This document shows positions 1-64,000 of a stretch of DNA of 64,000 bases, in pieces. The notes beneath the pieces are model-generated. The model saw only the letters and a list, made by a program, of their open reading frames with translations, was not told where the DNA came from and made no database searches. The position numbers and the translations under genes are program-made. The DNA lies in contig CANFRC010000006.1 in NCBI GenBank assembly GCA_947449315.1, forward strand, positions 62,001-126,000, written 5' to 3'. The stretch comes from Bacteroidota bacterium (GTDB lineage Bacteria; Bacteroidota; Bacteroidia; 2-12-FULL-35-15). Numbering within the stretch: the first letter of the stretch is position 1; every line of letters starts with the position of its first letter.

Positions 1-82
1 ATTTGGTTTCAAAAAAATTCCAATTCCTGAAAATTTTATGGCGAAGAAGATTGATGGCATCTATAAAAAAAACAATAAATAG
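1..82 (+). CDS. 3' end of an unidentified gene (partial)
   Basis: An open frame enters from the left edge (first full codon at 2) and ends at TAG 80-82, giving about 26 residues that finish in a lysine-rich tail (IYKKNNK). The composition looks coding, and the next gene begins 230 bases later. Too little remains to assign a family. It could be chance, since no upstream sequence is available. Confidence 0.45.
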   Translation, partial: FGFKKIPIPENFMAKKIDGIYKKNNK

Positions 83-111
83 TATTTCCTCTATTATCCG
101 TTTATTATGAG

Positions 112-119
112 TACCTTTG
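112..119 (+). promoter_or_regulatory. Candidate -7 promoter box for the DEAD-box helicase
   Basis: TACCTTTG fits the Bacteroidota -7 consensus TAnnTTTG exactly. No clear TTTG -33 element lies 19-21 bases upstream, so the call rests on the -7 box and on its place in a gene-free stretch before the helicase. Transcription would begin near 124. Confidence 0.45.
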
Positions 120-311
120 TATCACATTACATGAATTAAACTACTCATTGTTACATTCTTCTTCGAAGAATACCATTTCTCTCTCAATGCTTTCGGAGTA
201 TCATCATCCCAAAAATTAGAAGTTTAACCAGTAAATAAGAGTTCATTTTCATCAGACCGATGAATACGAATGTCTTTAATTTTATTCGGTCTATAACTAA
301 ATACAACTATA
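120..311 (+). promoter_or_regulatory. Long structured 5' leader of the DEAD-box helicase
   Basis: About 190 bases between the predicted start of transcription and the ATG hold no gene. Two structures are visible: a 12-base perfect palindrome TTCTTCGAAGAA at 159-170, and a 7-base-pair stem AGACCGA (254-260) with TCGGTCT (286-292), ending 19 bases before the ATG. Leaders of this kind before DEAD-box helicase genes can respond to cold or to the helicase itself; applying that here is inference. Confidence 0.4.
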
Positions 312-1685
312 ATGTCATTTGAAAATTTAAATTTAATTGAGCCCATCCTTCAGGCTTTAAAAACAGAAGGATACACAAAGCCTACACCAATTCAATCGCA
401 AACAATCCCATTGGCTCTTAACCGAAAAGATGTTTTAGGGTGTGCGCAAACAGGAACAGGGAAAACGGCAGCATTTGCTATACCCATCATTCAATTGCTT
501 ACTCAGGATAAAAATTTAGCTCCAGGAAAACGGTTGATCAGAAGTCTGATCTTAACTCCTACCAGAGAACTAGCTATTCAGATTGGTGAGAGTTTTGCTA
601 ATTATGGAAAAAATACCAACCTAAAATATAAAGTTATTTTTGGTGGAGTAAGTCAGCATGGGCAAGTTGAATCATTGCGTTCAGGAGTGGATGTGTTGAT
701 TGCTACACCGGGTCGGTTATTAGACCTAATGAACCAAAAACATGTTAATTTGAATAGCATCCAGTTTTTTGTTTTGGATGAAGCTGACAGAATGCTTGAC
801 ATGGGCTTTGTACATGATGTAAAAAAGATCATTACAAAATTGCCATCAAAACGTCAATCATTATTCTTTTCGGCAACCATGCCTCCAGCAATCGTGCAAT
901 TGGCTGATACTATTTTGGTGAATCCTTCTAAAGTAGAAGTAACTCCCGTTTCAAGTACTGCTAATACCATCAATCAGGTTGTTTATTTTGTAGATAAAGA
1001 AAATAAAAAACATTTATTGATAGATCTGCTTAAAGATAAAAAAATTGAAAGAGTTCTTGTGTTTACGCGAACAAAACATGGTGCGGATAAGGTTGCAAAG
1101 GAATTAACTAGAAATGGGATCAATTCACAGGCGATTCATGGAAATAAATCACAAAATGCTCGTCAGAATGCGTTAAATAATTTTAAATCGAAATTAACAC
1201 GTGTGCTGGTAGCAACCGATATTGCTGCTAGAGGTATTGATATTGATGAATTAACCCATGTGATCAATTATGAATTACCAAATGTTCCGGAGTCTTATGT
1301 TCATCGAATTGGAAGAACGGGTAGAGCAGGAGCTAGCGGTATTGCAATAGCGTTTTGTGATGCGGAAGAAAAAGAGTATTTGAGAGATATTCAGAAATTG
1401 ATTGGAAAGCAAATACCTGTTATGGATGACCATAAATATCCATTGATGAATCATCATGTTGTGAAAGCATCAAAACCACAGCGACCTCAACGTCCTCAGA
1501 GAAGTTATGGTAATAGAAATTCATCTGAAAGACCCGATATAACTCAAGGGCAAGTTGCGAGACCAGAGAAAAAAGCGCAACAAGCATCTGCTGCACCAGG
1601 CGATTTGTCAAAAAGAACGGGAGCTCCTAGTAAGTTCAAACCAAAGAAAAAATGGTTTGGTGAAAAAAGAGTTCAAAATGGATAA
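312..1685 (+). CDS. rhlE: DEAD-box ATP-dependent RNA helicase, RhlE type
   Basis: A cytoplasmic ATP-dependent RNA helicase that unwinds short duplexes in ribosome assembly, RNA decay or cold adaptation. Visible motifs in order: Walker A AQTGTGKT (residues 45-52), PTREL (81-85), TPGR (130-133), DEAD (154-157), SAT (185-187) and [10 protein letters not shown] (329-338). Two RecA-like domains fill residues 1-370. The C-terminal 85 residues are basic and low-complexity, with PQR repeats, typical of the RNA-binding tails of RhlE/CsdA proteins. The ATG at 312 is the natural start. The assignment to the superfamily is certain; RhlE rather than another DEAD-box subgroup is likely only. Confidence 0.95.
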
Positions 1686-1709
1686 ATGAAATTGAGTAGC
1701 TTATTCATA

Positions 1710-1753
1710 CTAACAAAAAAAAGAGAAGCTTTACGCTTCTCTTTTTTTGTTAG
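1710..1753. terminator. Bidirectional intrinsic terminator
   Basis: A nearly perfect hairpin lies between two convergent genes. The arms CTAACAAAAAAAAGAGAAGC (1710-1729) and its complement (1735-1753) flank a 5-base loop, with one extra A bulged. A- and T-tracts on both sides let it work in both directions, ending the helicase mRNA and the leftward mRNA of the 1767-3731 gene. Confidence 0.85.
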
Positions 1754-1766
1754 TTGTTAGCTATCA

Positions 1767-3731
1767 TTATTTTTGTGGTGGAATCAGTCCAAGTTTTTCG
1801 AGATCTCCAAGGTAAACACGGTTTCCTTGATAGAATCCGGTAACAAAAGCGTCTTTCTGTCCAGCATCCTGAACTTTCTTTTTTAATGCGATAGCTTCTT
1901 CCAGGTTTTTAAATGAGCCTCCAATAGTAAATCGGGTAATTCCATCATTTAATACTAGCATTTCAACTTTTCCTAAGCCTTTCAATTTTTTATATTTGTA
2001 ATTCTTTGGCATTTTGTATGCACCAATCTGAACCTTGAATTCAATGCCTTCTTTAGTGATGTTGGCTAAGGCAGGGTTTGTAGGATTCGTTTTTGCAAAA
2101 GCAGCTATGGAATCTGCTTTAGAGATAGAATCTGATTTAAGGCTAAAATTAATATCTACGATCTTTTGTTCATATCCGTTTAAATTTTTAGCATCAAACA
2201 TCTTTATTTGATCTGGAAATCCTTTTTGCTTGAATGTAATTTTATAATTATGCCCTTCGGTTAAGTTGACAAGGTAATTACCATCAATCTTATTTGATTT
2301 AAAAGTTCCATACGGTTGGTTGGTATCAAGTTCATCCACTTGTACTTCAGAAAATGCAGGCTTCCCTTCATTTTTAATATTACCTTTTACCATAATAAGT
2401 TTTGGTTGAACAAAATTAAGAGGCATTTCAACAACATAAACATCGTGCAAACCGAAACCTCCAACTTTATTTGAAGCATAATAGCCTCTTTTTCCATCGG
2501 CAGATAAAATAAAATACCTGTCATCGTCTGGTGTATTGATTGGATACCCTAAGTTTTTAGGGGTTGACCAGGTAGAATCTGACTTATTAAATTGTGTGAT
2601 AAAAATGTCGTAACTCCCCATGCTATTTAATCCCTTAGAACTGAATACAAGGTTTTTTCCATCAGGATGAATAAAAGGTGCATCATCATCAAATGGAGTA
2701 TTGATCTCTGGACCCAAATTTTTTACATTTCCCCAAGTACTGTCTGGAAGAAGCGACGCTTTGTATAAATCTCTTCCTCCAAAACCTCCTGGACGCTCAC
2801 TTGCGAAGTATAAGGTTTTTTCATCTGATGAAAGTGATGCGCTTCCTTCCCATGCTGGAGTATTTACATCCCCTTTTATTTTAACTGGAGTTGACCAGTT
2901 GTTACTATCCAGTAAGCTTATAAAAATATCACCACCATCATAATTGTCTTCTTTGAACGTGAATAATTTTTGTCCATCGTTAGCTATTCCGATAGCAGCA
3001 TCATGCACATTCGAATTAAAATTTGATCCTATACTTGAAGGAGTAACCCATTTATTATTCTCCTTGTGAGTTATGAATACATCTTCATAGTACATTCCAA
3101 AATTATCGGGCTGATTGAAATTGTTTTGCAATCCTCCTGTACTTAGGTTACCACGATACGTCATCATCATTACAGATTCATCAGAAGAAACAACAGGAGC
3201 GTATTCAGATGCTGCTGTATTAAAGTCATTTCCAATGTTTTCAATTTTGGCATTAACTGGTGAAGCAACTAAAAGTTTACCATTGTTACAATATTCGATG
3301 AGTTGTTTCGCATTTTTTTTGTCTTGCTCGGTTAATTTTTTATCCAGTAAATAGTCGTTGAGCAGGGTTAAAGCGTCATCAAATTTGTAGTTCAAATGGT
3401 AGGCGCGTGCTAAGTAATAGCGGATGTTGGCAGCCTTAACATTTTTTTCATTAACAGTCTTTAAAAAGTCCAATGACTTTTCATACATATCACTACGATA
3501 TAAACCACAAATACCTGTTACATATTTTAAGTAAAGTTCCTTTGGGTGTTGCTGTTGTAGGTTATCGAAAATAGGAAGTGCCAAAAGGTAATTCTTATCT
3601 GCAAACATTCCCTGAGCAATAACAAGGGAATCTTTTTCTGTTTTGTGCCATCTGTTTGTTTTCATGGTCAATTGAGAAAAACCATTTAAAATTGAAAGCA
3701 GGAAAAAGAAAAGTAGAATTATTTTTTTCAT
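1767..3731 (-). CDS. PorE-like envelope protein: TPR, WD40-like propeller, CRD-like and SPOR-like domains
   Basis: A secreted protein of 654 residues. The start is placed at 3731, giving the signal peptide MKKIILLFFFLLSILNGFSQ; an upstream ATG at 3776 would bury it. After the signal come TPR-like helices (about 25-140), a PD40/WD40-like beta-propeller with repeated DG/SSDEKTLYF and FASERPGGFGGRDLY motifs (about 170-430), a carboxypeptidase-regulatory-like beta domain (about 440-530), and a C-terminal SPOR-like module (FKVQIGAYK to about residue 640). The first three domains occur in the same order in the T9SS-associated protein PorE, where an OmpA-like peptidoglycan-binding domain follows. 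Here SPOR, which binds bare glycan strands, takes that place. A structural role at the cell wall is inferred; direct T9SS involvement is not shown. Confidence 0.8.
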   Translation of the reverse strand: MKKIILLFFFLLSILNGFSQLTMKTNRWHKTEKDSLVIAQGMFADKNYLLALPIFDNLQQQHPKELYLKYVTGICGLYRSDMYEKSLDFLKTVNEKNVKAANIRYYLARAYHLNYKFDDALTLLNDYLLDKKLTEQDKKNAKQLIEYCNNGKLLVASPVNAKIENIGNDFNTAASEYAPVVSSDESVMMMTYRGNLSTGGLQNNFNQPDNFGMYYEDVFITHKENNKWVTPSSIGSNFNSNVHDAAIGIANDGQKLFTFKEDNYDGGDIFISLLDSNNWSTPVKIKGDVNTPAWEGSASLSSDEKTLYFASERPGGFGGRDLYKASLLPDSTWGNVKNLGPEINTPFDDDAPFIHPDGKNLVFSSKGLNSMGSYDIFITQFNKSDSTWSTPKNLGYPINTPDDDRYFILSADGKRGYYASNKVGGFGLHDVYVVEMPLNFVQPKLIMVKGNIKNEGKPAFSEVQVDELDTNQPYGTFKSNKIDGNYLVNLTEGHNYKITFKQKGFPDQIKMFDAKNLNGYEQKIVDINFSLKSDSISKADSIAAFAKTNPTNPALANITKEGIEFKVQIGAYKMPKNYKYKKLKGLGKVEMLVLNDGITRFTIGGSFKNLEEAIALKKKVQDAGQKDAFVTGFYQGNRVYLGDLEKLGLIPPQK

Positions 3732-3754
3732 GTTAAAAGTATTTGTATTTTTTG

Positions 3755-3762
3755 CAAATATA
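3755..3762 (-). promoter_or_regulatory. -7 promoter box for the PorE-like gene
   Basis: Read leftward this is TATATTTG, a perfect TAnnTTTG box, 24 bases before the chosen ATG at 3731. It supports the downstream start over the ATG at 3776. The divergent ywbE gene begins only 21 bases away, so the two promoters must overlap. Confidence 0.6.
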
Positions 3763-3782
3763 GTTATTTTTGGCAAAAAACC

Positions 3783-3998
3783 ATGAATTTAAATTCTCTT
3801 CAAACCCCCAATATGTTCAGAGCAAACATTCTTCTGGGACAGGAAGTTCATATTGTTCTGAAAAAAGATCAGCGAACTGGTAAGCTTACCAGAGGGAAAG
3901 TTCGATGGATACTAACAAGTGCAGCTTTTCACTCACGGGGAATCAAAGTAACATTAGAATCAAGGCAGGTAGGAAGAGTTCAGGAAATTATTGGCTAA
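3783..3998 (+). CDS. ywbE: YwbE family small protein (DUF2196)
   Basis: A 71-residue protein that is nearly all one conserved domain. It shows the family core VLKKDQRTGKLTRGKV followed by GIKVTLESRQVGRVQ, the usual YwbE length and order. The function is not known; its small basic beta-rich character suggests nucleic-acid or ribosome contact, but that is only a guess. It is transcribed away from the PorE-like gene with 51 bases between start codons. An internal ATG at residue 11 (MFRAN) would also give a normal family member, so the exact start is uncertain. Confidence 0.88.
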   Translation: MNLNSLQTPNMFRANILLGQEVHIVLKKDQRTGKLTRGKVRWILTSAAFHSRGIKVTLESRQVGRVQEIIG

Positions 3999-4072
3999 AC
4001 GGTACTTCTATTAATCGATTTTCTGATTCTTTTTAATTAGATTTGTTTAATCCTCTATATTTTTTAATAATT

Positions 4073-6154
4073 ATGAAAAAAATCATTTCATTACTGTTCC
4101 TTATTGCTCCTTTTTTTGGATTTTCTCAAACGTATACTGGTTCTGGTGGAGCAATTTCAGATGACGGATTAAACAATGATTTTATTATTAATGTGTCTGG
4201 ATTGGTGCCTGCTACATTGGATGCAGCGCATGGGTTAATTGGGGTGTGTCTGAATATAACCCATACGTATGATTCCGACCTTAATATAGATTTGATCGCG
4301 CCAGACGGAACAGATATTGTTTTATTGTCATATGTTGGGGGAGGTGACGATAATTTCTCCAATACTTGTTTTAGTCAAAGTGCGAGCACATCCATTGTTT
4401 CAGGAACAGCTCCCTTTTCGGGTTTATATAAACCGATGAATACCTTAGGAAATGCAAATAACAACCAGGATGGAAATGGAAGCTGGAAATTGAGAATAGT
4501 GGATACGTATGCCGCAGATGCAGGCACATTATTAGATTGGAGTATTTCATTTGGGCCAGGTGCTCCTGTACCTGTTTTATTCAACTCTTCAAACCTTCCA
4601 ATTGTATTGATCAATACCTTCTCTCAAACGATTTTAGATGAGCCAAAGATAAATGCAAGTATGAAAATTATCTACAATGGACCGGGCATGATCAATCATG
4701 TTACTGATTTTCCGAATGCTTATAATAACAACATTGGGATTGAAATTCGTGGCGCCTTTTCATCAACATTTCCTCAAAAGCCTTATGCCATTGAAACACG
4801 AAACACTTTGATGGCACAAAATGATACTTCCATTCTTGGGATGCCCGCAGAACATGATTGGTGTTTGCTATCTACTTATAATGATAAGGTATATGTGAGA
4901 AATACATTGGCAAATAAATTGTTTTCTGAGATGGGACATTATGGTGTCCGTTCTCAGCATTGTGAGGTAGTTCTTAATGGCCAGTATCAAGGGATCTATT
5001 TTTTATCGGAAAGCATAAAACGAGATAGTAACAGGGTTTCCATTTCAAAATTAGATACAATTGACAATGCAGGAATTCAATTAACTGGCGGTTATATCAT
5101 TAAAAATGATTATTGGGATGGCTCAAACAGTTGGCTTTTAGGTTATCATCCTATTGATCACCCTACATTAGATGTAAACTTGGTTTATGATTATCCGAAG
5201 CCTGATAAAATTACTCCACAGCAAAAAACATACATTCAAACATACATCAATAGTTTTGAAAGTGCTTTGTATAGCCCTTCTTTTGCTGACACTTCAATTG
5301 GATACAGAGCATATCTGAGTACAAGTTCTTTCATTGATTATTTTATAGTAAATGAATTATCTCGAAATAATGATGGATTCAAAAAGAGTTGGTATATGCA
5401 TAAAAATCGAGATGATAAAGGTGGAAAATTGAAAGCCGGTCCTGTTTGGGATTTTGATTGGGCCTGGACAGATATTCCCGGATGTAGTAACTTTTCGGCA
5501 ACTGATGGGTCAGGATGGGCCTATAAAATAAATGATTGTGGACCGGACGTAAATTCAAATGGTTGGTATGTGAGAATGTTGCAGGATACTACTTTTCAAA
5601 ATGAATTGAAATGCAGATGGTTAACTTTAAGAACAAGTTATCTTGATACGTCAAATTTATTTCATTACATAGATTCAACAGCTATTGTTCTTGATTCAGC
5701 TCAGCAGCGTCATCAAGAAAAATGGGCAACGTTGGGCATTGATGTGGGTACTCCTGAAATCGGAATTCAGCCAACAACTTTTCAAGGAGATATTGATCTT
5801 TTTAAGAACTGGATAAGAAAACGCATTGTTTGGCTGGATGCAAATATACCTGGTAGTTGCTATACGTTGGATGTGAATGAAATTGCTGCATCAAGAAGTA
5901 GTATAAGTATGTTCCCAAATCCTGCAATTGATCATGTATTCATTAATATGGAGAATATCTCTTTTACAAGTTCCACAAAAATCATAATGACCGATATTTT
6001 GGGGAGACAAATAGATCAGATATCAATCAATGAAATACTTCGGGACGGTATGATGATCTCTTTGCAAAGTTATGCAAATGGAACTTATATATGCAGGTTT
6101 GTTGATCTAGGAAAAGATGTGGTGAAACCTGTTAAGTTAGTTATTCAGAAATAA
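4073..6154 (+). CDS. CotH-like kinase with N-terminal P-domain and T9SS C-terminal signal
   Basis: A secreted protein of 693 residues. The start at 4073 gives a signal peptide (MKKIISLLFLIAPFFGFSQ); an upstream TTG at 4043 is less likely. Residues about 20-165 form a proprotein-convertase P-domain (DSDLNIDLIAPDGT, then WKLRIVDTYAADAGTLLDW). Residues about 210-540 match the CotH family, with IEIRG, the Lys-bearing strand, and GPVWDFDWAW holding Asp460 and Asp462, which in spore-coat CotH bind metal and ATP for protein phosphorylation. A T9SS type A sorting domain (MFPNPAIDHVFIN to the end LVIQK) closes the protein. It should be exported to the cell surface. An extracellular kinase is plausible, but ATP supply outside the cell is unclear; other CotH-like proteins may act as adhesins or scaffolds. 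Confidence 0.88.
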   Translation: MKKIISLLFLIAPFFGFSQTYTGSGGAISDDGLNNDFIINVSGLVPATLDAAHGLIGVCLNITHTYDSDLNIDLIAPDGTDIVLLSYVGGGDDNFSNTCFSQSASTSIVSGTAPFSGLYKPMNTLGNANNNQDGNGSWKLRIVDTYAADAGTLLDWSISFGPGAPVPVLFNSSNLPIVLINTFSQTILDEPKINASMKIIYNGPGMINHVTDFPNAYNNNIGIEIRGAFSSTFPQKPYAIETRNTLMAQNDTSILGMPAEHDWCLLSTYNDKVYVRNTLANKLFSEMGHYGVRSQHCEVVLNGQYQGIYFLSESIKRDSNRVSISKLDTIDNAGIQLTGGYIIKNDYWDGSNSWLLGYHPIDHPTLDVNLVYDYPKPDKITPQQKTYIQTYINSFESALYSPSFADTSIGYRAYLSTSSFIDYFIVNELSRNNDGFKKSWYMHKNRDDKGGKLKAGPVWDFDWAWTDIPGCSNFSATDGSGWAYKINDCGPDVNSNGWYVRMLQDTTFQNELKCRWLTLRTSYLDTSNLFHYIDSTAIVLDSAQQRHQEKWATLGIDVGTPEIGIQPTTFQGDIDLFKNWIRKRIVWLDANIPGSCYTLDVNEIAASRSSISMFPNPAIDHVFINMENISFTSSTKIIMTDILGRQIDQISINEILRDGMMISLQSYANGTYICRFVDLGKDVVKPVKLVIQK

Positions 6155-6360
6155 AAAACACTCCATAAATAAGCTTCACTAATATCGAAGCCTTTTTTAA
6201 GGAATTCGGATTTAATTTTTTCATAAAAGAAATTATTAGCAATCAATTCGTATAACAATATGCTGTTTCCAGTATATAAAGTTATGATCTGATAGTCTTT
6301 AGTGCCGAACCGGATCCATTCTTCATGAATTGCTGCTGCATCGTTTTTTTTAGAATAATA
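6145..6360 (-). pseudogene. Orphan coding-like frame without a start codon (gene remnant or unrecognised small gene)
   Basis: The leftward frame is open for 71 codons, from just after a TAA at 6361-6363 to TGA at 6145-6147. The peptide looks like real protein, with a helix-rich pattern such as HEEWIRFGTKDYQIITLYTG and a later KKGFDISEAYLWSVFYF. There is no ATG, GTG or TTG before the middle, and an eight-A run stands at its upstream end. The tail overlaps the 3' end of the CotH-like gene by 10 bases. I do not recognise a family. It may be a decayed gene, a frame broken at the A-run, or a gene with an unusual start. Confidence 0.4.
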
Positions 6361-6393
6361 TTATTGTGTATTTTCGTATCGTAAATTTACATT

Positions 6394-7035
6394 ATGGACT
6401 TTATTAATAAGGAAATTGAAAATTATGCTTTAGAACATTCTCAAAATGAGTCGGATGTTTTGAAAAAACTGAATAGAGAGACGTATGCAAAAGTTATTCA
6501 ACCTAGAATGCTTTCAGGTCATATGCAAGGAAACTTGTTAAGTATGTTTAGTAAAATGATCAAGCCAAAGCAAATATTAGAAATAGGCACTTACACAGGA
6601 TATTCAGCCATTTGCCTTGCACAAGGTTTGCAAGAACATGGAAAATTGCACACAATTGATATTAATGAGGAATTGGAGAAAATAGTTCGTTCTTTCATTC
6701 GTGAAGCTGGTCTTGACGAAAACATAAATTATCACATCGGTGATGCAATGAAAATATTACCTACATTAAATGAAACATTCGATTTGGTTTTTATTGATGC
6801 AGACAAAAAAAACTATTCAGGATATTTTGATCTCGTTTTTGATAAAGTGAGGAGTGGAGGATATATCATTGCTGATAATGTCTTATGGAGTGGGAAGGTA
6901 TTGGATCAGAAAGATGAAATGGATATGGACACAAAAATAATTGATGCGTTCAACAAAAAAGTGCATGCAGATCAACGCGTAGAACATATGTTATTGCCCA
7001 TTCGCGATGGATTAATGATAGTTAGAAAAAAATAA
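6394..7035 (+). CDS. Class I SAM-dependent O-methyltransferase (OMT family 3)
   Basis: A cytoplasmic methyltransferase of 213 residues, the normal length of the caffeoyl-CoA O-methyltransferase-like family (COG4122). The SAM site is ILEIGTYTGYSAICLA near residue 67, followed by LHTIDINEE; the metal-binding region is FDLVFIDADKKNY and IIADNVLWSG near residues 135-170. In bacteria this family includes TrmR, which methylates 5-hydroxyuridine in tRNA, as well as catechol methyltransferases, so the substrate cannot be read from sequence alone. It is followed after 47 bases by the threonine aldolase gene and may share its transcript. Confidence 0.9.
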   Translation: MDFINKEIENYALEHSQNESDVLKKLNRETYAKVIQPRMLSGHMQGNLLSMFSKMIKPKQILEIGTYTGYSAICLAQGLQEHGKLHTIDINEELEKIVRSFIREAGLDENINYHIGDAMKILPTLNETFDLVFIDADKKNYSGYFDLVFDKVRSGGYIIADNVLWSGKVLDQKDEMDMDTKIIDAFNKKVHADQRVEHMLLPIRDGLMIVRKK

Positions 7036-7082
7036 TCGTTCTGCTTCTCTGACGGAGACAATAAATAATAGATAAAACTTAT

Positions 7083-8102
7083 ATGATAATAGATCTAAGA
7101 AGTGATACGGTTACAAAACCATCAAAAGGGATGTTGGACGCGATGTTTAATGCCCAAGTTGGAGACGATGTTTTTGGTGAAGAACCAACTGTGATTGCTC
7201 TTGAAGAAAAGGTGTCTAAGTTGTTTGGGAAAGAAGCCGCTGTTTTTTGTCCTTCGGGAACAATGACTAATCAGATTGCTATCAAAGTTCACACACAACC
7301 AGGCGACGAAGTTTTATGCGACACTACTGCTCATATTTATAATTATGAAGGCGGCGGTATTTCATTCAATTCTGGTGTTCAGGCAAAATTAATTCCTGGT
7401 GATCGTGGTCGGATTTCTGCTCAACAGATTAAGGATAGCATTAATCCAACGTTTGATTGGTTAACCAAAACAAGTTTGGTTTGTTTAGAAAATACTGGAA
7501 ACAGGGCAGGGGGAAGCTATTATTCCTTAGCGCAAATAAAAGATAATGCTGCCGTTTGTAAACAGCATAATTTGAATTATCATTTGGATGGTGCTCGTAT
7601 TTTCAATGCGATTGTAGAAAATGATTATACCACCTTGGACATAGGCAATCAGTTTGATTCCGTTTCTGTTTGCTTGTCAAAGGGCCTGGGAGCTCCGGTG
7701 GGTTCTTTGTTGCTTGGAGATAAAGAATTTATTAGAAAAGCAAGAAGGGTGCGTAAAGTTTTTGGTGGAGGCATGCGTCAGGCAGGTTATTTGGCTGCAG
7801 CTGGGATTTATGCATTGGATAATAATGTAAGTCGTTTGAAAGACGATCACAATCGTGCAAAACAATTAGCCTCTTGTATGTCTAAGTTAAGCTTTATTGA
7901 TACTATTTTGCCCGTTGATACCAATATCATAATTTTTAATTTGAATGATAAGCTAAACCCCGAAGCATTCGTTCAGAAATTAGCTGCGAATAATATTAAA
8001 GCAGTTGGTTTTGGAAAACAAGCAATTCGTTTTGTTACACATCTTGATTTTACGGATGACATGTTGGAAAAAGTTGAATCGGTTTTAAAGCAAATCAATT
8101 AA
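7083..8102 (+). CDS. ltaE: Low-specificity L-threonine aldolase (PLP-dependent)
   Basis: Cleaves L-threonine or L-allo-threonine to glycine and acetaldehyde in the cytoplasm. The 339-residue protein is of full length and starts with the family signature IDLRSDTVTKPS. FCPSGTMTNQIA contributes the PLP phosphate site, HLDGARIFNA is the conserved Asp-Arg segment, and the Schiff-base lysine is Lys200 in SVCLSKGLGAPVGS. All catalytic elements are present. It lies just downstream of the O-methyltransferase in the same direction; no functional link between them is evident. Confidence 0.95.
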   Translation: MIIDLRSDTVTKPSKGMLDAMFNAQVGDDVFGEEPTVIALEEKVSKLFGKEAAVFCPSGTMTNQIAIKVHTQPGDEVLCDTTAHIYNYEGGGISFNSGVQAKLIPGDRGRISAQQIKDSINPTFDWLTKTSLVCLENTGNRAGGSYYSLAQIKDNAAVCKQHNLNYHLDGARIFNAIVENDYTTLDIGNQFDSVSVCLSKGLGAPVGSLLLGDKEFIRKARRVRKVFGGGMRQAGYLAAAGIYALDNNVSRLKDDHNRAKQLASCMSKLSFIDTILPVDTNIIIFNLNDKLNPEAFVQKLAANNIKAVGFGKQAIRFVTHLDFTDDMLEKVESVLKQIN

Positions 8103-8198
8103 ATAAATTTGCATCATAAGATTTAGTATTTCACTTCCTATGGAATTGAATAAGCTCACAAATGATAGCATCCTATACTTAATCATAAATTTAAATAC

Positions 8199-8675
8199 AT
8201 GAATCGTATCATTGTTTTTTTATTGATCGTTTGTTCGTCAACTGTTGCCCAAGAGTTAAAAATTACAAAGGCAACTAAACAAACCATTAATGCAGGTGCT
8301 TCACCTTCATCAACGACTAACTATACTGTTCAATTCAGAAAAGAAACAACTTGTAAATGGTCGGTAGACTCTGTTGTGAATATTAATACACAAAAATCTG
8401 TTAGTTTCAATATTGTTAAAGTGGATAATTCAAACCTTACATCACCCAATTTAGAAACAGTTAAATGTTTTTCTAAAAAAGATAAAGGTTTATATGAAAT
8501 CTCTTTTGCTTCATCAAAGTCCCGTGGAAGTGGAAGGCCTAATACACCAACGGGTACGATGGTTCAACTTCCTGATTTTCCAAAAGGAGCAATTGTATAT
8601 TATAGGATAGGTAAAAAGAAAAGGCAATTCGTGATAGAAATATTTGAGGAGTTAGAAACGATAGATGCCCCTTGA
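8199..8675 (+). CDS. Small secreted protein of unknown function
   Basis: A protein of 158 residues with a clear signal peptide (MNRIIVFLLIVCSSTVAQ), hence periplasmic or outer-membrane associated. The mature part is rich in Lys, Ser and Thr and appears to alternate beta strands, with a Gly/Ser/Pro-rich loop (SRGSGRPNTPTGT) at about residues 108-122 and two cysteines that could form a disulfide. It ends in an acidic segment (EIFEELETIDAP). I do not recognise a family. It stands alone, and its stop meets that of the convergent methyltransferase gene with one base between them. Confidence 0.75.
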   Translation: MNRIIVFLLIVCSSTVAQELKITKATKQTINAGASPSSTTNYTVQFRKETTCKWSVDSVVNINTQKSVSFNIVKVDNSNLTSPNLETVKCFSKKDKGLYEISFASSKSRGSGRPNTPTGTMVQLPDFPKGAIVYYRIGKKKRQFVIEIFEELETIDAP

Positions 8676-8676
8676 T

Positions 8677-9228
8677 TTAGTTTCTGCACACAAAAACGAA
8701 TGCGGGAGGAATATTCATTGGTGTGAAATTTATATCCACATTTTTGAACGTGTTTTTGAGTTTTCTCAAAGCATTTAAGGAATATTGATATTGAATAAAT
8801 GTTCCTGTTGTTCCTAAAACTTTTTTTGCAACGGTTAAAATATTATTTACAATGCTGTTTGGTATCATTGCAAAAGGCAATGAGGAAACAATATAATCAA
8901 CTTGTTCAATATTGTTTTGAGTTAAATAGTCAATCAGATTTTCAGCAGAGTCGCTAATTATTTTTATTCTTGAATCATTTATTTCCTCAAGTTTATCGCA
9001 AAATTCTTTGTTGATCTCAAAAGCTAGTAGAATAGAATTCTGAGGCATTCGTTTTAAGAGTTCACGTGTGATTGTTCCTGTACCTGGGCCATATTCAACT
9101 ATACATTTTACCGATTGGAAGTCAATCGGGTCAACCATTTTTTTTACAAGATATTTTGAACTTGGAGCAACTGCACCAATGTTTTTACCTTGTTTTAAAA
9201 ATTCAGAAAAAAATTCTCGTTTACTCAC
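8677..9228 (-). CDS. Phospholipid N-methyltransferase-like SAM methyltransferase (PmtA/COG3963 type)
   Basis: A 183-residue SAM-dependent methyltransferase. The N-terminal pattern FFSEFLKQGKNIGAVAPSS followed by YLVKKM is typical of the PmtA/COG3963 group, which methylates phosphatidylethanolamine or related lipids; the SAM motif is VEYGPGTGTITRELL near residue 45, and VDYIVSSLPFAMIP near residue 110 corresponds to the substrate-side motif. The family also resembles rRNA adenine methyltransferases (KsgA-like), and the lipid substrate is inferred. It has no membrane segment but an amphipathic N-terminus could bind the membrane. It is single, with no co-directional neighbour nearby. Confidence 0.82.
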   Translation of the reverse strand: MSKREFFSEFLKQGKNIGAVAPSSKYLVKKMVDPIDFQSVKCIVEYGPGTGTITRELLKRMPQNSILLAFEINKEFCDKLEEINDSRIKIISDSAENLIDYLTQNNIEQVDYIVSSLPFAMIPNSIVNNILTVAKKVLGTTGTFIQYQYSLNALRKLKNTFKNVDINFTPMNIPPAFVFVCRN

Positions 9229-9501
9229 TCAGATTTGATTAGTTCTACAAATAAAACAATAAAAAACGGCAATTGGAAATTACTTTTGTGAATGAAGCCC
9301 TTTATTATTTTTTTTGCTTTCATTTATAACCTCTACATATGATTATTTCGGCCGTAGATGCATTACCCAATCAGCATACGATTGATTACTTAATTTTCGA
9401 TTTTTGTTTCTTTAGCAAAGAAAATTATGGTAATAGGATCAATTAGCAGTGCTAGTATAGAAATACCTAAAATAGTTTCCTGCTATTTTATTTTTTGATT
9501 A

Positions 9502-9990
9502 TTAAAATAGTGCAGTCTGCTTACCGAACAGAATGCTTTTTTCATGATTCAGCAACCAAACTTTTCTCCATAATCCACCACTGTATCCAACTAATTTTCC
9601 ACTACTACCAATCACTCTGTGGCAAGGAACAATAATGGATATGGGATTGCTACCATTGGCATTTCCAACTGCACGGCTGGCATCTGTATCACCTAATTTT
9701 TTCGAAATGTCGAGGTAAGAGTTTGTCTTTCCGAAAGGGATATCTAATAATTGAGTCCATACCTTTTTTTGAAAATCGGAACCTGGAGGATTTAATTTTA
9801 ATCCGAATTCTTTTCGGATCCCCATAAAATATTCATCCAATTGATATATGCATTCTTTTAGTGTTGGATGAATTTTTTTTTCTTGGTTCGGTTGTTCTTC
9901 CAAAAAATACACGGTAGCAATTCCTTCTTCATTGCCAGTCACTTCAATGATTCCTATAGGGGAGGAGTAATATGCTGTATACAATTCCAT
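9502..9990 (-). CDS. ogt: Methylated-DNA-[protein]-cysteine S-methyltransferase
   Basis: A suicide DNA-repair protein that takes alkyl groups from O6-alkylguanine onto its own cysteine. At 162 residues it has the usual Ogt length. The active-site motif is IVPCHRVIG with the acceptor Cys123; the preceding ASRAVGNANGSNP segment is the conserved DNA-binding helix and Asn hinge, and SYLDISKKLGD is the upstream helix. It lies 46 bases downstream of fadE on the same strand, separated by a hairpin, so it may or may not share the fad transcript. Confidence 0.95.
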   Translation of the reverse strand: MELYTAYYSSPIGIIEVTGNEEGIATVYFLEEQPNQEKKIHPTLKECIYQLDEYFMGIRKEFGLKLNPPGSDFQKKVWTQLLDIPFGKTNSYLDISKKLGDTDASRAVGNANGSNPISIIVPCHRVIGSSGKLVGYSGGLWRKVWLLNHEKSILFGKQTALF

Positions 9991-10000
9991 TTAAATAGTT

Positions 10001-10022
10001 CCTCTCCTTTTTCAAGGAGAGG
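10001..10022. repeat. Perfect 9-bp hairpin, REP-like intergenic palindrome
   Basis: CCTCTCCTT (10001-10009) and AAGGAGAGG (10014-10022) are exact complements around a 4-base loop, followed by GAATTTAGAATGAGGT. Neither side has a good T-run, so it is not a classic terminator. Its G/C-containing palindrome in an AT-rich gap and its flanking sequence resemble the short repeated palindromes scattered between genes in many Bacteroidota. Confidence 0.5.
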
Positions 10023-10036
10023 AATTTAGAATGAGG

Positions 10037-11812
10037 TTAAAAACAATATTTATTTTCTGCGATTAGTTTTTCTGAAATAGTTCTTCTGGCTGCAGTGGTA
10101 TTTATTGGATCCACTTTGGTAAATCGTTTTAAACCAACCAGCATTACCCTTTGTTCATCGCCTTCAGAATAGCTATTGATAGCTTCTTTCCCAGATTTAT
10201 GTATCTTGTCGGATGCGTCGTTCAGATACACTCGCATGATATCCAATTGTGCTTTACATGCATCTTCTCCTTTTAAAGCAACAAGCTTTTCAACTCTTAA
10301 TTGGAGTGATTCAGCCACATATGTTTCAATAATCATATCAGCTATGTTCATCAATACTTCTTGCTCCTTGGCAAGTTGTTGCATTAGTTTTTGAACAGCA
10401 GACCCTGCAACCATTAATACTGCTTTTTTGAAATTAGCAATGTATTTCTTTTCTTCTGAGAACAATGTTTTTTCTGTTGAACTCATCTCCGGAATCCCCA
10501 TTAATTCAGCTGCAACTTTTTGCGCAGGTCCCATCAAATCTAATTCGCCTTTCATAGCACGTTTTAGCATCATATCCACTGTTAACATTCTGTTGATCTC
10601 ATTTGTTCCTTCAAAAATTCTGTTTATGCGGGCATCGCGATAAGCTCTGTCCATAGGTGCTTCAGCACTGTATCCCATTCCGCCATAAATCTGAACTCCT
10701 TCATCAACGACATAGTCTAAAACTTCAGATCCATGTACTTTCACGATAGCAGCCTCCACAGCAAATTGTTCTACCCCTTTCAGCTTCGCTTTCGCTTCAT
10801 CCATACCTCCCGCGATTAATGCTTTAGTGGCATCTTCAATATTTTGACTCGCTCTGTAAATAGCAGATTCACTGGCATAAATTAAAATAGCTTGCTCGGC
10901 TAATTTGTATCGTATAGCCCCATATTTGGAAATTGATCTTCCGAATTGCTGGCGCTCATTCGCATATTGAATGGATTTTGTATTAGTTACTTTTGATCCA
11001 CCAATAGCAGCACCAGCCAATTTTATGCGGCCAAGGTTTAAAATATTTACTGCTATTTTAAATCCATTTTGTCTGTCGGATAATAAATTTTCTACTGGAA
11101 CTTTACAATCATTAAAAAATACTTGACGAGTTGAACTTCCTTTGATTCCCATTTTATGTTCTTCAGGATTCAGGGATATTCCACCGAATGATTTTTCAAC
11201 GATGAAGGCGCTTAAATTGTCATCATTGTCGATCTTAGCAAATACGGTATAAATGTCAGCAAATCCACCATTTGTGATCCACATTTTTTGTCCGTTCAAG
11301 AGATAATGTTTTCCGTCTGGTGTTAATACAGCTTTTGTTTTTCCTGAATTGGCATCTGATCCAGAACTAGGTTCCGTCAAGCAATAAGCAGCTTTCCATT
11401 CGCCACTTGCTAATTTCGGAATGTATTTCTTTTTTTGTTCGGCATTACCATAATAAAGAATAGGCAGTGTTCCAATTCCTGTATGAGCAGATATTGCAAC
11501 AGCAAACGAATGTCCTGCACCCAATATTTCTGTTGCTAACATAGAGGTGGTAAAATCTTTTCCAAATCCACCATATTCTTCAGGAACGGAGATACCTAAT
11601 AAACCCAATTCTCCTGCTTTGTTTAGCAGTTCAGGCATTAATCCTTCTTCTTGTGTATCGATACGATCCAGTTTATCCCAAACATTTGCTGCTAAAAAAT
11701 CATGGCAAGATTGAGCGATCATCTGCTGTTCTTCGTTCCATTCTTCAGGAATAAAAATATCTTTTGCTTCGGTTTCTTTAATGAGGAATTCTCCTCCTTT
11801 AGTTGATGACAT
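10037..11812 (-). CDS. fadE: Acyl-CoA dehydrogenase (FadE type)
   Basis: The FAD-dependent first step of fatty-acid beta-oxidation: acyl-CoA to trans-2-enoyl-CoA in the cytoplasm. At 591 residues it is the long, VLCAD/FadE-like form, with the usual dehydrogenase fold in about 30-410 and a C-terminal extension of about 180 residues. Seen are YCLTEPSSGSDANSG (FAD/substrate loop), WITNGGFADIY, QQFGRSISKYGAI, and the catalytic base Glu401 in RIFEGTNEINRM. It is the last gene of the marR-fadN-fadA-fadE operon, 31 bases after fadA. Bacillus subtilis has the same fadN-fadA-fadE order. Confidence 0.95.
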   Translation of the reverse strand: MSSTKGGEFLIKETEAKDIFIPEEWNEEQQMIAQSCHDFLAANVWDKLDRIDTQEEGLMPELLNKAGELGLLGISVPEEYGGFGKDFTTSMLATEILGAGHSFAVAISAHTGIGTLPILYYGNAEQKKKYIPKLASGEWKAAYCLTEPSSGSDANSGKTKAVLTPDGKHYLLNGQKMWITNGGFADIYTVFAKIDNDDNLSAFIVEKSFGGISLNPEEHKMGIKGSSTRQVFFNDCKVPVENLLSDRQNGFKIAVNILNLGRIKLAGAAIGGSKVTNTKSIQYANERQQFGRSISKYGAIRYKLAEQAILIYASESAIYRASQNIEDATKALIAGGMDEAKAKLKGVEQFAVEAAIVKVHGSEVLDYVVDEGVQIYGGMGYSAEAPMDRAYRDARINRIFEGTNEINRMLTVDMMLKRAMKGELDLMGPAQKVAAELMGIPEMSSTEKTLFSEEKKYIANFKKAVLMVAGSAVQKLMQQLAKEQEVLMNIADMIIETYVAESLQLRVEKLVALKGEDACKAQLDIMRVYLNDASDKIHKSGKEAINSYSEGDEQRVMLVGLKRFTKVDPINTTAARRTISEKLIAENKYCF

Positions 11813-11843
11813 GGTTTTTATTATTTAGTATCAATTATTTAAT

Positions 11844-13019
11844 TTATAACATTTCGAATATGCCGGCAGCGCCTTGTCCTGTTCCAACACACATACTTAC
11901 AATTCCATATTTTTTGTTCTGTCGTTTTAGTTCTGAAAATAATTGCACAGATAATTTCGCTCCGGAACAACCCAAAGGATGTCCTAATGAAATTGCTCCG
12001 CCATTTACATTCACAATATCCTGATTGATATTTAATTCTCTGCAAACGGCTAAAGATTGAGAAGCAAACGCTTCGTTCAATTCAATCAAATCGATCTGAC
12101 CTAAACTCATTCCTGCTAATTTCAAAGCTTTGGGAATGGCTGCAACAGGACCAATTCCCATGATACGGGGAGGTACACCTGCAGTGGAGAAACTTACCAT
12201 TCTAGCAATAGGTTTTAAGTTATTTTCTTTTAGAAATTTTTCACTCACAACCATTACAAATGCCGCACCATCACTTGTTTGTGAAGAATTTCCTGCAGTT
12301 ACTGAACCTGTTGCATCAAATACAGGTTTTAATTTTGCCAAAGCCTCAAGTGTAGTATCTGCTCGAGGGCCTTCATCGGTATCAATTATAAAATCACGTG
12401 TTTTTTTCTTTTCGTTTTCATCCAGAAACGTTTCTGTGATCTTGATCGGTACGATCTCGCTTTTGAATTTTCCTTCTTTAATAGCAGCGATTGCTTTTTG
12501 ATGCGACTTAAATGCAAATGCATCCTGGTCTTCTCGACTTACGTTGTATTCATTTGCCACTGCTTCAGCAGTTAGTCCCATTCCCCAGTAATGATCAGGG
12601 TGAGCTAGGGCAACTCCAGCATGCGGAACAATTCTCCATCCTCCCATCGGAATTAAACTCATACTTTCTGCTCCTCCTGCTAGGATACAATCCGCCATAC
12701 CAGCGTGAATTTTTGCAGACGCAATTGCTATTGTTTCTAATCCCGATGCGCAATATCTGTTAACGGTCATGCCGGAAACTTTATCGGTATTGAATGCCAT
12801 CAACGAAATTAATCTCGCCATGTTCAATCCTTGTTCCGCTTCAGGCATTGCATTTCCAACAATTAAATCATCTACCTGTTCGTGACTTATAGCGGGCATT
12901 GACGCCATTAAATGTTTGATTACATCAGATGCTAGATCATCCGGCCGGGTGAATCGAAATCCCCCTTTTATTGCTTTACCTACAGCAGTTCTATAACCTG
13001 CAACTATATATGCATTCAT
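11844..13019 (-). CDS. fadA: Acetyl-CoA C-acyltransferase (3-ketoacyl-CoA thiolase)
   Basis: Cleaves 3-ketoacyl-CoA with CoA to acetyl-CoA and a shortened acyl-CoA. The 391 residues match the family length. The acylated cysteine is Cys90 in NRYCASGLETIA; NGGAISLGHPLGCSGAK carries the active-site histidine, and MCVGTGQGAAG near the end carries the second active cysteine. The start lies 3 bases after the fadN stop, so translation is probably coupled. A role in beta-oxidation rather than acetoacetyl-CoA synthesis is supported by its operon. Confidence 0.96.
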   Translation of the reverse strand: MNAYIVAGYRTAVGKAIKGGFRFTRPDDLASDVIKHLMASMPAISHEQVDDLIVGNAMPEAEQGLNMARLISLMAFNTDKVSGMTVNRYCASGLETIAIASAKIHAGMADCILAGGAESMSLIPMGGWRIVPHAGVALAHPDHYWGMGLTAEAVANEYNVSREDQDAFAFKSHQKAIAAIKEGKFKSEIVPIKITETFLDENEKKKTRDFIIDTDEGPRADTTLEALAKLKPVFDATGSVTAGNSSQTSDGAAFVMVVSEKFLKENNLKPIARMVSFSTAGVPPRIMGIGPVAAIPKALKLAGMSLGQIDLIELNEAFASQSLAVCRELNINQDIVNVNGGAISLGHPLGCSGAKLSVQLFSELKRQNKKYGIVSMCVGTGQGAAGIFEML

Positions 13020-13022
13020 ATT

Positions 13023-15398
13023 TTAGTTTCTTAAAATTTTACCACCAGTAATTATCGACTGTAATCTTTCCAATGTTTTTTTCTCTCCACACAAACTTAA
13101 AAAGGCTTCACGTTCTAAGTCTAATAAGTATTGTTCACTTACCAATGTAGGCGCAGATAAATCACCACCACATAAAACGTAAGCTAATTTTTGAGAAATT
13201 TTCACATCGTGTTCGCTGATATAATGTCCCGACATCATTGAATTGGCTCCTAAATATGCTAATCCCAAGGCTTGTTTACCAAGTACGCGTATGTCTTTTC
13301 TTTTGGCAGGTTGTGTATAACCTTGTTCTGCTAATTCAATGCAATTTGCTTTTGCTTCTGTTATCAAACGATTGCGGGATACTACAACAATATCTTTCCC
13401 TTTTCTTAAATATCCCAAATCAAATGCTTCATATGCCGATGTAGCCACTTTCGCTTGTCCGATGGTTAAGAAACGATCGCGAAAATTATTTAATTCAATA
13501 TCACCTTCTTGTAACTCATCCGATAAACGGACAGCAAATTCTTTAGTTCCGCCACCACCAGGAATCAATCCGACACCAAATTCAACCAATCCCATATACG
13601 TTTCAGCATGGGCAACCACTCTATCTGAATGCATACTCATTTCACATGCGCCACCAAGTGCCATGTTATGAGGTGCTACAACAACAGGGATAGAAGAGTA
13701 GCGGACACGCATCATTGTTTCCTGAAAAGTTTTTATAGCGAAATTTAATTCATCATACTCTTGTTCAACCGCCATCATAAAGATCATTCCGACATTGGCT
13801 CCTGCAGAAAAATTTGCCCCTTCATTTGAAATAACCAATCCTCTGAAATCTTTTTCTGCACGGGCAATTGAACTGTTTATACCTTCAATTACTTCTGCAC
13901 CGATAGAATTCATTTTGGTATTCCACTCTAAATTAACTATTCCATCTCCAATATCGGTAAGCGTTGCGCCACTATTTTTCCATACAGTTTTAGTTGCTCG
14001 TATCGTATCCAAAATGATAAATGATGCTGTTCCAGGAATTGTTTTGTACGATTTTGTTGGGATATCATAGTATTTACGATGACCATTTTCTACTTTGTAG
14101 AAGGAATGAGCTCCACTTGATAGCATATCATACACCCATTGCGCAGGCTTGTTTCCAGCAATTTCCATGGCTTTAACAGTGTCGGCAACTCCTAATGAAT
14201 CCCATGCTTCGAATGGCCCCAATTCCCATGCAAAACCAGCATTCATGGCCGCATCAATTTTGAAAAGCTCATCAGTAATTTCAGGAATACGGTTACTTAC
14301 ATAAGCAAATAGTCCATAAAAAGAAGTACGGTAAAATTCACCTGCTTTGTCTGTTCCTGCTAGAAGAACTTTCATGCGGTCGCGTAAATTGTCTATCGAT
14401 TTAGTAGCTTCCAGAGTTGCAAATTTTGCTTTTACGGAAGGCTTATATTCTAAAGATTTTAAATCAAGTGAATGAATTTCTGATTTGCCGCCAGCTCCTT
14501 TTACCTTCTTGAAAAAACCTTGCTCTGTTTTGCTTCCCAACCATTTATTTTCTACCATCTTTGAAACAAAGCCTGGAATTTTAAATGATAATATAGCTTC
14601 ATCATTCGGACATGTAGCTTCTACACCATTCGCAACATGAACGAGTGTGTCTAAACCAACAACATCGCATGTTCGGAAGGTAGCAGATTTAGGACGCCCT
14701 AAAACAGGTCCTGTTAATTTATCAACTTCATCAATGGTTAATCCCATTTTTTCGACTGTATGGAATAAGCTCATTATGCCAAAAACTCCAATTCTATTTG
14801 CGATGAAGGCAGGTGTGTCTTTACATAAGACTGTTGTCTTTCCTAAATACAATTCTCCATAGTGCATTAAAAAATCAATGACTTCAGGAGCTGTTTTTGA
14901 AGTAGGAATAATTTCTAATAATTTTAAATAACGTGGGGGATTAAAAAAGTGGGAACCGCAGAAATGTTTTTGGAAATCTTCGCTCCTACCTTCATTTATT
15001 AAATGGATAGGGATGCCCGAAGTGTTAGAAGTGATCAATGTTCCGGGTTTACGATGGAGTTCTACTTTTTCGAAGATCTGTTTTTTAATATCTAAACGTT
15101 CAATAACAACTTCAATGATCCAATCGCATGTGGCAATTTCTTCCATGTTATCATCAAAATTCCCAGTAATAATCCGTTTTGAAAATGTTTTACGATAAAT
15201 AGGTGAGGGGTTAGATTTTAATGCAAACGCCAATGCGTCATCTACTATTTTATTGCGGGACTTTTTATCAGCGGTAGCATCTTTTGGAACGATGTCTAGT
15301 AAAATGACTTCTACTCCAATGTTTGCAAAATGACAAGCGATACGGCTTCCCATAACTCCTGATCCAAGGACTGCAACTTTTTTAATTGTTCTATTCAT
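13023..15398 (-). CDS. fadN: 3-hydroxyacyl-CoA dehydrogenase / enoyl-CoA hydratase, FadN type
   Basis: A two-function beta-oxidation enzyme of 791 residues. The order is dehydrogenase first: the NAD site VAVLGSGVMGSRIACHFA (about 8-25), HFFNPPRYLKLLEIIP in the catalytic region, and the dehydrogenase C-domain to about 440. The hydratase/isomerase domain follows (about 470-700), with VAPHNMALGGACEM and VEFGVGLIPGGGGTKE carrying its oxyanion hole and catalytic glutamate. This order and length match B. subtilis FadN, not E. coli FadB, where the hydratase comes first. The start is 4 bases after the marR stop and the end 3 bases before fadA, so the three are tightly coupled. Confidence 0.95.
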   Translation of the reverse strand: MNRTIKKVAVLGSGVMGSRIACHFANIGVEVILLDIVPKDATADKKSRNKIVDDALAFALKSNPSPIYRKTFSKRIITGNFDDNMEEIATCDWIIEVVIERLDIKKQIFEKVELHRKPGTLITSNTSGIPIHLINEGRSEDFQKHFCGSHFFNPPRYLKLLEIIPTSKTAPEVIDFLMHYGELYLGKTTVLCKDTPAFIANRIGVFGIMSLFHTVEKMGLTIDEVDKLTGPVLGRPKSATFRTCDVVGLDTLVHVANGVEATCPNDEAILSFKIPGFVSKMVENKWLGSKTEQGFFKKVKGAGGKSEIHSLDLKSLEYKPSVKAKFATLEATKSIDNLRDRMKVLLAGTDKAGEFYRTSFYGLFAYVSNRIPEITDELFKIDAAMNAGFAWELGPFEAWDSLGVADTVKAMEIAGNKPAQWVYDMLSSGAHSFYKVENGHRKYYDIPTKSYKTIPGTASFIILDTIRATKTVWKNSGATLTDIGDGIVNLEWNTKMNSIGAEVIEGINSSIARAEKDFRGLVISNEGANFSAGANVGMIFMMAVEQEYDELNFAIKTFQETMMRVRYSSIPVVVAPHNMALGGACEMSMHSDRVVAHAETYMGLVEFGVGLIPGGGGTKEFAVRLSDELQEGDIELNNFRDRFLTIGQAKVATSAYEAFDLGYLRKGKDIVVVSRNRLITEAKANCIELAEQGYTQPAKRKDIRVLGKQALGLAYLGANSMMSGHYISEHDVKISQKLAYVLCGGDLSAPTLVSEQYLLDLEREAFLSLCGEKKTLERLQSIITGGKILRN

Positions 15399-15402
15399 GT
15401 TA

Positions 15403-15852
15403 CTAATTTTTGATCAATTTATTTCGTTCTTCAGCGAGTGATATAATATCATTAATTGTTTTAAGTAATTCTTCTATTCTGTTTTTTCCTATTTTATTTT
15501 CTACCTCAGCATTGAAATTACGGACAATTTTCTTTGCAAGCTCTTTATTTTCTTTCCCTTTTTGGGTTAATAGAATCTTCACTTTTCTTTTATCAGCCTT
15601 ATCGTTTTTTCTGATTATTAGTTTTTCATCTTCGAGTGTTTTTACGATCCTTGATAAAGAAGTTCCTTCCATGCCTAATTTAGGAGCAATATGGGAAGCG
15701 TATGCACCTTCATCGCTATCAATGTTCAGTAAAAAGTGTCCGATTGCAATGCTTCCTCCGTATTTTGTAGCCTCAGCATTGTACATACGGCTAATGATCT
15801 GCCAGGCAGATTTTATTTTTGAATCAACGGTTTCGGTCTGTTTCTTTGACAT
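15403..15852 (-). CDS. MarR-family regulator, likely local regulator of the fad operon
   Basis: A 149-residue winged-helix dimer. LGMEGTSLSRIVKTLEDE (about 60-77) is the recognition-helix region and IIRKNDKADKRKVKILLTQK the wing, both classic for MarR. It is the first gene of the fatty-acid degradation operon. The start at 15852 follows a perfect -7 box at 15859-15866 by six bases, so the mRNA is probably leaderless or nearly so. A 20-base perfect inverted repeat covers the -33 element, the expected layout for an autorepressor. Acyl-CoA or a fatty acid as ligand is inferred from the operon only. Confidence 0.9.
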   Translation of the reverse strand: MSKKQTETVDSKIKSAWQIISRMYNAEATKYGGSIAIGHFLLNIDSDEGAYASHIAPKLGMEGTSLSRIVKTLEDEKLIIRKNDKADKRKVKILLTQKGKENKELAKKIVRNFNAEVENKIGKNRIEELLKTINDIISLAEERNKLIKN

Positions 15853-15858
15853 TGCCTA

Positions 15859-15898
15859 CAAATATAATGGAAAATGTAATATTATGCAAGCATAATAT
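15859..15898 (-). promoter_or_regulatory. Promoter and candidate operator of the marR-fadN-fadA-fadE operon
   Basis: On the minus strand TATATTTG (15866-15859) is a perfect -7 box and CTTG (15890-15887) sits 20 bases upstream as -33. A perfect inverted repeat, ATATTATGC-AA-GCATAATAT (15879-15898), covers the -33 element. Size and symmetry suit a MarR dimer. Repression by blocking the polymerase is inferred. Confidence 0.7.
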
Positions 15899-15971
15899 AT
15901 TTTTTTTGTTCTGCTGTCAAATGGAGGCTTTTTTTCTCACTAATGAAATGATATTCATCAACTTTCTTGTT

Positions 15972-15979
15972 TATATTTG
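15972..15979 (+). promoter_or_regulatory. -7 promoter box for the UPF0126 gene
   Basis: TATATTTG fits TAnnTTTG exactly and ends 19 bases before the ATG at 15999. No good TTTG element is seen at the proper distance upstream. Confidence 0.5.
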
Positions 15980-15998
15980 ACTTTTCAATAGATGATTT

Positions 15999-16613
15999 AT
16001 GCAGATACAATATGTTTTAGAGGTTTGTGGAACCGGCTTCTTTGCTATTTCAGGATCATTAGCAGCTAATGATAAAGCGCAGCCAGATTGGTTCGGTGCA
16101 AGTTTTATAGGCTTTATTACTTCTATTGGTGGTGGAAGTTTACGTGATATTTTGTTGGGTTGCTACCCTTTAGTTTGGGTTCACGATATAAATTTTATTT
16201 TCGCTGTTATCTTTGGTGTTATTCTTTCAAGTATCTTTTTTAAGATATTGATTCGGTTGAGAAGAACTTTTTTCCTATTCGATACCATTGGTATTGCAAT
16301 GTTTACGATAGTCGGAACGGAAAAAGCCATCAGTTTTGGCGTTCATCCTATGATAGCCGCTATTATGGGTATGTTTTCTGCAGTAATGGGAGGCGTGATT
16401 AGGGATGTGTTAACCAACGAGATCCCGATCATTTTTAAAAAGGAGATTTATGCTACGGCATGTCTTGCTGGCGCTATTTGTTATCTCCTCTTGGATCATT
16501 TCGGATTGGAACGCAATGTTAATTTTTTACTTTCAGCAGCGATCATTATTTCTATCCGAATAATTGCAGTGAAGAAAAATTTGAGTCTTCCAAAGTTTAT
16601 CAAAGGTGACTAG
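15999..16613 (+). CDS. UPF0126 / TRIC-like inner-membrane protein
   Basis: A 204-residue inner-membrane protein with seven probable helices, built as two similar halves of three helices each, as usual for the UPF0126 (YadS/YicG) family related to trimeric intracellular cation channels. The paired signatures are IGGGSLRDILLG in the first half and VMGGVIRDVLTNEIP in the second, with the conserved Gly-Gly-x-x-Arg-Asp pattern. Some members have been linked to glycine or cation transport; the substrate here is not evident. Its stop directly abuts that of the convergent TMTC-like gene. Confidence 0.88.
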   Translation: MQIQYVLEVCGTGFFAISGSLAANDKAQPDWFGASFIGFITSIGGGSLRDILLGCYPLVWVHDINFIFAVIFGVILSSIFFKILIRLRRTFFLFDTIGIAMFTIVGTEKAISFGVHPMIAAIMGMFSAVMGGVIRDVLTNEIPIIFKKEIYATACLAGAICYLLLDHFGLERNVNFLLSAAIIISIRIIAVKKNLSLPKFIKGD

Positions 16614-18563
16614 CTACTTTTTTATTTTTGCAGCTTTATCTAAGAAGAGTTGTCCATTGATAGAGTCACCTAGATTTTTATAGGTGATTCCAACAAATTG
16701 ATAGGCTGATTTGTAATTCGGATTTATCACAGTAGCTTTTTTGAAATTTTCAATGGCTATCCTAAACATTTTGGTTGCATTCGACAAATCGCCTTTGTTT
16801 TTATATGTTTCACCCATTGCACCGTATGCACTTCCCAGATTGCACTGTGCTTCGGAATCATATTTATTTAATTCGGTCGCTTTCTGAAATTCTATTGCCG
16901 CTTCGTCAAATTTCCCCATAGCAAATAATGATGTTCCTAAATTATTATGATACATTCCTATCGCGGGACTCATTTTCATTGCTCTACTATAACTCTTATA
17001 TGCCTCTGGGAAATTTTGCTGAGCATAATAAATTCTTCCGGCAACATTATGAGCATCAGGAAACAGATCAAACAGTAATAATGCTTTATTGATACTTTTT
17101 TGTGCCTTTAGCAGTCTTGTTTCTCGCTCTTGGGGTGCTAACGAATCTAATGTATTCTGATTCGCCAAGTTATTTGCATAATAAAAAAGCATATGAGCAC
17201 TATTGGGAACTGTTTGAATATCCTTAGCAAAAAGCGTTGTGTCAGTTTCCCAGTCTTTGTTTCTTGAAAATGTTTTTGAAGTAAAAAGTGTAAATACGAT
17301 TCCTGTAATTATTAATATTGATTTGTTTTTTTGATTGATAAATCCAGAACGGAGGTCATAAATATCAAATTTAAACAGTTTGCTTAACAAGCAAGTAAAT
17401 GCCAAGCAAAAAGCAACAGATGGCAAAAATAATAGACGTTCAGCTAAGTGTGTTCCTATCAGCATGAAAATATTTGAAGCTAACGCCATTGTTATGAAAT
17501 AAAAGAAAATACAAAAAGAGAGAATGTTTTTTTCTTTCCATTTTTTTACTGCAACGTATAAAAGGTATAGGTGTACTCCTAATGCTAGTAAAAAACCGAA
17601 ATGACCTATTGTGGTAACCATAGGGATGGTATTGAAAGAATAATCGCTAGATAGTGGATAAGGAAATAGCAATAACAACAGGTATTTGCCAAGAATATAG
17701 ATTGCTGTCGCTTTTTGTTCAAAAAAGCTGGTGCTTTGAAGTAATGAATTGTCTATGACAGGAATAATTTTAATGCCGATACTTCCTATTATTTTAATAT
17801 GCAATGCGATATAAACAAGGGCAACAGTTAGTGCTCCTCCGGTAATTTTCAATGTTCTTTTTAATGGTGTTTTTGTGAAAAAGTGAAGGAAGAGTGGAAG
17901 CAATGCCACAAATACGATGGCCGATTCTTTTGATAATAGTGCAAGGGAAAAGCAAGCAAGCATTGCCATCATCATTGATGTCCTATTGTTTATCAAGTAT
18001 CTGTCAAGCGCAAGGAGCGACAATAAGATAAATATCATGCTAGATAGCTCATCTCTACTTTTAATGTTTGCAACCACTTCTGTGTGCACGGGATGAGCCG
18101 CAAAAATTAAAACGGTCAGCAATAAAATAAAGATATTGATCTTGGTATATTTTAATAAAACATGAAAAAGTAATACACAAGCTAAGGAGAAAAAAAGAAT
18201 GTTGATCAGATGATGAAAATGAGGATTGTTTTTGGAGATGCTCCATTCAATTGCGAACATCGCTTTAGTTAAAGGTCTATAGAGGTTGTTCTCATTGTTT
18301 CCATATCCCTCGCGGTAGCTACTTGAAAAAATTTCTTTTAAAGAGGAAACTCCTCCTTGCGTTAAATGGTTTTCATTAATTACAGAATTGTCGTCAAGAA
18401 CAAATTGGTGGTTTAACGTATTCGAATATAAAAGAAAGGAAATTAATGCAATTAAAAAGGAAAGCCGAACAACCAATTTTTTATCTACACTAAAAGAAAC
18501 AGCAGTTGAATTTTCTTTTGGAGTATGCGGTTTGTTTTTTTGATTGTTTTTTTTGGAAGTCAT
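16614..18563 (-). CDS. TMTC-like polytopic membrane glycosyltransferase candidate with C-terminal TPR repeats
   Basis: A 649-residue membrane protein. After a Lys/Asn-rich cytoplasmic N-terminus (1-30) comes a first helix and an external loop with FVLDDNSVI, the acidic pair found at this place in GT-C transferases, then NNLYRPLTK and about ten further helices to residue 420. TPR repeats fill about 445-640 (for example AGRIYYAQQNFPEAYKSYSR and LGTSLFAMGKFDEAAIEFQK). The plan matches eukaryotic TMTC O-mannosyltransferases and their bacterial relatives. Protein or polymer glycosylation in the periplasm is inferred. It starts 13 bases after the fadD stop and is probably co-transcribed with it. 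Confidence 0.8.
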   Translation of the reverse strand: MTSKKNNQKNKPHTPKENSTAVSFSVDKKLVVRLSFLIALISFLLYSNTLNHQFVLDDNSVINENHLTQGGVSSLKEIFSSSYREGYGNNENNLYRPLTKAMFAIEWSISKNNPHFHHLINILFFSLACVLLFHVLLKYTKINIFILLLTVLIFAAHPVHTEVVANIKSRDELSSMIFILLSLLALDRYLINNRTSMMMAMLACFSLALLSKESAIVFVALLPLFLHFFTKTPLKRTLKITGGALTVALVYIALHIKIIGSIGIKIIPVIDNSLLQSTSFFEQKATAIYILGKYLLLLLFPYPLSSDYSFNTIPMVTTIGHFGFLLALGVHLYLLYVAVKKWKEKNILSFCIFFYFITMALASNIFMLIGTHLAERLLFLPSVAFCLAFTCLLSKLFKFDIYDLRSGFINQKNKSILIITGIVFTLFTSKTFSRNKDWETDTTLFAKDIQTVPNSAHMLFYYANNLANQNTLDSLAPQERETRLLKAQKSINKALLLFDLFPDAHNVAGRIYYAQQNFPEAYKSYSRAMKMSPAIGMYHNNLGTSLFAMGKFDEAAIEFQKATELNKYDSEAQCNLGSAYGAMGETYKNKGDLSNATKMFRIAIENFKKATVINPNYKSAYQFVGITYKNLGDSINGQLFLDKAAKIKK

Positions 18564-18576
18564 AACTTTAAATCTT

Positions 18577-20346
18577 TTATTCTGCTCCGTATATTTTTTC
18601 TATTAGATCTTTGTTTGCTGCCATAATTACTTTCCTCTTCAGTGAAAGCTTAGGTGTCATTTCATTTTTATCAATCGACCATTCTCGAGGTAATAATTCC
18701 GGACGTTTAATTTTTTCGTATTGGGCCAGCTCTTCATTTAAATTTTCGACTTCCAGAACGATACGTTTTTTAACATCTTCGTTTTTTATCATTTCCTCAT
18801 TCGTTGTATACTTTATATTATGCAGCGCACACCATTCTTTGAGATAAGAAAAGGATGGGACTATAAAAGCAGAAGCGTATTTTTCATTCTCTCCGATTAC
18901 CATTACTTGTTCAATGAATGAGGATTCCTTTAATTTATTCTCGATCATAACAGGAGCAATATATTTTCCTCCAGAAGTTTTAAAAATTTCTTTTTTACGG
19001 TCAGTTATCTTTAAAAAGCGGTTGTCTTCTAATACACCAATATCTCCTGTGTGAAACCACCCTTCGCTATCGATTGCTTCTGCGGTTGCATCAGGGCGGT
19101 TATAGTATCCAAGCATCACATTCGGACCTTTTACTAAAATTTCTCCATCGTCAGCAAATTTAACTGTTACTTTATCAATGATGGTTCCAACCGTTCCAAA
19201 TCGAATGCTATTTGGTTGGAAATTGTTTACAGCAATTACCGGCGATGTTTCCGTTAACCCATATCCTTCTAAAACTGTTATGCCAGCAGCGTTAAATACC
19301 CTTGATAACCTTGGTTGAAGGGCTGCACCACCTGAAACTACAGCCACAATATTTCCTCCTAGCGCTTCTCTCCATTTTATGAAAACTAATTTTCTTGCTA
19401 TTTTTAATTGAAACTCATACCACCATCCATTAGCGCCATTTAGTTCGTAACGTAACCCTAAATTAAGTGCCCAGAAAAAAAGTTTCTTTTTTATTCCTTT
19501 TTGTTGCGCACCTGTTGCAATAATTTTGTCATATACTTTTTCCAAAAGTCTTGGAACTGTTGAAAATACTTCAGGCTTCACCTCTTTTAAATTAGCTCCA
19601 ATCGCATCCATGTTTTCAGCATAATATATGGATATCCCTCTGAAGAAATAAAGTGTTGATAGCATCCGCTCGTACACATGATTTAACGGTAGAAAACTTA
19701 AAGCTTTCCAATCAGGCTGAAAGGGACATAAGGTTTGTGATGCGATTGAGTTGCTTATTAGATTGTCATGAGAGAGCATTACTCCTTTTGGATTTCCTGT
19801 TGTTCCTGATGTATATAGGATAGTTAGCAAATGGTTAGGTTGGATGCTATTCTTGATGGCTGCTATTTCATTTGGTTTAGGATTACGTTTACCTTCATCT
19901 AATAATTCAGTCCAATGTTTAGCCCCATCAACTTTATCGAAGGTGTATATTTCCTTTACTGTTTGTGAATTTGCAACAACAGCTTTCACTTTTTTAAACA
20001 GATCATTACTGGAAACAAAAATATATTTTATCTGAGCATCACCAATTATAAAACTTAAGTCTCCTTCACTTATAGTAGGGTAAATAGGAACACTCACACC
20101 ACCTGCTTGTTGAATGGCAAAATCTGCAAAATTCCATTCAGGTCGATTGTTTGCTATAATTGCGATTTTGTCTTCTCTGTTTAGACCAAGATTGTATATG
20201 CCATAACTTAAATTGGTCACATTGTCTGCAAATTTCTGAGTGGAATAGGTTACCCATTTCCCATTTTCCTTTGCAGCTAATGCATTAGGTTTGTTATACT
20301 TTTCAAGTAATTGTGGGATGATATCGAAAACGCGTGTAACTGCCAT
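18577..20346 (-). CDS. fadD: Long-chain fatty-acid-CoA ligase (AMP-forming)
   Basis: Activates fatty acids to acyl-CoA by way of acyl-AMP, feeding the beta-oxidation enzymes encoded about 5 kb away. At 589 residues it is a complete ANL-superfamily enzyme: the P-loop YTSGTTGNPKGVMLSHDN near residue 180, EGYGLTETSP near residue 350, GWFHTGDIG near 425, and the hinge/C-domain Asp-Arg-Lys (ITDRKKEIFKTSGGKY). It is of the long-chain ACSL type often found in Bacteroidota. A downstream TMTC-like gene is close enough to be in the same mRNA. Confidence 0.95.
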   Translation of the reverse strand: MAVTRVFDIIPQLLEKYNKPNALAAKENGKWVTYSTQKFADNVTNLSYGIYNLGLNREDKIAIIANNRPEWNFADFAIQQAGGVSVPIYPTISEGDLSFIIGDAQIKYIFVSSNDLFKKVKAVVANSQTVKEIYTFDKVDGAKHWTELLDEGKRNPKPNEIAAIKNSIQPNHLLTILYTSGTTGNPKGVMLSHDNLISNSIASQTLCPFQPDWKALSFLPLNHVYERMLSTLYFFRGISIYYAENMDAIGANLKEVKPEVFSTVPRLLEKVYDKIIATGAQQKGIKKKLFFWALNLGLRYELNGANGWWYEFQLKIARKLVFIKWREALGGNIVAVVSGGAALQPRLSRVFNAAGITVLEGYGLTETSPVIAVNNFQPNSIRFGTVGTIIDKVTVKFADDGEILVKGPNVMLGYYNRPDATAEAIDSEGWFHTGDIGVLEDNRFLKITDRKKEIFKTSGGKYIAPVMIENKLKESSFIEQVMVIGENEKYASAFIVPSFSYLKEWCALHNIKYTTNEEMIKNEDVKKRIVLEVENLNEELAQYEKIKRPELLPREWSIDKNEMTPKLSLKRKVIMAANKDLIEKIYGAE

Positions 20347-20392
20347 AAATTATTAATTAATTGGTATCCTAAAATGTCTAATTTTGTTCTAT

Positions 20393-20400
20393 CAAAAATA
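20393..20400 (-). promoter_or_regulatory. -7 promoter box for fadD
   Basis: Read leftward this is TATTTTTG, a match to TAnnTTTG, 46 bases upstream of the fadD ATG. The -33 element is not clear. The region up to 20439 also serves the divergent gene at 20440, so regulation could be shared; no copy of the MarR inverted repeat is seen here. Confidence 0.45.
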
Positions 20401-20439
20401 GATTTTTTTTAGTGATTTTACAATAATATTGTTTTACAC

Positions 20440-21441
20440 ATGCAAACAAAACTAACTCAGAGCTTATCGATCGAATTCCCAATGATTTTGGCACCCATGT
20501 TTTTGGTTAGTAATGAAGCAATGGTAATATCAGGTATGCAAAGTGGAATAGCCGCCACTTTCCCAAGCCTTAATTACCGCATCGAAGGACAGTTAGCATC
20601 CGTATTAGATCGATTAAATGATGAAAAATTGAAACTTACAGTTAAAGGCACATATGGTATTAATTTAATTGTACAAAAAACAAATCCTCTTTATGAAAAA
20701 CATTTAAAGATTTGTGTGGAGAAAAAGGTGCCGTTTTACATCACATCATTAGGGAGTCCGAAGCAAGTGATAGAACAAGCTCATAGCTATGGGGCGAAAG
20801 TGTTTTGTGATGTAACCACTATTGAACATGCTAAAAAATGTGCTGATCTTGGTTGTGATGGCTTTATCGCAGTTGGTCAAGGGGCGGGTGGACATGCTGG
20901 TCCCAATCCTCTGCAGGTTTTAGTGCCAGCTTTGCAAGAGGCGTTTCCAACTATTCCTGTAGTAGCCGCCGGTGGCGTTGCTAACGGAGCAGGAATTTTA
21001 TCTATGCTTGCATTAGGTGCTGCAGGCGTTTCGGTAGGTACACGTTTTATTGCTAGTAAAGAGGCAGCAGTGAGTGACGAGTATAAAAAAGCCATTGTTG
21101 ACTCACACATGAGTGATATCGTGATGACAGATAAAATCTCCGGAACTCCATCAACAGTTATAAATACGGCATTCGCAAAAAAAATTGGATACAAGCAAAA
21201 TTGGTTTGAAAAATTGCTTTCTAATAATTCAAGCACAAAAAAATATTTTAAAATGTGGGTACAGTTCAGTGGAATGAAAAAATTGGAAGAGTCCATCAAG
21301 CCTGGTAATTATAAAACCTTATGGATTGCTGGACAAAGCGTTGAATTGATCAATGATATATTGCCTTGTGCAGAGATTATTGCTCGTATGAAAAAAGAAA
21401 CCGAATTGGCTTACCAAAACATGAGTGAATTGATGCAATAA
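20440..21441 (+). CDS. Nitronate monooxygenase-like flavoenzyme (NPD/FabK family)
   Basis: A 333-residue FMN-binding TIM-barrel protein. It starts with the family motif FPMILAPMFLVSN, and contains GFIAVGQGAGGHAGP (near residue 145), where the histidine is the usual catalytic base, and VVAAGGVANGAGI with LGAAGVSVGTRFIASKEA for phosphate and FMN binding. The family oxidises toxic propionate-3-nitronate, but FabK-type enoyl-ACP reductases have the same fold, so the exact reaction is open. It is divergent from fadD; a lipid role would fit the neighbourhood but is not shown. Confidence 0.87.
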   Translation: MQTKLTQSLSIEFPMILAPMFLVSNEAMVISGMQSGIAATFPSLNYRIEGQLASVLDRLNDEKLKLTVKGTYGINLIVQKTNPLYEKHLKICVEKKVPFYITSLGSPKQVIEQAHSYGAKVFCDVTTIEHAKKCADLGCDGFIAVGQGAGGHAGPNPLQVLVPALQEAFPTIPVVAAGGVANGAGILSMLALGAAGVSVGTRFIASKEAAVSDEYKKAIVDSHMSDIVMTDKISGTPSTVINTAFAKKIGYKQNWFEKLLSNNSSTKKYFKMWVQFSGMKKLEESIKPGNYKTLWIAGQSVELINDILPCAEIIARMKKETELAYQNMSELMQ

Positions 21442-21579
21442 TCGAACATTTTCTCATCACAAAATTTGTTGCCTCCAATTCGGTTTTCAAATCTAAATTT
21501 GACAGAACATTTTTTACTGTTCAGACAATTACTTTTGAATCTGAATCTATTGTACCTTTCAGAAATTATTTTAATAGTT

Positions 21580-22050
21580 ATGAAATCGACTGCATTAACA
21601 CCTGATGAATACGTGGCTCAAATGCCTGCTGAGCGAAAGGAAGCAATGACCAGATTAAGAAAAGAAATTTTGAAAAATCTTCCTAAAGGTTTTGAAGAAT
21701 GTATGACGTATGGTATGATTGCATATGTAGTTCCTCATTCCATTTACCCTGAAGGGTATCATTGCGACCCAAAACTTCCATTGGGGTTAGCTAATATTGC
21801 CAATCAGAAAAATTTCATTGCGTTTTATCATATGGGCATTTATGCAAACCCTGAATTGTTGAAATGGTTCACAGCAGAATATCCGAAACATACCGATGCT
21901 AAGTTAGATATGGGAAAAAGCTGTATCCGTTTTAAAAATCCTGATAAAATTCCGTTTAAATTATTTGGCGAGTTGATGAGAAAGTTAAGTGTGAAGGAAT
22001 GGATAGGCTTGTATGAAAATGCATTTCGGAAGAAAGCGAAAAGCCAATAA
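21580..22050 (+). CDS. DUF1801 domain protein
   Basis: A cytoplasmic protein of 156 residues. The ATG at 21580 is chosen because it begins the domain at once (TPDEYVAQMPAERKEAM); a longer frame from an upstream TTG at 21466 would add a non-conserved stretch. The pattern RLRKEILKNLPKGFEECMTY, GMIAYVVP, FIAFYHMGIY and CIRFKNPDKIPF is typical of DUF1801, a small YdhG-like fold of unknown function with proposed iron or small-ligand binding. It is in the same direction as the nitronate monooxygenase-like gene, 138 bases downstream. Confidence 0.85.
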   Translation: MKSTALTPDEYVAQMPAERKEAMTRLRKEILKNLPKGFEECMTYGMIAYVVPHSIYPEGYHCDPKLPLGLANIANQKNFIAFYHMGIYANPELLKWFTAEYPKHTDAKLDMGKSCIRFKNPDKIPFKLFGELMRKLSVKEWIGLYENAFRKKAKSQ

Positions 22051-22073
22051 TTTAAATGGTATTTTCAAATATG

Positions 22074-22799
22074 CTAAATTCTAAAACCGAGTGAAAATAG
22101 CAAATGATTTCCTCTAATATTCAGATCATTTGATCCCGCATTGCCATCATAATGAAATCGTGAAATTCCTCTCTGGAAGGAGATTTCGAAGAAAATGGCT
22201 CGATCAAAATTCTTAAAATTACGTTGTAATCCCAGTCCCATATGATAAAATGCGTTTAAGCCTTTCATCAGCCGCTGATTCTCATAATCAATATTGTCTT
22301 TTGCATCATAAACGGTAATGCCAGTAGAATCATTTGCTATTACTGTATAGGATGTGAAGAGGTATCTAGCGCCAATACCTCCAATAAAATAGGGGGTGTA
22401 AACATTTTCCTTTTCTGAATTGAATGCCACTTTTAAAGCAATTGGAAGATGAAGTTCCTGTATTCTTATTTCATGGGTATATGCAAAGGTTTTATCATAT
22501 AAATAAGTAAAGCCTTGTTTTTCATAATAACCCTGAAATTTTAATCCGTAATTAAAGTAGTCTAATCCTAAAATAATATTTGTTTTTCTTAATGCGAATA
22601 TTTCTGCCTTATATGCAAAATCAAATCCAAATAGCGCTTTTGTATTCGTGGTATGTTGGGGATGGTTTGTGTAAAATGATTTTATCCCTGAAAAACTAAT
22701 TCTGCTTTTCATTTTACCTCTTCGGTAGAACTCACCATCCTGTGCAAAAACCGTAGTTGTAAAAAAGATAAGTACTACTATGAATTTAAATAATTTCAT
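22074..22799 (-). CDS. Outer-membrane beta-barrel protein, function unknown
   Basis: A 241-residue protein with a signal peptide (MKLFKFIVVLIFFTTTVFAQ) and alternating aromatic strands, ending with phenylalanine-rich FSLGFRI, as expected for a barrel inserted by the BAM machinery. PYFIGGIGARYLF and FYHMGLGLQRNF are typical strands of the PorT-like/OMP_b-brl group. The cargo or partner is not known. Its ATG follows the stop of a truncated amidohydrolase frame by 2 bases, so translation may be coupled to that remnant and to the SDR gene before it. Confidence 0.75.
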   Translation of the reverse strand: MKLFKFIVVLIFFTTTVFAQDGEFYRRGKMKSRISFSGIKSFYTNHPQHTTNTKALFGFDFAYKAEIFALRKTNIILGLDYFNYGLKFQGYYEKQGFTYLYDKTFAYTHEIRIQELHLPIALKVAFNSEKENVYTPYFIGGIGARYLFTSYTVIANDSTGITVYDAKDNIDYENQRLMKGLNAFYHMGLGLQRNFKNFDRAIFFEISFQRGISRFHYDGNAGSNDLNIRGNHLLFSLGFRI

Positions 22800-22801
22800 T
22801 C

Positions 22802-22993
22802 CTATTTGTTTAGTAAATCTTCATTGTTTCCTATAGCAATAAATTTCCCATCTTTAACTGCAACGCTTTTTGTAGTTGAAAAGTTTGAATCGATCGTATA
22901 AATGAGCGCATTGTGAGCGATAAGATCTACTTGTTGTTTAGAAGAACAACAATAAATAAAGAGAAGTAAGAAGTAAAAACTTATTTTTCTCAT
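22802..22993 (-). pseudogene. N-terminal fragment of a YtcJ-like amidohydrolase (truncated)
   Basis: A 63-codon frame with a lipoprotein-type signal (LLLFIYCCSSK) followed by VDLIAHNALIYTID and SVAVKDGKFIAIGNNEDLL. This is the N-terminal beta-sandwich start of YtcJ-type metal-dependent amidohydrolases, which normally run on for about 500 further residues with the metal-binding HxH region. Here the frame stops at 22802 just before that, and the next gene begins 2 bases later, so the catalytic domain is entirely missing. It overlaps the SDR gene end by 4 bases (ATGA). It is either a deletion remnant or a small lipoprotein kept for translation coupling. Confidence 0.75.
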
Positions 22994-23742
22994 TTACGAA
23001 TTGATGTGGTTGAATTAGCCTGAACAGTCGGCATAATTATGATATCATTGATGTTGACATGAGCAGGACGTGATGCTACCCAAAAAACTGTTTCAGCAAT
23101 ATCTTCTGGAGATAGAGGCTGTAATCCTTTGTAAACATTTTTAGCACGTTCTTCATCTCCGTTAAATCGAACAATAGAGAATTCTGTTTCCACCATTCCG
23201 GGATTTATAGCCGTTACTTTTATATTATGAGGAAGTAAATCGATTCGCATCGCCTTGCTTAATGCATCAACTGCATGTTTGGTGGCGCAATAAACATTTC
23301 CATTTGCATATACTTCTTTGCCAGCAATTGATCCAATATTGACAATGTGTCCAAAACCATTTTTGATCATGATAGGAGCAATATTCCGAGTCATATATAA
23401 AAGCCCTTTAACATTTGTATCAATCATTCGTTCCCAATCATCGGTATTACCGTCCTGGATAGTGTTTAAGCCAGCTGCTAATCCTGCATTGTTTAAGAGT
23501 ACGTTTATCTTTTTCCAGTCTTCAGGAATAGAATTGATAGCTTTTTCAACTTCAATTAAATTTCTTACATCAAAGTTTAATTCAAGCACATCAATGCTGT
23601 ATGTCGATTTCAGATGAGCAGAAAATTCTGCTAATCTTTCTTTTCTTCGTCCTGCGATTATAACATTGTATCCATTTTTAGCAAATACTTCTGCTGTAGC
23701 TTTTCCAATTCCTGCTGTTGCTCCTGTAATTAGTGCGATCAT
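22990..23742 (-). CDS. Short-chain dehydrogenase/reductase (YdfG-like)
   Basis: A 250-residue NAD(P)-dependent oxidoreductase. The cofactor site is ITGATAGIGKATA (5-17), followed by GRRKERL, whose Arg pair suggests NADPH; NNAG is at 84-87. The catalytic tetrad is Asn110, Ser138, Tyr151 and Lys155 in DTNVKG, NIGSIAG and VYCATKH. It resembles YdfG, which oxidises L-allo-threonine and 3-hydroxy acids; the substrate here is not certain. A threonine aldolase also occurs in the window, but 15 kb away. It is first in a leftward cluster with the truncated amidohydrolase and the barrel protein. Confidence 0.92.
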   Translation of the reverse strand: MIALITGATAGIGKATAEVFAKNGYNVIIAGRRKERLAEFSAHLKSTYSIDVLELNFDVRNLIEVEKAINSIPEDWKKINVLLNNAGLAAGLNTIQDGNTDDWERMIDTNVKGLLYMTRNIAPIMIKNGFGHIVNIGSIAGKEVYANGNVYCATKHAVDALSKAMRIDLLPHNIKVTAINPGMVETEFSIVRFNGDEERAKNVYKGLQPLSPEDIAETVFWVASRPAHVNINDIIIMPTVQANSTTSIRK

Positions 23743-23783
23743 ATTTTTTTGTAATTTTTATTTTTTGATAAAATCTCTTCTAA

Positions 23784-23791
23784 CAAATATA
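23784..23791 (-). promoter_or_regulatory. -7 promoter box for the SDR cluster
   Basis: Read leftward this is TATATTTG, a perfect TAnnTTTG box, 41 bases before the SDR ATG and just downstream of the permease terminator, so the cluster has its own promoter. Confidence 0.55.
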
Positions 23792-23817
23792 CGATTTCCC
23801 TTTTTGTATTATTCAAT

Positions 23818-23848
23818 AAAAAAGCCCCGCATGACCGAGGCTTTTTTT
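23818..23848 (-). terminator. Intrinsic terminator of the amino-acid permease gene
   Basis: A 6-bp stem GCCCCG/CGAGGC with one mismatch (23824-23829 and 23836-23841) is flanked by an A-run and a T-run, so it can work in either direction. It lies 16 bases beyond the permease stop. Confidence 0.8.
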
Positions 23849-23863
23849 GTTAATGTTTATTGT

Positions 23864-25783
23864 TTAGACATTTAATTTACTATGTTTTCTGCTGTATCCA
23901 AAATAGATAAGCAGTCCTATGAGCAGCCAAATGCTGAATCCTATCCAGTTTGATAAACCTAATTCAGCCATCATATATAAACAGCTTACTAAGCCCAACA
24001 TAGGAATGAGTGAAAGGTTTTGCCTGTAGGCCCATATAGTTAATCCGAATGAAATAATAATGAAAAACCACATCGGTATTTTATGTTTAAATAAACTGAA
24101 ACCGGATTCAAATTTTAAGTCTTCACTGATGGGTAATTCATTGATCATGGAGGTGTATTTTGTCTCATCCAAACTACTCATGTATGTTTCTAAATCATTG
24201 TCGCTAGCAACAAATGCTGCGCTGTCCGTTTTTATTAGGTGAAGTTGGATGTCATTGATTTGGTTATCTTTTAATGAGGTTAGAATGGTAGTAGCATCGT
24301 TCATTTTTTTCTCATTCGTAATAAATGAAACGGTTGCCTCTTTATTATAGGTCAATGATAATACTATTGCCAATACTAATAATACGGGCATTATGAATTT
24401 AGAATTGATATAAGGCGTTTTAAATTTTCCGCGGGGAATATCTTTTTTGTTTTGTAAAACAAGAACTCCAGCACAAACTAATACAAATGCAAATAGTGTT
24501 CCTATGCTGCAAAGGTCAGTTACCATTGTAAGATTCATAAATAAAGCAGGAACAGCAACAACAAAACCTACAACGATTGTTGCAAATGATGGGGTTTTGT
24601 ATTTAGGATGTATTTTCGAAAAACGTTTCGGCAATAATCCATCTCTGCTCATGCTCATCCAAATGCGTGGTTGTCCCATTTGAAAGACTAATAACACACT
24701 TGCCATGGCTACTACTGCACTAACTGCAATGATGCCGGACATCCATTTGAAATTTAATTTATGAAAAACAAATGCTAAAGGATCACCAACATTTAGGTCG
24801 CTGTAACTCACCATGCCCGTTAGGATCAATGCAATTATTATATATAAAATAGTACATATGATAATGGACCACATCATTCCTCTTGGAAGATCGCGCTGAG
24901 GGTCTTTGCATTCTTCCGCAGTTGTTGATATGGCATCAAAACCAATGTAAGCGAAAAATACTGCAGATACACCTTTCAGAATTCCTCCAATTCCGTTTGG
25001 AGCAAATGGGTGCCAATTTTTTGTATCAACGTAAAATACGCCAACAGCAATAACCAAAAGGATTACACATAGCTTGATCACCACCATCAGATTGCTAGCA
25101 TTTCTAGATTCTTTCATACCGCGGTAAACTAACCAGGTAATAAAGATGATAATCATTAATGCTGGTAGATCAGCGATTAGGTGGATTGAAAATAATTTTG
25201 GTGCTGTTATCCAGGCTGTATAAGCAGCTTGCATTCCTTCACTTAAGTTACCAAATGATTTACCGCTTTGCATTAATGCCGTTGCTTCTTTGAAACCATT
25301 TGATGCAGTCAGATAGTCCATTTGAACCCATTGTGGTAGATCAATTCCGCTACTTTTTAATAACCCCGTAAAATAATCGCTCCAAGAGATTGCAACGGTG
25401 ATGTTACCAATACCATATTCCATAATGAGCGCCCAGCCTATTATCCAGGCTATTAATTCACCAAAAGCAACATAGGAATAAGTGTAAGCACTTCCGGATA
25501 CAGGAACCATAGAAGCGAATTCGGCATAGGCAAAAGCAGCGAAACTGCATGCTAATGCCGTGAAAAGAAAAAGGAAAATTACTGCGGGGCCACCGTCGAA
25601 GCTTGCCTTACCAATGGTGCTGAAAATACCGGCTCCCACAATAGCCGCAATACCAAAAGCTGTAAGGTCACGAACACCTAGATGTTTTCCGAGTGATCCA
25701 TGTCCTTCCGCTTCTCCATCTTTTTTTACCTGATTTAAAATATCGTGAACCGATTTTTTTCTAAATAGACTTTTAAAATTCAT
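23864..25783 (-). CDS. APC-superfamily amino-acid permease (cationic amino-acid transporter type)
   Basis: A 639-residue inner-membrane transporter with about 14 helices. The first helix has GIAAIVGAGIFSTIGKA, the hallmark of APC transporters; GFDAISTTAEECKDPQRDLP is the conserved region between helices 6 and 7 of the CAT/YfnA branch. Between two of the last helices (about residues 490-570) there is a polar stretch of some 80 residues (for example NEKKMNDATTILTSLKDNQI), larger than in basic family members. Substrate is probably an amino acid taken up with protons; which one is not known. It has its own promoter and terminator. Confidence 0.9.
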   Translation of the reverse strand: MNFKSLFRKKSVHDILNQVKKDGEAEGHGSLGKHLGVRDLTAFGIAAIVGAGIFSTIGKASFDGGPAVIFLFLFTALACSFAAFAYAEFASMVPVSGSAYTYSYVAFGELIAWIIGWALIMEYGIGNITVAISWSDYFTGLLKSSGIDLPQWVQMDYLTASNGFKEATALMQSGKSFGNLSEGMQAAYTAWITAPKLFSIHLIADLPALMIIIFITWLVYRGMKESRNASNLMVVIKLCVILLVIAVGVFYVDTKNWHPFAPNGIGGILKGVSAVFFAYIGFDAISTTAEECKDPQRDLPRGMMWSIIICTILYIIIALILTGMVSYSDLNVGDPLAFVFHKLNFKWMSGIIAVSAVVAMASVLLVFQMGQPRIWMSMSRDGLLPKRFSKIHPKYKTPSFATIVVGFVVAVPALFMNLTMVTDLCSIGTLFAFVLVCAGVLVLQNKKDIPRGKFKTPYINSKFIMPVLLVLAIVLSLTYNKEATVSFITNEKKMNDATTILTSLKDNQINDIQLHLIKTDSAAFVASDNDLETYMSSLDETKYTSMINELPISEDLKFESGFSLFKHKIPMWFFIIISFGLTIWAYRQNLSLIPMLGLVSCLYMMAELGLSNWIGFSIWLLIGLLIYFGYSRKHSKLNV

Positions 25784-25803
25784 AGTAGGTGTTTATTGCG
25801 AAG

Positions 25804-25811
25804 CAAATTTA
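25804..25811 (-). promoter_or_regulatory. -7 promoter box for the amino-acid permease
   Basis: Read leftward this is TAAATTTG, a perfect TAnnTTTG box, 20 bases before the permease ATG. It lies in the 34-base gap after the upstream gene, indicating separate transcription. Confidence 0.5.
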
Positions 25812-25817
25812 GAAAAA

Positions 25818-27149
25818 TTATTGAATGAGCACTTTGTTCAAAAATGGAAAGCGTTTTAACAGTTTGTTTTTGTCTAATAGGATTAAAAAAGTGATCATCA
25901 AAAAGGGTAAGGTGGGTACTTTATACCTTGCGATTGCACCTAAAACAGGCGTTGTTTCTCCGATTATTAAAAATTGGATCATCACAAACGAAAAGCAGAA
26001 TAAAACATATTTCCACTTTATTTCTTTTAATGGCTTAATAAAAACGATGCAAATAACAATTAGTAGCAGTATAAATATGTTTTCTAATCCCGTCATGAGC
26101 ATCATTGGCGATCGTAATTCCCATAAATAGGGACGCAATAAAGTATTAACAAATGCTTGTGGACTGTTTTTTACAAATGAATTAAGTGTTGGTTCTAGTG
26201 GGGCAATATTTATAATGCTTCCAGCTATTGGAATTGTTTTGTTATAGGCATCCTGCAAATTACCTGTAGCTAATTGATTAAATTCTAGTTGCTTTTGCGA
26301 TAAGGTAATCAAAGGATTTTGGATAGAAGTGAAGTTGTCAATGTTTAAACCTATGATGCTTATTGCTGAGAAAGTGATTGCAAATTTTAAAAATACATTT
26401 GAATTATTGCGATTTGCCCAGATTATAAAAAGTAAACTAGGACAAATTGCTAACCAGACATAGAATTTTGAAAGAGCTAGTAATAGGCCCGATACAAGGC
26501 AAATGAATAGGGCTTTTCGATTAAATAATTTATTGGTGTAATAAATCAATAATCCCAGAGCGAAAAATATCAAACCCTCTTTCAGCACTCCTGAACCCCA
26601 AAATAAAACAGAAGGTAAAAGGAATACAACAAAAAATAGTTCTCTTTTTTTGTCTTGCATTTCAGTTACAAATGTTTTGTAAATAGCCGTTAAGCCGATC
26701 AATGAAAAGAAACAAATGAAAACGGTGTGTACATTGTAATAACCAAAAGAAAAGAATCTGACTAAGCAATTGAATCGAATAATTGTATGGCTGTCATTGT
26801 AGATGCTGCTATCGATCTTTCTTGCCCAATAATGCATTTCATTGTAGTAGTGGTCAAATCGCGTTGTGTTGTTTCCTATGCCGAAAAGCATTCTGATAAA
26901 GTCGGTAGGATTTTTTCTCATTGCATCGAACAAAACTTTACTGTCATCAAAATATTTGTAAATATCTGCTGTAGAGCGGTCAGTGTAATAAAAAGTGTAA
27001 ACAGCCCAAAGCAAGAGTCCGAAAAAGACTTTAAGAATAAATATCAAAGAGATAGTGCGTTTTGACAATCCTTCAATTTCAAAAAATTTCATCTTGTTGA
27101 TAATGAAGATGAAAAGGAATACGTAGGTTGTTGTTAAGAGGATTTCCAC
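25818..27149 (-). CDS. Polytopic inner-membrane protein, EpsG/GT-C-like, function unknown
   Basis: A 443-residue protein with about ten to twelve hydrophobic helices. After the second helix comes a loop with DRSTADIYKYFDDSKVLFDA and later FDHYYNEMHYW; the conserved-looking core LLPSVLFWGSGVLKEGLIFF lies near residues 175-195. This layout resembles membrane proteins of polysaccharide synthesis (EpsG-like or GT-C enzymes) that polymerise or transfer sugars from lipid carriers. No clear catalytic motif proves that. There are no glycan genes next to it. The start ATG at 27149 is followed directly by a first helix. Confidence 0.6.
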   Translation of the reverse strand: MEILLTTTYVFLFIFIINKMKFFEIEGLSKRTISLIFILKVFFGLLLWAVYTFYYTDRSTADIYKYFDDSKVLFDAMRKNPTDFIRMLFGIGNNTTRFDHYYNEMHYWARKIDSSIYNDSHTIIRFNCLVRFFSFGYYNVHTVFICFFSLIGLTAIYKTFVTEMQDKKRELFFVVFLLPSVLFWGSGVLKEGLIFFALGLLIYYTNKLFNRKALFICLVSGLLLALSKFYVWLAICPSLLFIIWANRNNSNVFLKFAITFSAISIIGLNIDNFTSIQNPLITLSQKQLEFNQLATGNLQDAYNKTIPIAGSIINIAPLEPTLNSFVKNSPQAFVNTLLRPYLWELRSPMMLMTGLENIFILLLIVICIVFIKPLKEIKWKYVLFCFSFVMIQFLIIGETTPVLGAIARYKVPTLPFLMITFLILLDKNKLLKRFPFLNKVLIQ

Positions 27150-27182
27150 TATTTAGTTGATTGTTTTAGGTTTTTTATCCCT

Positions 27183-27190
27183 CAAATATA
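27183..27190 (-). promoter_or_regulatory. -7 promoter box for the polytopic membrane protein
   Basis: Read leftward this is TATATTTG, a perfect match to TAnnTTTG, 33 bases before the ATG at 27149. Confidence 0.5.
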
Positions 27191-27250
27191 GCAATTCAAA
27201 ACTGTTGAAAACTCAAAAAAAATAATTAAAGGCAATCAGTCGGTTTTGTG

Positions 27251-27258
27251 TAAATTTG
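27251..27258 (+). promoter_or_regulatory. -7 promoter box for purL
   Basis: TAAATTTG fits TAnnTTTG exactly and lies 44 bases before the purL ATG. The -33 element is weak. No purine riboswitch-like structure is evident in the short leader. Confidence 0.5.
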
Positions 27259-27302
27259 GACTTCTTAAAATTGAGAAAAACAATATTCAATAAATTAAAA
27301 AT

Positions 27303-29528
27303 ATGTCAGCAGCATCACAAGAATTAACAACAGTAGAAACAGCCAAAAAATTAGGTTTGTTAGAGGATGAGTATGAAAAGATCAAAGTGATTTTAGGGCG
27401 TACCCCTAATTTTACTGAGTTGAGTATTTTTTCTGTGATGTGGAGTGAGCATTGCTCGTATAAAAATTCAATTGTGTGGTTAAAAAAATTACCTAAAAAA
27501 GGCCCGTACATATTAGCGGAAGCAGGGGAGGAAAATGCAGGTTTGGTTGATATTGGTGATGGTTTGGGCTGCGCGTTTAAAATAGAATCGCATAACCATC
27601 CAAGTGCATTAGAACCTTATCAAGGTGCTGCGACAGGTGTTGGTGGGATCAACCGGGATATATTTACAATGGGAGCTCGTCCTATTGCTCAAATGAATTC
27701 TTTGCGTTTTGGGGATATCAAATTAGAGAAAACAAAATGGTTGGTAAAAGGTGTGGTGAAGGGAATTGGCGATTATGGGAATGCATTTGGAATTCCTTGT
27801 GTTGGAGGAGAAGTGTTTTTTGATGATTGTTACAACGTAAATCCATTAGTGAACGCATTTAGTGCAGGAATTGTAAAAGCAGGTGAAACAGTTTCAGCTA
27901 CGTCTTACGGAGTAGGAAATCCCGTATTTATAGTTGGATCAGCTACAGGTAAGGACGGGATCCATGGAGCTACATTTGCTTCAGCCGATATTACAGAGGA
28001 TTCCGCGAAAGATCTTCCAGCTGTGCAGGTAGGAGACCCATTTCAGGAAAAATTATTGTTGGAAGCAACATTGGAAGTGATTAAAACGGGTGCCGTAATT
28101 GGTATGCAGGATATGGGAGCCGCTGGCATAACCTGTTCTACTTCAGAAATGTCTGCCAAAGGCGAACACGGAATGGATATTTGGTTGGACAGAGTTCCAA
28201 CCCGTCAGGCAAATATGCAACCCTTCGAAATATTACTTTCAGAGTCGCAAGAGCGAATGTTGATTGTTGTGAAAAAAGGAAGAGAAAAAGAAGTTCAGAA
28301 AGTGTTTGATAAGTGGGATTTGAATTGTGCGATGATAGGAACTGTAACTGATACCAAACGCATAAAGTTTTATGTTGGTGATGATCTTGTGGCTGACGTT
28401 CCTGCTTTTGATCTGGTTTTAGGTGGTGGTGCTCCCGTATATCACAGAGATTATAAGGAACCAGCTTATTTCAAAGAATCTAAAAAATTTACAATCGATT
28501 CTGTTGCAGAGCCAAAAGATTTGAAGACCGTTTCAAAATTTTTAATAGCGCATCCGAATATCGCATCAAAACAATGGGTGTATAATCAATACGATTCAAT
28601 GGTTGGGACTGCAAATATGAGTACCAATGCGCCATCTGATGCTGCTATTGTTAATATAAAAGGAACAAATAAAGCAATTGCTTTAAAAGTAGATTGTAAT
28701 TCACGTTATGTAAATGCGGATCCTGAGGTTGGTTGCTCCATTGCTGTTTCGGAAGCTGCTCGTAATATTGTTTGCAGTGGTGGTGAGCCAAGCGCAATCA
28801 CAAATTGTTTAAATTTTGGAAATCCCTATAATCCTGAAGTGTATTGGCAATTTGTAAATGTTATCAAAGGCATGGGTGCTGCATGTATCAAGTTTGAAAC
28901 GCCTGTTACCGGAGGGAATGTTAGTTTTTATAATCAATCTTCTTATGAAGGCCCTGTTTTTCCAACCCCTACAATAGGCATGTTAGGTGTTTTGAAAGAT
29001 AAAGCAAATCGTATGACATTGAATTTTAAGAATGAAGGTGATTCTATTTATCTTATCGGTAGTTCGAAAAATGATATTTCTTCTTCCGAATATTTATATT
29101 CATTTCATAATGTAAAAAATACGCCTGCTCCTTTCTTTAATTTAGATGAAGAATTTGAAGTTCAGAAAGCTGTGAAGACTCTAATAAAAGAACGTGTCAT
29201 CCAATCGGCTCATGATTGTGCAGATGGTGGTCTGTTTATTACCCTATTAGAAAGCGCCATGCCGAATGGTTTAGGATTTGATATCAGTTCTGACGAAACA
29301 ATTCGTAAAGACGCATTTTTATTTGGAGAAGCACAGAGCAGAGTAATTGTTTCCGTTAAGAAATCTGATGAAGATAAATTTATTGATCTGATGATGGCTT
29401 CTAGAGCAGAATTCGAATATCTTGGTGATGTAAAAGGGAAGGAAATGTTGATCGATGACGAATCATTTGGTTCAGTAGCGGAAGCAAAAACTATCTTTGA
29501 TAGTGCCATAGGGGAACTTCTGAAATAG
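27303..29528 (+). CDS. purL: Phosphoribosylformylglycinamidine synthase subunit PurL (small type)
   Basis: Makes formylglycinamidine ribonucleotide from FGAR, ATP and glutamine-derived ammonia in purine synthesis. At 741 residues it is the small PurL, which needs the separate PurS and PurQ subunits; neither is in the window. Visible motifs are [14 protein letters not shown] (near 40), [20 protein letters not shown] (near 95), [16 protein letters not shown] (near 280), and [10 protein letters not shown] in the second ATP-grasp-like half. The length is complete and all conserved stretches are intact. It stands alone between the membrane protein and the histidine kinase. Confidence 0.96.
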
Positions 29529-29610
29529 ATAATTGCGAGTGATTGTTGTCTTAAAAAAGTTTTCTTCAGAATTTTTAATGATTTGTTTAATTCTAAGTAT
29601 TCCTTTGTAA

Positions 29611-32397
29611 TCAACGTGTTTTAATTTTTTTCTTCGGAATAAGATCTCGTATTTTCTTATACAATTCATCCGTAATAAATGGCTTTGATATGTAGTCATT
29701 TATGCCGTATTTTAAATAGTTTTCTTTGTCATCTTTAAGTGCATTTGCAGTTAAAGCAATGATGGGTGTATTAAGATGTAATTTTCGTCGTATATTTTCA
29801 GTTGCTTCTAATCCGTCCATTTCAGGCATTTGGATATCCATAAGAATGATATCGAATTTTATTTTTTTAACTTTTTTTAATGCTTCCTTTCCATTTTTTG
29901 CAACACTAACATCGGCTCCCCAGCTTTGAAGTATAGATAAAGCAAGCATTTGATTGAATTCATTGTCTTCTGCTAGAAGGATTTTTATACCAGTTAATGT
30001 TCTTTCTTCGATGATGGCTACTTTCTTTTTATTCGTTTTTCTTTCTGATCCGATCTTAAAAGAAAGCGTGAAAGTAAATATTGTCCCTATACCTAGTGCG
30101 CTTTCAACACTGATTTCTCCTCCCATCAATTGAATTAAATGTTTACTGATTGTTAAACCCAATCCAGTCCCTCCATATTTTCTGCTAATACTGTCATCTG
30201 CCTGAATGAAATCTTCAAACACTTTTTCAAGCATTTCTTTTTTCATTCCAATTCCTGTATCCGCAATTTTGAATGAGACCTCTACCTTGTCTGATTCTAC
30301 TTTATTTGCTGTACAAATTATCTTAATCCTTCCTTCAGAAGTAAATTTGACGGAGTTGTTTAATAGGTTTAACAATATTTGACCAAGTCGTATAGGATCG
30401 CCAATAATGGTTTTAGGAAGTTTTGGGTCATAAATTACTTTTATAATAATATTTTTTTCAAGACTTTTTAATTCAATTTGTTTTATTACTTTTTCGATAA
30501 TAGTTTCTAGTTGAAATGGAACTTTTTCAATAGAAAATTTACCTGATTCTATTTTCGAAAAATCAAGAATGTCATTGATGATGACAAGGAGGTTTTCAGA
30601 TGATGAAATTATTGCATCTACATAGGGAATTTGTTTGTCCGTTAAAGAAACAGATTTTAGCAGGTGGCTAAAACCTATTATCGCATTCATTGGCGTTCGG
30701 ATTTCATGACTCATGTTTGCAAGGAAAATTTCTTTTGCTTTTTTCGATTGCTCTGCCTTCTCTCGTTGGTCTCTTAATTCTTGTTCTGTATTTTTTTGCT
30801 TGGAGATGTCAAGATGAATACCAATAGAACCAATGTATTTATTTTTTGAATTGTATCTAGGTGTGCCACTGATTAACATCCATAATAATGATCCATCTTT
30901 CCTTTTTATCTGAATTTCATAAGCACCCGAAAAGCCTTTCTCTCGTTTGCTGTTTATTTCTTTCATTCTATTTCTGTTCTCTTTATCTTTAGGAAGTAAA
31001 AGGTTTTCTGCATTCTGTCCGACAAGTTCTTTTGAGGTATACTGTGAGTCCTTGCAGAATTGATTGTTAACGTATATTATTTTCTGATTCGAATCAACCT
31101 CAATAATTCCCAAGCCCATATTTTCAATAATGCTTCGGTATTTCTCTTCGTTCCATTTGAGAAAAGTTGTTGCATTTTTCGTTTCAGTTACATCACTATA
31201 TTGCCAAAGGTGTGCATGACTAATTCCATTTTTATATAAAGGAATATAATCGCGCTCATAAATTTTTCCATCTGACATCAGAAGTTCTTCCGCTAATGAC
31301 AATTTATTTTCCTTTGTTTTTTGAGCAATTCCTTTACTGAAATTGTCAGGGTTTACGAAAAGGTTTTTTACCAAATCAGCAGTTTGTTTTAGGTCTTTCC
31401 CTATAATTTCTGTTGGTGAAATGGAGAGATTAAATAAATTGCAAAAAGTTTGATTTGCCAAAATCACTTTCCCTTTTTCGTCAGAAAGTAATACGCCATA
31501 GTGTAAATTTGTTACGAGTTCTGATAATACATAATGAGATTCCTCAAGTAGCAATTGTGTTTTTTTTATTTCGGTAATATTTCTTGCCAGCGCTGAGAAT
31601 TCAAAATCTCCTTGTTTATTAAAAATTAACTGAACCTGTTGTCCTATCCATATTAAAGAACCGTTTTTTGATATGACAGGGAACTCAATATAGGAAGTTG
31701 GTTTTTTTTCTAGTGTTTGGTTTTTGTAAAATTTGTATACAATTTTTTTATAATCTTCTTGGATGATGTCTGTAAAATAGAAATCTAAAAATTCTGATTG
31801 CGTATAACCTAGCATAGATTCAGCAAATGGGTTTATGTAAGTAAATTTCCCAGTACTTGCTACGCGGTAAATAATATCTGTTGCATTTTCGATTAATGAT
31901 TTGAAATGGATATAGTTTTCGACACTCGATACATCCTTTATTATTACTGATTCAGACAATCTTTTGATATCATCATCCGAAACATTACTTTTTTTAAGTA
32001 ACTCCATGCTTTTACGCATTGAATTTGATGCTTTAGTATCTATTTGCGAAGAGTTGTTGTTTGAATTGTATTCAGATGTTTTAATACATTGGGAGCCACA
32101 AAACAATAGCTGTTTATTGTCAAGGTAGATAAACCTTCCTTTGTAATAACAATCGCTATTTTTTATAGGTTTAATGCAATAAGGTTCTTTGTTTTTTTCT
32201 AAATTTTTGGTGATTGTTTTGATGGATTTGATAGCAGGATTTACAATTTCAAAGTGTGCATCAAAATCTGAGTTTTTTATTTCTTTGCTATTTATTGCAT
32301 CTCCGAATGCGATCACTTTGAATGTATTATTTAATAGAATGTAATACGGAAACAAAGATTGAAACTGTTCGTTTTTTATATTAAAAAAATCTGGCAT
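29611..32397 (-). CDS. Hybrid sensor histidine kinase: HNOBA-like N-terminus, three PAS domains, receiver
   Basis: A soluble sensor kinase of 928 residues with no membrane helix. Residues about 5-115 (LFPYYILLNNTFKVIAFGD, then FDAHFEIVNP) resemble the HNOBA domain, the PAS-like partner of heme-nitric-oxide-binding (H-NOX) proteins. Three PAS domains follow at about 165-280, 285-400 and 415-535. The H-box is LANMSHEIRTPMNAIIG with the phosphoacceptor His564; the ATPase domain carries GDPIRLGQILLNLLNNSVKF, ADTGIGM and GGTGLGL. A receiver ends the protein, with Asp854 in LMDIQMPEMDG. No partner regulator or H-NOX gene is nearby. The kinase part is certain; the HNOBA reading is probable only. Confidence 0.93.
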   Translation of the reverse strand: MPDFFNIKNEQFQSLFPYYILLNNTFKVIAFGDAINSKEIKNSDFDAHFEIVNPAIKSIKTITKNLEKNKEPYCIKPIKNSDCYYKGRFIYLDNKQLLFCGSQCIKTSEYNSNNNSSQIDTKASNSMRKSMELLKKSNVSDDDIKRLSESVIIKDVSSVENYIHFKSLIENATDIIYRVASTGKFTYINPFAESMLGYTQSEFLDFYFTDIIQEDYKKIVYKFYKNQTLEKKPTSYIEFPVISKNGSLIWIGQQVQLIFNKQGDFEFSALARNITEIKKTQLLLEESHYVLSELVTNLHYGVLLSDEKGKVILANQTFCNLFNLSISPTEIIGKDLKQTADLVKNLFVNPDNFSKGIAQKTKENKLSLAEELLMSDGKIYERDYIPLYKNGISHAHLWQYSDVTETKNATTFLKWNEEKYRSIIENMGLGIIEVDSNQKIIYVNNQFCKDSQYTSKELVGQNAENLLLPKDKENRNRMKEINSKREKGFSGAYEIQIKRKDGSLLWMLISGTPRYNSKNKYIGSIGIHLDISKQKNTEQELRDQREKAEQSKKAKEIFLANMSHEIRTPMNAIIGFSHLLKSVSLTDKQIPYVDAIISSSENLLVIINDILDFSKIESGKFSIEKVPFQLETIIEKVIKQIELKSLEKNIIIKVIYDPKLPKTIIGDPIRLGQILLNLLNNSVKFTSEGRIKIICTANKVESDKVEVSFKIADTGIGMKKEMLEKVFEDFIQADDSISRKYGGTGLGLTISKHLIQLMGGEISVESALGIGTIFTFTLSFKIGSERKTNKKKVAIIEERTLTGIKILLAEDNEFNQMLALSILQSWGADVSVAKNGKEALKKVKKIKFDIILMDIQMPEMDGLEATENIRRKLHLNTPIIALTANALKDDKENYLKYGINDYISKPFITDELYKKIRDLIPKKKIKTR

Positions 32398-32836
32398 AGT
32401 CAGTTTATTAGTAGGGTCTCTAATTTTTAAATGTTGATATCACTATGTTTTTTGAAAATTAGTTGACCTAAATTAGCAGTTAAAACGTTTTTATTTTCTT
32501 TAGTAACCTATCACGTTGGCTAATTTATTGTTTTTAAGTCGCTAGTTCAAATTTAAATTATTTTAAGTATTAAAGTGCGCTATTGTTGCTAAATTTTACA
32601 TTTTAGGAATCGTTCTGTTCATCCATTTTTTAACGAATAAACACATATTTTAACGTATTTATTCTATTTTTGTTCGTGATGAAGCCGTTTTATTCGATAA
32701 CCTACTATTAATTGCCTTTCAGTTATTCACAATTACTATTATGCTTTTTAGTCAAAATTATGGAATAGAATAATTCAATGTACAATTGCGGCCGACTGCC
32801 CTAAAATTTAGTTTAATTTTTTAATTATTAAAATTG
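32398..32836 (+). promoter_or_regulatory. Gene-free AT-rich gap with a candidate mtgA promoter
   Basis: This 440-base stretch between the divergent kinase and mtgA genes holds no credible gene, tRNA or repeat. A TATTTTTG -7 box at 32665-32672 points rightward and would give mtgA a leader of about 160 bases. No matching -33 element is seen, and no clear promoter for the kinase could be picked out. Confidence 0.4.
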
Positions 32837-33571
32837 GTGAAAGCGTTTTTTAAAAAGCTGTGGCGATATTCTTGGAAAGCTGCGTTGTGGTTTTTTATTT
32901 TAAGTATAGCTTCCGTGATATTTTTTCGTTGGGTACCTATTCCAGTTACTCCACTAATGTTGATTCGTTGTGTCGAGCAAAAGCTGGAAGGTAAACCAAT
33001 GAAACTTAAAAAGGATTGGGTGCCTCTTGAAAAGATTGCTCCTAGTTTGCAACTTGCTGTTGTGTGTTCAGAAGATCAGAATTTTATCAAACATCATGGT
33101 TTCGATTTTGAAGCGATTGACAAAGCGATGGAGTATAATGAGAATCATAAGAAAACAAGAGGAGCTAGCACCATCAGTCAGCAAACGGCCAAAAATGTTT
33201 TTTTATGGTCAGGAAGAAGCTGGATTCGTAAAGCGTTTGAAGTTTATTTTACTTTTCTGATAGAGACCATCTGGAGTAAAGAACGGATCATGGAAGTGTA
33301 TCTTAATGTTATTGAAATGGGGGATGGTATTTATGGTGCACAGGCAGCATCTAAAACATTTTTTAATAAGGATGCAAACTATTTGACCCAGAGTGAAGCT
33401 GCTACACTTGCTGCAGTTTTGCCAAATCCATTGAGATTCAATGCGGGAATGCCAAGTGGATATATTTTAGGAAGAAGATCGTGGATCATCAATCAAATGT
33501 ATAATTGGGGGGGAGTTTTGAATTATGAGGAAAAGGAAGTGAGGGTAGTGAAGAAGAAAAGGAAGGATTAG
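32837..33571 (+). CDS. mtgA: Monofunctional peptidoglycan glycosyltransferase
   Basis: A GT51 enzyme that polymerises lipid II into glycan strands at the outer face of the inner membrane. The N-terminal helix (about 15-33) anchors it. Motifs in order are [15 protein letters not shown] (catalytic glutamate), [36 protein letters not shown] and [18 protein letters not shown], all five GT51 motifs being recognisable; there is no transpeptidase domain. Start: the frame opens with TTG-GTG at 32834-32839 and no ATG is available; GTG at 32837 is chosen. Length of 244 residues is normal. Confidence 0.94.
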
Positions 33572-33656
33572 TAAGAAGATCAGTTAATTCATAAAGTGGA
33601 TGCGACTATTTTAATTTAACAAATTTATTCGGTTCATCGGCGTCATTTTATTCTAC

Positions 33657-34526
33657 CTAATTCACTATTCTGCACTTCGGCAATAGTGCTTTCAGCACAG
33701 CCAGATCGAACGCTGTAAACTTATTTCCCCTTAAATCTAACACTTCCAAATTCTGCAGTACACTTATGTTTTCTGATACAGCAGTTAATTGGTTGTTTCG
33801 TAAAGAGAGGTATTTTAAATTTTTTAATTTAAAAACACGTTTGTTTAGTTCTGTTAATTTATTATCATCTAAAATTAGCATTTCTAAACTGCCAATCTTT
33901 CCAACAGATTTAGGAATGTCTACTAATCCGCATCGATTCATCGTAAGGCTTTTTAGCCGCTTGAATTCTGAGAAAGAGCTGGGTAACGTATCCAGTTTGC
34001 AATTGTATAAAAGTATCGTGTTTAGGTTTGATAAATAACCTATGGAATTTGGAAAATAAAAAGTATCTGCTTTGTTATTTTGTATTTCAATGGATCTTAG
34101 GTTACTCAAAAAAGCAATTTCATAAGGAAGCGAATCGATGTTCGGACTTAATAATCTTAATTCTGAAAGTTGAGAAAGGTTTCCAACATCTTTTGGTAAA
34201 GAAGTAATTGGATTTTCGATGCAGGCAAAATATATCAGATTATTTAAATTCTTAAACGCTGACGGGAGTTGAGTAAGGCCATTCGCATTTAATTCTAAAG
34301 CTTGTAATTGATCCAGCTTTCCAATTTTAGGTAATAATTTAGGGTCAATAGCTTGCTGCTCTATTTTAAGTTTGTAAGTTGTTTTCGACTCTTTTAAAGC
34401 ATCCTTTAGATTTGTGAAAACAATCGCTCCAGGCGGTCCATATCTATCAAATGGATCGACATCATCATCTTGCGCCTTTGTAAAGTTCGGAGATAAAAAC
34501 AATAATGCAATGAGTAGTTTTTGCAT
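33657..34526 (-). CDS. Secreted leucine-rich repeat protein
   Basis: A 289-residue protein with signal peptide (MQKLLIALLFLSPNFTKAQ) followed by an acidic patch (DDDVDPFD) and about nine leucine-rich repeats of the 23-residue LxxLxxLxLxxNxLxxLP type, from about 60 to the end. Examples are LQALELNANGLTQLP, LEMLILDDNKLTELN and LEVLDLRGNKFTAFD. Such solenoids bind proteins or glycans; the partner is not known. The start is 6 bases after the stop of the cyclophilin gene, so the two are likely co-transcribed and both reach the periplasm. Confidence 0.88.
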   Translation of the reverse strand: MQKLLIALLFLSPNFTKAQDDDVDPFDRYGPPGAIVFTNLKDALKESKTTYKLKIEQQAIDPKLLPKIGKLDQLQALELNANGLTQLPSAFKNLNNLIYFACIENPITSLPKDVGNLSQLSELRLLSPNIDSLPYEIAFLSNLRSIEIQNNKADTFYFPNSIGYLSNLNTILLYNCKLDTLPSSFSEFKRLKSLTMNRCGLVDIPKSVGKIGSLEMLILDDNKLTELNKRVFKLKNLKYLSLRNNQLTAVSENISVLQNLEVLDLRGNKFTAFDLAVLKALLPKCRIVN

Positions 34527-34532
34527 CTATTT

Positions 34533-35138
34533 TTACTTGTTCAATTCAGCAAATACTTTATCCGCCTTAAATTTCTTTGCAGGCTTTCCTTTACGGATGA
34601 TTTTAATATGAATGATCGTATCTCCTTGTTGTATACTATTTACAACATCTTGACCTGTGATCACATGACCGAAAATAGTATGATGTCCGTTTAACCATGG
34701 AGTTGCCACATGTGTGATAAAAAATTGAGAGCCATTTGTACCCGGGCCTGCATTGGCCATCGCTAAAATACCGGATCCAGTAAATTTAAATTCTGAAACA
34801 ATTTCATCTTTGAATTTATAGCCCGGTCCGCCTGCTCCGTTGCCTGCAGGATCACCACCTTGGATCATAAAATTTGCAATTACCCTATGAAATTTAAGAC
34901 TGTCATAAAATGGTTGGCCCTCTTTTTTAGCTGTGTTCTTTATTTTCCCTTCCGCCAAACCAACAAAATTCGCAACAGTCATAGGTGTTTTCTCAAACTC
35001 CAATTGCACGAGTATTTTCCCGCGATTGGTCTCTATTTCGGCATATAAACCTTTCTCTAGTTTAGGCTTTTTATCTTTTACTGCAAAACTGCTGAATGCA
35101 ACTAGTAATAATACAAGTGCTAAAAATATTTTTTTCAT
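34533..35138 (-). CDS. Periplasmic cyclophilin-type peptidyl-prolyl isomerase
   Basis: A folding helper that isomerises Xaa-Pro bonds in exported proteins. The ATG at 35138 is chosen because it begins a signal peptide ([19 protein letters not shown]); a farther upstream ATG at 35174 would hide it. The cyclophilin core has [39 protein letters not shown] and [14 protein letters not shown], including the catalytic Arg, Gln and Phe positions. The protein has 201 residues and a basic C-terminal tail ([14 protein letters not shown]). It precedes the LRR gene by 6 bases. Confidence 0.93.
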
Positions 35139-35245
35139 AGGATGATTATTTTTAATGAACTGTAAAAATAGCATAACAAATCAAATTCTAAAACAGATGT
35201 TGATAAAACGTTACATCATTTTTAATAGATAATCATTGTGGTTGT

Positions 35246-35253
35246 TATTTTTG
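35246..35253 (+). promoter_or_regulatory. -7 promoter box for topB
   Basis: TATTTTTG fits TAnnTTTG exactly and ends 5 bases before the ATG at 35259. The topB mRNA should be leaderless or nearly so. This rules out the GTG at 35238, which lies upstream of the box. Confidence 0.55.
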
Positions 35254-35258
35254 GACTT

Positions 35259-37664
35259 ATGAAAGTGTGTATTGCAGAGAAACCAAGTGTAGCTAAAGAA
35301 ATTGCCGAAATATTGGGCGCGAAACAGCGCAAGGATGGGTATTACGAAGGCAATGGATATCAGGTTACTTGGAGTTTCGGACATTTATGCGAACTAAAAG
35401 AGCCTCATGAATACGACTCAGCTTACCGCGAATGGAATTTAAATATGCTTCCTATTTTACCCCCAAAATTTGGTATTAAAGTAAAAAATGATAAAGGGAT
35501 CGAAAAACAATTCAATACCATTTCTTCTTTATTTGAAAATGCATCTGAAGTTATCAATTGTGGTGATGCTGGCCAAGAAGGAGAGTTGATTCAACGGTGG
35601 ATATTTTCGAAAACAAATTGTAAGAAACCTTTGAAACGTTTGTGGATTTCATCTCTTACCGAAGAAGCAATTCGTGAAGGATTCACTAAATTAAAAGATG
35701 GTAAAGATTACGAAAGTTTATACTTTGCAGGTTATTCTCGCGCTGCAGCGGATTGGCTTTTAGGAATGAATGCTACGCGATTATTTACCATAAAATACGG
35801 TAATGGTAAACAGGTGTTGTCTGTCGGACGAGTACAAACGCCTACATTAGCGATGATCGTAAATAGGCAGTTGGAAATAAATGCATTTTCTTCCAATACA
35901 TTTTTTGAATTAAAAACAAAATACAGGGATGTTATTTTTAATGCTGTAGTAGATCGTTTCTATGAAAACGATAAAGCAGCCGGAGAAGAAATTTTAAGAT
36001 CGATCAATGAAGATCCTTTTGTAATCACTTCCGTAGATATAAAAAAAGGAAAAGAATCGGCTCCTCGTTTGTTTGATCTTACTTCTTTGCAAGTGGAGTG
36101 TAATAAAAAATTCGCATTTTCTGCTGATGATACATTAAAGATCATTCAGAATTTATATGAAAAGAAACTGGTGACCTATCCGCGTGTGGATACCACATAT
36201 CTTCCGAATGATATGTATTCAAAGATTCCAGGTGTTTTGCAAAACATGGTCAATTATCAATCACTTGTAAAGCCGTTATTGGATGCTCCTATCCGAAAAT
36301 CCACAAAAGTATTTGATGATAAAAAGGTAACAGATCATCATGCTATTATTCCTACCGATATGCGTGCACAAGGATTAGTTGGAAACGAAGCGCTTGTTTA
36401 TGATACCATAGCGAAACGGTTTTTAGCAGCTTTTTATCCTGATTGTGAAGTGTCGAATACCTCTGTTCTTGGATTAGTAAGCCCCGCAAAATTACCTGCT
36501 GAAAAGTCGATTGAATTTAAAGCAACAGGAAAACAAATTTTAGATGCAGGCTGGAGAATTGTTTATGGAAAAGAATCGACTGGCGAGGAGGAAGAAGAAA
36601 AAACACAATTGTTGCCGGCTTTTGAAAAAGATGAAACTGGTTCGCATGAAGCGTTTTTAGCTGAAGGGAAAACATCTCCGCCAAAAGCATATACTGAAGC
36701 TACTTTGTTGCGTGCCATGGAAACGGCAGGCAAACAAATAGATGATGAAGAGTTGCGCGAATTGATGAAAGAAAATGGGATTGGTCGTCCTTCAACACGT
36801 GCAGCAATCATTGAAACGTTATTCCGTAGAAATTATGTGAAGCGTGAACGCAAAAATTTAGTGCCGACAGTAACAGGAATGGAATTGATTCGTGTCATCA
36901 ATAATGAATTGTTGAAGTCGGCTGAAATGACGGGTAATTGGGAATTCAAATTGCGTCAAATTGAAAAAGGAGACTATCAGGCAGAAGCATTTTTGACTGA
37001 AATGAAACAAATGGTCAGCGATTTGGTCTTTCAGGTGCGAAGCGAAAGCACGCAGCGGATCACCATTGCAAGTCATGCTCCTGTGGTTGAAAAGAATGAA
37101 GCAATCGTATGCCCCAAATGTAAAAAAGGAACAATGCTGAAAGGTAAGGCCGCTTTTGGTTGTAGCGATTTTAAGAATGGCTGTGATTTTAAAGTTCCTT
37201 TCGAACTGATGGAAAAAAAATTGAGCGATCATCAAATTTCAACACTTATTCAAAAAGGTAAGACTCCGGTCATAAAAGGGTTTGATCAGGGCGGAATAAA
37301 AAAAGATGGCATCTTAAAACTTACGTCTTCCTTTCAGATTGAGTTCGAAGAAAAAGAGGCAGTGGCTTCCAAAACGAAACCTGCACGTCTTACTGCAACG
37401 AAAGAATCTGTGGCGAATGTTTGTCCGAAGTGTAATACAGGTGCAGTTATAAAAGGGAATTCTTCGTATGGGTGTAGCAATTGGAAAAATGGCTGTCATT
37501 TCCGTTTGCCATTTCAATTTATGAGCAAGCAATTAAATGAGACACAAATTCAATCGTTAATCAAAAAAGGGGAAACCGCTTTAATAAAAGGCCTTTTGAA
37601 AGACGGTGCGAAAGTAGATGCGAAATTAAAATTTGATTCTGAGTTTGGCTTGGTGATCGGATAG
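35259..37664 (+). CDS. topB: DNA topoisomerase III
   Basis: A type IA topoisomerase that passes single strands to resolve replication and recombination intermediates. The start at 35259 gives MKVCIAEKPSVAKEIAEILG, the Toprim beginning with the catalytic glutamate; the Toprim acidic motif appears as NCGDAGQEGELIQRW. The active-site tyrosine is Tyr307 in LVTYPRVDTTYL. Toward the C-terminus, two copies of a four-cysteine ribbon module (VCPKCKKGTML... and VCPKCNTGAVI..., about 612-680 and 710-780) probably bind zinc and DNA. The total of 801 residues suits the Bacteroidota form. Confidence 0.95.
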   Translation: MKVCIAEKPSVAKEIAEILGAKQRKDGYYEGNGYQVTWSFGHLCELKEPHEYDSAYREWNLNMLPILPPKFGIKVKNDKGIEKQFNTISSLFENASEVINCGDAGQEGELIQRWIFSKTNCKKPLKRLWISSLTEEAIREGFTKLKDGKDYESLYFAGYSRAAADWLLGMNATRLFTIKYGNGKQVLSVGRVQTPTLAMIVNRQLEINAFSSNTFFELKTKYRDVIFNAVVDRFYENDKAAGEEILRSINEDPFVITSVDIKKGKESAPRLFDLTSLQVECNKKFAFSADDTLKIIQNLYEKKLVTYPRVDTTYLPNDMYSKIPGVLQNMVNYQSLVKPLLDAPIRKSTKVFDDKKVTDHHAIIPTDMRAQGLVGNEALVYDTIAKRFLAAFYPDCEVSNTSVLGLVSPAKLPAEKSIEFKATGKQILDAGWRIVYGKESTGEEEEEKTQLLPAFEKDETGSHEAFLAEGKTSPPKAYTEATLLRAMETAGKQIDDEELRELMKENGIGRPSTRAAIIETLFRRNYVKRERKNLVPTVTGMELIRVINNELLKSAEMTGNWEFKLRQIEKGDYQAEAFLTEMKQMVSDLVFQVRSESTQRITIASHAPVVEKNEAIVCPKCKKGTMLKGKAAFGCSDFKNGCDFKVPFELMEKKLSDHQISTLIQKGKTPVIKGFDQGGIKKDGILKLTSSFQIEFEEKEAVASKTKPARLTATKESVANVCPKCNTGAVIKGNSSYGCSNWKNGCHFRLPFQFMSKQLNETQIQSLIKKGETALIKGLLKDGAKVDAKLKFDSEFGLVIG

Positions 37665-37665
37665 G

Positions 37666-38280
37666 TTATCTGATCACAGGAATCGTTGCATTAGAAAATC
37701 CTGTTCCAAATGAATTGAATCCACTTGATGGAAAAGGATTGCTATAATAATTCCCTTGTCCTTTTGAAATACTTGTTTCAAATTTGATAGAACTATGTTC
37801 TGTTATTTTATACTCTAGGCCAATTGAAGCAGCTTTGTAATTGTCATTGTTTTTTTTGTTGATTCCATTTGCATCATACCTAACAGCACCCGACATGATC
37901 AGTTTTTTATTTAACTGATATTGTCCTTCTACAAATAATAAATTCCCGGAGATTGATCTGTTTTTGTTATTCAATATTGCTTCCTGCTGGTTCATTGCCA
38001 TAAATGTATTACCCGAAATTGTGTAATGCATCAGCCCAACATTTAATTTGAATCTATTTGTCAGCTGATATCCTATTTCTGGTGCAACAAAAGAAGTAAA
38101 AGCAGTATTTTTTGAAGCATTTAAAAAGCCAATGCCTGCACCTATATTTATTGAAGCGGAAACTTTGTCTTTCGACAAAAAGTTTGATTTAGGTGTTTGG
38201 TAATAATCGTCAGTTGTCGTTTGAGCAACTGCTATAAAAGAACAGATCAAAAACAATGTTGAGGTTATTAACTTTTTCAT
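37666..38280 (-). CDS. Outer-membrane beta-barrel-like protein, function unknown
   Basis: A 204-residue exported protein with signal peptide (MKKLITSTLFLICSFIAVAQ). The mature part alternates polar and hydrophobic residues in strands such as ASINIGAGIGFLNASK, YQLTNRFKLNVGLMHYTISG and SIGLEYKITEHSSIKFETSI, consistent with an 8-stranded barrel. The C-terminal residues (SGFNSFGTGFSNATIPVIR) lack the aromatic last strand, so a periplasmic or incomplete barrel is possible. The stop lies one base from that of the convergent topB gene. No function is suggested by context. Confidence 0.7.
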   Translation of the reverse strand: MKKLITSTLFLICSFIAVAQTTTDDYYQTPKSNFLSKDKVSASINIGAGIGFLNASKNTAFTSFVAPEIGYQLTNRFKLNVGLMHYTISGNTFMAMNQQEAILNNKNRSISGNLLFVEGQYQLNKKLIMSGAVRYDANGINKKNNDNYKAASIGLEYKITEHSSIKFETSISKGQGNYYSNPFPSSGFNSFGTGFSNATIPVIR

Positions 38281-38396
38281 GTTAGGTATTTAGTAAAACA
38301 AAGTTAATTAAAAATCAATTTAAAAAATACTTTTGTAAAAGTTTAACATATCATAACAATCCCGACTTGAAAAAACGAAGGATAAAAAAGTAGAAG

Positions 38397-38645
38397 ATGA
38401 AAATATTTGTAAAAAATCTCGATAGAGATATCAATGAAATGCAATTAGAAGGCTTGTTTGCTCAATTTGGTGAGGTGATATCTACAAAGATAGTGTATGA
38501 TACGATTACTTGGGAATCAAAAGGGTTTGCATTTTTAGAAATGGCAAAAAAAGCGGAGGGTCAAAAAGCAATCGAAGCTTTGAACGGCAAAGAGGTGAAA
38601 GGTCGTGAACTTATTGTTCAAGAAGCGGAAGAAAGAAGAAGATAG
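38397..38645 (+). CDS. Small RRM-domain RNA-binding protein
   Basis: An 82-residue protein consisting of one RNA-recognition motif. The two RNP signatures are present: IFVKNLDRDI at the start (RNP2) and KGFAFLEMAKKAEG near residue 43 (RNP1), with two phenylalanines placed for base stacking. The tail is charged (QEAEERRR). Such single-RRM proteins occur in Bacteroidota and cyanobacteria and bind mRNA, often with temperature control; there is a DEAD-box helicase elsewhere in the window, but no direct link. Confidence 0.92.
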   Translation: MKIFVKNLDRDINEMQLEGLFAQFGEVISTKIVYDTITWESKGFAFLEMAKKAEGQKAIEALNGKEVKGRELIVQEAEERRR

Positions 38646-38765
38646 GAGTGAGTTTTTTGTTCACGATTAATTCTTTTGAAAAAGAAGAATGCCTCTGCGG
38701 GTATGAATAGCCTTTTATAGAGAGGAGAGGCGTGTCACAATTTTAGAATTTAATTTTTTTTGCAA

Positions 38766-39977
38766 ATGAATAAAGTATCTTTTACAAAAGCCAATGTCTT
38801 TTTTATTTTTCTAATCGCTCTATTCCTTGCCTTTTTTTCTTGCGGAAATGGTACACCGAAAGAAGCACCTAAAGCAATTGAGGTTCCGATAGGGGAAGAT
38901 AGTGTAGTAAAAATAAGGAAGGAGATTCACGCCGATGAAAAGGCTGCAAAGCTTAAAGTTGTTTTTGCCAACAGAGTAAAACAAGCCAAGTTTAATGGTT
39001 GTGTATTAGTAGCGCAGCGTGGACAAGTCATTTTTAGCAATTCATACGGCTATTCAAATTTAAAGAAGAAAACTCCGTTAAAAATAAATTCACCTTTTCA
39101 ATTAGCTTCTATTTCTAAAACACTTACTTCGGCTGCTATTCTGTTATTAAAGGATCAAGGGAAATTGAAATTGACAGATAGTATACAACAGTATTTCCCG
39201 AATTTCCCATTTCATAATATTACCATTAAGCTTCTGTTATCGCATCGTTCCGGATTAAATAACTATGTATATTTTGGTGAGCCGAATTGCGATTCAAAAA
39301 ACTGTTACAATGGAAAAATATTTGATAATAGTGCAATGCTTCAGTTAATAATCGATAAAAAACCTGCTGTGTATGCTGCCCCAAATAAGAAATTTGAATA
39401 TTGTAATACAAATTATGCACTACTTTCATTGATAGTTGAAAAAGTTTCCGGGATGAAATTTGCTGAATTTATGAATAAAAATATTTTTGTTCCGTTAGGC
39501 ATGAATGATACTTGGGTGCATGATCCGAAGACTGATCGAGAGCATCCGGAAATGACCATTGGACATACTGCCGGGGGAAAAGCAGAAGAAGAGAAGTTTG
39601 CTGATGATGTTATTGGTGATAAAGGAGTTTATTCTACTGTAGGTGATATGCTAAAATGGGATCAAGCGTTATACTCCGAAAAATTATTGAAAAAAGAAAC
39701 GATCGTAGAAGCGTTTACGGGTTATAGTAATGAGCATAAAGGTAAAAGGAATTATGGTTACGGGTGGAGGATGATCGATGACGGTAAAAATCCGAAAATA
39801 ATTTATCATAACGGTTGGTGGCATGGATATGCTACCTTGTTTTTTAGGCGTCCAACTGACCAAACGACTGTAATCATTCTTTCCAATAAATTTGGAGGCA
39901 GTACTTACCATATTGAAGATGTTCTGGCTGTCATAAATGATGATTTGCATGCTGTTGATATGGATGGTGCTGAATAA
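38766..39977 (+). CDS. Serine hydrolase of the beta-lactamase/penicillin-binding class C family, lipoprotein
   Basis: A periplasm-facing lipoprotein of 403 residues. The signal IALFLAFFSCGNGT has a lipobox ending in the cysteine to be lipidated. The serine hydrolase fold carries SISK (SxxK nucleophile, near residue 118), YCN within EYCNTNYAL (YxN), and HNGWWHGY (the KTG-like third box). These three boxes mark class C beta-lactamases, DD-peptidases and esterases. Which it is cannot be read from sequence; resistance should not be assumed. An ATG at 38766 starts the protein; a TTG two codons earlier is possible. Confidence 0.87.
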   Translation: MNKVSFTKANVFFIFLIALFLAFFSCGNGTPKEAPKAIEVPIGEDSVVKIRKEIHADEKAAKLKVVFANRVKQAKFNGCVLVAQRGQVIFSNSYGYSNLKKKTPLKINSPFQLASISKTLTSAAILLLKDQGKLKLTDSIQQYFPNFPFHNITIKLLLSHRSGLNNYVYFGEPNCDSKNCYNGKIFDNSAMLQLIIDKKPAVYAAPNKKFEYCNTNYALLSLIVEKVSGMKFAEFMNKNIFVPLGMNDTWVHDPKTDREHPEMTIGHTAGGKAEEEKFADDVIGDKGVYSTVGDMLKWDQALYSEKLLKKETIVEAFTGYSNEHKGKRNYGYGWRMIDDGKNPKIIYHNGWWHGYATLFFRRPTDQTTVIILSNKFGGSTYHIEDVLAVINDDLHAVDMDGAE

Positions 39978-40123
39978 TGTTGTTTCATCAATAATCTTTA
40001 GACAAACACATTTCCAAGGCCACCCAATGATATTTATCATCTGATGGGCTGAGAATTTATTTAGCTGCCAGGATTCCTAAATTTTTAACGATTAATTTTG
40101 TCAGTAATACATCCTTTTTCTCC

Positions 40124-40131
40124 TATCTTTG
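40124..40131 (+). promoter_or_regulatory. -7 promoter box for the coiled-coil lipoprotein
   Basis: TATCTTTG matches TAnnTTTG; a TTTG lies 23 bases upstream at 40097-40100, slightly farther than usual. The ATG at 40158 follows by 26 bases, which supports that start. Confidence 0.5.
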
Positions 40132-40157
40132 CAAAAAAATTAAAACAAAATAATCAA

Positions 40158-41012
40158 ATGAAAAAGTTACTTTATTTAGTTCCATTCCTTTTACCATTCG
40201 TTTTCGCTTGTGGAAGCGGCAATAAAGATGGTGTTTTGACAACAGAAGACAGTTTAACAGCAGTTAACAGCGGTCAAACAGTTCGTATTCATAATCAAGA
40301 TTCTAGCATCCAATCTTTTATCAGAGGGTTTAATGAAATCCAAGATAACTTAGATCAGATCAAAGAAAAAGAAAAAATGGTTTCTGCAAATAGCAAGGAT
40401 CCAGAAACTCGTAAATCTAAAGAAGAGCAAATTGTTGCTGACATTCAATCGATGTATGACATCATGAATAAGAATAAGCAGCGTATCGCTTCCATGAAAG
40501 CGAAACTGAAAGAGTCAAATAAGAATAATGACGAATTGGAAAAATTCATTACCCGTTTGACAGCTGAAATTGAAGAAAAAGACGGACAGATCAATGATTT
40601 AAAAGGTCAGTTAGAGAAGTTGAATGTTGAGATGACAAATCTTAACTTGAACTACAAAGAAGCAACCCAGGAGTCTGCTGTTAAAACAGAAAAATTAAAT
40701 ACGGCTTATTATACATTTGGAACTTCTAAGGAGTTAATCAAAAATAATGTGTTGACCAAAGAAGGTGGTTTTATTGGAATGGGTAAGATTGCTAAAATGA
40801 AAGACGACTTTAACAAAAATTATTTTACGAAAGTGGATGTGTCTACTTTAACAGAAATTGTTTTAGGTGCTAAGAAAGCAAAATTGATTACTGCGCATCC
40901 TGCAAGTTCATACAAAATTCAAGGAGCTGATGGTAAAGCCGAGAAATTGGTGATCTTGAATGCAGAAGATTTCTGGAGCGCTTCAAAATATTTAGTGATC
41001 GTAGTAGAATAA
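40158..41012 (+). CDS. Coiled-coil lipoprotein, function unknown
   Basis: A 284-residue lipoprotein (signal LYLVPFLLPFVFACGSG, lipidated cysteine at about 18). The start at 40158 is favoured by the signal peptide and by the promoter box at 40124. From about 60 to 190 it is a long charged helix with heptads (for example KQRIASMKAKLKES and EIEEKDGQINDLKGQLEKL), predicting a coiled coil that could span part of the periplasm. The C-terminal 90 residues are globular with a beta-like end (KLITAHPASSYKI). I do not recognise a family. A strong terminator follows. Confidence 0.8.
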   Translation: MKKLLYLVPFLLPFVFACGSGNKDGVLTTEDSLTAVNSGQTVRIHNQDSSIQSFIRGFNEIQDNLDQIKEKEKMVSANSKDPETRKSKEEQIVADIQSMYDIMNKNKQRIASMKAKLKESNKNNDELEKFITRLTAEIEEKDGQINDLKGQLEKLNVEMTNLNLNYKEATQESAVKTEKLNTAYYTFGTSKELIKNNVLTKEGGFIGMGKIAKMKDDFNKNYFTKVDVSTLTEIVLGAKKAKLITAHPASSYKIQGADGKAEKLVILNAEDFWSASKYLVIVVE

Positions 41013-41030
41013 TACGCTAATAACGAATTC

Positions 41031-41070
41031 AAAAGCATCAATTTACCACCGGTAGATTGGTGCTTTTTTT
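41031..41070 (+). terminator. Intrinsic terminator after the coiled-coil lipoprotein
   Basis: A 17-bp stem (41031-41047 with 41051-41067), complete apart from two G-T type pairs, has a 3-base loop and runs into a T-tract. It ends the lipoprotein mRNA about 20 bases past its stop. Confidence 0.88.
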
Positions 41071-41210
41071 ATTTTTCTTATAGTATGAATCAATAAACAG
41101 TGAATTCATTTATTGCCATTATGGAAGAAGCTGTCTTTAAAACGTTATTTAATTTCAATTAAAATACAAACAAAGTTGTTTAATGTATATACATATAATT
41201 TAACTTATCA

Positions 41211-41218
41211 TACCTTTG
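41211..41218 (+). promoter_or_regulatory. -7 promoter box for the ABC exporter
   Basis: TACCTTTG fits TAnnTTTG exactly. It would give the ABC transporter mRNA a leader of about 90 bases; no -33 TTTG is evident and no stable structure was noticed in that leader. Confidence 0.45.
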
Positions 41219-41311
41219 TTCTGAACTCCCATAAATTAGTGGATAGGTATTTTTTTTAATAAATCGTTATCAAAAAAAGTGCATCGTGGTTTATTGTAAA
41301 AAACAATCTTT

Positions 41312-43042
41312 ATGAAATTATTACTTAAGTATTTAAAACGATATAAGTGGACTGTTTTGTTAGCTTTGGTTTTAGCAGCGATCAATCAGCTATTTTCATT
41401 GATGGATCCTCTGGTTTTTAAGCATATTGTTGACGATTATGCATCCAATCCAACACGTCCCGATTTTATTAAAGGTGTAGGATTGCTCATCTTGCTTTCT
41501 ATGAGTTTCGCAATGGTTTCTCGGATTGCGAAAAATTTCCAGGATTATTATGTGAATGTAGTTTCACAGAAATTAGGTGCACAGATCTATTCTGATGGAC
41601 TCAAGCATTCGTTGGAGTTGCCTTATCAGGTATTTGAAGACCAGCGAAGTGGTGAAACCTTAGGGAAATTGCAAAAGGTTAGAACGGACGTTGAAAAACT
41701 TATCATGGCTTTTGTAAGTATCCTCTTTACGTCATTGGTAGGAGTTGCTTTTGTTATGGTTTATGCTATTCGTATTCATTGGTTGATTGCTGTTGTTTAT
41801 TTTGCTGCGGTACCTATTTTAGGTTTCGTGACTTCTATTTTAAGTAAGCGAATAAAAAAAATACAAAAGAAAATTGTTGGTGAAACCACTGCATTAGCAG
41901 GTTCTACGACGGAATCGTTGCGTAATATAGAATTGGTGAAAAGTCTTGGTTTGGCAGATCAGGAGATCAATCGTTTAAATGGAATAACTGTTAAAATATT
42001 AGGTTTAGAGTTAAAGAAAGTACGTTACATCAGAAGTATAAGTTTTATTCAAGGCACCTTTGTCAATCTGCTTCGTAGTTGTATTTTATTTTTATTACTT
42101 TTTTTAATTTTTAGAGGTAAACTAACACTTGGTGATCTTTTTTCTCTTCAAATATATTCCTTCTTCATTTTTGGTCCTCTTCAGGAATTGGGCAATATTA
42201 TTAGTACCTATAGGGAAGCTGAAGTGTCTTTGGATAATTTTCAGGCAATTTTAAATACTCCGAAGGAAGCAAAACCTGTCCATCCTGTTAATGTTAATCG
42301 TGTTGAAAAAGTTGAATTTTCAAATGTCAGCTTTAAACATCATTCCTCAAATAATAAAGCATTGGATGGCATTTCTTTTTCTTCTAAAAAAGGGGAAACT
42401 ATTGCATTTGTTGGGCCTTCAGGGTCTGGGAAAACAACTTTGGTGAAATTGTTAGTGGGCTTGTATCATCCACAGGAAGGCGATATAAAATATAATGATA
42501 CCATTTTTAGTGCGCTAGATCTGGATCAGTTGCGTTCTCAAATCGGTTTTGTGACGCAAGATACTCAGCTGTTTTCTGGAACCATCAAAGAGAATTTATT
42601 ATTCGTTGCTCCGAATGCAACTGATGCAGAATGCTTGGATGTATTGAATAAGGCTGCTTGTCAAAGTTTATTAGCGCGTGCCGAAAATGGAATCAACACT
42701 ATGATTGGTGAAGGAGGAGTTAAAGTTTCTGGTGGAGAAAAGCAACGTTTGTCAATTGCTCGGGCGCTATTGCGTAAACCTTCTTTGCTTGTTTTTGATG
42801 AAGCCACTTCTTCTTTGGATTCAATAACAGAGGAGGAGATCAGTAATACTGTTAAATCACTTTCATTAAATAGAGATCAGGTAACCATTATGATCGCCCA
42901 TCGTTTGAGCACTGTCATGCATGCCGATAGGATATTTTGTTTGGAAAAAGGGAAGATCATTGAACAAGGTAAGCACGATGAATTATTGATTCAGAAAGGA
43001 TTGTATTATGCTATGTGGCGTCAGCAAATAGGTGAGCGCTAG
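41312..43042 (+). CDS. ABC exporter, fused permease and ATPase (MsbA-like)
   Basis: A half-transporter of 576 residues that works as a homodimer in the inner membrane. Six helices (about 15-310) precede the ATPase: Walker A GPSGSGKTT with Lys374, Q-loop GFVTQDTQLF, signature KVSGGEKQRLSIARAL, Walker B LLVFDEATSSLD, and H-loop IAHRLST. Closest in plan to MsbA/LmrA-type exporters of lipids, peptides or drugs. The substrate is not given by the sequence; it need not be lipid A. The gene stands alone with its own promoter. Confidence 0.93.
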   Translation: MKLLLKYLKRYKWTVLLALVLAAINQLFSLMDPLVFKHIVDDYASNPTRPDFIKGVGLLILLSMSFAMVSRIAKNFQDYYVNVVSQKLGAQIYSDGLKHSLELPYQVFEDQRSGETLGKLQKVRTDVEKLIMAFVSILFTSLVGVAFVMVYAIRIHWLIAVVYFAAVPILGFVTSILSKRIKKIQKKIVGETTALAGSTTESLRNIELVKSLGLADQEINRLNGITVKILGLELKKVRYIRSISFIQGTFVNLLRSCILFLLLFLIFRGKLTLGDLFSLQIYSFFIFGPLQELGNIISTYREAEVSLDNFQAILNTPKEAKPVHPVNVNRVEKVEFSNVSFKHHSSNNKALDGISFSSKKGETIAFVGPSGSGKTTLVKLLVGLYHPQEGDIKYNDTIFSALDLDQLRSQIGFVTQDTQLFSGTIKENLLFVAPNATDAECLDVLNKAACQSLLARAENGINTMIGEGGVKVSGGEKQRLSIARALLRKPSLLVFDEATSSLDSITEEEISNTVKSLSLNRDQVTIMIAHRLSTVMHADRIFCLEKGKIIEQGKHDELLIQKGLYYAMWRQQIGER

Positions 43043-43102
43043 CTAGCAATGGGGATGCTATTGAAAAGGATATGAATAAAAAAATTCAGAACAAAAAAAT
43101 CA

Positions 43103-44317
43103 TTACTCGAAATCCTTATATAGAAGATATTTTTTGCGGGTTAATTTGAATTTTTTAATTCCTTCCAACCAGCTTTTATGAATTTCATCTTCAGTAACTC
43201 CATCTTTGATCTGCTTTTGAAGTGTTGCATTACCTGCATGGTAGTTAAAGTTTTCATCAAAGAAAGTCGTTTTGTCTGGTGTGTTTTCATATGTACCCAT
43301 CAGCCAGTATAAATAGATCTTGCCATACTCTTTCAGATACTCCGCTCCGAAATTAACTAAATTGTACCCATGGCAAACCAAACCTTTGTATTTTGGCTCC
43401 GTTGCACCAGCCATCGGTTTTGGAGTAAATTGATAATTTGTTTTTTGGAGTGTCGGGTGGCCAATCACCTGAAATGGAAGCTCCGTTCCTCGCCCTACTG
43501 AAACAATAGTGCCTTCAAATAAACCTAAACTAGGATACAAATAAACAGACGGCATGTTAGGTAGATTCGGTGAAGGTCGAACAGGTAATTCATACAAGTC
43601 TTTATGCTCGTAACCGACGATAGTAATTACTTTCAGATCACATTTTTCAGCGTTCTTTAACCAGCCTTCTCCGTTAACCATTTGAGCATATTCGCCAATT
43701 GTCATTCCATAAACGATAGGGACCGGGTGTAAACCTAAAAATGATTTATAGGCATCTTCCATGATCGGACCGTCAACATAATATCCGTTGGGGTTAGGAC
43801 GGTCAAGTAAAATTAATTTTTTCTTGTTTTCTGCACAGGCCTCCATTACATAATGCAACGTGGATAAATAAGTATAGAAGCGTACTCCAACATCCTGTAT
43901 ATCGAAAATCACAACATCAATATTTTTTAAATCTTCCGGCTTTGGTTTTTTGTTGTTCTTTCCATACAGTGAGATAATCGTTAATCCTGTTTTAGGGTCT
44001 TTTGTGGTAACTACTTTTTCACCTGCATCAACCGTTCCGCGAAACCCATGTTCAGGGCAAAATACTTTTTTGATAGATACACCTAATGAAATAAGGCTAT
44101 CCACAAGGTGAGTGTTTTTTATGTTTGACGATTGGTTGGCAACAACTGCAACCGATTTGCCTTTCAGTAAAGGAAGGTATTCCGCTGTGCGATCAGCGCC
44201 CACTTTAACATCGTTAAGGGTTTTAACAGTATTCTCTAACTGAATTATGCCTTGAGAATTCGCATTTAATGCAAAAACAATAAGAATCAAAAAAATTGAA
44301 ATGTTATTCATCTTCAT
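43103..44317 (-). CDS. namZ: Exo-beta-N-acetylmuramidase NamZ family (DUF1343)
   Basis: A secreted enzyme of 404 residues with signal peptide (MKMNNISIFLILIVFALNANSQ). The DUF1343 core has SVAVVANQSSN, VFCPEHGFRGTVDAGEKV, DIQDVGVRFYTYLSTLHYVM, LDRPNPNGYYVDGP and PVPIVYGMTIGEYA, in the order of B. subtilis NamZ, which removes terminal N-acetylmuramic acid from peptidoglycan fragments (GH171). The GxEHGFRG and DxQDxGxRxYT stretches are the family's most conserved region. Wall-fragment recycling in the periplasm is the likely role. Confidence 0.93.
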   Translation of the reverse strand: MKMNNISIFLILIVFALNANSQGIIQLENTVKTLNDVKVGADRTAEYLPLLKGKSVAVVANQSSNIKNTHLVDSLISLGVSIKKVFCPEHGFRGTVDAGEKVVTTKDPKTGLTIISLYGKNNKKPKPEDLKNIDVVIFDIQDVGVRFYTYLSTLHYVMEACAENKKKLILLDRPNPNGYYVDGPIMEDAYKSFLGLHPVPIVYGMTIGEYAQMVNGEGWLKNAEKCDLKVITIVGYEHKDLYELPVRPSPNLPNMPSVYLYPSLGLFEGTIVSVGRGTELPFQVIGHPTLQKTNYQFTPKPMAGATEPKYKGLVCHGYNLVNFGAEYLKEYGKIYLYWLMGTYENTPDKTTFFDENFNYHAGNATLQKQIKDGVTEDEIHKSWLEGIKKFKLTRKKYLLYKDFE

Positions 44318-44376
44318 CTTAATTCTAAAATAGTATTTTTGTGAATAGTTAAACCCAAGTCCAAAGCTAATAAATT

Positions 44377-45627
44377 TTGAACACAGAACGCTTTATAGCA
44401 AAACGAATCATTTTTGGTTCAGGAAACGCCAATCAACTTTCACGCCCAATTGTGCGTATCTCTGTTTTGGGGATTACTTTAGGTCTTGCTGTCATGATAT
44501 TGGCTATTGCTATTGTTACGGGGTTTCAGAGTGAAATAAAAAATAAACTGATCGGATTCGGATCTCACATAGTTATTACCAATTACGATGACAATACGAG
44601 TGATGAGCCTCAACCTATCTCAAAGATCCAACCCTTTCTATCCGATCTTAAAAATAATCCGAACATCAAACATGTTCAAATCTACGCGACCAAAAGTGGA
44701 ATTGTAAAAACGAAGACAGAGAATGAAGGCGTTTTATTAAAAGGGATTGGTGCCGATTTCGATTGGAAATTCATCAATGATAATTTAAAAAGTGGAAAAG
44801 TATTCACAGTCACTGATACTGGTGCTTCTCGCCAGATTGTTATTTCACAATACCTCGCAGCTAAATTAGAGTTGAAATTGAATGATAAGATGGTTGTTTA
44901 TTTTTTGACAAAAAAACAAGATACGCTGTCTACTCAATATGAACAAAGAGTAAAAACATTTAACGTTTCAGGAATCTATGAAACAGGCTATGAGGATATA
45001 GATAAAAAATTAGTGTTGGTGGATATTGGTCAAATTCAAAAAATAAATTTCTGGGATAAAGATCTTGTGGGTGGATTTGAGATTGCCATCAAAGATTTTA
45101 AGAAAATTGATGAAGTAGGTGAAGAAGTGGATGAATGGATAGGACAAGGGTTAACTGTTCAAACCGTGAAACAGCTGAATGCTTCTGTTTTTGCTTGGTT
45201 AGATTGGATGGATGTGAATGTGCAAATTATATTAATTTTGATGGTTATTGTAGCAGGGATTAATATGATGTCGGCATTGCTGATATTGATATTGGAAAGA
45301 ACAACAATGATTGGTTTGTTGAAAGCCTTGGGAGCAAGAAATGGAAGTATTCAAAAAATATTCTTATATAATTCCGCTTTTATTATTGGTAAGGGATTAA
45401 TGTGGGGGAATTTAATCGGACTTAGTTTAGCCTTTTTTCAGAAATATTTTGGTGTTTTTAAATTGGATGCAAAGATCTATTTCCTTTCTCAGATACCGAT
45501 TGAAATTAATTTATTCCATATTTTATTATTGAACGTTGGAACACTTTTTTGTTGTTTAATAATGTTAATCCTGCCTAGCTTTATCGTTTCTAAAATAACA
45601 CCTGTTAAAGCAATTCGTTTTAGTTAA
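44377..45627 (+). CDS. LolE/FtsX-type ABC transporter permease
   Basis: A 416-residue inner-membrane protein with the four-helix MacB/FtsX layout: one helix at about 25-50, a large periplasmic domain (about 55-265), then three helices (about 275-410) around LILILERTTMIGLLKALGARN, the coupling motif of LolC/E. It resembles the lipoprotein-releasing permease; the ATPase partner (LolD) is not adjacent. The start must be TTG at 44377: an in-frame stop lies just upstream and MNTERFIAKRI is a typical family N-terminus. It is divergent from namZ, with 59 bases between starts. Confidence 0.9.
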   Translation: MNTERFIAKRIIFGSGNANQLSRPIVRISVLGITLGLAVMILAIAIVTGFQSEIKNKLIGFGSHIVITNYDDNTSDEPQPISKIQPFLSDLKNNPNIKHVQIYATKSGIVKTKTENEGVLLKGIGADFDWKFINDNLKSGKVFTVTDTGASRQIVISQYLAAKLELKLNDKMVVYFLTKKQDTLSTQYEQRVKTFNVSGIYETGYEDIDKKLVLVDIGQIQKINFWDKDLVGGFEIAIKDFKKIDEVGEEVDEWIGQGLTVQTVKQLNASVFAWLDWMDVNVQIILILMVIVAGINMMSALLILILERTTMIGLLKALGARNGSIQKIFLYNSAFIIGKGLMWGNLIGLSLAFFQKYFGVFKLDAKIYFLSQIPIEINLFHILLLNVGTLFCCLIMLILPSFIVSKITPVKAIRFS

Positions 45628-45762
45628 TCAAATTGAAAATTCTAAATTTTAAGACCTTAGCGCATCTTCTTTTTTATTTTTTTTAGTGTCATCCGCATTC
45701 TATTTTGTATTTTCACCTCCTTAAAAACATAGATTCATAAATTCGTAAAAAAGTAATTGTAA

Positions 45763-47133
45763 ATGAAAAAAACATGCGATAATATTCTTGGAACAATCGG
45801 CCATACTCCAATGGTTCGTATTAATAACATTACAAAAGACTTAAAAGCGACAGTATATGCAAAAGTAGAAACCTTTAATCCCGGTAATTCTATAAAAGAT
45901 CGTATGGCTTTGAAGATGATAGAAGATGCAGAAAAAGATGGTCGATTAAAACCCGGAGGAACGATTATTGAAGGTACAAGTGGCAATACGGGTATGGGCT
46001 TGGCAATTGCAGCTATCATCAAAGGGTATAAATGTATTTTCACTACAACTGATAAACAGTCGAAAGAAAAAGTAGATGCATTGCGGGCTTTTGGTGCAGA
46101 TGTAATTGTTTGTCCGACAGATGTTGAGCCCGAAGATCCTCGTTCCTATTATTCTGTATCTTCCCGATTGGTAAAAGAAGTTCCTAATTCATGGAAACCG
46201 AATCAATACGATAATCTTAGTAATTCTCAAGCTCATTATGAGCAAACAGGTCCAGAAATTTGGGAGCAGACGGAAGGCAAGATTACTCATTTGGTTGTTG
46301 GAGTAGGAACAGGCGGAACCATAACAGGAACAGGAAAATATCTGAAAGAAAAAAATCCGAATATTAAAGTATGGGGAATAGATACCTACGGTTCCGTTTT
46401 CAAAAAATACAAGGAGACGGGTGAGTTTGATAAGAATGAAATTTACCCCTATATCACGGAAGGTATTGGAGAAGATTTTTTACCTGAAAATGTTGATTTT
46501 AATATTATTGATCGTTTCGAAAAAGTAACAGATAAAGATGCTGCCATCATGACGCGTGAAATCACCAAGCGTGAAGGGATTTTTGCAGGTAACTCTGCTG
46601 GTTCTGCCATGGCTGGTTTGCTTCAGTTGAAAGGCGAATTAAAAGAAGGCGATATTGTTGTTGTTATTTTCCATGATCATGGAACTCGTTATTTAGGAAA
46701 GATGTTCAATGATGAATGGATGATGGAAAAAGGATTCTTCGATAAAAAAGGCTTGGTGGCAAAAGATTTGGTTAATAACAATACAAATGGAAAACTAATC
46801 ACTCTGGAAAGTTCCGATACCATTGAAAGTGCTGTGAAGTTGATGAATAAAATGGACATTTCTCAGATTCCAGTAACGCATGATAAACGTATGGTAGGTT
46901 CTTTGAATGAAAGTTTAGTGTATTCTAACGTAGTTTCTAATCCCGATATAAAAAATAATAAAATTGAGACAATCATGTCTCCTGCATTTCCTTTTGTTGA
47001 TATATCGGCCCCTATCGATTCACTTTCTGCCATGATCACTGATAACAATCCTGCAGTATTGGTTCGTGATTTTAAATTGGATAAAACCTATATCATCACG
47101 CGTCATGACATTATTAATGCATTGACAAAATAA
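45763..47133 (+). CDS. Cystathionine beta-synthase-like PLP enzyme with CBS domains
   Basis: A PLP-dependent enzyme of the cysteine-synthase fold: NPGNSIKDRMAL carries the Schiff-base Lys45, IIEGTSGNTGMGLA binds the substrate carboxylate, and GVGTGGTITGTGKYL binds the PLP phosphate. Residues about 335-455 form a pair of CBS domains, seen as VKLMNKMDISQIPVTHDKR and a second copy. This fused layout is that of cystathionine beta-synthase, making cystathionine from serine and homocysteine; O-acetylserine sulfhydrylase activity is an alternative. The 456 residues are complete. Confidence 0.92.
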   Translation: MKKTCDNILGTIGHTPMVRINNITKDLKATVYAKVETFNPGNSIKDRMALKMIEDAEKDGRLKPGGTIIEGTSGNTGMGLAIAAIIKGYKCIFTTTDKQSKEKVDALRAFGADVIVCPTDVEPEDPRSYYSVSSRLVKEVPNSWKPNQYDNLSNSQAHYEQTGPEIWEQTEGKITHLVVGVGTGGTITGTGKYLKEKNPNIKVWGIDTYGSVFKKYKETGEFDKNEIYPYITEGIGEDFLPENVDFNIIDRFEKVTDKDAAIMTREITKREGIFAGNSAGSAMAGLLQLKGELKEGDIVVVIFHDHGTRYLGKMFNDEWMMEKGFFDKKGLVAKDLVNNNTNGKLITLESSDTIESAVKLMNKMDISQIPVTHDKRMVGSLNESLVYSNVVSNPDIKNNKIETIMSPAFPFVDISAPIDSLSAMITDNNPAVLVRDFKLDKTYIITRHDIINALTK

Positions 47134-47155
47134 TACGTATCCTATTATTGTATAG

Positions 47156-47196
47156 AAATGTCAAACTCTTGAAAAACGTTTGACATTTTTATTTTA
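47156..47196 (+). terminator. Intrinsic terminator after the CBS-like gene
   Basis: AAATGTCAAAC (47156-47166) pairs perfectly with GTTTGACATTT (47178-47188) around an 11-base loop and is followed by a T-rich run. It lies about 20 bases past the stop. Confidence 0.82.
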
Positions 47197-47265
47197 GGAG
47201 GATATACGACAGATATTGGGATTCTGAATTATTTTTGTAGTTTTAAATAGCATGTCTTTAACTAT

Positions 47266-47273
47266 TATCTTTG
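47266..47273 (+). promoter_or_regulatory. -7 promoter box for the TPR gene
   Basis: TATCTTTG fits TAnnTTTG exactly; the ATG at 47299 follows by 25 bases. This supports that ATG over an earlier GTG at 47275, which lies next to the box. Confidence 0.5.
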
Positions 47274-47298
47274 TTTGGTGTTCGCTAATAATATAAAG

Positions 47299-48009
47299 AT
47301 GAAAAGGTTTTTTCTTTTGTTTTTTCCATTTTTTTCTACTCTTAATTATTGCTATTGTCAGCAAATAAAAGAGTTTAATGCGTGTGCTGTAGAAAAATTA
47401 ATTAACAAAGATTCTTTGGGTGCAATTGAATTTTTTTCAAGAGTGATTGAAGTCAACCCAAAAGATTCATTAGCTTATTTCGACAGGGGATTCATAAAAG
47501 ATAATTTGAAAGATTATAAATGCGCTATTGTTGATTACAGCAAACAAATTGAAGTAGATAAAGGCAGTGTAGACAGTTATTTTTTGCGTGGGTTAGCAAA
47601 AATAAAATTAAATGATTTTGAACACGCGATTGTAGATTTTGATAAAGTTGTTGACTTGGAGCCATCCAATGTTGATGCATTTTATAATCGGGGTATTTCT
47701 AATGCGGCACTCAGCCATTTTGCAACTGCTATTTTAGATTATGATCAAGCACTTAGAATGCGTCCTGATTATGCTGAAGTATTTGATAGCAGAGCCAATG
47801 CAAAAGAGAAAATGAAAGATGATACAGGTGCTCTTTCTGATTATGATCATGCGATAGCATTCGATCCGTTGAATAAAAAATATTATTTGCAAAGAGGTGC
47901 ATTGGAGCTAAGGCTTCATCGTAAAAAGAATGCTTGTGCTGATCTGAAAAAATATAAGGAGCTTGGCGGAACACTATCCGATCCTAAGTTGAATAAAATC
48001 TGCAAATAG
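47299..48009 (+). CDS. Secreted TPR protein
   Basis: A 236-residue protein with signal peptide (MKRFFLLFFPFFSTLNYCYCQQ) and about five tandem TPR repeats of 34 residues filling the rest: each has the pattern AIxDYxxxIxxxPxxxxxYxxRGxxK, as in LAYFDRGFIKDNLKDYKCAI and AFYNRGISNAALSHFATAIL. It is a periplasmic scaffold of unknown partner. The ATG at 47299 follows its own promoter. The MFS transporter starts 19 bases after its stop, so both are likely on one mRNA. Confidence 0.87.
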   Translation: MKRFFLLFFPFFSTLNYCYCQQIKEFNACAVEKLINKDSLGAIEFFSRVIEVNPKDSLAYFDRGFIKDNLKDYKCAIVDYSKQIEVDKGSVDSYFLRGLAKIKLNDFEHAIVDFDKVVDLEPSNVDAFYNRGISNAALSHFATAILDYDQALRMRPDYAEVFDSRANAKEKMKDDTGALSDYDHAIAFDPLNKKYYLQRGALELRLHRKKNACADLKKYKELGGTLSDPKLNKICK

Positions 48010-48028
48010 TTTATACGGGAACTTAGGT

Positions 48029-49252
48029 ATGCAGAAAGCAAAAAATCCATTGGTCTTTATTTTTATAACGGTTCTGATCGATTGCATTGGCATACGTATC
48101 ATATATCCTGTTGCTGCAAGTATTGTTGCTGAGGTGAGTCAGGTAAGTGTTAATCTAGCAATTACATATAGCGGATGGATGATGGCCTCTTATGCGGTTA
48201 TGCAGTTTCTCTTTTCTCCTTTGCTTGGCAGTTTGAGTGATAGGTATGGGAGAAGGCCTGTTTTATTAATTTCATTATTCGGGTTGGGGATCGATTATCT
48301 TTTTCTGGCCTTAGCAAATTCACTTCCTTTATTATTTGTCGGCCGAATAATAGCCGGAATCTGTGGAGCTAGTCTAACGACAGGATTCGCATACATCACA
48401 GATAGTAGTCCTCCAGGAAAACGGGCTCAGAATTTTGGTATCATTGGTTCAGCAATTGGTTTGGGGTTTATCATTGGTCCGTTATTAGGAGGTTTTTTGA
48501 GTCAATGGGGGATTCGTATTCCATTTGTTGCTGCTGCGGTACTTTCTTTGCTCAACTTTTTATATGGATTATTTATTCTCCCCGAATCCTTAAAGCTGGA
48601 GAATAGAAGAGGATTTAGCTTCAGACGCGCAAATCCATTCGGCTCCTTTCTACATATCAAAAAGAAAAAAGAGATCCGAGTACTTTTAATTGTTTTGTTT
48701 TTCATTTTTATTTCGGCTCAGGTAATGCCTGCTATTTGGCCCTTTTACACCAAATATTTATTTCATTGGAGTGATTTGGAAATAGGATATTCTTTAGCTT
48801 TTGTAGGCGTTATGGTGGCTATTGTGAAGGCAGGCTTTGTAAATTTTGCGAATTTTAAATTCGGGCCACAACGAACTGTTTATGTTGGATTGCTGTTTTC
48901 TGCCTTGGGATTACTCTTGTTTGCATTTTCAAGTCAATCGTGGATGTTGTATGTAGTCACTTTCATTTACTGTATAGGAGGGATTGCGCCACCGTCCCTG
49001 CAGGGGATCATTTCTTTTCGGGTGAATGATAATGAGCAAGGCGAATTACAGGGAATTATTACTTCCTTACTTAGTATAGCCAATATTGTTTCTCCCCTTC
49101 TTATGACACATCTGTTCTATTTTTTTACCGCTGAAAACAGCTCATTTCATTTCCCAGGCGCTCCTTTTGTGGCTGCTGCTGTAATTCTATTTTTGGGATT
49201 ATTCATCTGTTTGCGCGAGCTAAAAAAGAATAAATCGTATATTTATACTTAG
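48029..49252 (+). CDS. MFS transporter of the TCR/Tet (DHA1) type
   Basis: A 12-helix inner-membrane antiporter of 407 residues. The loop between helices 2 and 3 is SDRYGRRPVLLIS (MFS motif A), and helix 5 has GLGFIIGPLLGGFL (motif C of proton-coupled exporters). The general pattern, including FVGRIIAGICGAS, matches the TetA/TCR family. Tetracycline export is not implied: the usual TetA motif around VIGFGIIIPVLP is here CIGIRIIYPVAA. The arginine in the first helix is unusual. Drug or metabolite export remains possible. It follows the TPR gene by 19 bases. Confidence 0.9.
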   Translation: MQKAKNPLVFIFITVLIDCIGIRIIYPVAASIVAEVSQVSVNLAITYSGWMMASYAVMQFLFSPLLGSLSDRYGRRPVLLISLFGLGIDYLFLALANSLPLLFVGRIIAGICGASLTTGFAYITDSSPPGKRAQNFGIIGSAIGLGFIIGPLLGGFLSQWGIRIPFVAAAVLSLLNFLYGLFILPESLKLENRRGFSFRRANPFGSFLHIKKKKEIRVLLIVLFFIFISAQVMPAIWPFYTKYLFHWSDLEIGYSLAFVGVMVAIVKAGFVNFANFKFGPQRTVYVGLLFSALGLLLFAFSSQSWMLYVVTFIYCIGGIAPPSLQGIISFRVNDNEQGELQGIITSLLSIANIVSPLLMTHLFYFFTAENSSFHFPGAPFVAAAVILFLGLFICLRELKKNKSYIYT

Positions 49253-49290
49253 TTGTGTCTGAAATCGAGAATTTCTACAAAAACATTTTT

Positions 49291-49298
49291 TATATTTG
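49291..49298 (+). promoter_or_regulatory. -7 promoter box for the DUF2271-like gene
   Basis: TATATTTG is a perfect TAnnTTTG box, 27 bases before the ATG at 49326. An upstream TTG start at 49296 would lie inside the box, so the ATG at 49326 is right. No clear -33 element. Confidence 0.55.
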
Positions 49299-49325
49299 TA
49301 CTCATTAAAAATAAAAATTCCATCC

Positions 49326-50147
49326 ATGAAAAAACGAATACTTTTTTTTATTTCTGCAACTTTACTAGTGGCTTCTTCTATTTCCATGAGTGCTCAGACA
49401 CCGGGAACTTTGACATTTACTTTTACTCAGGTAGCTCATTCTCCTTGCTACACAGGTACAAAAAACGTTTTAGCCGTTTGGATCCAGACGAGTGCTGGTG
49501 TGTTTGTAAAGACAAAACTTCGTAATGCAGGTACCGGAACAAAAGACCATTTGCCTACTTGGGCCGTAAATTCAGGTGGAACGTCAGCAAATTGTATGGC
49601 AGCAGCTTGTAATACAACAGATGCAACATCCGGAGCTACCCTTTCATCATTTGGAGCTAAAACAATTATTTGGGATGGCAAAAATGTTGTAGGAACGGTA
49701 AACGGAACTACAGTAGCGGATGGTGTTTATAAAGTGACTATTCAGTCAACATGGAACCATGGGTCTGGTTCAACTGTTACCACTTCTTTTACCTTTACAA
49801 AAGGTCCAACTGCTGATCACCAGACTCCTGCTAATACGGCTGATTTTACCGGTATTACTTTGGATTGGATTCCTGGAATTGCTGGTGTAGCGGATATTGC
49901 TTCAGTGGGTCCAGAAATAAATGTTTATCCTAATCCCACAATCGGATTATTCAATGTCGACTATTCAAAAGCGACAAGCGTAAAAGTAGTAGATATTTTA
50001 GGTGATGTTATTTATGACGAAAAAGTCGATCAAAATAATGCTGGAACTATGGCTATCGATTTAGCAAATTATGCCAATGGGATCTATTTTATTTATGTTT
50101 TTGATGGTGACAATTCATCTAAACGTAAATTAATTTTAACTAAATAA
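49326..50147 (+). CDS. DUF2271-like secreted protein, predicted FMN carrier with T9SS tail
   Basis: A secreted protein of 273 residues. Signal peptide (MKKRILFFISATLLVASSIS), then a DUF2271-like beta domain: VLAVWIQTSAGVFVKTK, then DATSGATLSSFGAKTIIWDG and GVYKVTIQSTWNHGSG, the order of that family. DATSGAT (99-105) fits the flavinylation motif Dxx[S/T]GA[T/S], so Thr105 is the expected attachment point for FMN. A T9SS type A sorting domain (VYPNPTIGLFNVDYS to the end) follows. The convergent gene beyond the shared terminator encodes ApbE, the enzyme that attaches FMN to such motifs. An exported flavoprotein for electron transfer at the surface is inferred. Confidence 0.82.
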   Translation: MKKRILFFISATLLVASSISMSAQTPGTLTFTFTQVAHSPCYTGTKNVLAVWIQTSAGVFVKTKLRNAGTGTKDHLPTWAVNSGGTSANCMAAACNTTDATSGATLSSFGAKTIIWDGKNVVGTVNGTTVADGVYKVTIQSTWNHGSGSTVTTSFTFTKGPTADHQTPANTADFTGITLDWIPGIAGVADIASVGPEINVYPNPTIGLFNVDYSKATSVKVVDILGDVIYDEKVDQNNAGTMAIDLANYANGIYFIYVFDGDNSSKRKLILTK

Positions 50148-50162
50148 AAATTTTTACCTTAT

Positions 50163-50199
50163 AAAAAAAGGCATTCTTCCATGAAGAATGCCTTTTTTT
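50163..50199. terminator. Bidirectional terminator between the DUF2271-like gene and apbE
   Basis: GGCATTCTTC (50170-50179) and GAAGAATGCC (50183-50192) pair perfectly around a 3-base loop, with A7 before and T7 after. It serves both convergent genes; the apbE stop codon begins inside its T-run. Confidence 0.9.
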
Positions 50200-51202
50200 A
50201 TTGATCTTCTTCAATAACAATATCTTTTACACCTGGCGTTTCATAGATTTGATAATTACCCTTATCGTCTGAATAGATCAAATATGCTTGGAGTTCAGGG
50301 TGGTTGTATAAAAATTCTTTTGCCTTTTCAAGTCCCAACACTAAAATTCCGGTAGCATTTGCATCGGAAGAAATGCATTGCTTTGCAAAAACAGTGGCAC
50401 TTAACAGGTTGTTTTTTGTCGGATAACCTGTCTTAGGATCAATGTGGTGTCCGTATTTTATACCATTTTCAATAAAAAATCTTCTGTAGTTTCCAGAGGT
50501 AGAGGTAGCTAGGTTTTCAAGTTTTACAATTGCTTTTATAGGGTTTTCCGAATTTTTATTATCAATGGGTTTCTCTATTCCTATTTGCCAATTTTCTCCA
50601 TTCGGTTTTTTGCCTTTTGCATAAACTTCGCCACCAATTTCTACGATGAATGATGTGATTTTTTTTGAGATCAAAAAGTCGGATACAACATCTACTGAAT
50701 AACCTTGTGCAAATGCATTGAAATCCAAAGCGACTCTCGGATCTTTTTTTACGATCTTTTTACCTTTTAATTCAATCAGATCAAAGCCAACAAATTGTAG
50801 AATACTATCTATTTTTGCTTGTTCAATTTTTTGCTTTTTTCCTGGACCGAATCCCCACGCATTTACTAAAGGGTAAACAGTAGGGTCAAATGCTCCATTC
50901 GTATTTTTCCAAACTTCTTTTGCTTTATTAAAACATGTAATAAAATAGTTGTCGACCACTACGTTCTTTTCATTTGCATTGATTCTTGATATAATAGATG
51001 TTGGAAGGTAGGTGGAAACAGATTTATCAAAATCCGCTAATATCTTTTCTATCTGAGGTTGCAGGTTTCTGTTTTTTTTATCAAAATAAGAAATATGATA
51101 GGTGGTGCCTTGGGCATACCCATCAAATTTTAAAAGATCTTGTTGAGAATATGTTGTTGAAACAATAAAAAAAAGGAAACTATAAATCACAAATTTTTTC
51201 AT
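50198..51202 (-). CDS. apbE: FAD:protein FMN transferase
   Basis: Transfers FMN from FAD to a Thr or Ser of exported proteins. The 334-residue protein has a signal peptide (MKKFVIYSFLFFIVSTTYSQ), so it works in the periplasm; there is no lipobox. Motifs in order: YAQGTTYHISYF, NGAFDPTVYPLVNAWGFG, LDFNAFAQGYSVDVV, VEIGGEVYAKG, HHIDPKTGYP (FAD site), and SSDANATGILVLG, whose Asp and Thr bind the metal. It faces the DUF2271-like gene, the most likely local target. Confidence 0.94.
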   Translation of the reverse strand: MKKFVIYSFLFFIVSTTYSQQDLLKFDGYAQGTTYHISYFDKKNRNLQPQIEKILADFDKSVSTYLPTSIISRINANEKNVVVDNYFITCFNKAKEVWKNTNGAFDPTVYPLVNAWGFGPGKKQKIEQAKIDSILQFVGFDLIELKGKKIVKKDPRVALDFNAFAQGYSVDVVSDFLISKKITSFIVEIGGEVYAKGKKPNGENWQIGIEKPIDNKNSENPIKAIVKLENLATSTSGNYRRFFIENGIKYGHHIDPKTGYPTKNNLLSATVFAKQCISSDANATGILVLGLEKAKEFLYNHPELQAYLIYSDDKGNYQIYETPGVKDIVIEEDQ

Positions 51203-51311
51203 GAGTGCTTTTTATGCTATTTTTGTTTACTGTAAAGTTACTTTTTTTGTGTGAGAAGAAACTTTTATACAACCGATATTACTATCTATTTAACAATTTT
51301 ATATTCAAGGT

Positions 51312-52112
51312 TTGGAATTTACAGATCAGCTCAATCGTAAAATAGAATTAGCAGCCACGCCAAAGCGGATCGTTTCTTTAGTTCCCTCGCAGACAGAATT
51401 GCTTTCTGATTTGGGTTTGCGCGAAGAAGTGGTAGGGATCACCAAGTTTTGCATTCATCCGGAAGAGTGGTTCCGTTCCAAAACAAGGGTCGGAGGAACA
51501 AAAAAATATGATTTCGAAAAGATAAAAGCCTTGCAGCCCGATTTGATCATTGGTAATAAAGAAGAGAATGATCAGGAGCAGATCCAGGAGCTGATGAAAC
51601 ACTATACTGTGTGGATGAGTGATATTTATTCGTTACAAGATGCGTATGATATGATTACGCGGGTTGGTGCTTTGGTTGGCAAAAACAAAGAAGCAACCTT
51701 ATTGAAGTTGGAAGTCGAAGCGAAATTCAATTTATTTTTTAATGAAGTTGAAGCCTTAAACGTTCCCGCTAAAACAGCCTATTTTATCTGGAATGATCCT
51801 TATATGGTGGCAGGTCATAATACCTTTATCAATGAAATGTTGAAGCTTTGTGGTTTCGAAAATGTTTTTTTGCATAAATCGTCCCGTTATCCGGCAGTTA
51901 ATAACGAAGAAATTTTGGAAGCGAATCCCGAATTGATATTACTTTCATCTGAGCCATATCCTTTTAAAGAAAAGCATATAGAGCAATTTCGACAGCTATT
52001 GCCATCTGCTACAATACGAATTGTTGATGGTGAAATGTTTTCATGGTATGGTTCACGATTGTTAAGGTCGCCGGAATATTTCAGGCAACTGCTGAAGGGA
52101 ATTTCGTCTTAA
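51312..52112 (+). CDS. BtuF-like helical-backbone metal-receptor protein without signal peptide
   Basis: A 266-residue protein of the class III substrate-binding fold (BtuF/FhuD type), seen from KRIVSLVPSQTELLSDLGL, GITKFCIHPEEW, KALQPDLIIGNKEEN and ELILLSSEPYPFKEKHIEQF. Such proteins bind cobalamin or iron chelates in the periplasm, but here neither a signal peptide nor a lipobox is present: the domain begins at residue 2. The start is TTG at 51312, since no ATG is in frame after the upstream stop. It may act in the cytosol, or the true N-terminus may be missing. No BtuC/D genes are adjacent. Confidence 0.83.
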   Translation: MEFTDQLNRKIELAATPKRIVSLVPSQTELLSDLGLREEVVGITKFCIHPEEWFRSKTRVGGTKKYDFEKIKALQPDLIIGNKEENDQEQIQELMKHYTVWMSDIYSLQDAYDMITRVGALVGKNKEATLLKLEVEAKFNLFFNEVEALNVPAKTAYFIWNDPYMVAGHNTFINEMLKLCGFENVFLHKSSRYPAVNNEEILEANPELILLSSEPYPFKEKHIEQFRQLLPSATIRIVDGEMFSWYGSRLLRSPEYFRQLLKGISS

Positions 52113-52151
52113 TTCCGATGAAGAGATTGTTTTTCATTTATTAATTCTTAT

Positions 52152-52159
52152 TAGCTTTG
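52152..52159 (+). promoter_or_regulatory. -7 promoter box for the patatin gene
   Basis: TAGCTTTG fits TAnnTTTG exactly; the ATG at 52181 follows by 21 bases. A weak -33 (ATTG) sits 22 bases upstream. Confidence 0.5.
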
Positions 52160-52180
52160 CATCCATAACTTCCAACCATT

Positions 52181-54478
52181 ATGAGCTTTTTAAAACAATC
52201 AACATCTGTGTTTATTAGTGCGCTGTTGATTCTGTTTTCGCTTCAATCTGCAGATGCCCAAAAAGTAGGTGTAGTTCTAAGTGGAGGTGCTGCAAGTGGC
52301 ATTGCACACATAGGAGTTTTAAAAGCATTAGAGGAAAATCATATCCCTATCGATTATATTTCGGGAACTTCTATGGGAGCATTGGTAGGAGCAATGTATT
52401 CAGTAGGGTATTCACCTTCACAGATTGAGGCGATTGTTAAAACAGAGCGATTTAAAAACTGGTCGGAGGGGATCGTAGATGAAAAATATGCTTACTACTT
52501 TAAAAGAACGGATGATAATTCATCGTGGTTAACCTTTAAACTTTCCCTAGATTCTGCTTTTATTTCTAGTCTTCCAACAAATTTGATCTCACCAATCGCA
52601 ATGGATTTTGGAATGATGGAGTTGACAAGTGGAGCCACAGCTGCTGCAAATTGTAAATTCGACAGTTTGTTTGTTCCATTTCGTTGTGTTGCTTCTGATA
52701 TCGAAAAAAAAGAATCAGTTGTTTTTCGTGAAGGCGATCTTGCCCAATCTGTTCGCGCCTCCATGTCCTATCCTTTTTATATTCGTCCGATAACTATAAA
52801 TGGTAAATTAATGTTTGATGGTGGTTTGTATAATAACTTTCCTTCAAATATTATGTATGAGGAGTTTTATCCAGATTTTATGATCGGCAGTAATGTCACC
52901 GGAAATAATCCGCCTCCCGATGAAGACAATCTGTTGTCGCAAATTAAAACGATGCTTCAGAGCAAATCCAATTATAATATTTTATGTGAGAGTGGTGTTA
53001 TTATTGAACCTAAAACAGAGGTGAGTTTGTTTAATTTCAGTAACCTTCAGCCAATAATTGATAGTGGTTATGCTGCAGCGATGCGTCAGATGGATTATAT
53101 TAAAAAATATGTAGAGAGAAGAGTAGACTCTACCGAATTATCTATTAGAAGGAGCAATTTCAAAGGAGCTCAACCCAAAATTATTTTCGATAAAATAAAT
53201 ATTGAAGGCTTAACCAAAAGTCAGGCTGATTATGCTAGAAAAGTATTGCGTCATAAAAACAAACAGATTTCTTTAGAGGATATGAAGGAAGGATACTTCC
53301 GACTTGCTGCAGATGACAAAATCAAATCGATTTACCCTTTGGCAAAGTTTAATCCAACTACTGGATTCTATGATTTGAATTTAAGGATTAAAAAAGAGCG
53401 GAATTTAATAACAGACTTTGGCGGAAATTTTTCTAACCGTCCTATTAGTCAAGGTTACATAGGGTTTCAATATAATTATTTGGGGCGGTTTGCACTTGGC
53501 GTGATGTCCAATGCTTATTTTGGCAAACTGTATAGTTCGGCACAACTAAAAACACGATTTGATTTTCCATTCCGCATACCCATTTTTATTGAGCCTTGCA
53601 TTACCTGGAATAAATGGGATTATTACAGCAGCAGCAGTGCTTTTAAGGAAGATACCAAACCTGCCTATTTAATTCAAAGTGAAGAGTATGGAAATTTAAA
53701 TATTGGATTTCCAACTGGAAAAAAAGGTAGAATTGTCGGAGGTGCAGGGCTAGCTCGCATTACCGACAAGTATTATCAGACACCTTATTTTGTTCAACTG
53801 GACACTGCAGATAGAACTAATTTTGATGTCTTTACTACACAGGCTTATTATGAGGTTAATTCGTTGAATAGAAAACTTTACCCTAGTCGAGGAGGATTTT
53901 TAAATCTTAAGTTACGTTACGTGAATGGCTTTGAAGAAAATATTCCGGGTTCTACCTCAATAGATACAGCCGAATTTGCGAATCATCACGATTGGTTTGT
54001 GTTAAAAGCGACAGGAGAACGCTTTTTCAATCGAAAAGGTGCAATAAAAATAGGGGTATACGGAGAAGGCGTTTATTCAACGCAATCTTTTTTTAATAAT
54101 TACACCTCCAGTATTCTTACTGCACAAGCCTTTCAACCGACTCCCGACAGTAAAACGCTTTTTAAGGAAAATTACCGGACACATAAATATTTAGCAGGTG
54201 GTTTAATTGTGATTGTCAATATCAGAAAAAATATAGAATTCAGAGCGGAGGGATATATTTATCAGCCTTATCAGGTGCTTATTAAAACTGCAAATCTAAA
54301 AACTGAATACGGGACTCCTTTCGCACTTCAACATTATATAGGAACAGCAGCTGTTGTTTGGCATACGCCTGTTGGTCCTATGAGCCTTAGTGTTAATTAT
54401 TATGATCAGGTCAAAGAACCATTCTCCGTTTTATTCCACTTTGGTTACATCATCTTTAACAAAAGGGCACTTGAGTAG
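52181..54478 (+). CDS. Patatin-like phospholipase fused to POTRA and outer-membrane barrel (type Vd-like)
   Basis: A 765-residue exported protein. After the signal peptide comes the patatin domain: VGVVLSGGAASGIAHIGVL (oxyanion loop, about 29-47), GTSMG (62-66) with nucleophile Ser64, and FDGGLYNNFP with Asp213, the other half of the catalytic dyad. A POTRA-like domain (about 330-400, KINIEGLTKSQADYARKVL) and a beta-barrel of the BamA/Omp85 type (about 405 to the end, LRIKKERNLITDFGGNFS and on) follow. This matches PlpD-like type Vd autotransporters, where the lipase is displayed or released at the surface. Lipid cleavage is predicted; the direction it faces is inferred. Confidence 0.9.
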   Translation: MSFLKQSTSVFISALLILFSLQSADAQKVGVVLSGGAASGIAHIGVLKALEENHIPIDYISGTSMGALVGAMYSVGYSPSQIEAIVKTERFKNWSEGIVDEKYAYYFKRTDDNSSWLTFKLSLDSAFISSLPTNLISPIAMDFGMMELTSGATAAANCKFDSLFVPFRCVASDIEKKESVVFREGDLAQSVRASMSYPFYIRPITINGKLMFDGGLYNNFPSNIMYEEFYPDFMIGSNVTGNNPPPDEDNLLSQIKTMLQSKSNYNILCESGVIIEPKTEVSLFNFSNLQPIIDSGYAAAMRQMDYIKKYVERRVDSTELSIRRSNFKGAQPKIIFDKINIEGLTKSQADYARKVLRHKNKQISLEDMKEGYFRLAADDKIKSIYPLAKFNPTTGFYDLNLRIKKERNLITDFGGNFSNRPISQGYIGFQYNYLGRFALGVMSNAYFGKLYSSAQLKTRFDFPFRIPIFIEPCITWNKWDYYSSSSAFKEDTKPAYLIQSEEYGNLNIGFPTGKKGRIVGGAGLARITDKYYQTPYFVQLDTADRTNFDVFTTQAYYEVNSLNRKLYPSRGGFLNLKLRYVNGFEENIPGSTSIDTAEFANHHDWFVLKATGERFFNRKGAIKIGVYGEGVYSTQSFFNNYTSSILTAQAFQPTPDSKTLFKENYRTHKYLAGGLIVIVNIRKNIEFRAEGYIYQPYQVLIKTANLKTEYGTPFALQHYIGTAAVVWHTPVGPMSLSVNYYDQVKEPFSVLFHFGYIIFNKRALE

Positions 54479-54506
54479 TCTGCTAACGTGTTGATTGTCA
54501 GTTGTT

Positions 54507-54574
54507 TTTGATATTTACGATATTTTACATAAATTCGCACCCCTTAACAAGGGGAATAACACACTTGTAGTGTG
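54507..54574 (+). promoter_or_regulatory. Promoter and tandem 5' hairpins of hppA
   Basis: TTTG (54507-54510), 19 bases, then TAAATTCG (54530-54537), a -7 box with one mismatch. Right at the predicted mRNA start lie two compact hairpins: CCCCTT-AAC-AAGGGG (54540-54554) and CACACT-TGT-AGTGTG (54560-54574). No T-run follows, so these are not terminators. They may protect the 5' end or regulate translation of the ATG 36 bases later. Confidence 0.55.
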
Positions 54575-54609
54575 ACAATTAATTAAAAATTAACTTTTAA
54601 TAAAACAGT

Positions 54610-57324
54610 ATGAACATTATTTATTTAGCTCCCGCTTTAGGGATTTTAGGATTGATCGTAATGGCGATAAAATCTGCTTGGGTTAATAAGCAAGATGCCG
54701 GTGATAAAAACATGCAAGAACTTGCCGGTTATATTGCAGATGGCGCAATGGCGTTTTTAAAAGCAGAATGGAAAGTGCTCAGCATTTTCGTTGTTTTTGC
54801 TGCAGCATTGTTAGCCTATTCAGGAACTATTCATGAAATAAATGGAAAAGAAATTCACGGAAGTTGGATTATAGCTATCGCGTTTATTATTGGTGCTGTA
54901 TTTTCTGCTACTGCAGGATACATAGGTATGAAAGTAGCTACCAAAGCAAATGTTCGTACTACGCAGGCTGCTAAAACAAGTTTAAAACAAGCCTTGAAAG
55001 TTTCTTTCACAGGTGGAACTGTAATGGGTTTAGGAGTTGCTGGTTTAGCTGTTTTAGGCTTGGGTGGATTGTTTATTGTTTTCTTAAAAATGTTTCATGT
55101 TGTTAATGTTGATAGCAACGAAATGAAAACAGCTATTGAAGTATTGACAGGGTTCTCTTTGGGAGCTGAGTCCATTGCTTTATTTGCTCGTGTTGGAGGT
55201 GGTATTTATACAAAAGCTGCCGATGTTGGAGCTGATCTTGTTGGAAAAGTAGAAGCAGGTATCCCAGAAGATGACGTTCGTAACCCGGCTACCATTGCTG
55301 ATAACGTTGGTGATAACGTAGGTGATGTTGCAGGTATGGGTGCCGATTTATTTGGTTCTTATGTAGCAACGATTTTGGCTACAATGGTATTAGGACAAGA
55401 GATCATTGTTACAGATAACTTTGGTGGTATGTCACCAATCTTATTACCAATGGTAATCTGTGGTTTAGGTATCGTTTTCTCAATTATAGGAACTTGGTTT
55501 GTTACCATTAAAGATGATAAATCAAATGTTCAAAATGCATTGAATTTGGGTAACTGGTCATCAATGATCCTAACAGTAATTGCGTCTTATTTTATTGTCA
55601 TGTATATGTTGCCTGATGGAGTTATTACGCTTCGTGAAATTCCATTTACTAAAATGGGCGTTTTCTTAGCGATAGTTGTTGGTACTGTTGTAGGGGCAAT
55701 CATGAGTATTGTTACCGAGTATTACACCGCAATGGGTAAAGGTCCTGTAAACTCTATTATTCAACAATCTTCTACAGGGCATGCTACTAATATTATTGGT
55801 GGTTTATCAGTAGGGATGAAATCAACAGTTATTCCAATATTAACATTGGCTGGTGGTATTATGGCTTCGTATCATTTTGCAGGTTTGTATGGTGTGGCTA
55901 TCGCAGCAGCAGGAATGATGGCTACAACGGCTATGCAATTAGCAATAGATGCTTTCGGTCCGATTGCAGATAACGCTGGTGGTATTGCTGAAATGAGTCA
56001 ATTGCCTCCTGAAGTTCGTGAGCGTACAGATAATTTAGATGCAGTAGGTAACACAACAGCAGCAACAGGAAAAGGATTTGCAATCGCTTCAGCAGCCTTA
56101 ACATCATTGGCATTGTTTGCTGCCTTTGTTGGTATTGCAGGCATTTCTCATATTGATATTTACAAAGCAAATGTATTAGCAGGTTTATTTGTTGGTGCGA
56201 TGATTCCTTTTATATTCTCTGCATTGTGTATTCAAGCGGTTGGTAAAGCTGCGATGGACATGGTACAAGAAGTGCGTAGACAGTTCCGCGAAATTCCAGG
56301 TATCATGGAATACAAAGCGAAGCCAGAATATGAAAAATGTGTGGCTATTTCTACAAAGGCTTCTATCCGTGAAATGATGATGCCAGGAGCTATTGCATTG
56401 ATCACTCCTGTGATTGTTGGTTTTACATTCGGTCCGGAAGTATTAGGTGGTTTATTAGCAGGTGTTACAGTATCCGGAGTGTTGATGGGTATTTTCCAAT
56501 CAAATGCAGGTGGTGCTTGGGACAATGCAAAAAAATCTTTTGAAAAAGGGGTAATGATCAATGGTGAAATGTTCTATAAAAAATCAGAACCACACAAAGC
56601 TTCTGTTACTGGAGATACTGTTGGTGATCCATTTAAAGATACTTCTGGTCCTTCTATGAATATCCTTATTAAATTAATGTCTATCGTTTCTTTGGTTATT
56701 GCTCCTTATATCGCAGTAAATACTGCTGAAGCAGGAATGGGTTGCGATAAAGATAAGATGCAGAGTGAATGTTCTATGGGGGCAGAAATGCACGGTGGAT
56801 GTTCTGAAATGCACGAAGGTTGCACAGGAATGATGCATGAAGGTTGTATGGAAAGCAAATGCGATATGAGCAAATGTGCTACTATGACCAAAGAAGACTG
56901 TGCTAAAATGTGTGATGAAAAAGGATGTTCTGCAGATGAAAAAGCATATTGCATGAGCATGTATGGTACCGATGGAAAATTTATAGGTGCTAAATGCGAT
57001 ATGATGAAATGTATGAACATGACCAAAGAAGCATGTGCTAAATATTGTGATTCAGTTAAATGTTCGCCTGAAGAAAAAGCCATGTGTATTAAACATGCCG
57101 GAATGAGTTCAGCTGCTGGTTGTAAAGATCATGCTGGCATGACGGAAGGAAAAGCGTGTTGTAAAGATAAAGCGCCTGTTGAAAAAGCGTGTTGTAAAGA
57201 CAAAGCAGCCTCAGGTAATTGCTCAGGAGAGGTTAAAAGTTGTATGAAAGCATGCACTCATGGCTGCAAAACAAAAGAAGAGTGTGCTAAAAAATGTGGC
57301 GATGCTTGTGCTAAAATGCACTAA
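54610..57324 (+). CDS. hppA: Membrane-bound ion-pumping pyrophosphatase with a unique Cys/Met/His-rich C-terminal tail
   Basis: An inner-membrane pump of 904 residues that couples PPi hydrolysis to ion export. Residues 1-703 are a normal 16-helix enzyme: [16 protein letters not shown] (208-222), [18 protein letters not shown] (231-248) and [10 protein letters not shown] (480-489). Ala484 and Gly487 mark the potassium-dependent group. The Glu of the sodium-pump motif DLFES is Gly249 here, while Glu187 sits in GAES. After the last helix (about 683-703) comes a tail of about 200 residues with 29 Cys plus many Met, His, Lys and Asp. It holds two 31-residue repeats (751-781 and 796-826, 20 identical positions, six Cys each at matching spacing), and ACCKDKA twice. 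In canonical enzymes the C-terminus is outside the cytoplasm, so the tail should be periplasmic. A metal-binding role is inferred. Confidence 0.95.
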
Positions 57325-57342
57325 ATAAAATAGTATTTTAAT

Positions 57343-57377
57343 AAAAAAGCTTCCTGAATCTCAGGAAGCTTTTTTTT
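57343..57377. terminator. Bidirectional terminator between hppA and the subtilase gene
   Basis: GCTTCCTGA (57349-57357) pairs with TCAGGAAGC (57361-57369) around a 3-base loop, with A6 before and T8 after. It ends hppA and, read the other way, the convergent S8 peptidase gene. Confidence 0.88.
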
Positions 57378-57403
57378 ATTAAAACATTTTATAAATGGGA
57401 TTG

Positions 57404-59092
57404 TCAATCTATAATTACCTTAATAACATTAGACCCAGAATTAGTACGGAAGAGCTTTATAAAATAAATACCTTTAGCAATGGAGGATACATCAATGGAT
57501 AGTTGGTGAATACCTTTGGATGCTTCGCCTTCAATCTTTTTTATTTCTTGTCCGAATAAATTACTGATACTTATTTCAGTGGCTTCAGCACTATAATAAA
57601 CAAGGGTTAAATTAGTGGAAGCGGGATTAGGATAAATATTTTTAATTCCGAATTCGGTTGTTGCTTCACTTTCATCGATGCCCACAGCAGCACAATAATT
57701 TTGCATCGCTTTCACCGACTTATAGGCATTTAATCTTCCTTGGGAAACGGTTGCATAATTAGCAGCACTTAAATCAGAGATCTGGTCAACAGCACCTAGC
57801 ATCGAATCTTTTACGATCAATGCTACACCGGCAGGATCAGCTTTGTAATTTGTAATGAACTGCGCGCAAGGCGTAGAATACATTAATGCAATGGTTCCTG
57901 CAACATGAGGTGTGGCCATAGATGTGCCAGTCATGCTAACATAAGCATTTCCTGGAATGGTGGAATAGATTCCTGTTCCAGGTGCTCCTAGGTCGATGGT
58001 CGTGGCTCCGTAACCAGCATTCCCATATTTCTGATCATTACTATTTGTGTTTGTAACAGCAACCATCCAGTTGCTAGTACATGCTGTTGGTATGTCACCA
58101 TTCACATCGATGTTCCAATTGTGATTAGCAGTTGCAGCAGCACTTAAAATACCCACAGCACCTAATGAATCATACATCGCACACCACAAGGGGAAATTAA
58201 CAGGTTGTCCGTTATCAATTCCAAATGATGAATTGGTGGCAACCACAAAAGCGCCTTTTGCTCCATTTGTTTGATTGTATAATCTACGTTGATCGCGGAC
58301 ATACGCATATGATTCCACCGCATTTGATTCTAAAGCACTGTCTGTTGCTGTATTGCCATAGCTAACCGCCATTATTTTCACATTCCAGTTTACTCCCGTA
58401 ATTCCTGTTGCATTATTTCCTCTTGCTCCGATGGTGCCCGAAAGATGTGTTCCATGGGAGGCTGAAGTTATAGCATCGGAATTGGTTCCTGCATTCCATC
58501 CTTTTACATCATCAATATAGCCATTGCCATCATCGTCAATTCCATTGGAAGGGATCTCATTGTAATTTTTCCAGAAGTTTAGATCAACATGTGTTAGATC
58601 GAACCCACCATCAATGGCTGCAACAACAATAGTATCCCCTAAAGATGTTAATCCGCCTGTGGTGATGTCCCAAGCTTCTGGCGCATCAATGTCAGCATCG
58701 ATCAATCCTCCGCTGGCTCCTGTATTGTTGAGGTCCCACATCGATCCAAATTGCGTGTCATCCGGAATGACCCGCTCCTGAAACATATGATTAAATTGTG
58801 CAATTTTTACCAGATGATTTCTTCTGACCGCTTTTAATAAAAGATCCTGATTAATTGTCGTTGAATTAAAGTTGTATAAATAAATATGCATTGATTGGGA
58901 AAGCGCACGTTCCACTTTAAGTTCGGTTGTAATGCCGAAGAGCGATTGTAATTCAGAGGTGAGTTGCGATGCGTCTGATTCCGAATGAACCATAACAATT
59001 AAATTTCCCGGAACGATGTTGCTTTCCTGAGCACCAGAAAAGAACGAAAAGCAAATGAATAAAGAGGAGAAAAGTATTTTGAAGGTTTTCAT
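57404..59092 (-). CDS. Subtilisin-like (S8) serine protease with T9SS sorting domain
   Basis: A secreted protease of 562 residues. Signal peptide (MKTFKILFSSLFICFSFFSGAQ), a propeptide-like stretch to about 110, then the S8 domain with the complete triad: Asp161 in VAAIDGGFDLTHVDL, His213 in SASHGTHLSGTIGA and Ser391 in MTGTSMATPHVAG; Asn289-type oxyanion residues are likely in VVATNSSFG. A Ca-binding-like loop (GIDDDGNGYIDD) precedes the His. The C-terminal 75 residues are a T9SS type A sorting domain (IYPNPASTNLTLVYY to the end), so it should be carried to the cell surface. Its natural substrates are unknown. Confidence 0.94.
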   Translation of the reverse strand: MKTFKILFSSLFICFSFFSGAQESNIVPGNLIVMVHSESDASQLTSELQSLFGITTELKVERALSQSMHIYLYNFNSTTINQDLLLKAVRRNHLVKIAQFNHMFQERVIPDDTQFGSMWDLNNTGASGGLIDADIDAPEAWDITTGGLTSLGDTIVVAAIDGGFDLTHVDLNFWKNYNEIPSNGIDDDGNGYIDDVKGWNAGTNSDAITSASHGTHLSGTIGARGNNATGITGVNWNVKIMAVSYGNTATDSALESNAVESYAYVRDQRRLYNQTNGAKGAFVVATNSSFGIDNGQPVNFPLWCAMYDSLGAVGILSAAATANHNWNIDVNGDIPTACTSNWMVAVTNTNSNDQKYGNAGYGATTIDLGAPGTGIYSTIPGNAYVSMTGTSMATPHVAGTIALMYSTPCAQFITNYKADPAGVALIVKDSMLGAVDQISDLSAANYATVSQGRLNAYKSVKAMQNYCAAVGIDESEATTEFGIKNIYPNPASTNLTLVYYSAEATEISISNLFGQEIKKIEGEASKGIHQLSIDVSSIAKGIYFIKLFRTNSGSNVIKVIID

Positions 59093-59184
59093 CTGAATCG
59101 GGTTTACTTACACAATGTTAATCATTTTTTGTGTAATTTGCAAAGGGGATTCCTTGTGTTTTATTAGGGAATAATTTTACGGAG

Positions 59185-59277
59185 CGTCATTGCGAATTCT
59201 TTTCGTAGAAATGGTGTGGTCATCTCAAACATGCAGTTAAATGAGATTACCACGTTTGTACTTCACTCGCAATGATG
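59185..59277. repeat. 93-bp palindromic intergenic element (GTCATTGCGA-type)
   Basis: CGTCATTGCGA (59185-59195) is matched by TCGCAATGATG (59267-59277), and inside them GTGGTCATCTC (59216-59226) by GAGATTACCAC (59243-59253), each with one mismatch. Folded, it is a long hairpin with a 16-base loop. Elements with this outer sequence recur between genes in many bacterial genomes; only one copy is seen here. Confidence 0.7.
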
Positions 59278-59289
59278 TAAAAATTAAAA

Positions 59290-62200
59290 ATGATGTTAGG
59301 AAAGAACTTTACTATATATAAATCATCAGCAGGCTCGGGGAAAACCTTTACGTTGGTAAAAGAGTACTTGGCTTTGGCATTGAATGATGGAGCGAATCCG
59401 CCACAAGCCTACAAACATATTTTAGCTGTTACGTTTACAAATAAAGCGGCTACTGAAATGAAAGAGCGTATCATCAAAGCGCTGAAAGAACTTTCGGAAG
59501 CGGACTATTCTCAACTATCCTCCGGCACCAAAAACTTACTGGCTTCTTTGAAGGAACATAAGAAATTGAATGCGAATCAAAAAATAGATGATACCCTCAT
59601 TCGCAAAAGAGCGCAACAGATTCTCACAGCTATTCTTCATAATTATTCTGATTTTGCTATCGGAACAATTGACAGTTTTGTGCATAAAGTAGTCCGCACG
59701 TTCGCATTCGATTTGAAGATCCCGATGAGTTTTGAGATTGAAATGGATGACGAAAAACTATTGGGCCAAGCCATTGATCTATTGATCGGACAAATAGGCA
59801 ATGATGAACGACTGACCAAAGCATTGGTTGAATTCACAGAGAGTAAAACGGATGATGAGAAAAGCTGGCACATCGAAAACGATCTACAGAAATTCGCTAA
59901 AAATCTATTAAATGAGGAAGGCGCTGTTTATATTGATAAGCTGAGGCATTTGAGTGTCGATGATTTTTTTAAGATCAAGGATACCTTGTTTGCTGAACTA
60001 AAAAAGTTTGAGACAGCTGTCACCAAAGAAGCTGAAAAAGCAACGGTACTCATAAAAAATGCCGGGTTGACAAGCAAGGACTTTTATTATGGCGACAAAG
60101 GCATTGCAGCCTATTTTGATAAATTATCAAAAGGGAGAATGGATTACATTTCTCCGAATACCTATGTTCAAGCAACAGCAGGAGAAGATAAATGGTATGG
60201 CGGAAAAGTTTCTGAAAAAGCAAAATTGGAGATCGATGCTGTTAAACCAAATTTGATCGATTGTTTTAATGCGATTCAGATTATAAAGGATACAGATTAT
60301 TCAGATTATGTGCTCTTTCAACTGATCAATAAAAATATTTATTCGCTGGCTGTTTTAAATGAAATTGAAAAATTGCTCAATGAATACAAGGCGCAGAATA
60401 ATGTGCTGCACATGTCGGAGTTCAATAAAATGATTGCAAAAATTGTATTGAATGAGCCCATCCCTTTTATTTATGAGCGTTTAGGCGAACGATATAATAA
60501 TTATTTGATCGATGAGTTTCAGGATACATCTGTTCTTCAATTTCAGAATTTACTTCCGCTTATCGACAATTCCTTGGCCAGTGGTCATTTTACAATGCTG
60601 GTAGGGGATGGTAAACAAGCCATCTATCGTTGGCGTGGAGGTGAAGTGGAGCAATTTGCATTGCTTCCTCAAATCTTTAAACATAACGACAATCCATTGG
60701 TTTTGGAGCGGGAAGAGGCGTTGGTCCGAAATCATGATCCTCAAGTTCTAGATAAAAATTACCGGAGTAAACGGGAAGTGATCGAATTTAACAATTCACT
60801 TTTCAGAACACTTGCAAGCAAGTTAAATGAGAAATATCAGACAATCTATCAAGGATTGGAACAAGGTTTTAATCCAGAAAATAAGGGTGGTTTAGTACAG
60901 GTGGAATTTATTGATGGTGAAAAGGAATTTTTTCGTGATCAGAATAAAATAAGAACGCTGGAAGTTATCCGGCATTTGCAGACTCAAAATTATAAACTGA
61001 AAGATATTGCAATTCTTGTTCGTAAAAACACCGATGGTAGTGACATAGCAAATTATCTGACACAAAACGGAGTTGAAGTTATTTCATCCGATTCTTTATT
61101 ATTAAGTAATTCAGCAGAAATAAATTTCCTGCATTCGCTGCTTAAATATTTAGCGAACACGTCTAATAATATTATTCAAACAGAAATTTTGGAATACCTT
61201 GTTGCTTCGGGCTATTTAGTTGAAACAACTATTGATGAAGTGTTGCAGAACAGAACCGGGATTAGTGCGATTATTCAGTCGGCAAAAATAGATTTTAGTG
61301 TCACGCATCTTTCTAAAATGGCTTTGTATGAATTGTGTGAAGAGCTGATTCGTATTTTTAAGTTGAATGCAATGCCAAACGCCTACCTGCAATTTTTTCT
61401 GGATGAGGTGTTGAATTATTCCATTAAGAAGAACAATAATTTAAATGATTTTATAGCGTATTGGGAAGAGAAAAAAATGAAGGCGTCTCTTATTGTTCCT
61501 CATGGAATGGATGCGGTGAGTATTATGACCATTCATCGTTCCAAGGGATTGGAATTTCCTGCCGTTATTCTTCCATTTTCCAACACTAGAGTTGAAACGG
61601 GTAAAAAGAATTTATGGATCGATATTAAAAATAGTAAGCTGCCTGATCTTCCTTCGGCCATAGTTCCTACGAATAAAGATCTTATGGAAACCCCGTATGG
61701 CGATTTGTTTGAGGAAGAAAATAATAAATCCTTGCTCGATAATTTAAATGTCTTATATGTTGGTTTGACACGTGCGGAAGAACGGATGTATGTGTTTTCG
61801 GGGAAACCCGGCAAAACGCCTGAAAACATGAAGAGTATTAGTGACATGCTTGCCTATTATTATCAAAATAACGGAGAATGGGATGAAGGGAAGTCGGTTT
61901 ATACCTCTGGTGAAGAGGTAGCGCATGTAGAACATTCGAAAGCAGCGGGAGTGTCCAACTTTAAGTTGGATACTTTTAATTCGAACCAATGGAGGGGACA
62001 TATTAAAATGCGTGCTGCTGCTCCAAGCATCTGGAATACGCAGATGGCGGAAGTAAAGAAAGATTACGGAAATCTCGTTCATACAGCATTTGCAAAAGTT
62101 AAAACCATAGATGATATAGTTCCTGCTATCAATGCCATGTGCGGAGAAGGAATGATCACTATCCCAGAAAAAGAAGCGCTGAAGCTTACACTTACAAAAA

Positions 62201-62475
62201 TAGTTACACTTCCGGAATTGAAGGCTTATTTTGCACCCGGACAAATTATTAAAAACGAGGCGGAGATCATCTCTGTTGCGGGAGAATTCTTTCGCCCCGA
62301 TAGAGTTGTTCTAAGTGGAAAAACAGCAGTTATTATAGATTATAAAACGGGTGGGGAAAAACAAGATCATAAAAAACAGATTATCGGTTATTCCGACCTG
62401 TTGAATCAGCTGGGATATTCAGTTTCAAAAAGGCTCTTGGTGTATATTGAGGACGAGAAAGTGGTCTCTGTTTAA
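59290..62475 (+). CDS. UvrD-type helicase with C-terminal PD-(D/E)XK nuclease (AddA/RecB-like)
   Basis: A cytoplasmic repair enzyme of 1061 residues. The helicase has SSAGSGKT (12-19), the Q-type GTIDSFVHKVVRTFA, NYLIDEFQDTSVLQFQ, VGDGKQAIYRWRGG, and VSIMTIHRSKGLEFPAVIL; NVLYVGLTRAEERMYVF completes motif VI. The C-terminus is a RecB-family nuclease, with FRPDRVVL (Asp1004) and VIIDYKTGG (Asp1017, Lys1019), both key residues intact. It should process double-strand ends for recombination, normally with an AddB partner, which is not in the window. The 1061 residues are complete. Confidence 0.92.
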   Translation: MMLGKNFTIYKSSAGSGKTFTLVKEYLALALNDGANPPQAYKHILAVTFTNKAATEMKERIIKALKELSEADYSQLSSGTKNLLASLKEHKKLNANQKIDDTLIRKRAQQILTAILHNYSDFAIGTIDSFVHKVVRTFAFDLKIPMSFEIEMDDEKLLGQAIDLLIGQIGNDERLTKALVEFTESKTDDEKSWHIENDLQKFAKNLLNEEGAVYIDKLRHLSVDDFFKIKDTLFAELKKFETAVTKEAEKATVLIKNAGLTSKDFYYGDKGIAAYFDKLSKGRMDYISPNTYVQATAGEDKWYGGKVSEKAKLEIDAVKPNLIDCFNAIQIIKDTDYSDYVLFQLINKNIYSLAVLNEIEKLLNEYKAQNNVLHMSEFNKMIAKIVLNEPIPFIYERLGERYNNYLIDEFQDTSVLQFQNLLPLIDNSLASGHFTMLVGDGKQAIYRWRGGEVEQFALLPQIFKHNDNPLVLEREEALVRNHDPQVLDKNYRSKREVIEFNNSLFRTLASKLNEKYQTIYQGLEQGFNPENKGGLVQVEFIDGEKEFFRDQNKIRTLEVIRHLQTQNYKLKDIAILVRKNTDGSDIANYLTQNGVEVISSDSLLLSNSAEINFLHSLLKYLANTSNNIIQTEILEYLVASGYLVETTIDEVLQNRTGISAIIQSAKIDFSVTHLSKMALYELCEELIRIFKLNAMPNAYLQFFLDEVLNYSIKKNNNLNDFIAYWEEKKMKASLIVPHGMDAVSIMTIHRSKGLEFPAVILPFSNTRVETGKKNLWIDIKNSKLPDLPSAIVPTNKDLMETPYGDLFEEENNKSLLDNLNVLYVGLTRAEERMYVFSGKPGKTPENMKSISDMLAYYYQNNGEWDEGKSVYTSGEEVAHVEHSKAAGVSNFKLDTFNSNQWRGHIKMRAAAPSIWNTQMAEVKKDYGNLVHTAFAKVKTIDDIVPAINAMCGEGMITIPEKEALKLTLTKIVTLPELKAYFAPGQIIKNEAEIISVAGEFFRPDRVVLSGKTAVIIDYKTGGEKQDHKKQIIGYSDLLNQLGYSVSKRLLVYIEDEKVVSV

Positions 62476-62640
62476 TAATAAAAGTTTGTGAAGTCAATAA
62501 ATCAAGGCTTTTTTTCTTTTTTAATACTGCTGCATTTGCTCTATTTATAATTGACTTTTGTCGCAGAAATAAATCATTTAATAAAATCATTTTGCCATAT
62601 AAATGTTTTAAAGTAAATTCGTTCTCTAAATAAAAAAAAC

Positions 62641-64000
62641 ATGAACAAGAATATTCTAAAACTTTCAGTAGTTGCTTCCCTAATTACTTTTACATCTTGT
62701 GGTGGAGATGCTAAAAAGGAAGAAAGCTCAGCAGCAAAAAACACCGGTATTGATATTGCAAATATTGATAGTACGGCAAAACCTACAGACGATTTTTATC
62801 AGTTTGTAAACGGTACATGGATTAAAAACAACGCTATTCCTGAGTCAGAAAGCCGCTGGGGTAGTTTCAATGAATTAGAAAAGCTGAATAAAGCAAAATT
62901 ATTGACCATCCTTCAAGATGCGTCGGCTGATAAAACAGCAAAAGCAGGAAGCAACACACAAAAAATAGGTGACTTCTTTTCTGTTGCAATGGATTCAGTG
63001 AAATTGAATAAAGATGCGATCACTCCTTTAAATGATGAGTTTGCAGCTATTGAAAATGTTAAAACGTCAGAAGACCTTATCAAAGAACTGGCTCATCTTC
63101 ATACTATAGGTGTTGGCGCTATGTTTGGTGGTTACATAGGACAAGATCCAAAGATCAGTTCTCAATATGTGACTCAATTAGGGCAAGGCGGTATTTCTTT
63201 GCCAGACAGAGATTATTATACGAATAAGGATGAACGCACTTTGGGAATACAAAAAGCATACAAGTCACATCTTGTCAATATGTTTGTTTTACTAGGTGAT
63301 AAAAAGGATGTAGCAGAAAAAAATGCGAAGACGGTTTATGATATTGAAACAAATTTTGCGAAATCGTCCATGACAAATATTGAAATGCGTGATCCTGTAA
63401 TACAATACAATAAAAAATCGTTCAAGTTATTAGCTGAAATGACTCCTAATTTCAACTGGCAAACTTATTTTGAAGCAATCGGTTTAAAAGCCGTAGATAC
63501 TGTTATTGTGGCTCAACCAGAATTCTTCAAACAATTTAACGCGTCCTTGAAATCTGTTTCCATCAATGATTGGAAAACGTATTTACGTTGGGGATTAATT
63601 GACGGAATGGCAAGTAAGTTAAGCGACAATTTTGTGAACGAACATTTCGATTTCTACGGAAAAAAATTATTAGGTATTCCTGCTTTGAAACCTCGTTGGA
63701 AGCGTGCTTTGGAAGCTACGGATGGTTCCTTGGGAGATGCTTTAGGACAAATATTTGTAGAGAAACATTTTACTCAGGAAAGCAAAAATCGTGTTGGAGA
63801 AATGGTGAAAAATCTAATTGCAGCATACCGTGTTCGTATTGCTAGCCGTGATTGGATGAGTGAAGAAACGAAGAAAGCGGCTAATTTAAAATTAGATAAA
63901 GTAATGTTGAAATTAGGATATCCTGATAAATGGAAAGACTATTCTACATTAGATATTAAACGCGACTCATATGTTCAAAATTACATGCGTGCCAACGTTT
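62641..64000 (+). CDS. M13 family metallopeptidase, lipoprotein (5' part; runs off the window)
   Basis: The frame starts at ATG 62641 and stays open to the edge (453 codons). A lipoprotein signal (LSVVASLITFTSCGGDAK) is followed by the M13 (neprilysin/PepO) N-terminal region: KPTDDFYQFVNGTWIKNN, ESRWGSFNELE, GISLPDRDYYTNKDERT, and RLKWALEA-like RWKRALEATDGSLGDALGQ. The zinc-binding HExxH lies farther along and is outside the window, so catalysis cannot be checked. It should be an outer- or periplasm-facing peptidase for small peptides. Confidence 0.93.
   Translation, partial: MNKNILKLSVVASLITFTSCGGDAKKEESSAAKNTGIDIANIDSTAKPTDDFYQFVNGTWIKNNAIPESESRWGSFNELEKLNKAKLLTILQDASADKTAKAGSNTQKIGDFFSVAMDSVKLNKDAITPLNDEFAAIENVKTSEDLIKELAHLHTIGVGAMFGGYIGQDPKISSQYVTQLGQGGISLPDRDYYTNKDERTLGIQKAYKSHLVNMFVLLGDKKDVAEKNAKTVYDIETNFAKSSMTNIEMRDPVIQYNKKSFKLLAEMTPNFNWQTYFEAIGLKAVDTVIVAQPEFFKQFNASLKSVSINDWKTYLRWGLIDGMASKLSDNFVNEHFDFYGKKLLGIPALKPRWKRALEATDGSLGDALGQIFVEKHFTQESKNRVGEMVKNLIAAYRVRIASRDWMSEETKKAANLKLDKVMLKLGYPDKWKDYSTLDIKRDSYVQNYMRANV

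Follow-up and report, generated by a model that had tools for sequence, protein, structure and literature searches.

The window, a stretch of 64,000 nucleotides, belongs to a genome of 2.61 Mb in 27 contigs that is 99.83% complete (G000). On its minus strand, three genes follow each other closely: a short-chain dehydrogenase (SDR) gene at 22990..23742, an open frame at 22802..22993 that runs over 63 codons from an ATG to a TAG stop, and a gene at 22074..22799 for a putative barrel protein of 241 residues, which matches nothing in Pfam or NCBIfam and owes the name 'barrel' to the first-pass annotation. The short frame shares 4 nt with the SDR gene (22990-22993), and the ATG of the putative barrel gene, at 22799, lies 2 nt past its TAG stop (22802..22804).

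The 63 codons cover the signal peptide and the first part of the N-terminal domain of an amidohydrolase (AH). Compared to the AH N-terminus in the long open frames of sister species, the short frame reaches a best E-value of 3.1e-23 (in the genome of a single relative); its identity is 50-64% across 50-63 residues in 19 same-genus orthologues and 59-64% to the six nearest intact genes, and in all 19 genomes the homologous N-terminus stands within an intact open frame of 556-643 residues. Judged by sequence, this homology is not due to chance. The stretch from codon 62 to the stop measures 1530-1572 nt (510-524 codons) in the six nearest intact genes. The description from the letters alone is thus borne out: the 4-base overlap and the 2-base gap agree with the coordinates, the frame does begin as an amidohydrolase N-terminus, and the estimate of about 500 missing residues comes close to the number of codons found in the intact genes.

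The three full-length orthologues tested match Amidohydro_3 (PF07969) at 280-289 bits, which bears out only in part the label 'YtcJ-like' of the first-pass annotation, and solved relatives of the full-length protein exist (3igh, 3icj). The remnant matches no Pfam family at its cutoff, the only hit being Urease_alpha at 14.2 bits (cutoff 23), and nothing at cutoff in NCBIfam; matches of the 63-mer to β-lactamase inhibitory protein II in the PDB (E 6e-5 to 8e-5), of which no single stretch passes the cutoff, are read as chance resemblance to the repeats of that protein. Two histidines, H85 and H87 (G007 numbering), are invariant in an alignment of 13 orthologues, and both lie beyond residue 63. 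The remnant lacks this conserved HxH motif, which we take to be metal-binding, together with the catalytic barrel; as the invariant histidines fall into the lost part, it should not be an enzyme, and by its sequence the peptide is probably without function. The missing part is not found elsewhere: in a search of G000 with the full-length query, the remnant alone matches at E <= 0.01, and a match on a further contig (C2), considered as another copy, spans residues 1-21 only (E 0.024).

The genus set comprises 36 genomes including G000, 26 of them near-complete (cut at 90% complete and 5% contaminated). Called at E <= 1e-30, a full-length AH gene is present in 19 of the 36 (16 of the 26 near-complete ones) and absent from 17, G000 among them. 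All 19 have an SDR homologue just upstream of it, read from the same strand (truncated at the contig end in G001, at a distance of 472 nt in G005), and so does G050, which belongs to another family. Downstream, also on the same strand, a barrel homologue follows in 12 of the 19, the remaining 7 having no barrel match anywhere in the genome at E <= 0.001; barrel homologues further occur in 12 of the 16 AH-less genomes other than G000. Since SDR precedes AH in every case and barrel follows it in most, we take SDR-AH-barrel as the ancestral order on this comparison of sequences, with the barrel gene as the original downstream neighbor and not a new arrival. The first-pass annotation had proposed a deletion that brought a barrel gene against the AH start. 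Its deletion is well supported by synteny, given the full-length genes in 19 of the 36 genomes, and a full-length gene between the SDR and barrel genes, which it had suggested looking for, is found in 12 of the 19; these same 12, where barrel homologues follow intact AH genes, rule out that the barrel gene was newly placed by the deletion.

At least 5 of the 12 genomes (G003, G011, G017, G001, and G033) have distances of -4 to +3 nt from the AH stop to the barrel start, as against +2 in G000. In the first four of these (loci L034, L036, L041, and L039) the barrel gene seemingly starts with TTG or GTG, overlapping or near the AH stop; in G000 the start is ATG. In G005, the AH match found by genome search (L046, G005:C45:3500-5155) has one TGA inside, perhaps the gene's own end. 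The barrel protein of G000 sits on a long branch in its clade (0.51) and its SDR on one that is not unusual (0.086); on these branches, the barrel protein seems to evolve faster than the SDR.

Among named genomes, a scan with the barrel protein found nothing, and one with the AH alignment (13 of the 20 intact genes) confirmed at least 587 relatives, the best of the matches listed being L069 (CAIWDF010000185.1, MAG: uncultured Bacteroidetes bacterium isolate Day2-2_bin-746). Within the best 80 of these at least 587 loci, the AH gene is directly preceded by an SDR of at least 45% identity in 3 (L069, L120, and L127) and a barrel homologue occurs in 1 (L071, 32% identity); with so few such neighbors, the gene order is largely a feature of this genus.

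The frame at 22802-22993 is thus very probably the 5' remnant, left by a deletion, of a full-length lipoprotein-type Amidohydro_3 gene of about 560-600 residues between the SDR and barrel genes. Among the features expected of a pseudogene formed in this way, it shows a full-length orthologue at the same syntenic place (19 of 36 genomes) and no intact copy elsewhere in G000. The remnant is possibly still translated as a pass-through. It offers a clean example of gene loss: sister species have full-length orthologues with the same neighbors on either side, the putative deletion point falls on a short match, and the two operon junctions stay tight.

The putative junction of the deletion falls on AAACAAATA at 22803..22811, minus strand; in G000, the junction reads CTAAACAAATAGGAATG. 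Its left part, CTAAACAAATA (AAACAAATA plus two more bases), is identical to codons 61-64 of the intact AH gene of G035, and AAACAAATA is also the natural end of the intact gene of G011 (AAACAAATAA, Asn-Lys-stop), an ending common to the remnant, G011, and G017. An internal deletion of about 1.5 kb would have removed the body of the gene from about codon 64 on, by slippage or recombination between two short repeat copies of AAACAAATA, the first located at Asn-Lys-Tyr (codons 62-64), the second where the intact gene naturally ends in Asn-Lys-stop. Start, frame, and natural stop would all survive such an event, as would the distance to the barrel gene, and ribosomes leaving the SDR gene could presumably still pass through the remnant into the barrel gene. 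This repeat-mediated deletion, with a natural origin of the stop codon, is our preferred if unproven account, pieced together from the sequences of two genomes, and we consider it reasonably probable; the TAG would then be the gene's own stop, as it probably is, the alternative being a new nonsense change in codon 64. A 9-nt repeat in register at both ends of one gene is seen in none of the living relatives compared (20 rows). The in-register runs are 2-7 nt over these 20 rows and 3-5 nt in the six nearest; random in-frame pairs reach a run of 5 in G011 or G007 in about 5% of cases, and a run of 3 in G003 or G035 in 46-48%.

The same remnant could have formed in two steps: codon 64 first turned from TAC into a TAG stop, and the dead body was later deleted as far as the barrel start. 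For 8 of the 20 relatives, the bases after the stop were compared both to the natural end and to the codon-64 site, each against 500 shuffles. By shuffle rank, the codon-64 site is the better match in 5 of the 8 and the natural end in 3, which leans slightly against the natural-stop reading. The shuffles of 500 that reach the score, for the natural end and the codon-64 site respectively, are 430 and 141 in G035, 430 and 59 in G011, 216 and 64 in G007, 498 and 381 in G025, and 410 and 33 in G001, where the codon-64 site is closer, and 138 and 180 in G003, 208 and 257 in G017, and 9 and 311 in G033, where the natural end is. The codon-64/65 region thus speaks for two steps, with its best values in G001, G011, and G007; however, the single best value of all rows is that of the natural end of G033. 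Two steps moreover require two events, the second ending exactly where the barrel gene begins, and we prefer the single event because it also explains the close barrel start and the Asn-Lys-stop ending common to G011 and G017. A nonsense change followed by deletion, which is a variant of the remnant reading, is in our view rather unlikely.

It would be a different matter if the peptide were useless and its frame were nevertheless maintained by selection, as a relay that couples the barrel gene to the SDR gene in translation. What suggests this is the preserved frame and start with close spacing at both ends (the 4-nt overlap in front, the 2-nt gap behind), together with the fact that AH and barrel are tightly spaced in no fewer than 5 of the 12 intact relatives; in E. 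coli and Haloferax, re-initiation is described as requiring overlaps or very short gaps (PMC10666635). However, one in-frame deletion yields the same layout without any selection, and the AH-less SDR-barrel pairs divide evenly: 3 of the 6 have short gaps (2 nt in G040, 18 in G021, and 23 in G024), but in the other 3 the first possible barrel start comes 63 (G006), 64 (G031), or 121 nt (G008) after the SDR stop, so that tight coupling is not required throughout the genus.

Codon evolution bears on the same point. Our own codon-model branch test, which covers 46 codons in 15 of the 21 taxa and places G000 by hand, following the tree, in three topologies, yields an omega of 0.09-0.12 on the G000 branch against 0.035-0.040 elsewhere, a difference that is not significant (2dlnL 0.9-2.0) and where synonymous sites are saturated. 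When omega is set to 1 for the whole G000 branch, the fit worsens by 2dlnL 3.5-5.0, a rejection at the 5% level on two of the three topologies, which would favor a relay; but this branch takes in the time before the deletion, and with synonymous sites saturated as well, the test cannot separate recent decay from constraint. In a neutral simulation with substitutions only, the probability that the 63-codon frame stays open is 0.50 for 0.1 draws per site, falling to 0.26 for 0.2 and to 0.08 for 0.5; its openness is thus weak proof of use. On these sequence data a selected relay appears improbable. If true, a dead enzyme gene would be kept only for translational coupling, and operon structure would shape which deletions survive.

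Reuse of the 63-residue product as a small lipoprotein, which the first-pass annotation had offered beside deletion, is unlikely, and the same goes for a secreted peptide; taken together, we would give them very little credit. In bacterial lipoboxes, Ala, Gly, or Ser occupies position -1 before the Cys. Of the lipoprotein signal said to be kept, the hydrophobic N-terminus is indeed still present, but the former lipobox, F-I-Y-C-C at 22946..22960 on the minus strand, has Cys at -1 (FIYC-C), where the 20 orthologues compared all have Ser (15), Ala (4), or Gly (1); this change speaks against a lipoprotein, and if the first of the two Cys is taken instead, position -1 is Tyr. G017 also fails the full lipobox pattern, via Asn at -2. 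That such pieces can exist alone is suggested by a solved structure, 3ggm (BT9727_2919), a stand-alone chain resembling the amidohydrolase N-terminus. The remnant, however, reaches no Pfam family at its cutoff, and relatives with the same 63-residue protein, which would speak against decay, were looked for in 35 same-genus genomes (25 near-complete), none of which has the short version at this place. Short frames among the weak matches (e.g. 55 residues in G006:C15, E 0.06; 76 residues in G021:C68, E 0.05) lie on contigs other than that of the SDR-barrel pair. Annotators should thus be cautious not to call the 63-residue frame a new small lipoprotein.

An assembly artefact at the junction is scarcely credible, as the place lies inside a 172-kb contig, none of the direct repeats of at least 14 nt in positions 21500-24500 of the window is exact (the longest has 26 nt at 81%), and the match at the junction would be too short to mislead an assembler.

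Returning to the deletion remnant, the best reading is that of ordinary gene loss, the gene being absent from other species too; it would be a gene on its way out, as it is already gone there. On an SDR tree of 27 rows, a weakly resolved one in which 4 of the 24 inner branches are starred, the presence of AH beside SDR changes at least 4 times; among the rows that lack it, G040 carries a full-length AH homologue at another place. A profile search of the 16 other AH-less genomes yields weak matches, 19 in total (E 1.2e-6 to 9.8e-4), from 12 of them, and none from the other 4; all these matches fall within the first 108 profile positions and in other frames of 424-1129 residues, and are read on their sequences as other amidohydrolases, not as traces of the lost gene. 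None of the 26 genus genomes passing the completeness cut is smaller than G000 (2.6 Mb), which fits with streamlining.

In G006 and G031, which belong to the same clade, AH is missing and the SDR and barrel genes stand side by side; on the SDR tree the two lie close to G000 (89/74), whereas the barrel tree groups them with G007 and G025 (99/95). Their spacer scores 135 and 132 against the AH-barrel spacer of G035 (largest shuffles 46 and 49) and 65 and 60 against its SDR-AH spacer (largest shuffles 50). It is thus closer to the AH-barrel spacer, which suggests that their deletion had other ends than that in G000. At the G035 locus (L035, G035:C12), a dispersed CCTAAGTGTCTTAGTGGT-type repeat precedes both AH and barrel, in the SDR-AH and AH-barrel spacers, and appears to supply an N-terminal coding extension ahead of the signal peptides of both. 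Allowing at most 1 mismatch, this repeat occurs in 13 of the 36 genus genomes, with 9 sites in G035 and none in G000; a reversed control pattern has no match. Recombination between two flanking copies of it may have removed AH in G006 (L054) and G031 (L055). The 18-nt pattern has no match in either genome; at their barrel gene start a diverged copy remains, more like the right-hand one of G035.

The AH-less pairs of G006 and G031 resemble the G000 locus in that the same gene is absent between the same neighbors, but differ in that no AH N-terminus is found at their SDR-barrel place. The full-length Amidohydro_3 lipoproteins of the genus, e.g. G007:C5:14479-16203, share with the remnant its place after the SDR gene and its N-terminus, and differ from it by some 510 codons, the invariant HxH motif, and the catalytic domain. 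BT9727_2919, with 81 residues, is like the remnant a short stand-alone chain that aligns to the N-terminal part of AH, with an E-value of 3.4e-6 for the full-length G007 protein and 0.057 for the remnant; its match, however, extends to residue 89 of G007, beyond the stop of the window's frame, and the entry is named 'uncharacterized'. Gene remnants produced by deletion between short direct repeats are a known kind in bacteria. With these, the window's remnant has in common a junction at a short match and a frame that is kept; its repeat is reconstructed, not seen whole in one genome, and what makes the case special is only how neatly the remnant fits between its two neighbors.

Follow-up and report, generated by a model that had tools for sequence, protein, structure and literature searches.

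Genes and features of the locus

Within the window, by which we mean the whole analysed stretch of 64,000 nucleotides, the gene for a DUF2271 protein with a sorting domain of the type IX secretion system (T9SS) and the gene for ApbE converge on a common hairpin. The features of the locus are given below.

49326..50147, + strand: DUF2271 protein with a T9SS type-A C-terminal sorting domain, predicted to be flavinylated; 273 aa, ATG at 49326, stop codon ending at 50147
49326..49397, + strand: Sec signal peptide, residues 1-24, MKKRILFFISATLLVASSISMSAQ; read from the sequence, with the cleavage site placed by eye; ends ...SMSAQ
49446..49820, + strand: DUF2271 domain, residues 41-165; Pfam PF10029, 30.0 bits
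49620..49640, + strand: DATSGAT, residues 99-105, predicted FMN attachment motif; predicted flavinylated residue Thr105
49923..50135, + strand: T9SS type-A sorting domain, residues 200-270; Por_Secre_tail, 52.1 bits; TIGR04183; structural match
50161..50201, no strand: bidirectional terminator-like hairpin common to both convergent genes; -23.1 kcal/mol
50198..51202, - strand: ApbE, FAD:protein FMN transferase with signal peptide; 334 aa, sole ApbE of the genome
47299..48009, + strand: TPR protein; a related TPR gene adjoins the DUF2271 gene in several relatives, a tentative link

The first-pass annotation had placed both genes correctly (49326-50147, +, 273 aa; 51202-50198, -, 334 aa) and had proposed that they share a terminator. 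This terminator is real: the hairpin lies between the two stop codons and has a 19-bp stem with A and T runs on either side, and a comparable hairpin of differing sequence was found between the genes in 13 of 19 other loci examined. Neighbouring genes of the window encode the TPR protein, an MFS transporter, a periplasmic-binding-protein-like protein, a patatin and a pyrophosphatase, none of which suggests a redox function. The membrane pyrophosphatase (54610-57324, + strand; PF03030 over residues 12-697) is extended at its C-terminus by ~200 residues. The greater part of this extension has a very high content of Cys, His and Met with many CxxxC motifs and resembles a metal-binding tail. A PHROGs search returned no matches.

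The score of the DUF2271 domain is weak yet above the Pfam cut-off of 27.3 bits, in agreement with the DUF2271-like domain originally noted, and the domain was matched in 19 of 20 relatives scanned (E <= 0.01). The sorting domain likewise exceeds its Pfam cut-off, is assigned to the T9SS type A class by NCBIfam (TIGR04183) and is present in all 20 relatives scanned. In the AlphaFold model of the protein (mean pLDDT 83.5), the signal peptide forms a helix at residues 2-16 and the C-terminus folds into a sandwich that matches the translocon-bound cargo domains of NucA (8glk_D, TM 0.79 by target length), RemA (8gl6_D) and RemZ (8gl8_D), so that both sequence and structure bear out the T9SS tail. 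A fold search with the DUF2271 part of the model returned generic sandwich folds only, with no informative match. The protein thus has both the signal peptide and the C-terminal sorting domain that are features of T9SS type-A cargo, and the 89 T9SS tail matches in the genome suggest that the organism also encodes the T9SS core genes.

We also observed that a DUF2271 domain with TGAT opens very long proteins of 846 to 1677 aa or more (L018 6001-9192, L023 5998-8538 and L057 3419-8449). These contain repeated Ig/PKD-like stretches, two of them could be read to a T9SS tail, and they have the appearance of adhesin-like stalks that bear a flavin domain.

The ApbE of the window is a full-length match to its family (Pfam, 276 bits) with a signal peptide, and almost the entire chain can be aligned to FAD:protein FMN transferases of known structure (E about 1e-51; best 6nxi, 9e-52). 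Its FAD and metal motifs had been described as intact. In the alignment to 6nxi this holds for the D and T of the metal motif (SDANAT), but the customary AKG has Q in place of K (FAQGYSVD) and TSGD has become TSGN.

Conservation of the predicted flavinylation motif

The flavinylation motif of DUF2271 proteins has been defined as [S/T]GA[S/T], and the purified DUF2271 protein of Amantichitinum ursilacus was flavinylated by its ApbE, a modification that was lost on a Thr-to-Ala exchange (Meheust et al. 2021, PMC8238504). Since such a word is expected ~0.13 times by chance in a domain of this composition, its presence is by itself suggestive and the evidence lies in its conservation. Among 34 relatives bearing a DUF2271 domain, 33 have [S/T]GAT at the motif position (31 TGAT and 2 SGAT) and the remaining one has TGST, and [S/T]GAT persists even where identity has fallen to about 45%. 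The conservation of SGAT among homologues, on which the original proposal had been made to depend, is therefore present, and we rejected a chance occurrence of the motif. In addition, the motif aligned in a profile-profile comparison with the TGA[S/T] that canonical DUF2271 proteins of Bacteroidota have.

The longer form that had been proposed, Dxx[S/T]GA[T/S], was too strict. Its core stands and agrees with the published motif, but the leading Asp is found in only 20 of the 34 relatives, the others having G, S, T or A, and we discarded the Dxx part as a general requirement. The single relative with TGST (L055 7576-8481, genome G020) adjoins an ApbE gene and constitutes a natural test of the acceptance range of this enzyme.

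Association with ApbE

We compared 26 related loci, 25 of which were testable for linkage to ApbE; in the remaining case the contig was too short. As the first-pass annotation had suggested should be scored, apbE is a convergent downstream neighbour in 21 of these 25 loci, directly adjacent in 20 and with a TPR gene in between in one. No ApbE was found in the DNA surrounding the loci L018, L020, L023 and L026.

We also searched 36 genomes of the same order, each of which is assigned to the same single genus. Because T9SS tails dominated the matches to the full alignment (A1), we counted only matches that extended into the DUF2271 part among those candidates that were scored, a part of the total; on this count the DUF2271-T9SS protein is present in 12 genomes, ApbE in 13 and both in 11. 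This co-occurrence gives a Fisher p of 1.4e-6 over 36 genomes that are related and hence not independent. The two genes lie together in 10 of the 11 genomes with both. Genome G024 has both genes twice, at or near contig ends, an arrangement that is consistent with two broken DUF2271-apbE pairs.

The sole genome of the order with the DUF2271-T9SS protein but without ApbE, G022, is 78% complete, and no ApbE was found in it despite several DUF2271 copies. It has two DUF2271-T9SS genes in tandem (L007/L060), while a long protein (L018) contains a third copy and a fragment (L061) represents the fourth. Conversely, in the two genomes with ApbE but without the DUF2271-T9SS protein (G030 and G034), apbE lies beside a gene for DUF3570 (L050 and L051), the other class of non-FMN_bind ApbE substrate that has been shown experimentally (Meheust et al. 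2021, PMC8238504). Since both exceptions carry DUF3570, ApbE never occurs in these genomes of the order without a protein from one of the two known non-FMN_bind classes of substrate.

The genome of the window has a single ApbE, and searches of it for FMN_bind, NQR2/RnfD and PepSY_TM gave no matches. The DUF2271-T9SS protein is thus the only ApbE substrate of a known type that was found in this genome. NQR2/RnfD was absent from all 36 genomes of the order, and PepSY_TM occurs in only four of these, each lacking both ApbE and the DUF2271-T9SS protein. The earlier statement that no PepSY gene is present therefore extends from the window to the whole genome (0 PepSY_TM matches), and we rejected a PepSY partner encoded elsewhere, as well as an ApbE that serves NQR/RNF or FMN_bind proteins.

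Relation to other DUF2271 proteins and to T9SS cargo

To place the protein among its family, we collected DUF2271 proteins over the cut-off from a sample of 395 Bacteroidota genomes. Other members of the family are either about 160-195 aa or about 500 aa long, and no T9SS tail was present in any of those read. The short proteins are mostly encoded beside a PepSY_TM-flavodoxin-reductase protein, often with ApbE too, while the long ones are ApbE-DUF2271 fusions adjoining a PepSY_TM_like_2 gene. A core profile of the DUF2271-T9SS protein found no tailed relative in the 394 other genomes of this sample; besides the 12 genomes of the order, the tailed type was found in Flavobacterium, Crocinitomicaceae and Flavobacteriales genomes. 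The tailed proteins therefore look like a distinct branch that is rare or patchily spread.

The PepSY-associated flavinylated DUF2271 proteins (PMC8238504) share with the window protein the Pfam domain, the in-register [S/T]GA[S/T], a neighbouring ApbE and the predicted covalent FMN. In the phylum sample, however, their chain of about 160 aa ends after the domain and they mostly lie beside the PepSY_TM-flavodoxin reductase, whereas the window type has a T9SS tail, a convergent apbE and no PepSY_TM in its genome. The fusions of ~500 aa with a neighbouring PepSY_TM_like_2 hold the ApbE-DUF2271 link in one chain and, unlike the window type, lack the tail; in the four that were read (L103, L104, L107 and L110) TSAT, SSAT or AGAT replaces [S/T]GA[S/T], a hint that these fusions may go without flavinylation at this position. 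The DUF3570-ApbE pairs likewise involve a non-FMN_bind substrate, and DUF3570 stands in for the DUF2271-T9SS protein in G030 and G034, but it is an unrelated, longer protein with a thioredoxin-like neighbour. With T9SS type-A cargo such as NucA, RemA and RgpB, the window protein shares the C-terminal sorting domain by Pfam, TIGR04183 and fold, although none of this cargo is described with a covalent flavin in the literature we found.

A DUF5777, YceI and cytochrome c cluster in relatives

In 9 of the 26 related loci, the DUF2271 gene lies within a few kb of genes for DUF5777, a YceI-type protein and mostly also a monoheme cytochrome c with a lipoprotein-type N-terminus. The arrangements are as follows.

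L013, L017, L021, L027: DUF5777-YceI-cytochrome-TPR-DUF2271 facing apbE
L019: DUF5777-YceI-cytochrome-Reeler-domain protein-DUF2271 facing apbE (Reeler replaces TPR)
L006: DUF2271 facing apbE-DUF5777-YceI-cytochrome
L018: cytochrome-YceI-DUF5777-DUF2271
L025: DUF5777-cytochrome-YceI-DUF2271 facing apbE
L026: DUF2271-OB protein-DUF5777-cytochrome-YceI

For a non-redundant set, about 0.09 chance linkages were expected versus 7 seen, or 4 after related arrangements were merged (P about 2e-6 in a rough Poisson estimate). YceI-type proteins bind lipids or quinones, and the predicted model of DUF5777 is a porin-like barrel with NanC as its best match (pLDDT 75). The literature searched contained no mention of DUF5777, and the cluster is without a described function.

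All 36 genomes of the order encode DUF5777, whether or not they have DUF2271, and its gene usually lies beside YceI and cytochrome c where the surroundings were read. The cluster thus has a life of its own, and the DUF2271-T9SS protein looks like an optional addition to it. In the genome of the window the cluster is on another contig (G000:C8, about 32.2-34.2 kb; L077 6227-8160), and here the tie between the two would run through the relatives only. The arrangement in relatives recalls Mtr-type porin-cytochrome conduits in that a cytochrome and a redox protein of the cell surface are encoded together with a barrel of the outer membrane, but this is an analogy only: the cytochrome is monoheme, no multiheme chain was seen and the cluster is not a member of that family.

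Proposed role and alternative explanations

We consider it likely that the DUF2271-T9SS protein is a flavoprotein that is flavinylated in the periplasm, exported by the T9SS and able to pass electrons between the cell and the outside. From what is known of these families, the protein would reach the periplasm via Sec, where ApbE would transfer FMN from FAD to Thr105 of the S-G-A-T motif. The folded and already modified flavoprotein would then cross the outer membrane through the T9SS by means of its C-terminal domain, to be anchored at the surface or released, and would there carry electrons from the cell to an external acceptor or to the cell from an external donor. It probably exchanges electrons with the DUF5777/YceI/cytochrome module, so that the monoheme cytochrome c lipoprotein, the YceI-type protein and the DUF5777 outer-membrane barrel, clustered in relatives and encoded elsewhere in the genome of the window, would be its likely partners; we put forward this exchange and its direction with less assurance than the export steps. 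A tentative and on balance doubtful extension is a surface redox conduit, in which the T9SS-delivered flavoprotein, the barrel, YceI and the cytochrome lipoprotein would together pass electrons across the outer membrane as a flavin-based counterpart of porin-cytochrome systems.

The first-pass annotation had arrived at a compact extracellular flavin electron carrier. The conserved motif, the T9SS tail, the neighbouring and co-occurring ApbE and the absence of PepSY all speak for such a carrier, while the Dxx part of the motif does not. The word compact may describe only the gene arrangement in this one genome, because relatives place the protein beside the cytochrome c, YceI and barrel cluster.

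Flavinylation and export could also serve something other than electron transfer by the cell. On a protein that is secreted or part of a matrix, the flavin might act locally, for instance in reactions with peroxide or oxygen, in light-driven reactions or in stabilising the structure, and would then have no envelope partner. Consistent with this, neither in the window nor in most of the relatives from its order does a redox gene adjoin the DUF2271-T9SS gene, and the domain heads long, repeat-rich, adhesin-like T9SS proteins of 846 aa (L023) and 1063 aa (L018). We nevertheless think this unlikely, given that several lineages have genes for cytochrome c, YceI and an outer-membrane barrel clustered with it and that the characterised ApbE-flavinylated systems act in electron transfer (PMC8238504).

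Less probable still is a flavoprotein that stays in the periplasm or is exported only transiently, with a genuine T9SS tail but with its redox work done before export or by a retained pool. ApbE is periplasmic, and canonical Bacteroidota DUF2271 proteins adjoin inner-membrane PepSY reductases, as this explanation would have it; yet the tail is kept in 20 of 20 relatives scanned, and PepSY_TM is absent from the genome of the window and from every genome of the order with a DUF2271-T9SS protein. It is very improbable that the protein is not flavinylated at all, in which case TGAT would be a loop that serves the structure of the fold, and ApbE would be retained next door for another reason. The relative that has TGST with ApbE next door, and the frequent loss of the Asp of the general motif, would fit such a loop. 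Against it stand the co-occurrence of ApbE with the protein, the lack of any other known substrate class in the genome among those searched and the in vitro proof of flavinylation for the same domain family (PMC8238504).

Implications

The DUF2271 domain, its flavinylation, ApbE and T9SS cargo as such are all known. What appears to be new is their combination in a predicted ApbE substrate that is addressed to the T9SS, and the surface is a location that the literature searched had not described for such a redox protein. The ApbE-made flavoproteins of Gram-negative bacteria that we found described are periplasmic or membrane-bound, and no relevant paper came up when T9SS was searched together with flavinylation or ApbE, although the supplementary tables of PMC8238504 may list some of these loci as DUF2271 clusters.

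If our favoured reading of a surface flavoprotein is correct, a T9SS-exported ApbE substrate would place a covalently bound flavin outside the cell, and the T9SS would carry a cargo whose cofactor is built in before export. With a single ApbE and a single substrate of a known type, one deletion in a culturable relative could test the role of one flavinylated protein. In addition, the finding points to an uncharacterised cytochrome, YceI and barrel cluster that is common in these bacteria.
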